Positions 1-64,000 of a DNA stretch of 64,000 nt are shown one piece after another (within the stretch, counting starts at the first letter, position 1; each line of letters begins with the position of its first letter). Made by a program: the position numbers and the translations under genes. This DNA is from Cloeon dipterum (lineage: Eukaryota; Arthropoda; Insecta; Ephemeroptera; Baetidae), in NCBI RefSeq assembly GCF_949628265.1, contig NC_088788.1, positions 27,266,335 through 27,330,334 of the forward strand, given 5' to 3'. A model generated the notes under the pieces. It did no database searches, had not been told where the DNA came from, and saw only the letters and a list, made by a program, of their open reading frames with translations.

Positions 1-15
1 AAAATGTTTTTTCAG

Positions 16-795
16 GGATCATGCTGGAGGCAATGTTGACCTGGTCAAGAGCGCTGCTGGGAAACTGAAGGTTGTCGGAGGCGACGATCGGATTGGCGCA
101 TTGAACCAAAAGGTTTCTCACGGAGACAGTTTCAATATAGGCTCGCTCAAGGTCAAGTGTCTCTTTACCCCTTGCCACACCTCAGGGCACATATGCTACT
201 TTGTCGAGAGCCCCCAAAGTGAAGACCCTCCATGCGTATTTACAGGTTCATTGTTAGAAAACGTGCTCGTCGACGATATCTAATTAACATGATTTTATTA
301 CCAGGAGACACCTTGTTCATTGCTGGGTGCGGCCGCTTCTTCGAAGGAACTCCTGTGCAAATGCACAAGGCCCTGATTGAAGTGCTAGGACAGCTGCCAG
401 ACCAAACTGTAAATTTATATTTCATCTGCACAGTAAATTTCACAACACAATTTTAATGTAGGAGGTTTTTTGTGGGCATGAGTATACCCAGCAAAATTTG
501 AAGTTTGCGGCACATGTTGAACCTCAGAATGAAGACATCAAACAGAAAATTTCTTGGGCAGACGCAACCCGAGCCAAAAATGAGGCTACAGTTCCCTCAA
601 CAATTGGTTGGTGATTTTTCTCAGAGGGTTAATGTTATTTATGAATGATCTAAACTCATTTCAGGGGAGGAAAAGAAAATAAATCCATTCATGAGGGTGA
701 ACGTGGCAAGTGTGCAGCAACATGTTGAGCAAGCAGATGAAATTTCAACCATGGGCGCTATCAGGATTGAAAAGGACAATTTCAAGACTAAATAA
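16..795 (+). CDS. HAGH: Glyoxalase II (hydroxyacylglutathione hydrolase), 3' part
   Basis: The gene runs in from outside the window; only the C-terminal 202 codons are present. Exons are 16-245, 305-408, 462-606 and 665-795, with introns of 53 to 59 bases and GT-AG ends. The enzyme hydrolyses S-lactoylglutathione to lactate and glutathione, the second step of methylglyoxal detoxification, in the cytosol or mitochondria. Visible family marks: DHAGGN, the end of the THxHxDH metal motif, at the very start; PCHTSGH with a metal-binding His; [15 protein letters not shown] with the bridging Asp; CGHEYT with the last metal His; and a C-terminal [17 protein letters not shown] glutathione-binding segment. 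The key residues that can be seen are intact. The first metal-binding His residues and the start lie off the left edge. Identification is firm. Confidence 0.95.
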
Positions 796-878
796 TTGTT
801 AACCTTCAATTTCTTTTGTTTTGATGTGAAGGTTTGTTTAAATATCCGATTTGGTATGGGACAAATTGACTTCCACAC

Positions 879-884
879 AATAAA
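879..884 (+). terminator. Poly(A) signal for HAGH
   Basis: AATAAA lies 84 bases after the HAGH stop. The next gene, on the other strand, stops at 1071, and a reverse-strand AATAAA (909-914) lies just beyond. The two 3' UTRs are therefore tail to tail and may abut or overlap. Confidence 0.6.
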
Positions 885-1070
885 AATATGGTTTTAAAAA
901 TTTAAAAATTTATTCAATATTTCCTATTTTATAGATGCTAACCATAAGTTGTACTTACAGAACAAAACACGTTAGTGAACTAGTCATTGTCCAACCAACA
1001 AATTCACAATACACGTGTGGGTATGAATCAAATGATGCGTGGGTAGTGATGTTATCACTTGTTATGCACA

Positions 1071-2382
1071 TCAGGGGAGGTCAAAGAGCTCTGATGGCAA
1101 CGACCCCATCAGTCCTTTTTGCCGATCATAGATTTCCAGTTCTAGACTGTACTGCTGCTTCTCTAGCTCATACTTGTCATAGTAAACCTGTAACATTAAT
1201 AATGTAAAGTAAAATATACCAACTACTTAACAACATGTCACCTTTTTATCCTCCTGGTTCATAGTTTTCCACTGGTTGCAAAGGACTCTATTCAGTTCTG
1301 TTTTATTTAGGTCTGGTGATTCTCTCATAAGTTCAGTGGTACGGAGACGTTGTTCTTTGCAAAACTGCAGGAAAGGATTTGCCGGTTTTTTGGGCGCGTT
1401 AGGATCTTTTTCAACTTTAGGTTTCTTTGGCTTTGGACCATCTTTAGCAGCTGCCTTACTTTTGCCACCTTTTTCAGACGACTGTCTCCTATTTTGAGCC
1501 TGAAAAAAAACTGTTAACACCACAACAAGTTAAAATTAAATTAATTACTTTGGTAGCAGGAACTTGAGACTGGATTGGTGGCCTGATTAGTGACTGAGGT
1601 TTTCCTCCAGTTGAAGCTTTAGAATTATTTTGCACAGGTCGGTTCGCAGCCTGAAAATTTTATATTAATAAATAATTTATACCATCCAAGAAAATGGCAA
1701 AAATAGCTACTTTGGCTGGTATTGCAGATTTCGGTTTCCCTCCTTGCGCTTTTGTCACTGCTTGAGACTTGCCAGGAGCTCGAGATGAAGATGCAACTGG
1801 TTGTTTTAAAGGAGCCTGTTTGCTTGTCGAGGCCTGCGGCTTCACAAGGTTGATTCTCAATTTCTGGATCTTCTGTGGCGGCGATGGTGCTCTTGGCAGG
1901 GTATGCTGAGCAGTGGGTAGCATTGCTTCCAATGCATCAGCATTCCTTTCGGCATAAGGTGCACGCCACTCATCCCGATGCAAATCTAGTCTCTTCTTTA
2001 TAATCCTAAAAAATTTAGATAAAACAGTGAGCTCTTTTATATAAATATGTATTTATTTTTTACTTTTTGTCGTGGCGAGTCTCTTTGTTTAGTTGCTCGA
2101 TCTTATAAATTCTGTAGGCTATGCGGTGATTGTCCTGAAAAAATATCAAACTTTTTCATACACATGATTCTGTTTTCATTCAATTTGGTATGGAATTCTA
2201 TTGCGCTCTGTGAGTCACTTTCATCGCCAAATTTCCTTCGACATACATACCTGTTCAATTTCGCGGCACCTTCCCAGCAACAACTCGTACTTTTTCTTAT
2301 AAATTTCGTCCTGAACATCGCCCATAACTTTATCTACAGCAGCATCACTCATGTGAAATTGATTTTTTGTATCAGAAGCCAT
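1071..2382 (-). CDS. INO80-type subunit: TFPT-like coiled coil plus HMG box
   Basis: Six exons on the minus strand, read 2382-2251, 2134-2064, 2005-1711, 1650-1549, 1499-1242 and 1187-1071, give 324 residues in one frame with GT-AG introns. Residues about 27-85 form a basic coiled coil with the pattern KKKYELLLGRCREIEQ followed by IYKIEQLN and KKRLDLHRDEWRA. This resembles human TFPT (INO80 subunit F). Residues about 95-200 are low-complexity, rich in Pro, Lys, Ser and Gln. Residues about 228-300 are an HMG box: DPNAPKKPANPFLQF, then NRVLCNQWKTM and VYYDKYELEKQQY. Yeast INO80 contains Nhp10, a small protein with a coiled coil and an HMG box, so a role in INO80 chromatin remodelling is inferred. 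The HMG box and coiled coil are seen directly; the complex membership is not. A broken copy lies at 4.4-5.3 kb. Confidence 0.85.
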
Positions 2383-3063
2383 GTGGACAAGCGATTACAT
2401 ACACGGGAACGGCGAAAGTTCCGTCTCGTGGTTGTTTTTGTCCGAGTCCCCTCTCGGTGACTCTTCTCGTGACGTAATGTAAACAAACGGCTCACAATCA
2501 GCTGCTAACGAAAGGCGCGGCTCACCAATGGGAGTGCGGGAAGTGTTTGAACGAAGAAAATTCCGAACCTGGACTCAGGACTTTTAGACTCGTCAGTGAA
2601 AAGGTGAGTTCAATTTACACCTCAGGGTCGGTCAGGGTTCAATATCCTCTCGATACAATCGTTCGTGGAAGGCGGAACGCGTTCAGAACGTGCGGAACGG
2701 CGACTGCGGTGGCGCGCAGGAGTTGCGCAGGTCCGGAGGCTGCGGAATCGACCTTAAAAATCGCAGCAACCCGAGCTGGAGTGCAGTTGAGTTGAGCACA
2801 GGGAAGGCAGGCTTCGGCCAGAATATGCGGTGGTTTTTGCCTATTTTCAGTCTTTATTAATTGGCCTGTTGAGTTCGCTCGGTGCGATCTGGCCGTGCTG
2901 TGATAAATCTGAGAACCCCTCATTTTATTCTCGGCACTGCCTGCTTTTGCTCGTGATTTCTACTGCAGCCCCAGGAGAGACAGACCAAAAAGTAAACAAA
3001 AAAGCAGTACCAAAACATGCTTGACCTGGCGAACGAGTCGAAAGAGACCAGTCGGGACCAAAT

Positions 3064-6000
3064 ATGCGAGAGCACCTGATTGAGGTGAGTGTTATAGAAT
3101 TTTGCACATACTGTTAATTATTTAAACCCGATTTTGACAATTCCTTTCTAAATATAATTATATAATATATTATTTCAAAAAGCTTTCAATACGCAAAGTT
3201 GTTAATTTCTGCTGTTAAAAAATTAGCTTGGGAGGGCCCAAAGGGTTGAAATTAATTTATTTAATCTCAGAACTATGTGACACTTTAATGAAATTGAAAG
3301 TTTAGTATTGTATTTTATGGTAATAATGATCTGCAGTATCTTCGTGCTTTTTTATATTTGATTTACAATCCTCTCTGTATAGTAATAACATATTCAGATG
3401 AAAATATAAGTATAATTTTTTTATTCAAGACTAAAAATATAATCTTATTAAATTATTTGATGTGAAAATGAAAGGACCGAATAGCTTTTTTCATTTCGCT
3501 CTCTTGCACTGGATGCTTATAATTGCGAAAGTATAATTCATTAACCCCTTTATTCGCTCTCCCTTTGTTTGTTGTAAAAAGTTTTGTCGCCTCCTTGTGC
3601 TCAACTTGCTTGTGTAAGCATCAAGTAATCTCATTATATGTACCGCTTATCTCCAGACCAACGCACGCTCCTCACACTCGCTCTCATGTTGCAATAATTA
3701 TTAAACGCATTAGCGCGACAATGCAGAATACACTCGATCGTGATTGTACACATCTGCTCGTTACTCATTTCCCACTTCCTGCAAAAATGCAACTCAATTT
3801 TGTGCTCTCTGAAGATGGAAACGATAACTGAAGTGTTTAGTAACCGAAACGCTATCATATTTGAGGAAGTCTGGGTTCGTATTCCACCTTTGAGGGCTTG
3901 CTGGCCTTGAGGGATAAGGTCAGTTTATAATGACGCAGTGGAAGTGGGTTCAAATTTGAAACTCCGTCGTCTCCTACAGTGGGATTAAAATTTATTAGCT
4001 GCTATTATTTTTACAACATAAAAACTTGGTGATTGTGATTTTTGCTCACCTTTGCGCAACCATTTTGTTTACGAAATTCCTTGAATTATATCTGTGGTGT
4101 TTTAGAAGTGTGAAGCTATAGTTTAGAGGAGCTGCTAAAGCGCATGAATGCTCGTTATATAACAAAACAAATATTTGAAAATCATTTATTTTAATGTCAC
4201 TTCCCTCTTCATTCAACATAATTTAAATTCGCACTTTCTGTAGGGAAAGGAGCGTATATATATTTCAGTTTCAAAGTAATCTTTTGTAAGGTTCGGCAGG
4301 GAAACTCTGCTCCATACATAGCCAAATCGAGAAAAATAATCAGACAATAATATTTTAATCACGCCTTCAACCATTTCACATTTGGTTTGCTTATTTTTAA
4401 ACTTACTTGGAGCTCATACTAGTCAAAGAGAGCCTGTTACATTAACAATGAAAAGAAGCTATTCCAACTAAACAATTTATCACCTTTTTATTCTCCTGGT
4501 TCTTAGTTTTCCATTGACTGCAAAGGACTATTCACTTTTGTTTTATTTAGGTCATAAGTTCTGTGGTACTGTGTTTTCCCCAAAACTGCAGGAAAGGATT
4601 TGCCGGGTTTTTGGGAGCGTTAGGATCGTTTTCAACTTTAGGTTTCTTTTGCTTTGGACCATCATTAGCAGCCGCCTTATTTTTGCTACCTTTTTCGGAC
4701 GACTGTCTCATATTATGTGCCTGAAAAAAAACTGTTAACACCACAACAAAAGTTAAAATTAAAAAAATCTCTTTGGTAACAGGAACTTGCGATTGGATTG
4801 GTGGCCTAATTAGTGACTGAGGTTTTCCTCCAGTTGAAGCTTTAAAATCATTTTGCACAGGTCGGTTGGCATTGCAGATTTCGGTTTCCCTCCTTGCGCT
4901 TTTGTCGCTGCTTGAGACTTGTCAGGAGCTCGAGAGGACGATTCAACTGTCTGTTTTAAAGGAGGTTTGCTTCTCGAGGCCTGTGGCTTAGCAAGGTTGA
5001 TTTTCAACTTCTGGATCTTCTGTGGCAGGGATGGTGCTCTCGGCAAGGCATGCTAGATAAAATAATCGCTCTTCTTTAAATTTCGAAATTTAGTCATCAT
5101 CGTGTTATTTTTTACAGCTTTTAGCTTATATCGCTTTTCGTTGCGTTTTAGTTACTGACTTTTGACAAGATCTAATCGTTTCTTGAAATACGGAAGACTC
5201 CCAGTGGTGTACTGCAAACTCTTTATTGATCTCTTTTTGCCATCACTCATAAAGATAAAAATATTCACAAATGCATGACATTTTTGAGGACAATGGAAGC
5301 TCATTTTCTTAAAAGGTGGTAAATCCAATGTGATTTAAAATAAATGGGTCAAGATTGTGGACTGACTACGGGGGCCGACCCGCGCGCGCTTATTTTCAAC
5401 CATTTCTATTCAGATTGCAAAGCTCTTTTCGCGATGGAAAGATAAGATATCGGTCAATGTCAATGACTGCTCTTTGAAAGAAAATGAGAAGGTCCCGGTC
5501 GGATTTTCAATGCCGTGTGGCCGAGAGTGAGACGGTTTTGCACACTCGTTCGCTCGTCGTCACCAGTTCACGGTTCTAAATGCGCTTCAGATCCTTGAGA
5601 CACGGTTCAACTGTTTGCGACCACCTAAAGCCGCATCAACACGTGCGCGCAGATATCGTAAAATGGAAAAACGATCACTGATTGCTGCTCGCACCTTCGG
5701 GGAGATATTTCAAGAGATTGAATGCCTTACGAGCCAGTTGCGTGTCGCCATACGAGATAGTGGACATATAAACCACTCAATGCTGCATTTCGGTTGTTTA
5801 TCTGGAGAGGCTTTTTGTTTCGCACATCAATTTAAAATGATATAAATAGATCTGAGGCTTTTAGCGTTTCCTAGCACGTGTTAATTTATATAGTGATCAA
5901 TTTTTTTAAATTAATTATTCAATAAAACTGACCTTAAAAACTATTTCTCTCTTTACAGTCATATGCGGTCTTTTAAAACGATCCGGTTGCTCCAGCAAGT

Positions 6001-6951
6001 AATTATTTTATATAATATATGTACAATCACTAATTATGCTTTTAAAGTCATTTTAGAGATTCAACGAAAATATCGCATTAATTTCAATCTCATTCTTTTT
6101 ATATATATTTTTTGGTAACCATAATATATTATATAGTCTAACAAGAAAAAGAATGTCAAAAATTACTATTTCTACACCAAATTTTTTTAGTTTATGATGC
6201 CAGCAAATTAAAAACACGTTGACTGTCAAAGATACTTGTTCTCGAAGACTGGTCGCAGCATTTTTTTCTACCATCTTGAATGTGCGTCTCTTCTCTGATT
6301 ACCAAATCCAAAGTCACCTGTCCGCAGAATCCACTAGCAAAAATTAATGCCGCAAGCTGTGGTCACAATGAGATCTTACTGCGTTCGTTCGTTCGCTTAT
6401 TATTTGTATACGCACGCGGTTGCGAAACTCCACAGACGAAGCAACGCGCACATATATGAATTAATAGTGCGGCGATAAAATGCTCGAACCGCCTGTGTTT
6501 ATCTCTGACACGTATAGTTCGAAGCGAGCATTACAATATGTAGTATATGTACACTACTTCTTATTCACACGCTTGTTGTTCAAAATTGTCTTCGCTCTGC
6601 GCTGGAAATTTCTATCTGTGTAAAAATAGTTTTTCTCTCTAAAAGTTTTTAGCGTGTAAATATTATGAATTAAGAAATATTGGCAAATTTCATGCTTGAA
6701 AAAGGGTTCCCATTTTTACAACTTGACCATTGAGTAATAACTTTATCATGGCTCTTTAGAGATTATTCAGATTGATCGACGATTCAGCTTATAGATTCTC
6801 CGTTATATAACTTTTTGATGCTGATTAAGAAGGCATGCCACTATTCAGGCAGACAACCTCATGACCGCTGTCGGAGCCTTGGACTCCGCTCTGATCCATG
6901 AATTTCGCAAATTTCACAGACAGCGGGGAGAAAGCTCGTTGGAGGCTGCGA
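3064..6951 (+). CDS. Candidate 5' coding exons of an unidentified + strand gene
   Basis: Two short pieces look like coding exons. The first is 3064-3084: an ATG and seven codons (MREHLIE) ending in a strong GAG|GTGAGT donor. The second is 6849-6951: it follows a CAG acceptor, stays open for 34 codons (containing ALDSALIHEFRKFHRQRG) and ends in GA|GTAAGT. The reading phases agree, and the second exon is GC-richer than its surroundings. A possible non-coding leader ends at the AAG|GTGAGT donor near 2604, just upstream of and divergent from the INO80-like gene. An upstream ATG at 3018 opens a 20-codon frame that overlaps the proposed start. I do not recognise the protein and cannot find the following exons; it might even belong to the transporter gene at 23 kb. 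Confidence 0.35.
4404..5260 (-). pseudogene. Broken, intron-bearing duplicate of the INO80-like gene
   Basis: This stretch repeats exons 3 to 5 and the start of exon 6 of the gene at 1071-2382, in the same orientation and about 3.2 kb away. The intron between the APTK-like and AQNRRQ-like parts is still present, so it is a DNA-level duplication, not a retrocopy. Damage: intron 3 and its flanks are deleted, so exons 3 and 4 run together near 4868; about 13 bases plus other short pieces are missing from the HMG box, which shifts frame and gives a stop near 4547; only the beginning of exon 6 is recognisable (4404-4440). A further patch at about 5165-5260 resembles the KKRLDL segment and the MSD start region. 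No intact product can be read. Confidence 0.8.
5261..6848. other. Non-coding stretch, no gene seen
   Basis: AT-rich DNA with a GC-richer patch around 5350-5760. The longest open frames here look random and have no splice context. It would be intronic if the candidate exons at 3064 and 6849 belong to one gene. Confidence 0.5.
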
Positions 6952-7156
6952 GTAAGTGTTTCCTTGTCTTGAATTAAAGATTGGCACCGGCACTCGTGGC
7001 AGAATTCATAATCAGCGTTAGCTCTTGTCGCGAGTAAGATGAAGTTTTATTAGGGCAAAGTGCTGCTATTCATGCGATAAAGAAGGGATCAAATTTACCA
7101 AACAGGATCTTTTGTCCGTTTTCACGTGAAATTTCCAAGGCAGGTTCCCTCCCCTA

Positions 7157-7302
7157 TTTTTTTTGCTCTTTTTATCCCTGTCCGAAGACCGGAGGACCGG
7201 GAAGGGCGCGCACTGCACTAGCACGAATGCTGAAACCCGGGTCCCAATAACACCGCGAGCGGATAACATGGGCGCATCAGGCCGCACAGGGACCCAGCCC
7301 AC
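7157..7302 (-). repeat. Short dispersed repeat, copy 1
   Basis: About 140 bases here are the reverse complement of 10508-10641 with scattered substitutions and a small insertion near 7188. Read on the minus strand it starts at GGCTGGGTCCCTG and ends in an A-rich tail after GGGATAAAAAGAGC. A body with an A-rich tail suggests a SINE or other retroposed RNA. I see no convincing Pol III A and B boxes and no clear target-site duplication. Confidence 0.6.
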
Positions 7303-7839
7303 TCAATTTTATTGTTGGAGAGCAAAATTGTGTTTAAAGTTGATGTAATGAGCTTTAATACAGTAAAAATAAAATCTAAAGTAATCTAAAGCATCTAAAG
7401 TAATGAGAAGTGTAAAAGCCCAGAATTTATTTGTTATATCAAATAATATTATTTCACTGTATGGAATGTAATCGAAACTATTTTTGCCTTCTCAAAATGT
7501 TTTTGTATAGGATTTTCAGTTCTCGCCTGTGACGCCCCCTTGGTTTCATAAGTCAAGCATAGAGGAGTGTCAAAAGTAAATTTTGAACGCCATTAGTTTC
7601 GCGTGAATTCACTTAAACTGATCAATTTGTTCTTGCTTGTTTTGGTTCAGGGACAAACTTCACGTGACATTTTAATTTGGCAATTTATAAGAAGTGACGG
7701 CAAATTAACACGCGGCTTTGGGCTGAGGGGATTCGCAGGGTGATTGACTGCTCGCTTGGAGGTCAACACTGAAATTGAACTCGGTCGGCAGCGCAATCGG
7801 TCTGCTCGGAGCGAGAAGGCAATAGTTCTCCTACCAATT

Positions 7840-8020
7840 CCAGTAAAGTAAATGTCTGTTCTGAGGCGCAGTGTGGCTGCGTCTCTTGCGTTTCTCATTA
7901 GTTGTGCGGAATAGAGATGAGACAGTGCCCGCGACAGGATTTTCTGTCGTATTGGACAGGACCAAACATTAATTAATAGCTGTCTCGTGTCTGTGCATGC
8001 CGGTGTTACATTATGACTGG
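7840..8020 (+). other. Candidate first coding exon of the transporter gene
   Basis: A GC-richer patch ends in ATGACTGG followed by a strong GTAAGTAAA donor at 8021. The ATG at 8013 would contribute M-T and two bases. These fit the phase of the acceptor at 23170, whose first base must complete a codon, giving M-T-G-A-V-P-L. The implied intron is about 15 kb. The phase match alone has about a one in three chance of being accidental, so this is only a candidate. Confidence 0.3.
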
Positions 8021-11000
8021 GTAAGTAAAGTTTTTAGTTTTATAGACTGTTGGTAAGTTTCAAAAAGATGGTTTCAGAAACGGCTCAACTTATGTCAGAT
8101 AACTAACGTTTCACCATTTGCTAAAACGTTAACCGATTGATCTGATTTGCAGAGGCGAAAATTTTGCTTTACAAATTCCGTTCTTTTCCTACGGAAATAG
8201 TTCAGACGTAGACGGACACAAAAGAGAAGCAAAAAACACGTCTTGGGCAAGAACTGCTAATAGCACACATAAAATTGGCTTTTACCAATTTTACTTAGGC
8301 CACCAAGTCTTGATTTTCCTAATCTTTTGGGAAGAGAGCATCATAGTTTCATAATCTTGGGTGCGCATTTTTTACACCCATTCTTTTTCTAACACCTGCA
8401 CATTACAAAAAGCGAAATCGACGATCCGTATTTCGTCAGAGGCTTGTTCAGAACAATGGTTCGTGCAAGAACAGATTTAAAGTATAATATACATGAAAAG
8501 TCGCTCGCCGCAAGGAGTGTTGCGGCGCATACTCCTGTCAAGAGCAACTACTTTTGTTGTGCTAACTGAGCATTTGAGTGCCTCTCGTTCTTGAATAAGC
8601 GGCAGGCAGGCTGGTGGAAGAGACCTGAAAAATTTCGCCGTCCGATTGAGTGGGCGAGCGAGGGAGGAGTTTGCAAAACTCTCCCAATTCTGCACTGGAG
8701 CGCAGTGTCATGAATGATGTTGCCAGCCTTGAACTAGAAACTGGCCGACCGCCACTCGAAAGTGAAATTATCGATTGCACTCCGAAAACCAGCTTTAGGA
8801 TGTCTCGGTGTCCGCAAGCAATCGGCTCCATTGATATCTCAGCTTGTTAAACGGAATTTTCCATTAACTCAATTGGTGGTTACGCTAATGCACTCGACGG
8901 ATCATGCTAGTTTGTCCCGGGTTGCGAATGCAAACAGAGCGTAGATTAAATGAGATGGTAATTTTTCCACATCCTGTTAACCAAATCTCTTGTGCAAATC
9001 CTGAACTTAGTTCTAGTTGGCACAGGCCGGAAATTGGATGCAAATTTCACTAGCAAGCCCTACCTAGCATTGGAGGCCAAGATTTTTTAAATATCATTAG
9101 GTGCCTGCTAAAACTGGAAAATTTGGCATTCGATTCCATTTAAAATAAAAATTTATATTTTGCATCATAATACGAGTAAGAAGCCACGTGGCTCTTCAAT
9201 CAGGGAAAATATTTTGTCTTGTATATGTTGTGCTGATATCAAAGTAAAAAACACCAGGTAATTTTAACAATAAGATTGCCAGTGACAAAGTGGCCTCGTT
9301 AAAACTGACAAAAGTGTTATAATTAAACAGCATTGTCCGCGCCGCCGTCATTATTCAAATTCAGCGTCACGGCAATTTATCAAAAGAGCCGCCATCCAAA
9401 ATACGGCTTCCGGCGATAGCGGTAAGCAAACTACTACTTTGGTCCGAGTCTGGCAATATTATATTCAGCAGAATCCCGACGCACGGACGTTGCTGGAGGC
9501 TAGAATGATTGATTGCATGGAAAGCCTTATTGTCACCGCGCCAAATTTCGCATCTCTCTTGTCTAGCGGCATAGTGACCAGAACGGCAAGGTAGACAGCG
9601 TTTATTCACAATATCGGGCGCAAGCGCAAGCGTTGGCATCGATTTCGGTCATTCTCGAGGAATTCTCCCAGAGCCCATGTAAACACACTGGCTGGTAAAA
9701 AGCAAAGCCACCCCCAGACTGCTTTTTTTGTAAGAGAAGCAAACACGGCCTTCGAATTTTGGCCTTATTTATTATTTACACGTGGAAATTGAGCAGTAGG
9801 CCCAAAAGTATTTTTAGAAGTTGTTTTTCTTTCGTTTCTTTAAAAACTCGATAACTTTAACAAAGTCACTTTTTAGTTTTTATGTTGTATCAAGGCGACG
9901 GCTTCATGCTCAGACTTAGGTTTTTTTCGTGAGGTTACTTTCCGCCAAATGGACTTCTTTCACATCCGTTGGCGAAACTTTTCTCTCTTCCAATGTCGCC
10001 AAGGTTCTGCGATACAACGGCAAAAAAGTTACGCGAAAAGTTGCCGTGTTGCTGTCGCTGTTTATTCTGTTTGCTGGCAGAAGAAGGACGCTTTGGACTA
10101 ATGTTATTGATCAAGTGGAACACGGGAACGGAGGCATTTTATTCTCTGCCGATCCGCAATAATGAGACACTCGATGAAAAGCTCTTTTGCGATGTTTTGC
10201 TGTCGATTTTATTTCCATCCTGCTTGCTTCCGAGAGTGATTCAGATGGAAAATGTAATAAGGCCTATAGCATTAAATTATTTTTGGAATACTAGAACAAA
10301 AACCAAAACTGACTGAAGGTTTAAACGCAGAGGGCATCATTTTGTTAACAACGACTTCCTCTTCTCTTTGAATTTTATTTAACCAACTAAACACACTCGC
10401 TACTTGCTGGTATGCACCTTTCCAGCATGCGTGATTTGGCTTCACGGGACGAATGTCTAGCGTTTCAATGCAGTCCTCGGTGCGGAGGCAAGTGGCCCTT
10501 CAGTATAGGCTGGGTCCCTGTGCGGCCTGGTGCGTCCATGTTATCCGTTCGCGGTGTTATTGGGACCCCGGTTTCAGCATTCGTGCTAGTGCAGTGCGTG
10601 CCCTTCCCGGTCCTCGGACAGGGATAAAAAGAGCAAAAAAAAAAGATCGACGAAAAATATCATCAACCGTCAGAAATAGCAATGTATGCACTCCGCAAGT
10701 TTTGTCTCGTATAAATTTGTAGTATAAATTCTCGTAGTTAAATTTGCAATTTTCGACTGCATTGAGGTCAAAAGCCTTTTCATTTTTTTAATATTTTCTT
10801 GTTTTCATTCGTAGAAAAACATACAATTGAGTGCGCCACTGAGTCCAAGAGCCAGAAGAAATTGAGACCCTATCATTAGGTTCTGGCGCTGGAAGTTAGC
10901 AATTCGCGCGACTCGTCTCACTCACTCACTCACTCCGCAACACATTCTTTAATCTCATTACGCGGAGAGCACTACTTGCCGGTCTCCCTCGCATTTGCTG

Positions 11001-11325
11001 TGCAAAGCCGCCATAAAAACGGACGGGAATGAATCTGAGTGACTCTTCACATACAGCTGTTGGAGCTCTTTGTAACTTTTTCGCAAATTAATGATAGCCG
11101 GGTGTGCAGCAGCAGGCTCATTTGCCCGTGCTGCCCCAGTTCAAGCTGCTGCCGCTGCTATTAGATTACCCGCTGTACTCCATTTCTCCCGGTGGCGAGG
11201 GGTGCGACCTTTGACCTACACTCTGCGACTGTCGACTCGTGTGTTTGCCCAGTTTTTATAGAGACTGCTGACAAAAAGAACTTTGTGGAAAACAACTCTT
11301 GTTAGCATTATCTATTACAAATCGC
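8021..11325. other. Non-coding stretch
   Basis: Apart from the repeat at 10508-10641 I see no gene. A (CTCA)n-like patch lies near 10915-10935, and GC-richer patches occur at about 8500-8830, 9330-9650 and 10850-11230. These could be regulatory, but there is no direct evidence. Confidence 0.4.
10508..10641 (+). repeat. Short dispersed repeat, copy 2
   Basis: Sense-orientation partner of the copy at 7157-7302, running from GGCTGGGTCCCTG to a run of A after GGGATAAAAAGAGC. The two copies face each other across about 3.2 kb. The open frame through it is a by-product of the repeat. Confidence 0.6.
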
Positions 11326-14280
11326 TGTGGTAGCGACTATTGACTCTAATTACGCTTGGTAGCGAGCGCAGAATGACTGGTAATTACAATACCTCCGCAA
11401 TTTTTACCTCTAATTGCACTTCGCTACCAAAGACATTTTCGCGCGAATTTTGAATTTTTGATCCATTATACACAACATAGCAAAATTTTACATCGTTTTG
11501 ATGATGGGAAGCAAGATTTTTATGCCATCTAGTGTAATCCTTGCAATTATTTCTACCCAATCTGCCCTATAGTGTAGTAGTATAGAGAAATTTCACGACC
11601 AATTAATTTCTTGGACTAAAAAGGCAATACTTCATCCAGAATCATTACTTTTGTTTACAATTAGATAAAAAATAATCTATTTCGTTCCCGACGTTCATGC
11701 ACACTCTGTGCTGAGTTGCAAAATATATAATTATTGAGCCAAAATCTCTTGAACACAGCAAATTGTTGTCGATGGATTTTAATGAAAATTTTGTTGCGTG
11801 AACTTTGCCCTAATTGAACTACAAAACAGTTGAGAAAACTCTGACTTTCCAATTTTTGCGGGTTTTGCGGGCGTTCAAATGTAAAAAAATCTGGGAATTT
11901 TGACTACTTCATAACTTTGCTCAGGGTAGTCATAGAACGAAAATTAAAAAACCGTATAACTCGACTCAACAAGGCAAACAACTTTTATGTTGACCTCAAA
12001 GTGGTAGGTCAAAGGTCAAGGACATAAAATTTGATTTTTTTTTATTTAAACTCAAATTTGAAAATGAATATATTGAAATTTTTTATTTTTTTCGTAGCCA
12101 TTATGTAGAACACAAAAAATTAAGTTTGGAATGTTAAAATTTGGAATGGCACTTTGCCTCATTTTTTAATAAAAAAATGAAAACTTCGAAAAACAAGGTT
12201 TTTCGAGGTTGGAAAAAAACGATGATCAACTAAATCTCGACTTCTAATCATCCGATTTTGAAAAACCACATACCGTTAGACTCGTCTCGACGTCCCCAAG
12301 TGCACTAAAGGGGTATGGAATCTACCAACCCCAACCCCTTTTTTAACCCCCTTAATAACGTGAAATTTAGAATTTTTCGTCCGTTTCAACACCTTAGCAC
12401 GACGTTGACGAGTAATTGTCTTCTTCAAACCAATTCAGATACTTAGTTCACTCAAAGACGAGTCAAATGGAACTTATTTTTTGTAAATAGGACCACCACA
12501 ACCTGAGATTCGGGTGTACAAAGTTTTTTTAATCGAGGCGGATGCAATAGAATGCTTGATGAGCACGAAATCTCGAATTCTGCACTAAATGGGTTGATGG
12601 TTCTGGGAAGCTAGAAGCCAAATATGGATATTTGGGGTCTCCATTTCTGTTGTCAGTGTCTCGGAAGTGGTTAAATTACAATTTTCCGAACAAAAATGGA
12701 TACAAAAATAAACGCGCTTGGGATGGGGTGTGTATTAGGGGTTGAATGGGATAGCACCCTTTAATCCCGAAAGGGATGTCAGGGCATGTTGAGTGGTGTG
12801 CTGTTTATTTTATAATTGCGACGAGATTTTTATTGCAGAATTCGAGATTTGGTGCTCATCAAGCATTTTATTGCATCCATCTCGATAAAAAAAAACTTTG
12901 TGCACCTGAATCTCAGGTTGTGGTGGTTCTATTTACAAAAAATAAGTTTCGTTTGACTCGTCTTTGATGTAACTAAGTAACTGAATTGGTTTGAAGAAGA
13001 CAATTACTCGTCAACGTCGTGCTAAGGTGTTGAAACGGACAAAAATGCTAAATTTCCCGTTATTGAGGGGATTAAAAGGGGGTAGGGGGTTGGTGGGTCC
13101 CATACCCCTTTAGTGCACTTGGGGATGTCAAGACGAGTCTAACGGTATGCGGTTTTTCAAAATCGGATGATTACAAGTCGAGATTTAGTCGATCAACGAT
13201 TTTTAGCAACCTCGAAAAACAAGATTTTTCGAAGTTTTCATTTTTTATTAAAAAATGAGGCAAATTGCCATTCCAAATTTTAACGTTTTTAGCTTCATTT
13301 TTTGTGCTCTACAAAATGGCTATGAAAAAAATAAAAAATTTCAATATATTCATTTTCAAATTTGAGTTTAAATTCAAAAAATTAATTTTTATGACCTTGA
13401 CCTTTGACCTACCACTTTGAGGTCAATGTAAAAGTTGTTTGCCTTGTTGAGACAAGCTTACAGGTTTTTAAATTTTTGTTCTAGAACCACCCTGAGCAAA
13501 GTTATGAAGTGCTCAAAATTCCCATATTTTGACATTTGAAGGCCCGTAAAACCCGCAAATTTTGGAAAGCCATTTTGTCGATCATACTGAGCCCTCCATA
13601 ATTGAAAATTTTTGAATGAAACAATTAGAAAAATATGAAAGAATGGAAAATAATTTTAACGCACTAATTAGGAACATATAATATATAAAATCGAAAAAAT
13701 ACTTCCTTGGAATGTTTTGAAAACTGAAATATTTTTTTCTGAGCATAAATACATATAGTGTGGACTCAGTTAAGTGTTCAGGTATTTTTTTTTGTGACTC
13801 AAGAAGAGCTGTTTTGGTAAGTCTTTTAATGAACGAAATTTTGGCAAATGCGTCGTCACTTATCGAACCTGAGGGCTTGATAATTCACCATCACAGTAGG
13901 TCCTTTATCCCTCAAATAATATTCCACGACATTATTGTTCATTACAACTAAAATTCGTGCGTGGAAGTCTACATTATTACGCGGTAACGAATTAAAAAAT
14001 AAAGCTGCCACAGATGTTGCCATGTTTGAGTGAGAATAGGCAACAGAAACGGGCCAATAGATAATCGGTAAGACACATGAAAATAACCGGATGATAATGT
14101 AGATTCATAATACCAAATATTATTTGTCCAACTTAAAGAGGATATTAATAAACCGGTTTTTTGTTGCTCCTGTAAAATCGATTTCTGTGCAGTTAGAGGT
14201 AAAAATTGCGGAGGTATTGTAATTACCAGTCATTCTGCGCTCGCTACCAAGCGTAATTAGAGTCAATAGTCGCTACCACA
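11326..14280. mobile_element. Inverted-repeat (foldback-like) element of about 2.95 kb
   Basis: The ends are 94-base inverted repeats: 11326-11419 pairs with 14187-14280 almost base for base, starting TGTGGTAGCGACTATTGACT. Between them lies a very long imperfect palindrome (separate entry). No open reading frame of transposase length is present, so this looks non-autonomous. The terminal repeats contain the motif GGTAGCGA twice on the left, a possible subterminal binding repeat. I found no clean target-site duplication at the outer edges. Either the real boundary lies elsewhere or the element is old. Confidence 0.8.
11840..13575. repeat. Long imperfect palindrome (arms about 735-745 bases)
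   Basis: The left arm, about 11840-12584, is the inverted copy of the right arm, about 12834-13575, around a 249-base loop. Matching landmarks: TTTGCGGGTTTT at the outer edges, GACCTCAAAGTGG, GGTCAAAGGTCAAGG, a stretch reading CCCAAGTGCACTAAAGGGGTATGG, GACGACGTTGACGAGTAAT-type sequence, and TCTCGAATTCTGCA at the inner edges. Pairing is continuous with scattered mismatches and small gaps. A transcript across it would fold into a long double-stranded hairpin. No protein-coding signal was seen in either arm. Confidence 0.85.
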
Positions 14281-17200
14281 ACGAAATTACTATTTACATT
14301 TCGTCCTCTCCTAAGTGAGAGCAGAACAAACAAGAGTGTCCAACCGCGACCATGATAAGCGCTGATTAAAATGGCAAGGTGTTAACTTAAAACATACAAG
14401 AGCCAATCGATGTTTAATGAAGCTCTTCTAGTGCATACTGATTTAAATTTAATTACATTTTGGTATTACCCTATTTAAGAGAGCTATTGTGCAAAGAACG
14501 ACTATCAGAAATTGACAGCATACACTGCTTAGCTATCAGAAAAATAGAAAGACTATGTACAAATATTATCAATTTTTCGACGCTTTTTATTGGTTATTTA
14601 TACCTCAGAGGTCATAACAAGTCTGAAATCCGTAGGGTTTAATACAAGCAGTAAAATGGTGAGTAACAACTAAATTGCTGGAAACAAAAAGATGACGGGA
14701 AGCAACTTTTTACTCGTAATCCTTTTCTTTTTTCACGAGCCGTTATCTATATGTTACGCTGCAACTGGGGTCATGTTTGCGGCTTTGCCAGGCGCCGCGA
14801 GAAAACAGCAGCTAACAATGAGGTCTCATGTTCTGTTTCGGCCAAGCTAAATGATTCTGAGTTTCAGTGCATGTGCTGTGCATACTACTGTCCCGCACTG
14901 ACTGAGTAAAACTATACATACATAAAATTCACTTGCGTTCTACTTGGCTACTAAAATATTTTGACTAAGAATGAATCCCAAAGGATATATATACAGTATA
15001 TATATATATTTAGTTGCTTGACTGATAGATTTACAAAATAAATCCTAAAAGTGTGTATTCACAACAAATTTTCTTAATCAATTTCATTTTGGGACTTTCA
15101 AAACAAATTTTATCGGATCACTTTTTTAACGGAGTCACATTGACCAAACAAATAGTAAATAAAATTTAAGTAAAAACAGGATAATCAGAAAACTTCGTTC
15201 AAAATAACATCCAAACTCAAGAAGAGTGCGCCTGCTCTAATACTTATGTAACGAGGATGTTTCAACAAGGTGTTAGTAGAATAACGGAAGTACTTCTCTT
15301 TCTTCATGGCCCATAGTAGAGTAATCCGAAAATATCATGCTTTGTAATTAATGTTGCCACGCAGAGTAATGTAGAATAAACAGTCCGTATCAACCAACCA
15401 GAGTGATCAGTCACTTCCAACTTTTACCCTCCAAGCGGCAATTGGCCGCACGGCCAGTTTTGTCCATAGGTGATTTTAATGCTTCCTTATTTTATTTTTA
15501 TTTTACTTACATATTCTATTCCAAATTGGTATCAAATTGTCGCACGTTTTCCCCGGTTAAAATTTATTAATTTGTTATCAGCTTGAACACGTACGAAAGT
15601 AATTTTTGCCACAACCATGACCATTTCCTTTTATGGTTTATCCCATACATTGAAACTTGAAAAACTTGAAATAGATAGAAGTACTTTACACAGAGATTTT
15701 ACTACGGCTACTCATTTAGGCAAACAAATAAGGAATGAGTGGCTCAGATTAAATTAATGGCAAAAAGTACAAAATTAAATCACCTAGTACGACTTTATTT
15801 TTCATTTCATACGGCTTTAAATTATATATACTGACAGATACAGGACTTGATTCCTAAACGTAACACAAGTTGTACGGATTTCGAGCAGTTGAAAGCTCAA
15901 AATTTAATTTAAGTCGCTTTTAAAAGACATCTATAACCTTCGCCAACATCAAAACTCTTACCCTTTTTATTTAAATAAAGGTTGTCAACCTTCATGTCTG
16001 TATGTCCAATAAGATTGGGCATTAAGTCAAGTAGCCAGTTTATCCTTTTTAAGTGCTGCGTGCGTCTTGCCAGTAAAGCTGAAACAAGCATAACTTTTTG
16101 CACGCTCCCAATCTGCCTTTAGGCCTTAATTTGAAAAGCAGCTTTTTATCGTCCCATCAACATGCTCACTCATTTTAATATGGCAAAAATCACGCTACAT
16201 TTATCAGAATTTGATTCCCACTTGATTTAAAAAAATTCTACCGTGTTATGGTTGATATGGCCTGTAGAAGTAAAGTATGATTCGCTCAAGTACAAATTTA
16301 CAACAAAATTCTGAGCACCGCTGGAATATGAAGCAATCGTGCGACGGCAGATAATCATCCGACGTAACAAGTGAAGCCATTTCAATATTCCGGCATCAAG
16401 TGCGTTGTATTGTTTGTCAAGGCCGATTCTCTTGTTGGAACACACAACTGCATAAGTGCAGTGACACGTCCCTTGAAAATTAGTTGTGACGTCGTGAAAA
16501 TTCACCACTTGTTCTAGTAAAAAATGATTTAGGAATGGCGAAATCATTAATATATAAAATTATCATAACGTATCCACTTGAATCCTGGCCGCTTACTTTT
16601 TAATATATATGCAGGAGGGAAAATCCAAACTTTTGCCAGTCTGACGTGAGGCAACCTAAGTTACATAATTTTATGGAGTGAGTTGGGGAAAACTTTCTAA
16701 ATACTCAGATTCAAATTTCAAAGGCAATGACTTTTCCTGTTGAAACTGATTGAAATCTGAACACGTCTATCACATTTTCTCCAAAAAATTATACCTATAT
16801 TTTAATTTAGTACATCCCCTTTGTTCTAATTATTTAATTTGGAATAGTCCAATTGAAATAAAACAATGTGATTTTTGCTGCTATCTTGTTAGGGGCTCTA
16901 TATACGGGTAAAATCATATTCGCCATTGGTCTAAATAAAATTTAAGCCAGCTGTAGCTAGCATTTCTATTGACTGTAGAGGCTATAACTCTAATCATCAA
17001 ACCCCAATCTAACGCTCTGGCATTTTTGTCAATGATTTGTAAGTGATAAGCACATTTATCTATTCTATTATATAACTAAATTCAATCAAATTGGATAAAA
17101 ATAAGGTCTGTTCTTCTTAATCATGCCTGACATAATTTAGTTATATTATATTATGTAACATTGGATGAATCCGTCGTTTTCATTTAATTCCATGCCGTGC

Positions 17201-18764
17201 TTTGTGGACTTACTCAACAGAAAGATAGGTGGGATTGCGCAAGACAAATCAATAAATTGCAAGTGCTCGCGTTTAATTTTTCCGCCCGCAACAGTAACGG
17301 ATTCATGGCGTGGGTAGACAAATCTAATTTTCCAGCCGCCCCGCCATCCTCGCTGATATTTCAATGTCATTGACTGACAATTCTTGTGCACTTGTAATCG
17401 ACTCCGACTCACTGGGTGTTCAGATAAGTGAAGACGCTCCAATCGGCACAAGCGAGAAAATAATAGTTTTTCCTTCTCGCCAACCCGATCAGTGGGTGCT
17501 TCGAACAATTGAGAATTGGCCGATTGGATTGTGTCAGTTTTGTGTCGCGGCAAATGTGCTCAAGGGCCCTTTGGACGGAAGGGTGTTCCTGTCAGTGCTA
17601 AGCGCGAGTGAAATCCCCGATCATATGCTTTTCAACTGGATTTTCCGCCGAATAATGACGTTTATGTACGTATTGGGGACTGGTGTGCACGCTTGATTTT
17701 GTTCACAATCATGACTCCGCAGCCGCATTGCAGACGCGTGCGCGCCATCCAGAGTGTCGCGACCATATTTCGGCAACGCTTTGCGAGATTTCCATGCAAA
17801 TTAGACATAGTTTGCAATTTTAATGCGCGACATTTTTTCTGCAGCTGTTTCGGTGCTAATATTCGCATTTGATGCAAACTTTTCTATTTATCCATTTTAT
17901 TTAAAAACAAAATTGATTTCAATAGCACTCTCATCTAATTATTTTATAATATAATTTCTTTGACGGAAACAAAAAACGTGGCTTGTGACTTTTTGTCTCT
18001 AAAAAAAGTGCAATGTATTATAGCGATGTAAACAAACGTACAAGTTTTTTTTGTCATAGTGGACCAAGTTTATTTCAAAATGTTTCTAAACATGACAAAA
18101 TAATGTGCATATACCATTTAATATTTTCAAGTTCAGCTCTTGAGTGACTTTCATGAAAATTGAAGCGATCACCGTCCTCTAGCGACCTTGTAGGATCACG
18201 CCACCCTAAAAATACATCGTCGCTCAGCTGCAATAGTCATGGCTATGTAAATATTTTATGGCTTCTCACTCTCGCGTTCTGTTCTGCTCTTAACTTTTTT
18301 ACCGACCGCCCGCTCGCTCGTGCTTGATCTTACTTAGCAGCAATCGATTATGCCCCCGTTGAGGTAAAGCTGCGTGCCAACTTTGCCCGTTTGCGGAGGT
18401 AAATATTTCTGCCGAAATGCCTAGCTCTCGTCGGCAGCAAGTTTTCGCCAAGTCAGCGTGCCCAATTGTCTCCGCTTGAGAACTTTAGTTTGATTGCTTT
18501 TCGCAGATTTCTAGCAAGTAACTTGGAACAGTTGAAGGGATTACTTGTCATGGCAATTGCGCAAACTTCTTCCTCGGGATTGGCTATCCGCCCGAGGAAG
18601 TTTGTAAAAAACTATGTGAATTTTCAGTAAACCCTCTTTGTGTCAAAAATGTAAATTCAACGGTGATTTATTTGATTGATGGGCTTAAAGTACATAGGCT
18701 TGCGAGCAATTGTCCAAGAGAGGGCATACAAGAATTTATCGACTGTTCTGTCACACGGGGATCA

Positions 18765-18768
<4 letters not shown>
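14281..18768. other. Non-coding stretch
   Basis: Mostly AT-rich DNA without a recognisable gene. A GC-richer section at about 17150-17800 has overlapping open frames of 110 to 135 codons on both strands. Neither has recognisable motifs or splice signals, so I do not call them. Confidence 0.4.

Positions 18769-18834
<66 letters not shown>
18769..18834. repeat. (AT)n microsatellite
   Basis: An uninterrupted TA dinucleotide run of about 65 bases. Such runs are length-variable, and the length here may be approximate in an assembly. Confidence 0.95.
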
Positions 18835-18838
<4 letters not shown>

Positions 18839-21800
18839 GAAAGCGCAAGTCTACTCTAAGGGAGAGGTTGTGTTTCTGCAAAAAATTTCCATCCCCTTGA
18901 CCCAGTTTGGCACGAGCAGAAGGAGAGGCTTTGATTTTTTGAAAAAGCCTTTCTCCTCCGCCAGTGGATGCATAAAATGCATGTGAATGCATGCGGCAGC
19001 ATGCACGAAAAGCGGGTCATGCACATGAAAGCTGCGGTAATCTGTTGCAAAATGCAGCACTGCCGCATCCCCTCTGTAAAGCGCGCGAGTGCAAACGGGG
19101 CGCGAGTGACGCATAAGCAGCCTTTCCGCTCACCCGTCGTCTAATTACTAGGGATGCAAAAGGTGCATTGCATTAAAGTGGCTTTACCTGGGTGCATTTA
19201 ACTTAAGGACACTCGACCGCCTCGGTTTGCTCGAATTAAACATAACTCAACAGGCGGCCTCTCTATCTCTCAAGATGCAGGGCTCTTTGCACCGCCGCCT
19301 TTTAACTACACACAACTTTTTGCTTTCCTCCTCTTCTTTCTTTGCACTGGTGCTGACAGTTGTGCGCCACACTCTTCCTTTGAGTTACAGCTGAGTCTTT
19401 CTTGACAATACTTCCAAGGGCACTTTCTTCATTTACTTTGCTTGTCAGTTTTAATTTCGCGCAAGATTTGAACTTCGTGCAGATTATATTACTTAAGAGG
19501 GCCTGTGGCTTAATTTCTTGATTAAAACAAAAAAATCTAAATTCCTACTGCCCTTCAATAAATCTCACATTTCTTTATATTTATGAATACGTTCAAAGAG
19601 TTTTATCACAACGCCTAGTTGTATACAAAATTTCCACGAATGCTTTGGCATACAAAACACGCGATTCGTGATTGGATTGAATCATTCCACCGCAAAATTC
19701 GGCACAGAGAACATTCTATTATCGTTTCACAAGGAACAACCATTATTTTCCTCTTTTGAGCCTGCCGCTGGCATTGGGGCTGCGGATCCACAGGGCTGCT
19801 ATTTCGCAACCGCGCCTAGCGCCTTTCCCAGCAATGCCGTTGTTTCAAATCGGCCTGGTTATGCAACCCCCGCGACGTGCGTGCCAAACGGGAAGCTAAT
19901 GTAACATTCAAGGGGAGATACTCGCTGTTGCTCTTCTTTAGAAGTGCTCCGCGGCACGGAAACATTTGTTGTGTTGTCTAAACTCAACATTCCAAATAAA
20001 ATGAGGGCAACTGAAAAAAAAACAAGAATAACGAGCTGCCTTTTTTCAGCGCAACACAATTTGACATGTTGACGGATTGCAAAACGTCAAGACAAAACCA
20101 TGAACCATTCAAGCCAATTTGCAGAAAAAAAGAATAAGAATATTCTGTAAAAATTGTCCTTTTATTATTATCAATTTAAAATTGAATATGATATATCACA
20201 ATTAAACCTTTGAAGTGGAAACTGACAACCTCATTGAATCTGCCATACGCACTGAATTGGATCAACTTTGATGTTAATGCAAAAAGCCAATAAATCGTGG
20301 GAAGATGAATGTGTTTGTGTGAGTAGTAAAGGCGTTGCGTTCCAGCCCATAAAATAAATCACTTCAACGTTTTGTTCGCACGTGAGGTGTGCTGGCGCCG
20401 GGCTTTGCGCATTTATTCTGCAACCAACGGAGGAAAAAATTTGCTCGGCATTAATCATTTTGCCGTTCAATCAATACACGACGTGAGTGGTAGTAAATCA
20501 GACGATTTAGTTACGAAGTGCCATCAATTACGGGAAAAGCAATATATTTTCCAGGCGACGAGAGTAGCAACAATAAAATCTCAGAAAGAGATAACTTGCG
20601 TGAGCATTTCACGGGCAAAATCGTAAAGCGCACGGCTAACCAACGATAATTTACTTCATTCTATGGATCAATATTTGGCCAGTCCTGGGCTTTACTGCCT
20701 TGCATCACGAAACAATGCTTCCGTCTAAGTTCAATGAATTAGCTATACAACTTGATTGCGGTGACTGACATTGATGTTGTAACTAATTCACGAAGTGAAG
20801 GTTTGTTCGTATAAAGTCTACGCCTGCTTCTGAGATTCAAGAATCAGTTTCCAATTGTATTGTTTCTGTAGCTCTCGTAAATTAGAGGCTCACGAAACTT
20901 AAAATAAACTTTGCATTCCTCTGGGTCAACGAACGTTTAAATGACTTGGCGCAGCTCCCTTTTCGGGACCACTTATCAAGATTTTTTTATTTACAAATTA
21001 AACATTTCGGCTGGCAACAACTTTAAAAAAGATAAGCTTTGTGTTTGGTTATTGTCATAAAATAGTAATTGTTTATTTGGAGCTGATTTTCAAAGAGTCA
21101 ACAACTCACTAGAAAAAAATTACTAGGATTTTCTATTTAGTCCGGGTGCTTTTGTCGAAGGCAGACAAAAGCGTAATAGTGCGTGATTTGTCTTTCGTTT
21201 CAACCAAAGTTCCCCGTACGGAAGCGTGCTAGTATAGTGGTTCTTCTTTTGCACTTAAGCGGTGTTATCAAGACACGATTCGCATACCTACCAAAGAACT
21301 TGGTCTCAAGTATTCTTATGAGCGCCACTGTATATATAAAATATCTGAAGCGTCACACTATTGAAATGTGATACGACTGACCCCTTTTCCTGGAGTTAAA
21401 ATGGCATACATTTACTTGATGCTCTGCTAATTCAATGAATATGCAAAGTATAAGTTTTACTACTCTCAGTGGAGACAGTTATTTTTTATATTCAAGAAGC
21501 GCTTTTAAATTTTTGAAATCCTTTCCATTCTGTTTAATCAGCCCCTGCAAAACGATCATTCGCTTCGCAACACGTTTCGCCAGTCGCCGCCTGCAGTTCT
21601 CCGCCCTTTGCCTGTCTTTCAAACAGTCATTAGTGCTTGGACCAGTGCCTAATCCGAAACGCAGCTTAGTTTTACGCCCATATCGCGAAATTATCGCCGT
21701 GGTCCGAACGGCTTAGTCACAATGCCCGCTAGAATGCGGTGGCGTTCAGTTTTATTCGGCCGCCGCGTGTACCTGCGGCCGAAAATAGTCGCTGGACCGC

Positions 21801-21860
21801 ATCAAAAGGCAGCGGCACTAGTTCAATGTTGTCGTAATAAAAAGAAAGAGAGACACGGCC
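18835..21860. other. Non-coding stretch
   Basis: No gene recognised. It contains GC-richer blocks (about 18850-19140 and 19740-19900) separated by AT-rich DNA. It would be intronic if the candidate exon at 8013 belongs to the transporter gene. Confidence 0.4.
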
Positions 21861-21899
21861 GCGCAGCTATTTATGTAAATTTGTGAGTGCGCGCGTTGT

Positions 21900-22277
21900 C
21901 CGCCGCGCTCAGTTTTCGCGGAGTCATCTGTCCGTCGGCTGATTGTGAGCTCCTCTCGTTCTCGCTCCTCCGTGAATTCGACACCCGCATGGTATGGCAT
22001 CGGATTCGCGAATTTGCCATCTACTCTCCCGCTCTATTTTTGATCGCCCGGGTGAAAATGGAAACTCACTCGTACGTTTTCAATCGGGTCGGCTTGACAG
22101 ACAATCCTCTAGCTCAGAGATATTCCCACGAAATCATTTCAGTTACGCTTCGTTTGCTCAGGTCACGGGTGCGAATGAGAGGACGCGCAGCAGCCGCAAT
22201 AATTGTTGTGTCAAAGTTGTTGCGTCGCCGCGAATATCACGGACGACCAAAAGCACTTTTCCTTGGGTCGGTCGGCC
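21900..22277 (+). other. Candidate non-coding first exon and promoter of the transporter gene
   Basis: A GC-rich block of about 400 bases ends in a consensus donor, GGCCAG|GTAGGCAA, at 22278. A TCAGTT initiator-like sequence lies at 21909-21914. The open frames in it do not join the transporter in the required phase, so it would act as untranslated leader, with translation starting at the in-frame ATG 23273. The two candidate first exons (8.0 and 22.0 kb) could be alternative promoters. Inference only. Confidence 0.3.
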
Positions 22278-23169
22278 AGGTAGGCAATCATAAAAAACGC
22301 ACTTTGAGGAGGCACCTCTTGTTCTTGTAATTAGAGCGAGTTGCGCCCTCTCCCTACCTCCCCTTAACAATGTGTGTCGCCTGCTTGCAGAGGTCAAGGT
22401 CAATCTGTGCGGTGGCGGCTCAATTAATTTCCAACGCCAGCAACCGCCGACAGGCTTTTGTTATAGTTTTAATTGTACCCCATCAGCTATCCCAGGAGGG
22501 AAATGACGAAGATTGCAATTAAGCTGGCTCAAGTGCGGAAATTAATCACGCCAAATCCTTTCTCTCCCTGTGCATTAGAGTTTCCTTTTACAAACGAACA
22601 CTGCACAAGATTGAACTGACTTATTTCTATAGTGGAGATTGGTTCAATAAAGTTTATAACCGCAGTGGCAAACGATTATTGCTAACTTCTGTCCTCAATT
22701 TAATTTTATTTAGATTATTTATTTTTAATGTTATGCTTAAATCAGGCCATTGAACTAATAAGATTGATTATACTTGGCCACTTTACATTAATCGTACATA
22801 GTTACATTAAGAGGTCATTCAAAAACCCATCAATTAAGAGCTGTAAATAAATATCATGAACGTATCTGATCATTGAATCACAATTTGTGATCAACTGTTA
22901 CAAATCTTTTATCTTATCTCTGCGCTTTCATAGACATTATCGGATTTTATAGTACGAGCGCCACGAGAATTTACAATCGGGTCTTTTACTGCTCTTCACT
23001 TGAAGGGTTGACACCTCTATAGTGTTGGCGGATCTGCGAAGATCCACATTGTCATTCCTTCTGCGTAGTCATGTTGATTTTTGAAATTTTCAACTCCAAA
23101 GTCAATCGAGAGTGTGTGCGATTGATGTTCGGCATCCTTGAATTAATCAGTCATTTTCGGTGATTGCAG

Positions 23170-26100
23170 CGCGGTGCCCTTGGCCAATCCGCCCGATGTT
23201 GACGACCCAGCCAGCACCAAGGCACGACCGCCTGCACCGCTGAGCGTGCCCCATGTGGCGTCCTCGCCCTCGATGCACCCTAACAGCAAGCGTGCCACTT
23301 GGCGGGACGATACCTTTGACGATGATGACGCCCCGGCGTCGGCGCCCAACAAAGGCGGCAGCAGCAGCAGCTCGTCCACCAGCAGCTCGCTGGATGAAAC
23401 CTCGGCACCGCCTGATGGCGGATGGGGGTGAGCACTGGACAAAAATATCTTTTGCATCCGCGTCCGCACCTTGCGCAAATAGACGTCCTCTAATTCCTAG
23501 CCTGCGTCTATTTTTTATTTAATGAAGTTGTTTCATAGTTTTAATTTCCTCATGAATAAGTAATTTTGGCAAAAATTCAAGTTGTCGACTTGCACCATAG
23601 AAAAAACCCCTTTTTTAATTTTCAGATGGGTTGTTGTTTTCGCCGCCTTCATGGTCAATCTCATCGCCGACGGCATCACCTTCTCCTTCGGCATCATCTA
23701 CGTGGAGTTCCTCGAGAAGTTCGAGGCTGGCAAAGGAGCAACGATGTGGATCGGCTCGCTGTTCATGGCGATGCCACTGCTGTGCGGCCCAATAGCTTCG
23801 TACACCACCGACCGCTATGGTTGCCGGAAGGTGACCATAATCGGCTCGTTGCTGGCCGCCAGCGGCTTCATCCTCAGCGCTCACCCCAGCTCCATGCTCG
23901 TGCTGCTTGCCACCTTCGGCCTGGCCGGCTTTGGCCTGGCCCTTTGCTACGTAGCGGCTGTTGTCATCGTCGCCTACTGGTTCGAGAGCAAGCGCTCCCT
24001 CGCCACCGGCATCTCGCAATGTGGGAGCGGAATCGGCACTTTCATATTCGCCCCGCTCACACAATTTCTTCTATCAACGTGAGTATTAAAAATAATTGAG
24101 TAACACAAGAAGTAGAATTATAGGGTGAAATATAATAGATATCCTATTAATAATTAAAACACGCTCATAGATAAATCATTTATTTTTCCAAAGTTGTCTC
24201 TGCTCTTCAAAGTTTTTAAACCATTTTACCTATTGTTTGTGACCAGTTTTTATAAAAAATATTAACTTTCCTCGTGTCTCTTAGGTATGGATGGCAGGGA
24301 ACATCTCTCATCCTTGCAGGCTGCTTCCTCAATCTTGCTGTCTGTGGTGCCCTAATGCGCGACGTGCGCCCAACGAGTCGCCAACGAAAACGTTATTCCA
24401 GTGAATCCGAGAAAACTGCGCCGACATCGACTGACCTTCCAAATCCTGACGAGCTGCGGAAATTGCTGGAAAACGGTGGCGAAGAGGCGAACCGGCTCTG
24501 CAGCTCCCTGGTGGCGCTTCCAACCTTCGTCAAGAGCGGCGAAAGGGTGCCGCTGGAGGCGTTGCAGCGATTGGCCGCCCAGAGGCCCATGTACGATGTG
24601 CTTGTGCAAAACTATCCTGGCCTCCTGATGTCGCACAGCCTAAGCGCTGGGGGCAGCAAAGAAGAAACCGCCCTCACCATTCCAGAAAACCAACTGGCGC
24701 CTCCACCGGCTCTGCAGCAGCCCAGAAAGCTCCACTCGGCCTTCCTTAAGGATCTCAGAGTTCACAGGTTGATTTTGACGCTCTTTTTATTCACTTAGCC
24801 TTTTGTGATTTTTGTTGCCATGTGTTAAGATTTAAAAAATCTTTTGCGCATTGTTTAAAGTGCATATTGATAGTTTTAAGTGCATTGGAAATGATGTGAT
24901 AAGATCAGTCATCAGACATATTTTTGCTCCTTTCCCTACAAAATTTTTAATCAATTTCAAAATTCCAGGCATTCTTTAACATACCGCGGTGCAATGCTTA
25001 ATATCAACCGGTACCGCCTGCGAGCCTCGTCTTGCCCAGACATCTACCGCAACTCAATGACAACAATAGACGAGGACAAAGATACAGTAAGCTGCGTATC
25101 ATTTAAAAGTTAACTTATTGAGCTAACAAGAAATTTTATTTTCCAGTGGTACTCAGGCCTGGCGGGAGTCAAAAGTGTGGTGCTGGACATGCTGGACTTT
25201 TCATACTTCACCGACCTTCGCTTTACGCTCTTCACAATTTCGAACTTTCTGCTGTACTTGTGGTATGATGTGCCTTATGTCTGCCTAGCCGACTACGCCA
25301 AAGAGCTGGGCTTTACTGAAGACAAAGCTTCAATGCTAATCAGCGTCATCGGTCTGTTAAACATGGTTGGAGAGGTGGGCCACTCATTGCTTTCACGCTG
25401 CGTGCTTACTGACGCCGGAACCCTTTTTCAGATTGTGCTTGGCTGGATAGGTGACAAAACTTGGATAAGTGCAAACCACGTCTATGCAGTTTGCATGGTT
25501 ATCTGCGGAGGGGCGACCGCGCTGATCCCATTGTTCACCGATTACACCATCATTGCTGGCGTCGCTGGTGTTTTTGGCCTTTTTATCGGTGCCAATTATT
25601 CGTTGACTTCAATTATTGTGGTGGAGCTGATCACGTTAGACAAGTTCACGAACGGCTACGGGCTTCTGTTGCTTGTTCAAGGCATTGCAAACCTTGTTGG
25701 CCCTCCACTAGCAGGTTAGTCAAAAATGTTCTTTCTTGTATTTTTCGCAAAAACCCGCATTTTACCCAGAAAACCCCACTCTGTTGTAAAAAACTGTTTT
25801 TCGCGGGTTTTTCAATTCTGCATTTTTCCAAAACAACAATCTATTCTAGTTTCTCTGATTTCATAAAATATTTTATTTGTAATTTTTCTCTCTGCCTTGT
25901 TTGTCACAAAATTTAATCTACTAGGGGTCAAATTTGATAAACTCAGAAAAATGCAGAAACCCCTAAATGGATGGAATTTTCAACTCTTTTTCTGCAAAAA
26001 AAATTTTTTGGGCATTGTTAAATTGGTGAACTCTTGTTATGATCACTCTTTTCTTTCAAAGTATAACACAATCTAAAATCATTAGTTTAAATTTAGAAAG

Positions 26101-26375
26101 TAGTTAAACATCAGAATTTCAGAGCTTATTTCATGATTGTTCCAGGCTGGATTTCTGATATCACCGGCAGCTATGATCTTTCATTCTACTTGGGTGGATT
26201 TTTCATCGCCATTTCTGGAGTTCTCCTCATGATTTTGCCGTTCGTCGAGAAGGTCAAAAGCCACAAGAAAAATTGCAGATCAGAGAAGAAGGCTGTGCTG
26301 CAGGTAAACGGGAAGAAGCAGCAAATAATCGCAATGCCTTCAGAAAAGGAAGCTATGAAAGCTGTCAATGTTTAA
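23170..26375 (+). CDS. SLC16-type (monocarboxylate transporter family) membrane transporter
   Basis: Exons: 23170-23427, 23626-24078, 24285-24767, 24969-25086, 25147-25374, 25432-25714 and 26146-26375. All junctions are GT-AG and in phase. From ATG 23273 the product has about 649 residues; with the exon at 8013 it has about 686. A Ser- and Asp-rich cytosolic N-terminus leads to the family signature DGGWGWVVV at the first membrane helix. Six helices follow (FSFGIIYVEF, GCRKVTIIGSL, AAVVIVAYWFESKRSLATGI), then a large hydrophilic loop of about 200 residues encoded mainly by exons 3 and 4, then the second helical bundle (NMVGE, VLGWIGDKTW, LLVQGIANLVGPPLAGWISDITG) and a Lys-rich tail. Family members move monocarboxylates or related metabolites, often with protons; the substrate here is unknown. 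The 57-base intron at 25375-25431 has no stop and keeps frame. Confidence 0.9.
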
Positions 26376-26877
26376 GTTTGCAGTTTAGTGTGGCCTTAGC
26401 TGCAGTTCGGTTTGGCTTTGTAATTGACACACTTTGGAGGGAAATCTCTGGCTGTTTTGTTAATGGGTGGGCTAAGCTACTGCTGGAATGGGTTATCTGT
26501 TGGGAAGTTTTGAGTTTCGTGGCCCAGGGCTGTGTAGATTAAAACTACCAAACGAAGGTTTTGCCAGAAATGCAATAGGCTTTGCGAACTGAAAAGAATT
26601 GTAGCCTATCAACAAGTATTGTATTGACAAGGGAGCTCACAAAGAGAGATGCAAGAATTAAATATTGTAGTGCAGTGTGAATCCCAAACTTGATATTGGA
26701 GTTCTCAGAGCTGCATTTTTCCATTGCGGGCGACTTAGTAGGCGTCGAATTTGATGATCTCACCATTTCCATGGATATATACCACACTTAATTTGATTAT
26801 GTCGAAAAATCTTACAGTTTAATGGGTTATGGTTAAAATCGGTTTTGTTTGTGAATTGTTTGTGTATACTGTGTGTA

Positions 26878-26883
26878 CAAATA
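26878..26883 (+). terminator. Poly(A) signal candidate for the transporter gene
   Basis: AATAAA about 500 bases after the stop, followed by T- and GT-containing sequence. The interval between stop and signal shows no other gene and would be the 3' UTR. Confidence 0.45.
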
Positions 26884-29851
26884 AACAGTCTCTCTTTGGC
26901 TCTCCAACGAAAAGTTACTGTCTATATAGTGGGAGTCGCATTAAAGAAAGTTTGCCACTGCCGCTGTGATTGAAACCATTCTGATAGCAGACAGCATGGT
27001 CAGTTTCAATTAAGAGAATTTCCGTACAGGCTTCAGTCAATAAAAGACTAGAAGAGAAGACAATTTCAATAAATTGTGTTCCTAATTGCGAATTAATTGA
27101 CATGTCACGAATGTTTTTTCCGACCGTTGTCGATTTTTATTTACGAAAACAAAAGGGCTGTTCAGTATTTGAGTGTGTTGCCGAATTCACCATTATTGTT
27201 ACGCAAAAGTCACACTAACGTGATGTGTACCTTTAGATGCCTTGAATTTGCATTTCAGTTTCTTTCGAAATTCGCATGAAAATTGTTACATTATAATTAC
27301 TGCTTTAGGATGTATTGATGAAAGCTCATTACAATCGACACAGTTAAACACCAAAATTACCATTTCTGTAACAATTGTAAGTGTCTGAACATTTTCCAGT
27401 TTCGTGTAACTTTATATAATATGCATAACATGAAATCATAGGACATTGAAATATTATCAAATATTTAAAAGGTAAAAGTCTGATAGTCTCTGTAGTGTAA
27501 AATACAAAGTTGATGTATTTTTGCTGGCTATGCACAGCTGCAATAATTGAGCAACGTCTTTTTGGTCGTCCCTTTCTAAGAAGTATTCATTAAATTATTT
27601 CTGTGGCATGAATCGTAGCTGAGAATTATTTAAAATTACATCAGAAGCTGTTTGCATAGACCTCTTCGCCTCTGAAAACTTAGCACCCTTTGACCATAAT
27701 AATAACGTTTTTAAAGAGCAGAACTACTCAAAATCAGATACAATAAACCAGAGAAAAACTCGGTTTCTAAGAGAAAAAAGGGGTGCGGAAATTTTGCTGC
27801 TTCAACTGCAAGGACAACTAAAATACATATAAAACATTTTAACCTTCTACTATTCAATTACTTTATGAGAAGGCAGGTAAGCAAAATTATTACGGCAAAA
27901 TCAATGTTATCACTTTCTCAAAAGCCAGATTTAAATCATTAGTTTTGTTAGACAGGTCCTTGTTCCCTGCCAAATTCGTATTAAGTAATTAATATGAACA
28001 CAGAAGTTGTCTAACTGCAACCATGAATTGTATACTCAAATTCAAATTTCCATATTTGTGCAGCAACTAATAATAAAGAAAGTCAATCAGTACAATTGAA
28101 TAAATTAAATCAACAAGTGATGTGTACAAATTATATATTTTTATTTCTTGGCTCTATTTTAAGCAAACCATGTACTACACATTTCTACAAATATTCTCGG
28201 AAAAAGTTTCATTTTCAGATTGCACATTTCACAAAATGTTGAAAGTTTTCAAATTATTAGTATTTGTACAGATAAGGTTGCCAGACCCTGATTTTGATCC
28301 GGAAACTAGAGATTTCTTGTTATTACACTGAATCTGTAGAATTTAAACATTGATTGGTGCAAGAATACGCCTGAACCCTGTTTAGGTGAACTGGCAAACC
28401 AACGTACAGACAGAAGAGGCGCACTTGCTTCAAAGGTGTGGCCGCACCTCATGAAAAAACAATTCAAGCGAATTAATCTTGTATAATTATAGATTGTATA
28501 AAATCAAATTGCATATTATGAATATTAAAAAAAAAGAAATCTGTGATTAAAAAATGAAGAAATTGAACTTTTCATATATTATAATATAATATTATGCTTA
28601 ATTCTAAAATCCAATTGCGAGTTTGCTGTTATGTAATTTTAAAGGCATGATTCGTTGCACGGGTAAAGTTTGAGAGCGATTTTATTCAAAACACTCATAA
28701 AATATAGCTGTAAAACTGAAAAAGGGAAAATGCGCGTGCCAAAAAATTGAAGTGCGTGAGAGGAGAATATTAATATTTCAAATGCAAAACACCCACGAGA
28801 CAGTTTGACAAAAGATAATGTAAAGATGTTACACTTTGTAAAAACACATTTTAGTAATTTTGTGAATTTCAACTATATCTGTATTTGTTGTACATCGTAA
28901 TTACCAATTACAACTCTCAAATTCCACCATATAGTTATATACGCAAATGCAAAGAATACTGATCACTATTCGAATACATGGTAGCATTTTACCAAAATAA
29001 AGAACAGTAAAATTAAATACATGACTTTCTTTTATACTATCCTTCGGTATCCTTGAGTAATCTTAATAAGCAAATAAATAGAAATTTAATCCTTTAATTT
29101 TATGTATTGACAATAGCAAGAATAATATATTCCGAGAGAAAATAAAATGATCAAAATAATCGTGAATTCAATTATATTATGTTGCTCTAGAAAATCAATA
29201 GGTAAACAGGTTAAAAATAAACTGGTTTTTAATACATACTAGTCCTTACTCATTGTCAATTTTAAAATGAATTGAAAAGCGTTGCAACACAATTTTTACC
29301 ATCGCATGATATAATATTTTATGCATGCCCCATTTGCAGCAATATTATTTAAAATTTATCCTCGAGTGCTATTGGTTTGCAGCAAAATTGAGTGTTTTCA
29401 TTGGCTTAGCATGGATGACACGTATAAATTCAGGTATTACTACTTGTTATAGGAGTTCTAACAGAAATGAATGATATTAAAATTCAACACCCCCTCGAAT
29501 TATTACACAACAAAATTTCAGCATAACTCTGTGCCGTTTTAACTTAAAAATATTATATACCGCAAAATCTTTGAGTATTCCTATTTTATCCTGATACTTC
29601 TTGTTAAGAACTTGGCTCAGAACTAAATCTCCTTGTTGTACTATCCACACGCTAAGAGCAAGTTTCCACAACATTGCTGTTTGCTGACTGAACTCATAAA
29701 TAAATTTTGCATTTCTTTACAAATTCTGGTGCCCCTGTTTTCTTATATCGTCACTCTCCTCTTTCAATATGATTGCCAGCGTTTAGTTGTGGTGAGTCCA
29801 TTGGTTGTCTTACGCTGTCGAGGTCTTGAAACCAAAATTTAGCCCACAGAA
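26884..29851. other. Intergenic, AT-rich
   Basis: No coding signal, repeat family or RNA gene recognised. The last few hundred bases should contain the ALG1 promoter and leader, but no TATA box or initiator stands out. Confidence 0.5.
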
Positions 29852-32168
29852 ATGGCAGCACGGAGCAAACGAGCGTGTGTTGTCGTCCTCGGCGATATTG
29901 GCAGAAGTCCACGCATGCAGTACCATTCTCTGTCCTTGGCTAAAGAAGGCTTCAACGTCGACCTTGTAGGCTATCAAGGATCAGTGCCCATCAAGGAGCT
30001 GACGCAGAACTCATCCATTCAGCTGCACCATGTTCAACCTTGCCCTAATTTTAGAAAATGTAAATTAGAAATCTTGCAACCTATTTTTGAAGCTTTTTGA
30101 CTTAATCGGAGTCCACCTCATTTACAGATCTTCCTGGATTGTTGGCGTACTTTCTAAAAGCCTTATGGCAGACTGTAACCTTGCTGTTAGCCCTGATCTG
30201 GGTGCGCCTCAGCGAAGGTCGTTGCTCACACCTGCTGATGCAAAATCCTCCGTCTGTCCCTACCCTTGGAGTCTGTTGGATCTTTTGCCGCATTGTCAAC
30301 CCTAAGTGCCGCTTTATCATCGACTGGCACAATTACGGCTACACCATGATGGCTGTGGCTGAGGCCAAACGGAATAAAAAGGAAGAAAACGTCAAGCAGA
30401 AGCTGCCAGCCTTGGCCCAGATCACTTATTGGCTGGAAGGCTGGTTCGGACAAAGAGCTGATGCCAGTATGTGCGTCACCAAGGCCATGATGAACGATTT
30501 GAAAGACAAGTGGAGAGTTAGGTACTGACCAGGCTGTGCTCTAGATATAATGATAATAATAGTAACTTTTGGTGTCCAGCGCCATCACCTTGTACGACCG
30601 CCCGCCAGCACATTTCCAAGCTGTTGCCAATCCAAAAGAAACTTTGGAGAAGTTGTGTTCCCAATACGCAGACCTGGGTGAAGCATATGGTGACAAAAAT
30701 GATGATCCTAGAGCTTTGCTTGTTTCTAGTACAAGTTGGACAGAGGATGAAGACTTTGGTGTCCTCCTGGATGCCCTGCAAGGTAAATTTTTGTTCAAAT
30801 AGACCCAATTATTTTTCTTCTAATACAGCATAAATCGTAATTAATTTAAACTGGTTGCATTTTGTAAAAAAAATCCTTTCCAGACTACGAAGATTTGAGA
30901 AATCAGGATCCGCAATCATTTCCATTCCTGATTTGTGCAATTACTGGAAAGGGTCCCCTGAAGGATTATTACAAAGAGGAGATCGCTAAGAAAGACTGGA
31001 AAAGCGTGAGGGTAGTCACTCCTTGGTTGCAAGCAGAAGACTATCCTAAGCTCTTGGGTAAATTGCCTAGCTACAATAATTGACGTTGAAACAAATTGAG
31101 GAAACTTCCTCAGCTGGCGTTGCGCCTGTTAAAAAACGTTACCTATTAAAATGTGGTGAATTGATATTAATATTCTAATTTTACCTGTTAGCGAGGGAGG
31201 TAATGGAATTTGGCCTTTACCGATTAGAAAGATTTTAAAATTCCCAAGATGGAAGTGGAAATTTCCCATTTACTCTACAGCCGGTACATCAATAGCCATG
31301 TGTGCTGATGATGCTTGGGATACGAAATAGCTAGCTACAAACCAGTGCTCCAATTGATTGTGACTGTTCTCCTTGCAATTTTCACAATTTTCCTAATGGT
31401 TCAAACAATGGGAAATTTACACTTCCATTTTGGGAATTTTTTCAATACATTAAAATTTCTGCAACATTTGAGGGGTGTAGCTAAAGAGTAAACATTGCAT
31501 TATGTGGATCATGTATGCACATTAAAATGCGACTCTTGGCACCATTATTTGTTAATTTGAAAATGTATTAGTGCCTAAACAGCGCTTTAGAGCTTTTTAG
31601 TCCGTGAATGACACGGTAATCACGCGAAATGTAAGCATGAAAAATAACTGGAGTGCATAAAATCCAAGATAATATGATGCGTCATTCTAATTAAATAATG
31701 ATCTGGTTTTCCTTGTTTGATTGTTAAAATGTTGAACATTTCATTTTGGGAAAAAGCTGTATACTTAAAATTCAATTTCAGGCTGTGCGGATTTGGGAGT
31801 CAGTCTGCACACTTCCACGAGCGGCCTTGATTTGCCCATGAAAGTGGTGGACATGTACGGCTGTGGACTGCCTGTTTTGGCCTTCAACTTCAAATGGCAA
31901 GTGTCTTGTGCCTTTTGTTCTACGTATTTTAATATTCTGATGTATTTTCAGTTTGAAAGAGCTTGTCAAGGAGGGAAAGACTGGGAGGGTGTTCTCCAAC
32001 TCAGAAGATTTAGCTAAACTGTTACAAAACTGGCTGAGGGGCTTCCCTGATGATCAAATGCAACAACAGATGCACCAGTCATTCCGAGATAATATCAAAA
32101 AGTGGGCTCATGTACGATGGGACCAAAATTGGAAGACTTCTGCCGCTCCCATATTCACTTATGACTAA
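29852..32168 (+). CDS. ALG1: Chitobiosyldiphosphodolichol beta-mannosyltransferase
   Basis: Exons 29852-30059, 30128-30521, 30580-30782, 30884-31057, 31782-31896 and 31952-32168 give 436 residues. ALG1 (glycosyltransferase family 33) adds the first mannose to GlcNAc2-PP-dolichol on the cytosolic face of the ER, starting the mannose part of the N-glycan precursor. Seen: [17 protein letters not shown] at the N-terminus, a hydrophobic stretch at about 75-100 that suits membrane anchoring, [36 protein letters not shown], and the donor-binding [28 protein letters not shown]. The length is close to that of animal homologues. The fifth intron (31897-31951) must use a GC donor (TG|GCAAGT) to keep the frame through [12 protein letters not shown]. 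It converges on SNU13, with only 173 bases between the stops. Confidence 0.95.
31237..31440. repeat. Small inverted repeat in ALG1 intron 4
   Basis: Thirty-four bases at 31237-31270 are nearly the reverse complement of 31407-31440, with the shared core GGGAAATTT..ACTTCCAT.TTGGGAATTTT. They flank 136 bases. This looks like a degraded MITE or an intronic hairpin. No coding content. Confidence 0.65.
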
Positions 32169-32341
32169 CATCAAAATATTGTATCGTTTTAAAAATCCAA
32201 GGTTGATAGATCAAAACAAAGGTTTATATTTTGCCGATATCCATATATATTGCAAATAATTTTTAAAACATGTTTCATTTGTGACCTATATCTGGCACGC
32301 AAGTAATTTAATGGTCGGTGAAAATGCAAAAGACAGTCTGT

Positions 32342-33696
32342 CTACACCAGCAGCTTTTCAATCTCCAGTTGGATTGCCTGGATTTGAGGCTTCAACTGCG
32401 AACCCTCATTTGCTGTCACCGAGCAGGCAATGACGGGCCTGGACACGCCGCAAGCTCGGCCGAGAGCTGCATTGAAAATTAGTAGTTATAAATTAGCAAA
32501 GCAAAAATAACCGAATTACATACCTTGCTTTGAGCGCACAAAAACATAAGGAACGTTTTTGTCTTCACATAGGAGAGGAAGGTGTAGCAAGATTTCAAGT
32601 GGAGTGGCGTCGGCAGCCATGACAATGAACTCAGACAATCCTCTGTTCAAAGTTTTGGTAGCTGTATGAAATATTTGATTTAAATATATTATTTCCCAAA
32701 AAATATGACGAATGAGCTCACCTTCGTTTGCACCTTTACGGAGCTGCTTATAGTTCATAGCCTGCTGAATCAAATTCAAGATTTTGCCGGTCAGGGCAGC
32801 TGGGGCCAGAGGGTAGGCTTTGGGATTCACTTCATCAGCCTAAAAAGAGAAAAGATCATGAATTTAAGTGAACAAAAAGTTTGTTTCGTAAATTTAATTG
32901 CAACACGTGGGGCAAAGAAACAACGCCGGCAAGTCTGTGAAAACTAGCAAGAAAATTAACATTACCATTTTACTCTTGAATTGTTCTCTGGGTGTACGTC
33001 AATTAGACACGCTTAATCAGCCTCTCTGCGAATATTCGCTTCACCGAGGAAGGACGCGATTTAGTTGTTTAAGTAACGAGGATTACAAGAAATGTAATGG
33101 GCAAGCGTGCACAAAGCAGCGTGCTTTCAGTTTACTGACAAAACGGACAAAACAAGCGTGGTTTGGAGCTTGAGAAAGAGCGTGGTAGATAAGCGACAAT
33201 CGGCAATCTGCGACTAGCGACGAGGCGGACATCTATTGGTTGAGAATAAAACTGGGAGTGAAGGCGGTAAAAGCTGCAGGTCTGTTTCGAAGCAAGGCAA
33301 ATAAAATCAATAAAATCGACTAAATATGTATGCATATAGAGGACTCTCGCAGTAATTGTATTTTTTACTATTCCCCATTATTTCCATTTCCATTTCTTAC
33401 TTAGAATTTATTCCACGCTTCTGAGTCGATATAGTGACCACAGCCGTCAGGTGCTGTTTTAAGTGAAGCAAGTAACAACAACTATATTATTATATATATG
33501 TACGCAGTGTAAAAAGCGTAAATAGAGAGAACTGTTAACTTTTTGAAAAAAAAGCAGAGAATGGTATAATTTATGCGGAGTCGAAAACAAAAAATTGCAA
33601 TGTGTTTTTTTTTAGAAACCCCAAGCTAGATAATAAAATGCAGACCACAAGAATTGTTTTTTGGAACTTAACATCCTGTTTTTTGCGACTCACCAT
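32342..33696 (-). CDS. SNU13: SNU13 / NHP2-like protein 1 (15.5K, L7Ae family)
   Basis: Read on the minus strand: ATG 33696-33694, then 32839-32722, 32661-32524 and 32466-32342, giving 127 residues, the normal family length. SNU13 binds kink-turns in U4 snRNA (tri-snRNP assembly) and in box C/D snoRNAs (rRNA methylation guide particles), in the nucleus and nucleolus. Seen: VNPKAYPLA, the kink-turn contact [35 protein letters not shown], the hydrophobic [22 protein letters not shown] and the end LEIEKLLV. The first exon contributes only the ATG, because the donor GTGAGT follows it directly. The adjoining acceptor at 32840 restores M-A-D-E-V. The 854-base first intron has no other feature I can name. 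Strong identification. Confidence 0.96.
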
Positions 33697-34275
33697 GGCT
33701 TAGTTTTCCTTATCATTGCAACTTGTAGAGTGAAAGTTAAGGAATAAATTAGGTAAATTAGTGCCATTATCTATTAAAAAGATTATATTATGGTGAATAA
33801 ATAGCATAAGTGTATTTCAAAACAAATTTAATGTTCAACCCATAAACCATTTTCATTAATTCCTATGCGAACGCGTATAAATTAAATATTAGCTTATATT
33901 TAACGCAGAGTCATATTAATTGGGAGAGTTGAAAACGATTTGAAGAGAGGTGCATTAAATAGTGCGGGGTATACGCATATTACACAATAGTATTACTACA
34001 CATATTAAAGCAGTTGTTGAGACCTTCCTTTGGCCGGACTGTCAACGCGCACTAACCGCCGAGGTCTTGCGCTTTTGTAAAATTTGGCCCTTTCTCGAAA
34101 TCGCCGTTGGATGAGCAATGCTTTTTTATTCTTTAAAACTGTTTAATTCACATTTGAACGATTGAGTAACGAGACAACTAACGTACAATAGCCATGACTC
34201 ACGATTATTTTTATAGTTTTTGTAAACAAAAGAGTGGTTTTGCGGTTTCCTGAAAAAAGATCGTGAGAAGAAGCA

Positions 34276-34283
34276 TATAAATA
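34276..34283 (+). promoter_or_regulatory. TATA box of the serpin gene
   Basis: TATAAATA lies 43 bases before the serpin ATG. A start site about 30 bases downstream would leave a leader of only about 20 bases, so 34326 would be the first ATG. This suggests a promoter of inducible or tissue-restricted type, unlike the TATA-less housekeeping genes around it. Confidence 0.65.
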
Positions 34284-34325
34284 CAGTCTCCACGGGTTTG
34301 CTTTAAAAAACCAGTGACTTGCAGG

Positions 34326-35866
34326 ATGGACGCCAACACGGTCTCCCAGTCGCCGATGGGCGCCTTTGGCGTCAATTTCTACAAGGTTTTCTATTTTCAT
34401 TACAATTATTTATTTATTTACACCGTACAAATTTAATACCCAATGAATAATTATTTAATAACACGACTTTTTGTGTTTATGTTGGTTAGGCCATAGGCGA
34501 GCAAAGCGGCAATCTGGTCGCGTCGCCACTAAGCGCGTACTTTGCCTTGGCGATGGTCCTGATGGGCGCCCGCGGCAAGTCGGAGAGTGAAATGCTCAGA
34601 GTCCTCAGACTCCCTGCCGGTCTATCTGCAAAAAACGATATTGAGCGTCTCTTTGCTGAACTCACTAGTCATTTGAATGCAAGTTTCGATTTTCCGAAAT
34701 AGAGGTGACGATGAATAAATTTTCTTTTGTATAGAGCATGCAACAGGTGGAATTGTCGTTGGCAAACCGGGCGTTTGCCGCTGCGGACATAAGAATCAAA
34801 CCTGATTACGCCAAATCTCTGACGAAGACTTTTTCTTCTCAAATCGCAAACGTCAACTTTGCCGATCGAAATACTAAAAAATTAATTAATGAATGGGTCG
34901 AGAAGGCGACAAAAAATAAAATAAGAAATCTTTTTGAAGGTATAATTTGTTAGAAGTAGTGCCATTTTTAATAGCGATTATTTAAATATATTTGTTTATC
35001 GCAGAGGATTTTAACTCCGCAACCAGACTGGTTTTGGTCAACGCAGTTTATTTCAAGGGGAGCTGGAAGAACGCATTTGACAAAAAACTGACGTCCAGCC
35101 AGAAATTTAAGACCGGTGGTTCAAGCGTGCAAGTCCAAATGATGAGCCACCCTCGCAAATCTTATTTGTACCGAAACCTGGAACAGTTTAATGCCCAACT
35201 TCTTGAACTGCCTTACAAAGTATTAACGTTGGACATGAATTATTTCTAATGAAAATTAATTTACTTTTTTATTATTTTATAGGGTGACGAATTAAGTATG
35301 GTTATCATTTTGCCAAATAAAGACGATGGATTGGCGGAGCTGGAAAGGAGTTTGGGAAGATCGGACATAGCTGAACTTTTGTCAAAAGCCTCGAACACAA
35401 GCAATGTCATCTTCTCTATGCCAAAATTTAAAATTGAAACATCTCTGAAGCTCAACGCCTATTTGCAAAAAGTATAATTTTAGTTATTTTTTTCCCTAAC
35501 CAAATTGTCTTGTAAATTTTATTTTGCTTCCTGTAGATGGGCCTCGTTGATATTTTCACGAAAGGAGCTAATTTGACAGGAATCGCGAATGAATCATTAT
35601 CTGTGTCAACTGTTGTTCAGAAAGCATTTATCGAAGTGAATGAGGAAGGAACGGAAGCTGCGGCTAGTACTGGTGTGTATTGCTGTCTATATATTATCTT
35701 TTTTCCAATTAAAATTAATTTTAAAATTAAATTAGGCATCGGAATAGGACTCACTTCGGTTCCAAATTTCACCGTCTTCAGGTGCGACCATCCTTTTCTT
35801 TACTTTGTGACATTCAAACGTTTGTTCACCCTGTTTGGAGGAAGAGTGATGAATCCCGCTGCGTAA
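34326..35866 (+). CDS. Serpin (serine protease inhibitor fold), likely intracellular
   Basis: Exons 34326-34385, 34490-34678, 34735-34939, 35005-35219, 35283-35471, 35537-35672 and 35736-35866 give 374 residues, the standard serpin core length. Seen: NLVASPLSAYFALAMVLMGARG, LVLVNAVYFKGSWKNAFD, VQMMSH, SMVIILPN, the breach and hinge FIEVNEEGTEAAAST, and the C-terminal DHPFLYFV and GRVMNP. The small-residue hinge predicts an inhibitor, not an inert member. Standard numbering puts Thr-Ser at P1-P1' in a short Gly-rich loop (GIGIGLTSVP), so the target protease is unclear. There is no signal peptide, so a cytosolic location is inferred. Intron 2 needs a GC donor (AAT|GCAAGT); a GT donor four bases later would shift frame. 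The last intron interrupts the reactive loop. Confidence 0.92.
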
Positions 35867-35962
35867 AATTCATAAAAAATAATTATTTATTTTCGGCTTG
35901 TATTGTATCCATAACTGTAAATAATTGCAAAAAAAAATCGAATATATTATATTGATTTTTTA

Positions 35963-35968
35963 AATAAA
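35963..35968 (+). terminator. Poly(A) signal of the serpin gene
   Basis: AATAAA about 100 bases after the stop codon, in T-rich sequence. Confidence 0.55.
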
Positions 35969-36742
35969 CATATTTTCGATATTTTCATCAAAAATTACAA
36001 GGCTGCGATATTAAGCAGTGTTGGTGCTTTCATTGATATCTCCGGTAATCTCCACAAAATCCTTTTTCGCCCTTTTTCTTTGAAACTATAGGGCCGGTTT
36101 TCTTATTTCACAGGAAATATGCAGGAATATATAGGGATACTAATGAAAAATTGAGAATAGCCCTGGAATAGCCTGCTGCTTTATCTCAAAATAACAACAA
36201 GAATAAGGAAAGGAAAATTAGAATTTTTTAGAACAACTAAATCAGGCAAGAAAATAAAATTTGGCTTAATCTCACGCGTACGGGCAAAAGCCTTTAACAC
36301 TTCATTCTGCTTTATTCAAACAAATAAAACGAGCGATGCTGATCCTCCTTCAAAGACCAATAATTTTGCCGGGCTACCTGTCTGCGTTTGTCGGCCTTGC
36401 ACTCCGCCAGGTGGGCAGCCAGACAGGACGAAGAGAGTGGGGTTTGAGAGGGGAGTTACCGCCCGAGTGGCTGGGCTGCCACAAAACAAATGGCAAAACA
36501 AAGCATCCCGCTGCTGAATCAGTGACGCCGGAAGACACAACAGGGGTGCTCACCCTCAGAGGTCTCCCTTGAGAGTCGCGACGACGCGCAGCTGAAAGTG
36601 GGTTGCGGCCAGCTAAAGGACGGAAGGGGATGAGCCGCGAAGGTTGAAGGAGTCCGGCTGCTTGCTGCGTGTGTGGGCGTCGAGACGAGGAAGAGGAACT
36701 TAAACGAGAGTGACATCACCGCACGCACGGCCCACGGCTGCA
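35969..36742. other. Intergenic and receptor-gene leader
   Basis: AT-rich first half, then a GC-richer block (about 36380-36742) that probably holds the promoter and 5' UTR of the receptor gene. No alternative serpin loop exon (a DHPF-type segment) is visible here. Confidence 0.5.
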
Positions 36743-39700
36743 ATGCTGGGCCCACTGCTCCTGCTGCTGCTGGCCGGGCCGTTGACGGCCGAGGTCGAGC
36801 AGACGATGCCTCTGGAGGTACATTATTATATATAGATGTCGCGTTTTTTTTTACTTTCGTCAGCTTGGCCTATTTTTAAAATTTGTTTTGCCTTTCGCAA
36901 TTTCCTCAATTTGCTTGATTGGGTTAATTAAGCACAACATGATAAACGACTCTCTTTGTTAGTTTGTTATTATGCACCCGCCGCTTTGGAGGGGTTCATG
37001 TAGTAGACAATTAACCTTATTAGCTTCCTCAATGCTTTTGAATATTTATTTCCATTTAAGAAGTTATTAATCTAACTTGCAGGTAAAAAAATGCTGTGAC
37101 ATCGGCTCAATTATGCGGTCGACCATGGACCACGCTGCTCAGTGCGTGGCGGACAATGAGACTACACAGTGGGCGCCGGTCTTCACCTCTGAGGATGGAC
37201 TGCGTACCAGCATCCACCCCAAAGGTGGCTTCAATGTTCTAGCGCCCTCCTTGCCTTTGTGCAACTCAACCAGGGTATGGCCCATCTTCCACTACTTTGA
37301 CTCGGAGGACAGACTCGTTCTGCTCGAGACCGGTTGGCTTCGGCACTACATCGACAGGGATATGGGTGAACGCCACTATGACTACGAGCCTAGATTGTTT
37401 TGCATGGAAAAGTACATTGGAGAAACGGGCCTTGAGGCTCAAATGGCGGTTGTCTGCGCTCCCAAGGTACGCAATAGACGAAAATATATTTTCCGTGTGA
37501 ATCTTGCGGGATTGCTTTGAGCCATAATTAATAATTATAATTTGAGCTGGCGTATAAAGAGTAAATATATTTTAAATTACATCTCTATTCCTCCGCTGAA
37601 TAGTTCAGGACTAGGCCAGAGTTATATCCTTAATTACCAGGGGTTTTATCTGTGCTAATATCACGTTCCCTCTATTGAAGGGTTGAAATTTGCCTCTTAT
37701 ATTTTTAAACGTGGTGCAAATTCTAATAATTGTCTTTGTAAGTGCCAATAATTGATTTAGTAACTTTCCTCTTCAGGTTGAAGTCAACACTGAAGTGAAG
37801 CAGCTGATTATGTACTTACTCGACCCGATCTTCCATGGCATCAACATGGTCCTCCTCCTGATCACAGCCATAATCTACTTTATTTTGCCCCAGCTGAGAG
37901 ATCTTCTGGGCAACTTTGTCACCAGCCTTTGCATGTGCCTTATTGTTGTTTACGCTGCTGACCTGGTCAGACTATACCGTGGCTTCAGCGAGCACGTTAG
38001 CTTTCTTGCTGCCGGTGAGATAAGCCAGAGATTGACGCGTTGTTTTGCTTCATGCATCTGTTCCGTTTTGCAGATATTGTCTTCTATGTTGGTCTTTTGG
38101 CTACTTTCTTCTGGCTGAACAGTATGGGCTATTACATATGGAAAACTTTTAGGTAAGGCTTGAGCTCTTATAGTTTTGTTGATATTTATTATCTTTGCTT
38201 ACAGGTCTCGAAATGTCTTTTTGCGGGTTACTGACAAACGAAAGTACTGCTATTACTCGTTTTACGTCTGGGGATCTACTCTGTCAATGGCCGCAATCGC
38301 GCTATTTTGCCACTTTGTTTTAGATCTGAGCAACACAAACATTCCAATGTCACAGAGGCAATTAGGTATGTAATAACAAGTTTTAATCAAAAGAACATAT
38401 ATATTATCATAATTTAATGTTTTTCAATATGCTGGAATCTCAATTTAATTGTAATTTGTATTATTTTAAAACAATCCAGATGGAATTGAGGATTGAGAAC
38501 CAACTATTTGATTGTAAGGCCAGTTTAAAGCATTCATAAAGCTAGCCTTCTCAGGAATGTCAAAGCAATGGGAGATATTTGAGCAATTGGATTTCGAATA
38601 CTGGCTGCCTAATGTCAGAGATGGCATTTAATTTCTTTCAAAGTAGCTGTACAATCAAATAGATTTAATCTTCTTTTGTTTAAGCGTCTCACAGATTTGA
38701 ATGAAAATTATATTTTTTCACATTCTTTTAAGAATTCAATTGACCAGTTGCATACACCCTTCGTTATTAAAGCCGCCAACAGATGGCGCAACCACAGACT
38801 TTCTTAAAGTGGAATGATACAGGGCAACAATTGAAAATTATTTGAATTGTTGGATGTCATAAACAATTGGTCGATTAACAATTTGTTCAACAATTTGCAA
38901 TAATAAAAAATTGACCTTCCTACAATAAAAATTCAAATTTTGCCATTTTTCTCCAAAATTTACAGTGCTTGAACATATTTTCTTGGCATATTTCGATTCC
39001 TCTCGACGAGATCTGTCTAACGGTGTATGCCACTTATTGGGGAAACTCTTGGTTTTGAAATTAAATCGGATTTCAAGTAAGGAGACAGCCCTTTCTATTT
39101 GAAAAGCACGGCAACTTTCCAGCCAATTTTCTCGAAAAATTACAGTGCTTCCTAGGTCAATTTAGGCTTTAACTGAATCCTAAGGGACGAGTTTATGTAT
39201 TGGCAACAAGCATTTTCCAGGCTTTTGCACTATCATTCCTCTGTTTTAAGCGGTTTTAATGCATTTCCGCTGCGATTTCAGACTCAATCTAGCTATTTCA
39301 ATTTTTTTAATTAATTTTCTTTTTTTTGACGTGCTGAAAACCAAAATCGGTTCAGCCATTCGCCGTAGACACGTTGGAAAAGATTTTTTTATTTCAAAAA
39401 ATAGTTTTTCACGATTCTACGGCGATTGGCTGAACCGATTTTGGTTTTCAGCACGTCAAAAATTAGCAAATTAATTGAAGAATGCACAGTAGCTAGATTG
39501 AGTCTGAAATCGCAGCGGAAGGCACTTAAAATCAAAAGTCTACGGTGGCGCCATCTGTTGGCGGCTTCGAACACTTACGGTTTATGCAACTGGTGAATTG
39601 ACTAACATTTTTATTTTGCAGGTTTCCTCGGTCTTTCTATGTTTTTCCTTCCCATTGCGTTTATTGTCCTAGTCAACGTTTTCTTTTATGTGACCACTGC

Positions 39701-40101
39701 CCAAGCCATAGCCCGAATGACCACATACGGTCGAATTCACCACAAAATGAAATACAAGTAAGGTTCATTCAAAAAACACGAGTCCATGTTATAACTTACA
39801 CTCGTATTAAAGTTTTAACATGTTCATCCTGCTCTTCACAATCCTCACCCTGGCCTGGATCTGCAAACTGATGAGTCAACTGCCTTATGACACGCTCATC
39901 TACATCGATGTCTTTGCCATGCTGGCCCAGGGAGTGTTGGTTTTCGCGGTCTGTGTGTGCCAGCCGAGAGTCATGTACTTACTGAGGAGGCATTTTGGGT
40001 CAGAAAACTGTCTCTTTTCCTGCTGCAGGCCTCCATCAGAACCCACGCACACGTTTGACGGCGACTGGGGCGAAGAGATGATGAGCATGCATCCCATGTA
40101 G
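36743..40101 (+). CDS. Methuselah-like G-protein-coupled receptor (class B)
   Basis: Exons 36743-36817, 37083-37466, 37777-38014, 38074-38152, 38205-38365, 39622-39757 and 39813-40101 give 453 residues. The first about 17 residues (MLGPLLLLLLAGPLTAE) are a signal peptide. The Cys-containing ectodomain begins KCCDIG, includes CVADNETT and PLCNST with possible N-glycosylation sites, and ends AVVCAPK. Seven hydrophobic segments follow: LIMYLLDPIFHGINMVLL, FVTSLCMCLIVVYAADLV, DIVFYVGLLATFFWLNSMGYY, YYSFYVWGSTLSMAAIALF, LGLSMFFLPIAFIVLVNVFFY, MFILLFTILTLAWICKL and IYIDVFAMLAQGVLVFAV, then a short tail. The ectodomain start and the FFWLNSMGYYIWKTF helix fit the arthropod methuselah family, whose members affect stress resistance and lifespan in flies. 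The ligand is unknown and I cannot assign a numbered subtype. Confidence 0.9.
38735..39604. mobile_element. Foldback-like element in the receptor intron
   Basis: Within the 1.26-kb intron 38366-39621, about 70 bases at 38735-38810 are inverted at 39535-39604. The shared cores are ACCAGTTGCATA and GCCGCCAACAGATGGCGC. Inside and next to the right end is a second palindrome: about 39246-39356 against 39418-39530, with arms containing CGCTGCGATTTCAGACTCAA and ACGTGCTGAAAACCAAAATC. No reading frame. The plan of outer inverted repeats plus an inner palindrome parallels the element at 11.3-14.3 kb, though the sequences differ. Confidence 0.75.
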
Positions 40102-40797
40102 TCATGACTTGGTTCTTCCAATATTTATTTGAAATGATTTTAAAATTGTAACTTATTATTTCGTTTGGAACATGGTAGCTTAATACTCATGTCATGCAAT
40201 TATTTGGTATTCTTGTCGAATCGGACAATAAGAGTTTTTAACTTTGAACTGAGACTTAAAGAATTTCAAATGGTCTGAAAGCAATCCATGCATTTTGATT
40301 GTTAATTTGTACTTACGTAATCGCAAGCGATCTATCCATTTTAAAATTATTGCTTTGTCCAGTCTCCGCATCACTTTTGAGATGTTTTGTAGCGTGACAC
40401 AGATTTTGCTGTTCCCCGCCGACCAATTTCGTGCAGCATGCATTGTAGTCAATAATTATGGAAACGATGACACAACAAGCTGTTCAAACAAATAACCATA
40501 TTTTGCTATCAGCTGTAAAAGGAAAATAAAATATTTTTGTGAGTATAATGTTCAATAAATTATCAAGTTGTATTTTAAGTGCTGTGTTCAACCCTAAAAG
40601 TGTCCTTTCACTGGGGATATTATTTTAATAAATAAATCATAATTGTCAATAGTGCCCTTTCCGTCTAAAACTAAGAGTCAAATAAATTCTTAAATAATTT
40701 TTTTAAGTTTCAATTACTGTCAGCAATGTAAAACATCATTAAGATTTGAACCATTAGAATTTTCATTGCTTTATTCTACAACTCCTAGAACGGATTT
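40102..40797. other. 3' UTRs of two converging genes
   Basis: AT-rich sequence between the receptor stop and the ETAA1-like stop. AATAAA at about 40526 could serve the receptor gene. No other gene seen. Confidence 0.5.
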
Positions 40798-42991
40798 TTA
40801 GACATTCAGAGATTGCTGTTTGCGCCTCTCCAATCTCTTCTTAGCCTCCAATCTTTTCATTTCTATCTCTTGCTTGGTGCATTGTTGAGCTAAAAAAAGT
40901 GTGATTAGAAATGGCTTCAATGAGAGCGTGATAATACTAATTTACCATTTGATTGGACTTTTCCAAATTCGAAAGATCTGTGTCTCAAAAATTGAGCTCC
41001 ACCAGTTGGCTTTGAAGACATGGTTGCCACAGGCGCCCTGGTCGTGAAGTCTGCAGACTTGTGCCGGATGAGAGGAGACTTTTTCAGACTGCTTGTGGCT
41101 GGCGGGTTGGCACCCTGGACGCGGTTTGAAACTGTGGTTGCTGCTGGCTTCTGCTGCGCTTTTACAGATTGATTTCTTGGTTGGAGTGAATAAGGCTGCT
41201 TGTTCATCACAGTTAACGGTTTGTTTAAATTGTTTTGCTGCTTGAAGGCCAAATTCGCTGGTGGCTTAACCGAGAAAGCAGGCTTTGAAAAAGAGTTGCC
41301 CACTTTTGAAAGCTGTGGCTGCACTTTGGGCAAAAAAGAGGCACTCTGGTGTCGGGGGAACGGTTGCATTGGCTTCGGCGGCGCCTTAACGGGAATAGAT
41401 GAGACGGTGGTCTGCACAGGTTTGATCACAGCTGGCTCCGGGGCTTTTTGGCTAGCGGCCAATTGAGTGAGGGCTTGGGCCTCGATCGCATCAAGTTCGT
41501 CCAGGTTGGCATCAAAGGAGTCGTCTTCGAAAGGGTCAAAGGACTTGTTCACATTCTTAGCAGGTTGCTTTGCAGCTTTGATTTGGATTTGCTCTTCCTT
41601 CTTCTGCTGCTCTGTGACTGTTTTCTTTGTCTCATTGCTCTGTCCAGCCACATTTTTTGCGACTAAGGATATTTTCAATTGCGAGTTGGAGAAGAGATTT
41701 CTATGGAAACTTTTCTCACTGCTCTGCGAAGCTCTCATGGAATTATTTAAAGGCGAGGTGGCCGACTTGATTTTCTCCATCCACTGTGGATTGAATTCCT
41801 TTCCATCTGAATGCCGTTTCACCGGTCCGACGACTGGTTTCTTGTGAGGTGACATAGGCTTTTTCTTCGGGGAGGAGCAGCTTAGATTTTGCAGCCGGCC
41901 TCTCTGCAAGCCACTCACAGTAGAGTTTTTCTTGGGACTAGTCTTCTTAGCTGGCTGCACTGCTGGAGGTTTCGCAACTTCTTGCTGCTGCTGTTGGCTC
42001 AGTCTCACCTCTCTTTCCACTTTTTCAGTGCACGCAATCAAGAGAGACTCATCAAGGTCCAAAGACATATCTTGCACAGGGCTCGCTTCTTTTTCAGGAG
42101 TAGATTCTAGCTTTGGAACAGTCGCAACAAGGGTGCAGATTTCTTTTTCCTCTCCATCTTTTGTTTCAGCAATTTCAACCTCATTTGGCGCTGAGTCAAA
42201 TGGATCAGGAGAGGCCGTACTGCGTTCAAATTTATCAGAGATGAAAAGAGACTGGTGTATTGAGAGCCCAAGCTTGTCCTCTTCCGTTTCAGAGCTCTCC
42301 TCGTCTGTAATTTGATTTTCAGTTAAATTAAGAATTCCCATAAAACCATTAGAACTGACCACTTGAAACTAACTCTTGCAGCGCCTTCACGTGCTGCTGA
42401 AGAGCATTGAGTCCCTCTTGGCTTTGCTTTTTAAGTGGTGGCATGTCCTCAGTTGTTGGCGAAGGAGTTCGTCTTTTCGGTGGTTTGATTTCTGGAATGG
42501 TTGGCATCGAGCCACTGCTTGGCCTTGACCGTCGAGTGAGACCTGTGAATATCCTAATTTTTATCTTCATTTACTCGATTTTCATAAATTTCACCTGTCC
42601 TGCTGGATCTCTGAACAGCATTGTAGTCCCATTGAACTATAGGAGCTGATTGAGATTGGGAGTAAGGAAATAGTTCTATTGGACTGAATTCCTCCTCCAG
42701 AACAACCGGTTTGTCTGTAGGTGTCTTTACCTCTGTGGTTGAACTTAATCCTCTTTTTGGGGTGCTGTAACTGTTGCCTGTGCTCCCAGAATCAAGATTA
42801 AATTCAAGAGTGTCTTTGGATTTGCTAAATCGGCCGGGAATGCTAGATTCTGATGGAGCTTCGCCATTGGATTTAGCCGTGCCTGCGAGTGGGAATAATG
42901 TCAACGTCATTTTTTTAACATTAATTTCACACTTACTGGCTTTGTATGGCTTGATGCTCAGAATATTCCTCTTCGGTTTTATACAATCCAT
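40798..42991 (-). CDS. ETAA1: ETAA1-like RPA-binding, ATR-activator-type protein
   Basis: Minus-strand exons 43028-42937, 42882-42595, 42542-42363, 42304-40946 and 40889-40798. From the ATG at 42991 this gives 657 residues; the open frame continues upstream to the 43028 acceptor, so an earlier start is possible. ETAA1 is recruited to RPA-coated single-stranded DNA and activates ATR kinase. Shared order of short motifs: an N-terminal STPKRGL; VQWDYNAV (compare the WDxNSP motif of vertebrate ETAA1); a Lys/Pro-rich part with IPEI; a coiled LNALQQHVKALQELV; an acidic-aromatic FDPFEDDSFDANLDELDAIEAQALTQL like the RPA70-binding segment; and, near the end, CTKQEIEMKRLEAKKRLERR, the RPA32-binding helix type (E-I-x-x-K-R-x-E-A..RR). 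The rest is Ser-, Pro- and Lys-rich and disordered. Similarity rests on these motifs, not on a folded domain. Confidence 0.75.
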
Positions 42992-43028
42992 GGTTAAGTT
43001 ACATTTTCTGGACCATTCTTCGCCTGTT

Positions 43029-44923
43029 CTGTAACAAATAAAACACAAATGAATAAATGAAATTTGAGAGTAGAACTTCCTTTTCAGATGTTGTTAATAT
43101 TACTTTAAAGTTAATCTTTTTTAAGAACGGCACAGGCACAGGGAACACAGAAAATAAGAAAAACGGCGGCAAAAATGTTTCAAACAAAAATTTGAAAATA
43201 AAGCAGTATCATTCTTTTCAATTACATGCAAAGGAAAGAGGAATATACTTTTATTTCTCTAAGACTTGAAAATTACTTTTTGCTATAGATGAGAAGGGAT
43301 ATATTATGGGGATAGATTTATATTATAAGAACAACATACAAAATTAATAATTTTTCGCTTCAACTTCTTTTCATCAGTTTCATATGGATGGATAACTGAT
43401 TAACATTAACACAAACATTGCCATGCCATAATAATACGACATACATACAGTATAATATATGGAAAAGCTACAGTTTTCGCCGCCGAGTTACAGTTTTCGC
43501 CACCCCTACTTTTACATGGGATTCTCATAAGAACTGGCGAGATGTGTAACGCGGCAGAAACTGTAACTTTACCATAATCTAAATACATATAAAAACCGGG
43601 AGATACTATGTATGCAAGTGACAAAACAGTTTTCACTATTACACAATCCCTTCTCTATGTAAATTGTTAAGAACTCGTTTTGTGCCTTTGAACAGTTTCT
43701 TTGAAGTCAGATCAAAGTTGTTGGCCAGCTTGTTAGATGTGAAATGGAGGTGAAAAAACGAAATTATGAATTGATGGAGCTGGCGGAGCTTCGAGAACAA
43801 ACCTGCAAAAGCAACTGCAATGTTTTAGTCACTTACACTCAAATTTCCATTGTGAGATCAAGCGCTATCCTAAATTATATAAAACTAAAAGTGCCAGAGC
43901 GGTCAAAATTCACAATTTGCCGGCTGGCTTTGGCGCAAAACAAAAACAATTCCTTAGAATTTCATGTGCGCATGTGCGGTCGCTGATTGGCTCTAATAAA
44001 AATGGCTCTTATTGTCAGCTAGGAATGTAGGCTCTTTTCATCCTCTTTGCGCTTTGCATTAACGCCACCTAGTGGTAAGCAATCAAGCTAAATGTTCATA
44101 ATATTTTATGAAATTCATCTTTTTGTGAACTGCCTATAATCTGTTTCTTTGGATGTTTAAGATAATAATTAATTCTATATGAAATAAAAAAACTACCAGA
44201 TTTTGTATTTCAGCCCTGCTTTACCCATTTGAAAAATAAACTACTTTCCTAAACTCTAATCTATAAATTTTCCAATTATGCTACTATTCATTTTAATAAA
44301 TTTATTAAATATGTTAAAAAACAGAAAATTGAATTATTTTCCATTCTTATAACGAAATTATTCTCATTAGCTATGTATTCCTGTTAGTTCTAATAGTTGA
44401 TATTATGATCTGATTGTGAGACAGCTCTCACGTCTATGCATAGATTATTTTGATGTATAATTGGTAACACTTGATTAATTCAGGCATTATATTTGGTTGT
44501 TAGTTAAGGAAATGTGAGGGTTGATACTTTTTGTTGAAATGATGACTGCATTTTTAGATTTTTTACAAAAGAGGTTTAATTGGTAACTTACATTATTTAT
44601 TACCAAGGAAAAGTTAAAACCAGAACTTAACTATGTCAAGTGTAGGAAAGGCGATCTTAACGACAGGAATATATAATTCTTTTTTAACTATTTCAAGCTT
44701 TCATAATTTGTGGTCTCATTTTTGAATTAATTTCATGGAAAGTTACAGCATTGATATAAATCTCATAGTTCATCACAATTTTGTTCAATTATTTTAAATA
44801 ATGGCAGTAGGAACTGACATCAAGGCCAAGGCGACAACAGCAGTTGAGCCTTAAATTTCTTTGGCTCGCTTCAAAATTTGAAGAATTAAACCAGTGCAGT
44901 CTAAAAATTAATGCGAGATTTGA
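43029..44923. other. Upstream of the ETAA1-like gene; possible small exon at 43639-43802 (-)
   Basis: AT-rich overall. On the minus strand a good acceptor (TTGCTTTTGCAG) at 43803-43805 is followed by 54 open codons to a stop at 43639, including LANNFDLTSKKLFKGTKRV. The plus strand has an 80-codon open frame over the same bases (from 43744). A GATTGGCT (inverted CCAAT) box near 43983 suggests a promoter. This could be a leader exon of the ETAA1-like gene or unrelated. No ATG, donor or homology settles it. Confidence 0.2.
43466..43575. mobile_element. MITE-like short element, copy 1
   Basis: About 90 bases bounded by AGTTACAGTTTTCGCC and its near-inverse GGCAGAAACTGTAACT. They match 45477-45566 closely, sharing CATGGGATTCTCATAAGAACTGGCGAGATG in two halves. 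The left end is duplicated here: CTACAGTTTTCGCCGCC occurs twice, at about 43468 and 43488. The size and short terminal inverted repeats suggest a MITE. Confidence 0.65.
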
Positions 44924-45807
44924 TCACTTGTCACAATCCTCTGAAGATGAATTGTCTCTGTCCTCCTCTGCTGAAGCATCGCCATCCTCTTCTTCTGAAC
45001 AGCTCTCAATATCATCTTCTTCCTCAGAATCACTTTCAATGTCCAGCACACGATTTTGGTTAACAAAAATGTCATTGGAGTCTTGTACTTTTGTCACCAC
45101 AGCGTCAGCAAACTCTTCAGGCCACACACCGTCTTTGCTTAGCTGGTTGATATGGTCCTTGTAAAGGATTCTGGAAATTTCTCCTTTTACCTTCACCCCT
45201 TCTTCGATGTGCTCGACGATAACATAGTCGCCTCGCTTAACCCACACCGTCCGTCTGAACTTTGTCGGCATTGATGCCAAGTACTTCTCACCCTTTGCAG
45301 TGGCAACCTGCAACAAAAAGATAGGATTAAATCAAATTAGTAGATACACATATGTATAAGGGATGCATATTTATCATTTAGATATCATACTACGTAATTA
45401 ATATAATATAAATAATACATATAGTTGATTAAAATAACATAGATACATATTATCTCAAATTAAGAGCTAAGGAAAAGTCAGTTTTCGCCGCCCCTACTTT
45501 AACATGGGATTCTCATAAGAACTGGCGAGATGCGTAACCCGGCAGAAACTGTAACTTTACCATAAGATCATTGAAATAGCAAAAAGGACGACGTCGTCTT
45601 ATAATATGTACTTATATTAAAAAAAAAATTATTATGTATGATATTATGCGATTATTCAAAATTGACTGAAAAACAAGAAAAACATACCTCATGAAGATTG
45701 TTTCCTCTGCACCCAAGCACCTTAACGACCTCATGGTTAGGTGCGACTTCTACGTTACAGTCTTCCACCTCCTGGTAAACGTACTTCTTCTTCGTCATTT
45801 TGGACAT
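44924..45807 (-). CDS. EIF1AD: eIF1A domain-containing protein
   Basis: Two minus-strand exons, 45807-45688 and 45307-44924, give 167 residues, close to the vertebrate 165. The eIF1A-type S1/OB fold is seen as YVYQEVEDCNV, VVKVLGCRGNNLHEV (the GNN RNA-binding loop), MPTKFRRTVWVKRGDYVIV and VKGEISRILYKDHI; the tail is almost entirely Ser, Glu and Asp. EIF1AD is a nuclear protein related to the initiation factor eIF1A; its precise role is poorly known. A MITE-like repeat lies in the intron. The start is chosen at the first ATG of the open frame, MSKMTKKKY. The gene is head to head with PPIH, 514 bases apart. Confidence 0.95.
45477..45566. mobile_element. MITE-like short element, copy 2
   Basis: Direct-orientation partner of 43466-43575, lying in the single intron of EIF1AD (45308-45687). 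Both copies end GTAACTTTACCATAA. Confidence 0.65.
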
Positions 45808-46321
45808 TTTGAAGAGAAATCTTCGGTCAAATCGTATTAGAAGAATATTATGTTATCTGATAGAGTCTGTTGTCTGCTCTCAACAGCGGCAATTAGATAT
45901 TATTGAAGATCGATGTTGAAGAAATGTAGAAATGGCTTGTATATATATGTACTTGGACCAAACGTGGCGGCACATCCAGGGCACGACTGTGCACGACTAA
46001 ACTCAGAAACACAATGACAATATTTCAGTTTCTAGAGCGATCCAGGATAGAAGGTTCCATGCGTTCCATGGCCATGTGGACGCGCCCCGCCCCCGCGATG
46101 CTCTATTGTTTTTCGCGCATGGTTTTAAACCGAAGGGGCGCTGATAGATGTCGTTGCATGTTAGTTTCCTTTTTCCATCTCGTTTCTTTTTATTGTTTAC
46201 GTTCTCAAACTTGAATTCAACAAGCATTGCGATTGCGTAGTTGCAAGTTGCAGAAGTTGTTGATCAGCAAAGTAAAGTGTAATTTGGTTCCTTTTGTAAC
46301 AGAAAACATTCAAGATTCAAG
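45808..46321. promoter_or_regulatory. Shared upstream region of EIF1AD and PPIH
   Basis: The two genes are divergent, with 514 bases between their start codons. A GC-rich patch with CGCGCCCCGCCCCCGCG at about 46080-46098 and an AAACCGAAGG patch lie in the middle. No TATA box is placed suitably for either gene. A bidirectional housekeeping promoter is likely, but the start sites cannot be fixed from sequence. Confidence 0.4.
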
Positions 46322-47217
46322 ATGCCAACTTGGGCTCAGATGCAAAACAGTTTGAGGAATCCAAATAATCCTGTTGTTTTCTTCGATGTGACGGTGGGAA
46401 ACACGGTAAAAATAAAAAGGAAAATTGTGTGGACCCGGGCCTGGGCCCAATCCCCACGTACTACTGTGTTTGCGGGTTGATGGCTAAAATTTAGTTTTTA
46501 TTTCAGGAAATTGGCCGCATGGTCATGGAGCTATTCGCAGATGTTGTTCCAAGGACAAGCGAAAATTTCAGACAATTTTGTACCGGCGAGTACAGAAAAG
46601 ACGGCGTACCAATGGGCTTCAAAGGCTCTCCTTTCCACAGAGTTATCAAAGATTTCATGATTCAGGGTGGAGATTTTGTGAACGTAAGTTATCACTTTCA
46701 GCAAAATCATAATGCACAATCATAGATATTGAGGAGCATTTTGTCGACCTTATGAATTAAAAAAACATACATGTACCTAATATAAATATTTGATCTTTGG
46801 CTATAATGAAGTACAATATTATACATATTATATGTATCGTTATGTTTTATTCCTTCAGGGCGACGGTACAGGGGTTATGAGCATTTACGGTGGAGCATCT
46901 TTTGCTGATGAAAACTTCAACCTGAAACACGACTCCCCAGGCCTTCTTTCTATGGTAATCCTTCAGCATATTTTACGAAATCACTCATATTTTAAGCAAA
47001 ATAATTTTCTCCATTGCAGGCCAACAGTGGTAAGGACACAAACGGTTGCCAATTTTTCGTCACCTGTGCAAAGTGCAACTTTTTGGATGGAAAGCATGTG
47101 GTGTTTGGGAAAGTCATCGATGGAATGCTAGTTATGAGAAAGGTCGAAAATGTGCCCATTGGTCCGAACAATAAGCCAAAGATTCCAGTGACCATAACGC
47201 AATGTGGACAAATGTAA
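46322..47217 (+). CDS. PPIH: Cyclophilin H (U4/U6 snRNP peptidyl-prolyl isomerase)
   Basis: Exons 46322-46405, 46507-46683, 46859-46954 and 47020-47217 give 184 residues. PPIH binds the PRPF4/PRPF3 proteins of the U4/U6 particle and is a proline isomerase in spliceosome assembly. Seen: [39 protein letters not shown] (the insertion typical of PPIH), the active-site [15 protein letters not shown] with the catalytic Arg, [21 protein letters not shown] and [10 protein letters not shown]. The residue matching Trp121 of cyclophilin A, also Trp in human PPIH, is Phe here (CNFLDGKH), so cyclosporin binding is probably weaker. Catalytic residues look intact. The start is the first ATG ([10 protein letters not shown]), giving a slightly longer N-terminus than in human. 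Confidence 0.95.
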
Positions 47218-47690
47218 AGATTGCCCTGCCACAACTTTTTGTAACGTTCCATTGCTAAATAATATTTTAACTGTAAAAAACTGCACTAGAATTTTGTTTT
47301 CTTAAAATTTATTTCCAAAATGTCAATGTAAAAATGTTTTATTCGCAATTATTTTGCTGCACACATATAAAGCACAAACTGCCCCAATAATTGGCAGTGC
47401 CAAAAGCACTGTCATTTTAACAATTCAGTGTTTCTTGGTACACAATCATGCTCATGAAATTTTACAAAAAAATCGTTGATCAAATCACATTATACATGTA
47501 TTAAACTGATGATTATGGTTATTTTACAAGAATAGCACTTTCTTTAAAAATTACTGATTCGCAATAATAGTTGCTGTAACTGTCGCGTAATGCTAGGTAT
47601 TTATTTTGCATACATAGTTAAATTAATTTACAATATTTATTATATCCACATCCAATTACGGATTATCGATGGTTAGGTTCATTTGTTGTT
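47218..47690. other. 3' UTRs between PPIH and the unknown minus-strand gene
   Basis: AT-rich. A reverse-strand AATAAA near 47599-47604 could end the minus-strand gene. No other gene recognised. Confidence 0.45.
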
Positions 47691-50600
47691 TCAAGTTCTG
47701 CTTGGTTTGATTCTTCTCGCCAAGGACATCCAGGCGTTTGTATAGTCAATCGCCACGTGTCCAGAGCGAGCCATCCCCCATTCGCAGGGGTGCCTTGGGG
47801 GCGCGAGCAGCTCTGCGTGGGGTCCCGCATGATTTCCACATCCACACTCTTCAATTGGAGTTGGCGTGAGTCCTACCGGAGGGAGTGCCAGGCTTGGTCT
47901 CCTCATCCTTTCCCACCTGAAAAAGAAGAAAAGTTGTCGTTTTTTTACTTTTAGTCTAAGGAATTTATAAACACATTATTTTCTCATTGTCTTAACTCCT
48001 TATATTCAATAAATTATTGGGAGATATCTTAAATTTAATAATCCGGCTTGAAAATGAATTATCAAAAAATCCTTATACATATGCTTTGCACTGGTGCAAT
48101 AAAAGAGGAAGTCGATTAAAAGAGATCTCAAATCTAACGCTGCAGTTTGTGAGTTCAATTTATATTTTGGATGCAGCAAATTATTTAATAGTTAGTCTAC
48201 TAAAGAAATATAAAAAGCGGATATTGATAAGTGCAGCTTTTAATTTAAACAGAATTAAAATCTTTTTATCCAGGCCAATACTGAAGGTTTTTATTATCTG
48301 CACGACTGCCCTAATTGAAAGTGCAGAAAGCACTACTCATTTTTTCAAAATTATTTTTTATTCACCTGTTGCCGATATTCGAATCAGAATATCTAGTGTC
48401 ATGGTGTCTGTAAAGCGGAGCGTCGTTGCTCCTGTCCCTGGCACTACTCCACGAAGGAAGGCTGATTTTGGCTTTTGCCCTCGGTGCGTCGTACACGTAG
48501 GCAAGCTTGGGTTGCGTCGGCACGGAGAACCTGCGGGGCGTCGGCATGAAGGAGGCGAGATGATTGTCTTCGCAGTCAACGCACTCGGCGCCGGCGGCCA
48601 ACTGCAGACCGGCGGCGCTCAGTTTGCGGCCGTTCGAAAAAAGCATCAACGGGGGCGGCGGTGCCACTGGGGAGCACGACGCTGCGGAGCACTCTTCGCA
48701 CGAGTCCATGTCGACTGAAAGCAGAGACGGATTTGATTTAGTCACGTACAATTTTTTCTCAGCGATGGAGAGAAAGAAAGTTTTTATGAAATCCCGGCCT
48801 TTTCATATATATGATTCCTTCATAACTCGGATCGCTAAAAATATGGCGCGGAAAAAGTGCTTTTGATCATTTTATTCTCATCACACTAATAAAAATATGC
48901 GGCAAATTAAAGGTTTGTGTCCTGCTTTTTAATTTTTCAACATATTGGTTGACTTTTGCGCATTCAGCATTGATTATTTGAGGAAAACTAGTTCTTATTG
49001 ATTGAAATAAATCACAAAAATATATTCAAACACTCGCGATCGAAACTAGTACGTAAAGCAAAAGAGAGCTCAAAGTGGTCCTCATTTTAATCCCATCTTG
49101 GACCTGACCAGCGGTCCAGACTCACGTCTGATCTCCGGTGTGTTCAAGTAGGAATTAATCAACGTTGAAAATACTGGAAAATAAATAACATAGAGAAAGA
49201 GTTAAAAATGGCCAAGAGTTTGAATTATATCCTGTAATTAATGCTGAAAACTCGTGAGCAGAATTACCAAAGGACCTCAGGGGGGAATATTCTTTAAAGG
49301 TAAATAAATCTCGCTCATTTGCAAAAATAAAGAAATTTACATTTAATTTCAAGGTAACTAATGAGCTGTAAAAGAAGCCCGTTTTACATTTTAAAAGTGA
49401 ATTTTCTAATTGTTTTTGTAGTTTTGGCAGAGATTAAATTTTAAGGCAATTTCTTCTGTGTATTTGAAAAAGGTGTGATAAATAATAACAAAAAAATGAA
49501 AGGTCAGAGACACATAAAAAGAAAATATAAATTTGTATTTTGTATAAGCCGTATAAGCATTGGCAATTTTCCAATTTCAACATAATTATTTACAAGATTT
49601 AACTTTTGACATTACATAAAAATCTCATTAGTAAATGAATTCGTTACCGATTATGAGTGATACCATGCACAAAACTCGAATTTTGTCATGCACTAGTGAA
49701 AATTGTGAAGGAGTTTTCCTCTTCGACATGGCACAAGAGTGGATTTCTCTCGAAATTAATTCCCTCTCTCGAATGAATTGAAACGCGACCGAGGACGAGA
49801 TGCTTTCGCTTTGTTCCAGTGCAGTATATGCACGGTGACACTCGACAGCCGAACGAGTCATCCAAAGTTGACCCTTATTCGCACGCACGCGGACCAGTTT
49901 TCAGGAAGCATAAATTTCCAACGGGACGAATCTCAAGTGTGTGTGTGTGTGTGTATGTGCATACAGTGAGAGACTTTCTTTCTCGCATAATAATTTTCTC
50001 TTTACGGAAGAGCGTCGCTTAAATGAAGATATCGCGAGCAACAACGAGCCGCGCTGCTTTTATAGCAAGTACGTCTTACGACGACATGAGATGCGTTTTC
50101 TCTAGCGGCGGCCGTGCGCGGGCAAAACGGAAGAAGACGAGAGATGCAGCTCGCTCGGTCTCAATAAACCACACCAGAAGCAGCCGCTGGCACTGCGCTG
50201 CATATAATTAGCGTTATTATGCGGTCGCAGGTGTTACACCGTTTCTGTACTATATGCGTAATCTGCATTATAAGCTTAGCGAGCTGTGTACAACGATGAA
50301 GATGCGGATGCCGCATCCTGGCGAGCGAGGGAATTAATTTTAGTGTCTTGATGACGAAGACTTTTTAGCAGCATTAAGTCTGTACGAAGAAAGCAGTACC
50401 GTTTATTTTAAATTATTTTCTTTTTTACGTTAGGGATTTAGATTTTGGGCAAATCCAGAGCTTCAGGAACGTCATAAAATTAGTTTAATTACTTAAATGT
50501 TCCTTACGTAACTCTTCTTAAGGTCCCCTAGGTCAGTTCAAATTAATCAAAATCTGCCTCGTACGCATCACTAAAAATTATTTTTGTGGGCGTATTTTGC

Positions 50601-53600
50601 GATAACTTCGGTTTGCCTTATCTTCCGCTATAAGCCTAAGGATAGTAGAGATTGGACTTCCTCCAATGAGGCTAAAAAAGGGAGCTTGTAAATTCCCAGC
50701 GCCATTAAGAATTTTAAGTAACGCACAACACTTTATTGGTACAGCATAAAAAGAGGACAATCCTCATGAGACGATGAAAAATTATATTTTAAAGCTTATC
50801 GTAATGGCTTGATTTATTTATTTTGTGCTCCAAATAGTACGCAGAAATGAGCGCCTTTCACCAGTTATATTTTACGTGCAAGATAAGCTATTCTGGATTT
50901 CAAAATGTGGGAGAATTGTACCATTATTTCCGCCTCATTTCGCTTCAAACTCGCATGAAAGGAGCAATAATTGCAACTGAATCATACAGTCTAAAAAGCG
51001 TGTAATCTGCTGTGGAAGGATAGGTAGTGAGCTCAGGAAGTTGTTACTATTCAATTTACGAATTTTACGCTAGCAATCGTTCCGTAAGGCAATCGCGAGC
51101 ACAAGTAATTATTTGCCTATACCGACCAAAGAGTTTCTATGAGAATGCAAATGAAGCTGCATCATTTCGCAATGCGCTTTTTACGAGTATCAGCCTGCTC
51201 TCGATTAAAATTTAATTGCGCGCACCTTCTCTAATTAGCGCTGCGTGAAGGGAGAAAGGAATAATTTATCATTGATAATAAATCAAGATAAATGAGATTC
51301 GCGCGCTGAGACACATTCTCAAACATCAATAATAAAACCACCGAGAGGAACTAGCTCGGTTGGGGACGGCTGTAAACTGGAGTGAAACGCTTCCTCCTCC
51401 GCTTCTTGAAGCTATAATTACCACTATTTGTTATTCACACTCAAATACAAGAACCATCGTCATCCTAATTTCCTCTGATATTATTTGAGTAATGAAGAGA
51501 TGATAAATTAATGGGAATATACACTTTCCTGTTGAGAAAACTATTCGTACTTCAGACCAGACGAACTGCCTGTCTTAATTTTGAATCTCATACATATCTG
51601 ATGCTATATTCTTCGTGAAAAGAAAAAAGAAATTAAGGATTTTCGCTGGATTAAAAAAGGAGCATAAAAAACTAATTTTTTATGCATTTAAGATTCTCTC
51701 AATTCAATGGGATATTCCATTATCAGTCTTGAACGCTTTGTCCTTCCTGTAATAGCATGCGAGTCTCCATTGTTCGCCGTTTGCACAATCGAAGAGCGCG
51801 GGACTGATACATACATCCAGAGCGGAAATCGCCTTGCTTTTAAAAAGAGAGTGAACGAATTTCGATTGTTATTGTGCGTTATCAATCGCGCGAGACAGCA
51901 GTGAAAACAAAAATTTTACTTTTACAATCACTTTTCCTGCAGTTGAAATAATTACACAAACTTTTTAATGATAATGAGTGCCGTGCTCGTCGATCGATCG
52001 AGGCGCGATATTCGCCTTCTCGCACATTTTTGTTCTGCTCCACTTGAACGCACTCGCGCGGCGGCCAACAAGAGGATGAAGCGTCGCCGGCGCCGCCGCC
52101 GATTGTGCGAAAACGCTATGTCCTTTCTCTCTGCTCCTACAATTAGTAAAAGCAGCCTGCCGCGATGGAAAGAAGGGCAAAAATTAATCCGGCGCAGAAA
52201 CAAGGCTTCGGATTTTCATGCTCGTAAGAAGTGGTTATGCTATGCCGCGGTGTGACGCATCTGTAACTGTGCGCGTGCTTCTTTTGGGCCTTGGATTGAA
52301 GAAAAAAACACAGAGAAGAAAGTAGTCGAACTGCTGGGTATATTTCAATTTCTGTGGTCACGATCGTGTAATTTCCAGAGCTGCGAAATTGACTCTGATG
52401 TATGGTTTCTGTTCACATTCGCTTTGTTGCTGTCCGTTTAAATTAAATGAAAATTTATTCTGGACTTGAAAGCAGCACTGCTTCGTACATGAAAATTTTT
52501 ATCTCTTTAATAAATCTTTTTCTGTTCATGTAGCACACATGTCTAAAATGTACGTACCTGTTGGTTGGCTTCGACAGATATTTTGAACAATTTACAAGCT
52601 ATTCCACAAGCCTATATTTAAATTTATGATTTCTTCTGGAAATTAAAAAATGGCTAGGGCTGTGAAATTTAGACGATACTCTATTTTTCCTGATCTTTCA
52701 ATCGTTGCGGGACCATCAAATGAGCACGAATCATGCAATTTGAATTTTAAGTCATTTGAAACATACTTATAAAACTGAAGTAACCATCTGATAGAGTCCG
52801 AAAACTTTCTAAATCGGCTAAAAATCCTAGGATAAGTCAATTTATTATTCGCGCAAGGAAATTTTTCTCTTCAGTTTAATTTTTGGTGTAAATTTGAGCC
52901 CATTTTTATGTCAGCTAACATGGAAAAGTAGTTTTTTGCTATTTAGACCTGTAGTAAAACAGCGAGCTGTCCTTGCTTCTGTTAAAAAATATTTAAACCT
53001 AAATAATTTTCATTTCCATATTTGGAAATGAAAAATTATATTTCTTTGGTCTCTAGTTAATGTCTAAAAAAATAAAAAACACATATCCTACCAAATAAAT
53101 TGAGCTTATTAATATTTTACTATGTAATTAGTAGCCAGAAAGTGAGGTCAGTACTAGTAGAACGGCGGTGCAATAATTTTTTCTGCATTTTAAAACGAAG
53201 TTGTCCCAACAGTTTCGACGGTTTGAATTCCCTTTTTACTTTTGGAATCCATATAGGTGCGGTTTGAAATTAATTCCAACATTACGAAAGAGGATAAAGT
53301 GTGGCTGCGTGCACTTTAATGATAGCGAAAGAACGTTTGCGCTTTTCCTTTTCGCGATTAGCCTGCTCTCGCAACGCTTAACTCGCGGCTTAATTGAATC
53401 AATTTCTAGTGTAGTACCACACTTGTACACACGTCGTGGCTTCTCAGGCGGAGGAAATAAAAAAGTGGCGAAAAGTGAAACGGCGGAGCGAGCTAGGCCG
53501 ATATAGAAAAATCAACATAAAACACACATGAAATTCTTAGAGTGCGATGATGATGAGATCCACGTTCCGCGGGCTAGCTCTTTCAGCGGCCCACTTTAGA

Positions 53601-56600
53601 GCCCGGCCGCGGTAAAATTCTCAGCATATGTGAACGATCGAGACGACGAGAGAGAGAAGATAGCTAAGCAGAATGAGAGTCGGCGTAAGAAGTTCATTAC
53701 ACACACACACACTGCTCATCTGCTTTCGTAGTCGTGAAGAAATTGGACGAGGCAGGAGCGGCAGTGCAAATGTGGGTCACAACGCGCCGGAATATTTTTT
53801 CTGTTAAATAACTTGCGGACTAGTTTACTGCCTGTCAATATCGGCCGAGATGACTATATTAGCGGCTAGATAAGGTCTGCAATTTAATCGGCTGACTGCG
53901 CACAAAATAATTGTTAAAAGTTAATTTGGATTTACTGCATATCCATTTTCAATCAGTCAAAAAGTTTATTAAAAATGGTTTCTACCACGTAATATGTATA
54001 TATCCTCAACACTCATAAAAAATAATGATAATAAACTGCACCGTGCCTGTTTTTGACACATATGTTACTTATAAAAAATCCCACTATATCGCTAAAAACC
54101 TTTCAAACACAAATTACTTTATTTGCTCATAGCGTTTTCCTATAGCTCTCTAAGGTCCACAACCAGAATTCACGGTGTATTATTTACAGAACTTTCTTAT
54201 TCCAGCGCCGAGCAAGCGACCGCCTCCGAAAAATCGCAATTAGCGGCTTAGTACGAAACGAATCCATTTCTCACGTGCAATTTGCATAATTCCTTCTGCC
54301 AAAATTGTATGCATTTGTGGTTAGGCCGGCGTGCCGATGCGGGAAGTGTGTCATTTATCGCGCGCAAGCTTAATTTACTTTTCCCAAGATACTTGTTACA
54401 ACGAAGAGCAAGTCCAGAGTGATACGTTTGTTAAAGCTTAATGAAAATTCATTCCACACGCAAACAAGGGCATAAGCGATAAGGAGATAGGACCACCGGA
54501 AAGAGGCTAAAAGCCTTTTTATACGAACAAGAAAAGCAACAACTACCAGGTCGAATTTAATGAAATGATGCAGTTTGGATAACCAAATTTAAATTACAGG
54601 CTTTGATTTCCTAATAATGAATATATGACTAAAAAGGCAGTTGTCTTGTTGAGTTTACTAAAATTTCAAATTTTCTCTCTTGGGCAAACTCAAGGATAAA
54701 AAATTGAAATACATAGTTGGCTTTATATTATTGAGAGGCACTCTTGCATAAATGAAATGAGTGTGTTTACTCTTCGTTTTTCCACCCCTAATTAAATTAG
54801 AATATTATGGTTATTCTAGGAACAAAGCAATTTCCTGTTAAAATAGAAAATTCGTTTTTAATAATATCTTCAAGGTGAGACATAATTAATAATTCTTCAA
54901 TAATTTAAAGTAAGTGGACAAGAGTCCATACATCTATGATCCGAGGGTAATTTACTTTCACGGAACGTTTTGAAATCGCATTAAAAATAGATTATATTTT
55001 GCAACCTGCCGGAAGTATAGGATTGTTTGAGTTTCACTTTTTTATTTGTGACATTTCATCAACACTCATCAAATACGCTTGATTGTATTTTTGCCGTTCT
55101 TTTCATTTGTGCTCGCTACCCATGCAAAATGAAACTTAACGCTGCGGCGCGCGTTAGACTAAAACCCGCCGTTCCAGCTTATAGACTCCCATACCGACGG
55201 ATTTTTCCCTACAATATGAATTTCACGCCAATTAGAGAAACAACTCTAAGCATTCGTTCGGATTCGAGCTTTTTGTTAATATTGTTATTGCTGTAAGGCT
55301 TCTCTTCAGTAGATGTGTACCACGCGTGAATAAATGTACAAAATCGCGGACGGCTGAACGCATGCAGAAAAAGGTTTTCACACGGCGTGCGAGGCAGAGA
55401 AATTGTTTGTGGTTTCAGGCGCCACATTGCCTGAGCACAAACAACGAGGAAAATAAATTACACGGTTCTGTTTACATTACAGATTATTGCACCGCTTTGC
55501 TTGAACGAAACGTTGCAAAAATTCCAATGTCATTTTGTAGCGAGCCAAATTTTAATTTAACGAATTTAACCTAGTAAATCTCTATTGTGTGTTTTTCGCA
55601 ATGCCTTTTTATTGAATCAGAAATGTTCCCAATAGTTTTTGGCTCCGTACTTTTAACGTTTAAATGCAATCACGATTAAATATATTCTTGTTGAAAATAA
55701 TTTAACTATAATTATTTTCCAATATTGTTCAGTAAGATAAAAAACTTACTTGAGAGGAAATTTCCATTCGGGTTTCCACAACTCACTCTAAATTAAAAAG
55801 ACTGCAGTTATTAATATAAGAGAGGCCAAATTACTGCGAGTTAAGTGCCACATTAAGGGCTGCAGTGTCACTGGATTGATCATCTTGAGCAAATACATAT
55901 ATAATCAAAGCTTCTCTCTACTATAGCTTCGTTCTTGATATTTCTCGCTTGGAAATTGTTTTGATCAAATTGTATATGAAAATTAATTTTGAACAATTTT
56001 ATGTACTCCAAAATGGTACAGGCCGACGAGACTTGGTGTTGGTCTGATCCAACAAAAGAGGGCGAGTTCACAGAAAATTATGCATGGAAACCAAAACTTC
56101 TAATTTTTTTTTTTTAAAGCGGCAAAATCCATTAGGGAATGGTTTTTAAAATTTGAGCTCAAATTCGGCTTGAAGTTCCTAATTCATGTGAATTAACACA
56201 GCAATTATATCTAAATGTCCGCCGAACCGCTCGCAACAGCAGAGTGCACACGAAGTAAAATTAAAACCTGCCGACTAAAATGAGCAGCAACAAGGAACAC
56301 ACACACACTATACTTTCATGCATATTAAGGCGTGCTCTCTCATTTCACATGATGTCTCTCGAGTGCAGAAAAATGCTAGTTTTCAAACAAAAGGCTGCGT
56401 ACGCCGCGCTCGCTCGTCAAAATGTGATGGGAAAGCGGCCGGCTCGAAATTCGCATGGCTCACAAAGGAAGAGGAAAGCAAGAGCACTAGCTCTGGAAAT
56501 AAAACCACGCGCGCAATAAAGTGTCTGCGCGCGAGAAGTTTTCATTATTCATTTTATGGCACGGCTGCGCCGATGAAATTAATGACTCGCTCGGCGCGTC

Positions 56601-59600
56601 TGTAAATATTCCCGAACACACCGCGACACGAATAGCAGTTTTACTCGACTCATTCTGCTTTATTGAAATGACACAGACGCAGCGCGCCGATCGTCCGAGG
56701 AAAATTGATCCGTGCGCTCTTTTTTCCGTTCCTTGACTCTTTGTCCAAGTCACTTTGAAAAAAAAAACGTGTGTGCGCCTGCTGCGCGAATCGAGTGGAA
56801 AAAATGATGCCGAGGCCCGCATCTCGCTTACTGATTTCACCTGCATGCTCTTCCCGTGTCACTCATTTAAAAAGAGATTTTATGCGTCATTGCCAATCGG
56901 CAAGTTATTTATAACTGTTTGCAATTAAAGTTCAATACCCCAGTTGAAATATTAATCCAATTCATTTTTTATAGTTTTTTAAAAGACAGTGATGGCGAAT
57001 TAATTATTTTATGGGATTCAATCAATATTATAAAATGGGCTTGAGAGAGAGAGCAATTAAGTCCTGCATCTATATATTAAACTTTAAAAAATCCTTAAAA
57101 GCACACAATGCCGTTTTTACTCTTGAATTTTACAATTTTGATATTATTATTTTTTTCCAGGTCAGTCGTTTTTGTAAATAGTTAGCATATTTGGTGATTT
57201 TGGAAATATTTATATCTCAATTTTTCAAAATTACCAAAAGCTTTAAACTAATTTTAAACGTCAAGGCGGCAAGGCAGGCAAAAAACTATGCGAAATTTAA
57301 CCAGCTTTCTGCCTAAAATTTGCAAGCTTGTATCTTGAAAAATTCAAACTGTTGTTATTATTTCAAGACTGAAGAGAATGAATGAAATCTATTAATTATT
57401 AAAATAAATCAAGCTTGACTTGCCAATATATGAAAATATTTATATCTAAGAGTTATTGATTATTATAATGTTCTAGCTATACTATAAATTTTTAATGCAG
57501 AGGCGATTGTTATCATTTCCTTTCGGTTTTCACTTCCATTTTCCTCTCGTGCAATCTATAAGATTTAATTATAGTGTTAGCCGTGGTCAAGCTGGTTTTT
57601 CGTTTAGACATTTCATCTCCAGTTTGACGCAAAAAGGAGGCTGATAAACCCTTTCTATTTTGTCACTTGTCAGTTGAAGAAAGAAAGGAAAGTGATTGAA
57701 AACAATCTCACTTTCTACCAAAACTGCGGGACTTCGGAAGAATTTATATCGCGAGCACATCGTAATTATTGCCGCGGCCAAGCTACACCGGCGCAGTGAA
57801 GTCATGGCGATTTCACTGAGTGCCCGGGTTCATTATTCGCACACGGCGATAAATAAGCCATAATTTGTTTCTTTTGCGACAGCCAACAGAATGAGCATTG
57901 CTGCGGGTCTCGTCGGTAAAAGCAGCGCTTCATTCAAAACGATTTAGAGGAGAATTGCAAATAAAGCAGCCGCTCTTTTCACTAAACGCGCAGCTTGACC
58001 AAAATCTAGAGTAGGTCATTTACTACCGAAAGCACTCGAATTAAACGCTCGTTTCGAAGAGGTCCGGCCCATTTATGCACGAGCCAGCAGCAGATGATCG
58101 CGCCCGTCAATTATTTGAAAATGCAGCTCTGCCGTTTGATAGCAATCGACACTCGAGGCAGTTAACTGCACCCTACTCCTATAATATAATATCATCTCTG
58201 GATTTCGCACATGATGAATCTTTCAGGGCAATGTTAAAACGTAAGGGCACTTTCATCAATTAAATTTGATCGAAAAAGGAAATCGGCCGTGGATATATGA
58301 GCCATAAATTTAGTTTGGAGCTCAAATTGTTCTGACGTTTGAAAGAGTTTTAAAGTTAACTCAAAGCTAAAGTGGTCTTTTATAGTGTATTCTTGTTTAG
58401 AGCAGTGCAATTGAAAGAAAAACAAAAATAACAAAGTTCGTTAAAACTTATGCAAAAAATATTTTAATCTAAAGAAAAAGATAGATTTTGAACCATTTGT
58501 AAGGATAAATTATTTTAGCTCAAATTTTTTCATTATTATGGCCTGCCTACATCTAAAAACAAAAGATATATTGCAAATAAAATTAAAGCATTATCGTTTA
58601 GTAATTTTGAGAATAGAAAATCTTCGTTTGATCAAAATATTATCGAATGCAGCCATTGTTTTCTTTCTTACAATTTTACGTACATAAACTAAATTATTGG
58701 AGGAAAATCAGCCAACCAATTGATTTTGATAATGTAACAGTTAGAAGTAATTGCGCTCGAGAATAATTTCCCCATGCCAAATCGAGTCATGTAAATTTTT
58801 GCAAAGAAAGGTAGCTAATTTTCGAGTGCAAAAACACGCTCAGCTGCTCTTGTGCATTTTACTCTATTTTGTGCATCAGAAAATAAGCTGCTTGATGAAT
58901 ACAAATTGCGATTATGAGTGCAGTGGTTTCATTCAAAATGCGCACTCGGATGAGACTAATGAAAAGGTACGGCGTGAATTAGTGGAGGCGGATGGAAAAA
59001 TTACGCTGGGAACGGCGCTTTTCTCTCCGCTGCAAAATCTGCTGATTGAGACGAGCAACAATTAGTGCGAATTTAGCATTTTTTATAACTCGCTACCTTG
59101 ATTCTAAGTTAATTACAGTATTCGAAAATAATTGCGCTTGCTTGGATCCGAGTCATTGGGACAACGTCCTCGACAAAATCGTACTATGGCATACATTTTC
59201 GACACTTTTTAAATTAAAAAAATCAATTTCCTTAATTCTCTGTGGTTTTTATTCTATTTTGTTGACAAGTTGTCATTTGCAAAATGTGGCACACATTTAT
59301 TATCTTTGGTGTCTTTAATTTGCAGCTGTAATGCAGTGTGGAGCTTTGCTCTATTTTTTGAATAGATTTGTTGCGGTTTGGCTATTATCATTTCATTGCT
59401 TTATGCTCATACTAATTTGATGCTCATAATAGGCTACATAAATTTCCCTGTGTGAACAGTTCTTATGGTCCAATTTTTAACGTGTTAGATTGATTTAATT
59501 GAGGTTTTAACTTAGAACTGCACATGAGAACGTAAAATCTATTATTTTTGCTCGTCCTTTTGCAGTTACTGGTTTGTGTTAATTTAACAATAAATACCAT

Positions 59601-61037
59601 GATAAAAGCAGTGCTAGATATTTTTAAGGAACTTTCTTTAAAGTTAATGTTTTGTAAAGAAAATGTAAATTAAAAAATTAATAAATAAAATAAATTTTTA
59701 AGTTTTCTTCTTATGATTTCCTTTTCTGGCAAGGAAAAATGGTGTTTATTTTTAAGTTAACATAATGATAATTAACGAGGAAAATTTGAGAAAAGAAGCT
59801 CAGAATCCCACAATAAAAAGCATTTGTATTACTATTAATATAAATTAATATCCCTGTGTGTTTCATATTCGCAATTTATTTTTAATAAACCTGCAAACTG
59901 AAGTTGAATATTTATGGGCCTTTTGTAACAAAATCCTGTCAATTGGGCACCATATTGCAGCCTTACACAAAATTTTTCCTTCTTGAATTTTAACTTTTGT
60001 TTCTTCAGAAAAGAATGAAAATCGACTCTTTGAAATAGATGATTTATATTAAGGATTTAAATTAGGTTTTCAAATTTTAAGCGTTAAGGATATTTACGTT
60101 GCAGGGATAGCGAGTGGTGGAGTTTATTTTATCGTGCTCAAAATAAGTTTTCAACGATCAGTTAATTCAAAATTTCCCTATTTTCTCGATTTTAACATTT
60201 TGTTTTGCTGCTGATGAGGCCTGAGGAACCGAAACAGTGGCTGCTTATTAAGATAACGTGCGAGATAATTTTTTCTGGTAAATTTTAGGTAATGTTACCC
60301 ATTCGCGTGGGAGGTTGCGGAATGTCACCAATTAAGAAAGATACAGATGCTAAAACAAATTAGATAAAAACTCCCAAGTTGGAAGGGCAAATTTTGCTTC
60401 AATTTGTTTTAACATCTTGTTCATAAATTTTTATTTCAAAATTTCATCCTTAACCACCCTTTCTTATGATCTCCAAAAGGAGATATCGAGTTGATATTTC
60501 TATAACATATCGTTTAAGTTTAAAAATTATCGTTAAAAAAGTATTGAAATGGTACTCACTGGCCATGGGCACTTTGTAAGTGACTGAAGCAGGCGGCGAG
60601 TGTTTGGAGAGGATGGAGGAGGTTTTCCTCAGCTTCTTTCCCTGCGCGGCGGCGTTGTGGACGTTGTTGTGGTTGTGGAGGTTGTGCGTGGGCAGGTGCT
60701 CCTCGACGTCGCACAGCGGACAGAAGGTGATGTAGCGGACGGAGGGCAGCGGCTCGGGGATGAGCACGGACGAGCCGTCGTAGAGCGACTCGCAGCCGCA
60801 CGCCTGTTGCGGCGGCTGCTGTTGCGGCTCGACGGCCGCCGTGGCTGCCGAGAACGTGTTGGGGTCGGTGGCGAAGCTGATGCGTTTGCCGCGCACGTAC
60901 AGCGCGTTCTCCACGTCCCACGGGTCGACGTACTGCCGCGACGAGCCCGCCGTGCCCCGCGACCCTGACGAAGATTCGCCCGACGAGGACGAGAAGGACG
61001 AGTACGAGCCGTCGGAGCCGCGCTTCGGAGGCACCAT
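47691..61037 (-). CDS. Unrecognised low-complexity protein gene with a 12-kb intron
   Basis: Three minus-strand exons can be joined with good splice sites and matching phase: 61037-60560 (donor GCCA|GTGAGT), 48714-48366 (acceptor CTTTCAG, donor AACAG|GTGAAT) and 47916-47691 (acceptor TTTTTCAG), giving 350 residues. Exon 1: a Ser/Gly-rich start after MVPPKRGSD, then YVDPWDVENALYVRGKRISF, a Gln/Pro run, LPSVRYITFCPLCDVEEHLP with a Cys pair, and a His/Asn run. Exon 2: DMDSCEECSAASC, several Cys, and FMPTPRRFSVPTQPKLAYVYD. Exon 3 ends RIKPSRT. Exons 1 and 2 are strongly GC-biased against AT-rich surroundings. No membrane segment, signal peptide or known domain. The frame of exon 3 is the weakest point: another frame gives a short end, GKDEETKPGTPSG. 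Function unknown. Confidence 0.55.
49938..49954. repeat. (GT)n microsatellite
   Basis: Short GT dinucleotide run in the large intron. Confidence 0.9.
53700..53711. repeat. (AC)n short tract
   Basis: Six AC units next to a GC-rich block in the large intron. Confidence 0.8.
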
Positions 61038-62663
61038 CGCGTCTTGAATACGGCCCGTGCGCGAATGCAACAGGTTGCGTTCGACTCCGGCACAGGTGCA
61101 CGGAGAGATTTCGCCGCTCCCCCCACTTGCTCTCAAGCCTTTCGGTTGGATGTCTTGCACTAACAAAACTTTTCCTGACCGTCCTTTCCAGATAATTTGG
61201 ATTCTGGTCCAGATTTTTCACGTTTTTTCAAAACGTTTCACTTAAAATCATTAACTAAAATTACAGACGTGGATACAGGCAAGAACGTTAGCAGATAAAT
61301 AGTCTTACGGCTCGATCATCGTAAATATATTCAAGGTTACTTTTAAAATCACTTACTGGTTTTTATTTTAATAACATATTGGAGAGTTAGACGAATTCAA
61401 CAATTTCAGCGTTCATCTTCACGACATTTCTAATGTTTAGCATGGAGAAGCAAATTTCGGCAAAAATCTGTACATATTTTAAAATAATATTTGTTGATTA
61501 TTTATATATCGACCGCTACTAAAAGGACTTAAAAATGCATTAATGGAAAGAAACCAAGGAACTTGAGTCTAAAATGTTAATAATTGTTTTTTCCATTAAG
61601 AGTTCAATAGTGGCTTCATTGTCAGATCTAAATTACTCAGCAAAAAATAAGTTTTGACCAGGTATTTAAACCTATAAAAATACAGAAAATGTAAGTGACA
61701 AAAGATTTAAATAAAGTTCTAAAACTGGACAAGAATGAAAAAATAGTTTTAAAAATTTTGCTTAACAGTAAGCATAATAAAAAATAAAAATATTTTTAGG
61801 TTGGAGAAAAATGTTCGCCATTTTAATTCAATATGAAACATAGGACCTCATAATAGGAATCTTCAGTACAGAAAGCTAATAAGTTTAACTATGCTGAATT
61901 TTCCTGGCAATGAAAGAAAAACCCCACTTTAGAAGTTGATCTAGTTCTATGATTGGAAATAATTTTTTGTTTTCACAAGGGCAGCAAAACTAGTTTGATG
62001 GTAAGTGTACGCAATAATGAACCTTTTTAAAAAGTTAACTTATGCAAGTAAAATATGATTGAAAATAAAAGTTATTTAAACCTGATCTCTTAACATCATC
62101 GTTCTCCTTTAAAAAAAAATACTGAATTTTTGTTAAATTTAAATGCCTCCATTTCAACAAATTGAATCAATATATAATTATACTGTGACTCTTTGGAAAA
62201 CTAACAGCAAAAATCCTTTGATTTACCAGAACAATAATTGTGCTGATCCACTGACTATCCTAAATACCAGAGTGGAGAAAAACATAATAGCAAATCCCAG
62301 GTGTAGTTTTGTTGAATCATGGTCGCGTAATAAGTAATAATAATTTAACTCTATGAATTCTGGCCAGGAAGTTTTGACGGGAAATAAAATTCATTTGTTT
62401 TAGTATTTGATGTTTTCAATTTACTGGACAAAATAGAACAACTTTTACAGTATTCATATCCTTTTTCACACAATCAACTTTCGCACGAATCGCAGTTAGT
62501 AGGCTCACTCCATATAATGAATGCATGCGGTTTTTTGCCATACAAAGATTATAAGAATTGTGGGTGTTTGCATGTATTGTGAAACTCCTAAAGCAGAGCC
62601 TGCCTATCTTACAGATTTAAACCCTATCGCTATACAGCTGAAGTATTTGTCGCCATTTTTTCC

Positions 62664-62682
62664 GTGTGTGTGTGTGTGTGTG
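62664..62682. repeat. (GT)n microsatellite
   Basis: GT dinucleotide run of about 19 bases. Confidence 0.9.
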
Positions 62683-63725
62683 TTGATCTCGAGCGTAACA
62701 AGTTTAGTCCCTTTTGATATAAATATTTCACGATTTATTCAACTCGGTTGCGCTTGATATATTTTTATCATAATTACTAAATTCAGACTTCCACATATTC
62801 ACATATTGTATTAAGTCCGCTACATTTTGCTCCATCATTATCGGATCGGATGGCTCATTTTTCCTCACAAAAATAAATGTTGCATCTCTTTCAATTTCAA
62901 GTCGCCAAAACTGAAAACACAACCAACTCGAAACGAGAAAGAATACACACGATTGATTACAAATTTCGACCAACGAGGCACAGATCAAGTCCCTGATTGT
63001 TGCAAATCTTTGCAAGTTGGCTGCAAAAATTTTACTGTGAGAAAATTTTACTATAAATTTATTGTCTGATTTGACGACTCAATTACGTCGGTTTGGCGGG
63101 TGCCAGACAACCGGGGCGGCCGGAGCAGCCAAAGCCACTTAAATTTAAGTACTTTGCTATTTTTATGTATGAATAGGAAATGAGAAAAGCCTCGGCCTTC
63201 CCGCAGCCCCGGCCAGAGTGGCTGGCCAAACCATTTTGTTGCTCATTTACATCAGACAGATTGCTGAAAAATTTCCACATAGAGTTTTCTTTTTTATATT
63301 ATGAATCCTATCAAAATTCGATGCTCAGAGTAAGTTGACAAGAGAGAGATAGACTAACACACAGAACTTGCTTTGTTAGGATTTCGCTCTACACAAAAGG
63401 AGTCGTATTCTTTCTTTTTTTTCCCCGTGACAGCATTTGAAAATAAATTTTTGTACACAGACTTGGCCGGCGACGCAGTTTGGGCCGGGCCTCGTCGGCT
63501 GAGACGATAAAGCTTGCTTGCAATTTTTGATATTATATTTCCTCCGCAGAGTCTACTGTTTTTCAGATTAGATTCGCCATACCATCAACAAAATATCATT
63601 CGTCCGCACATTTACATCTTACTCAAGTGTGTCTGCGTGTGTATTTATATAAAATTGGCTCTTACTAATTAATCAATAATAAAAAACATAATTATCTGAG
63701 AGAGTGGAAGAAAATATCCGCCAAA

Positions 63726-63755
63726 GGGGGCTCCCGCGGTCCGGGAGCCGCCCCC
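63726..63755. other. GC-rich hairpin
   Basis: GGGGGCTCCCG and CGGGAGCCGCCCCC can pair around a short loop with a two-base bulge. This is an isolated GC-rich hairpin in AT-rich DNA. Function unknown. Confidence 0.5.
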
Positions 63756-64000
63756 ACCACACCCGCAGCCCCTGCAGAAGAGAAAAGACACGAATCCCAC
63801 TCGAGTTTATTCACTAATGCCATAAATACAAATGTAAATTGCAAAGTGTCCCTTTATTTAATTATTTAAATACGTCTAATTGCCAGACACGTTATATGTT
63901 TGTCGCTTAATTGTTTTTTGTTTCTCTCTGTTATTTACAAATAATACAGTTTGTAAATGGATAAAACTCTCTCATCTCTTTCTCTCTCTCGCATTGTTGT

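What the first reader, a model, noticed from the sequence alone, without database searches (positions are those of the whole stretch)
11326..14280. 2.95-kb element with 94-base terminal inverted repeats enclosing a palindrome with ~740-base arms
Both levels of symmetry are directly readable and unusually long. A transcript through the centre would form a roughly 740-bp duplex with a 249-base loop, the architecture of insect hairpin-RNA loci that feed Dicer-2 and siRNA. It may equally be a foldback transposon. The terminal repeats and the palindrome are not concentric, so one may have inserted in the other. There is no transposase frame and no clean target-site duplication.
Basis: partly seen in the sequence, partly recalled or inferred. 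Interest (0 to 1): 0.7.

Follow-up and report, generated by a model that had tools for sequence, protein, structure and literature searches.

The report
Transposon carrying a broken foldback element
This is a mobile DNA element without its own enzyme that carries a defective second mobile element, a long palindrome, as cargo and has recently spread in its genome; it is mostly ordinary transposon biology, not a dedicated small-RNA gene.

Summary
The symmetry is real. The element is 2,961 bp (window 11323-14283) with ~97-bp terminal repeats and off-centre palindrome arms (11842-12589 / 12829-13572, 90% identical).

Those 10 copies differ by 0.07-4.2% and are collinear, so the composite moves as one unit. 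Its outer ends belong to a transposon lineage with one 4.95-kb relative that carries exons of a DUF7869 protein, probably a Sola-type transposase (the Sola link is recalled). The palindrome belongs to a separate foldback family with GAGCC ends, ~337-bp tandem modules and 84 ends genome-wide. Inside the composite its left end survives and its right end is missing.

Best reading: a transposase-less element received a foldback element that lost one end, and the pair is moved in trans. A second family of the lineage (16 copies) holds a distantly related foldback module. A dedicated hairpin-RNA locus is not supported, though small RNAs could not be tested; an assembly artefact is very unlikely.

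The parts
11319..11322 (.). Left target-site duplication AAAT
   Evidence: equal to 14284-14287
14284..14287 (.). Right target-site duplication AAAT
11323..14283 (.). Whole composite element, 2,961 bp, ends CGCTGTGGTAGCG...CGCTACCACAACG
   Evidence: at least 10 collinear copies (one split by a later 1,956-bp insertion)
11323..11419 (+). Left outer terminal inverted repeat
   Evidence: 98% to the right one
14187..14283 (-). Right outer terminal inverted repeat
11323..11735 (.). Left part of the outer non-autonomous transposon; first ~226 bp 77% alike to one end of the 4.95-kb relative
11736..11841 (+). Surviving outer end of the foldback cargo (GAGCCAAAATC...), without partner on the right
   Evidence: compare ends
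11842..12589 (+). Left arm of the palindrome (foldback arm)
12590..12828 (.). Loop between the arms, 239 nt
12829..13572 (-). Right arm of the palindrome
13284..13383 (-). Conversion-like block in the right arm, shared with the C5 copy: 12 of 14 differences private to these two copies match the opposite arm
   Evidence: polarity not established
13573..14283 (.). Right part of the outer transposon; last ~207 bp 76% alike to the other end of the 4.95-kb relative

Best explanation
A non-autonomous DNA transposon with a nested passenger. Shown: outer ends CG[C/T]TGTGGTAGCG, 4-bp target-site duplications of the form A..T (AAAT, AACT, ACTT, ATTT, AATT), at least 10 dispersed copies 0.07-4.2% apart, all with the same off-centre palindrome. 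Inferred: a transposase made by a relative such as the 4.95-kb element at C2:11772478-11777422 binds the outer ends in trans and moves outer element and cargo together. The palindrome is a copy of a separate foldback family that sits inside an older ~1.1-kb outer element and has lost its right ~106 bp, so it probably can no longer leave on its own and is carried as passive cargo. The palindrome can form a ~740-bp hairpin if transcribed, but that is a by-product of its foldback origin.
For: Copies and collinearity: 9 near-full-length matches of 95-100% plus one copy in two pieces (40 of 716 candidates scored, so a lower bound). Exact 4-bp duplications in 9 of 10 copies. Two copies on different chromosomes differ at 2 of 2,961 sites. 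Related ends, 76-82%, on a 4,945-bp element with duplication ATAT and a multi-exon frame whose catalytic-looking piece matches DUF7869, E 1.4e-7, 31.7 bits against a cut-off of 26. Foldback family independent of the outer element: 84 ends matching a 26-bp pattern exactly, 0 for the reversed pattern; among 12 such loci read, 9 have both ends: 5 exact 4-bp duplications, 3 with one mismatch, 1 with inverted flanks. A palindrome-poor relative of the outer element at C1:24568591-24569563: composite points 11714 and 13606, 1,891 bp apart here, are 208 bp apart there.
Against: No duplication of the foldback insertion itself can be seen, because its right end is gone. The tenth copy (L054) has degraded ends without a duplication. 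The 4.95-kb relative's ends are only ~82% alike to the element's, so a closer source of transposase may be missing from or no longer in the assembly; the next proteins are 28-31% identical. Whether that gene is intact or expressed is unknown.
Confidence: 0.86

Rival explanations
1. A dedicated hairpin-RNA locus: the palindrome is transcribed, cut by Dicer-2 and the small RNAs silence a target.
For: The strand folds into one long hairpin and two loci with a Dicer_dimer domain exist in the genome. Hairpin-RNA loci in flies may contain transposon inverted repeats (hp-ODox2 with BS2/Jockey; passages of PMC10317233).
Against: Dispersed mobile family with target-site duplications. All arm matches shown fall in the composite or in paired or fragmentary foldback copies as far as inspected; no host target was seen, but a gene-by-gene search for targets was not made. 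69 of 135 changes at paired arm positions break the pair and 23 give G-U. No transcript or small-RNA data here.
Confidence: 0.05
2. The whole 2.96-kb unit is one foldback transposon whose own transposase recognises it, not a nested pair.
For: Both levels of symmetry travel together in 10 of 10 copies.
Against: The inner arms occur with their own ends and 4-bp duplications away from the outer element, and outer-type elements exist without this palindrome. The inner right end is missing, so the two levels are not one designed symmetry.
Confidence: 0.06
3. Assembly or long-read foldback artefact.
For: Long inverted repeats are a known assembly hazard; foldback read artefacts are described (PMC12870357, seen in a search listing only).
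Against: The same structure stands at ten places with different flanks and 4-bp duplications, and the arms are only 90% identical, whereas a read folding back on itself would give near-identical arms.
Confidence: 0.01

Closest known systems
Tetris / DAIBAM of Drosophila virilis
   Same: Foldback element with long inverted repeats containing tandem modules (~220 bp there, ~337 bp here), shares ends with a smaller element and has no transposase of its own (passages of PMC4079207).
   Different: Target-site duplications there are 8-10 bp, here 4 bp; no sequence comparison with Tetris was made; here the foldback sits as cargo inside another transposon.
Galileo (P superfamily)
   Same: Long, variable inverted repeats with internal tandem repeats (abstract of PMC4168063).
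   Different: 7-8-bp duplications with consensus GTATTAC there; 4 bp here.
Sola superfamily DNA transposons
   Same: 4-bp target-site duplications (recalled for Sola1 and Sola2) and a DUF7869 transposase candidate in the related 4.95-kb element.
   Different: Outer ends start CG; Sola ends are recalled as starting with G. No Sola reference sequence was available; the link DUF7869-Sola is recalled.
Hairpin RNA (hpRNA) loci of Drosophila
   Same: Inverted repeat able to make a long RNA hairpin.
   Different: [quoted passage not shown] here a mobile repeat family with no such data.

Membership tests
Non-autonomous TIR DNA transposon | Target-site duplication of constant length around dispersed copies | tested here: met
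   4 bp exact in 9 of 10 copies
Non-autonomous TIR DNA transposon | No transposase frame of its own | tested here: met
   No frame of 110 aa or more listed within 11323-14283
Non-autonomous TIR DNA transposon | Shares ends with a transposase-bearing relative | tested here: met
   L059, ends 76-82% alike over 97-228 bp
Sola superfamily | 4-bp target-site duplication (recalled) | tested here: met
Sola superfamily | Sola-type DDD/E transposase in the autonomous relative | tested here: inconclusive
   DUF7869 match E 1.4e-7; no Sola profile at hand; 0 papers with the word DUF7869 in the held library
Sola superfamily | Characteristic terminal bases | not testable with these tools
   No reference ends held; outer ends start CG, foldback ends GAGCC
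Foldback elements (FB/Galileo/Tetris type), inner family | Long inverted repeats with internal tandem modules | tested here: met
   Period 336-338 bp, 2.1-5.8 copies per array in L043 and L058; arm pairs 93.7-98.3% alike in the 8 copies for which one search lists the long pair
Foldback elements (FB/Galileo/Tetris type), inner family | 7-10-bp target-site duplications as in Galileo and Tetris | tested here: not met
   4 bp: 5 exact of 9 two-ended copies, 3 with one mismatch
hpRNA locus | Dicer-2-dependent small RNAs | not testable with these tools
   No RNA data
hpRNA locus | Complementary host target gene | not tested
   Only whole-genome DNA matches were seen (capped list); no gene annotation

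The most novel reading that the evidence does not exclude
Transposons of this lineage repeatedly take up foldback modules because a long internal hairpin benefits a transposase-less element, for example by drawing the two ends together or by making double-stranded RNA that alters silencing. Two multi-copy families hold related foldback modules (64 bits against at most 33 in 200 shuffles) and a third, tiny one is a palindrome along its whole length, while the transposase-bearing relative is not. Against: two one-ended relatives (L049, L060) show no internal inverted repeat, and capture by chance from an abundant repeat is not excluded.
Probability: 0.1. Interest if true: 0.55.

Novelty: new variant of a known kind. 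Interest (0 to 1): 0.3.

Why it matters
It is a clear case of one mobile element locked inside another and spread with it, in near-identical copies (two differ at 2 of 2,961 bases), next to a candidate source of the enzyme. The lineage offers a natural comparison (carrier with palindrome, carrier with a distant module, tiny palindrome, carrier with transposase) to ask whether long hairpins help or hinder transposition or feed small-RNA silencing.

Tried and rejected
Hairpin-RNA gene: set aside because the structure is a mobile family; small RNAs could not be tested. Rfam: 0 matches at gathering threshold in the whole window. Assembly artefact: rejected, arms 90% alike and ten sites. Single foldback element: rejected, inner and outer parts occur apart. 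Foldback transposase: not found; no foldback ends lie beside the four transposase-like loci among the ends listed (one search lists only part of its 137 ends), and two one-ended foldback loci that were read (L065, L066) held no recognisable transposase by eye; L066 holds a 291-aa frame that looks like a reverse transcriptase end, not searched. L049 and L060, one-ended relatives of the outer element, gave no transposase that I recognised. Solved structures: 0 hits for the DUF7869 piece at E up to 1. Two Pfam matches of neighbouring L059 pieces (SGS 0.002, ECM10 0.043) lie under their cut-offs and were dismissed. Literature: 10 of 10 searches used; Sola end and duplication rules were not found in readable text (0 papers; without the rule). 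Organism: not named by the tools; 190 Mb in 10 contigs, five of 33-43 Mb, two Dicer_dimer loci; a small wasp such as Trichogramma is a guess and untested. first aligned three copies in the wrong orientation and gave false 25% differences; one search replaced it. Of the loci, only their match coordinates were used; L009-L038 were not read one by one.

Full report
What is there. The window element runs from 11323 to 14283. It has ~97-bp terminal inverted repeats, 98% complementary, and inside them a palindrome whose arms run from 11842 to 12589 and from 12829 to 13572 with a 239-nt gap. A gapped alignment pairs 736 arm positions, 663 identical, 90%. The best self-inverted BLAST score of the region is 959 bits; 100 dinucleotide-block shuffles reach 39 at most. 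The RNA strand forms one long hairpin of -726.9 kcal/mol over 12150-13270.

Target-site duplication. The bases next to the ends are AAAT on both sides (11319-11322, 14284-14287). Of 10 copies examined, 9 have exact 4-bp duplications: AAAT in 4 of them, ATTT in 2, AACT, ACTT and AATT in one each; the tenth (L054) has degraded ends. Three of three fetched copies of a 1.2-kb sibling family (AATT, ATTT, AAAT) and the 4.95-kb relative (ATAT) also have them. So the outer ends are the working ends.

A mobile family. A whole-genome search found 9 near-full-length matches of 95-100% and a tenth in two pieces separated by a 1,956-bp insertion (only 40 of 716 candidates were scored, so this is a lower bound). 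Pairwise differences run from 0.07% to 4.22%; the window copy and one on contig C5 differ at 2 of 2,961 sites. All ten are collinear, with the same off-centre palindrome. Fragments also exist, for example C1:37075998, C5:11465201 and C4:12505379.

The outer lineage. A pattern for the outer ends found 16 pairs ~1.2 kb apart, the sibling family, and one pair 4.9 kb apart. The latter, L059 (C2:11772478-11777422), has 97-bp terminal repeats, 98% complementary, ends 76-82% alike to the window element, and several open exon-like frames on the minus strand. One of these matches Pfam DUF7869, E 1.4e-7. Its motif layout reminds me of Sola transposases; this is recalled. The genome holds four loci with a related protein: this one and three at 28-31% identity; a search with the Pfam family itself finds two.

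The palindrome is a different family. The arms match many loci outside the outer element. These have ends GAGCCAYATTC... facing each other, 84 exact pattern matches (42 per strand, 0 for the reversed pattern) and 137 with up to 3 mismatches (2 for the reversed pattern). Of 12 such loci read, 9 have both ends, 1.9-3.6 kb apart. Five have exact 4-bp duplications (one of them inside an AT microsatellite), three differ at one base (two of these three are a duplicated locus with the same flanks), and one has flanks that are each other's reverse complement. Their arms contain tandem modules of ~337 bp and are 93.7-98.3% alike within a copy in the 8 cases listed, against ~90% in the window element. 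In the composite the foldback's left end is recognisable (GAGCC at 11736), while the corresponding ~106 bp on the right are missing.

Order of events. Parts of the outer flanks are found at C1:24568591-24569563, where points that lie 1,891 bp apart in the window element (11714 and 13606) are 208 bp apart. The insertion of a foldback element into an outer element, loss of one foldback end and later spread of the pair is therefore well supported but not proven base by base.

A second uptake. The middle 0.6 kb of the sibling family (16 copies at 97-100%) is related to the foldback module: best match 69% over 113 bp, 64 bits, against at most 32.6 in 200 shuffles and no match to a reversed foldback among the 40 best rows printed. 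It does not match the 4.95-kb relative's interior (25 bits). A 606-bp relative (L050) is a palindrome along its whole length; the 4.95-kb relative is not (7% of its length). Two one-ended relatives, L049 and L060, show no inverted repeat, which weakens any general rule.

Arm evolution. Among the ten copies the right arm has 91 variant alleles in 744 sites, the left arm 48 in 744, the outer parts 18 in 408 and 39 in 712. The excess in the right arm comes largely from clusters. In 13284-13383, 12 of 14 differences private to the window copy and its C5 twin match the opposite arm; in L008, 22 of 30 private differences lie within 128 bp and only one of them matches the opposite arm. Gene conversion between arms or with other foldback copies is the simplest reading; the direction is not established. 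Of 135 changes at paired positions, 69 break a Watson-Crick pair, 23 turn it into G-U, and 37 create one; there is no sign that pairing as such is preserved.

Small RNAs. Two loci with a Dicer_dimer domain exist. No RNA data can be searched here. [quoted passage not shown] Nothing distinguishes this element from an ordinary transposon that can fold.

Verdict. A new family of non-autonomous DNA transposon with a nested, crippled foldback passenger; each part is of a known kind, and the combination and its apparent repetition in the same lineage are the interesting points.

Noticed in passing
G000:C4:14622478-14627391 (L046): One composite copy is interrupted by a 1,956-bp insertion with ends GGAAGGATCTAAATCA..., another transposon.
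   Followed up: no
L041 and L042 (G000:C5:31954644 and 31963058): Two foldback copies 8.4 kb apart have identical flanks, so they are a segmental duplication rather than two insertions.
   Followed up: partly
L039 (G000:C3:13652864-13655166): A foldback copy whose two flanks are reverse complements of each other, so the symmetry reaches beyond the element: inverted duplication or insertion into a palindrome.
   Followed up: no
G000:C1:36745974-36747018, C5:2185138-2185826 and others: The ~355-bp module of the sibling family occurs head to tail elsewhere with 948 candidate places (40 scored), like a satellite seeded by a foldback element.
   Followed up: no
L063 and L064 (G000:C2:36315843, C2:36437450) and L062 (C2:11809827): Three further transposase-like loci, 28-31% identical to the L059 protein; the L064 match holds one TAA stop inside.
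   Followed up: partly
window 23564-25719 +, 44924-45331 -: Ordinary host gene pieces: a major-facilitator transporter and an eIF-1A-like protein.
   Followed up: no
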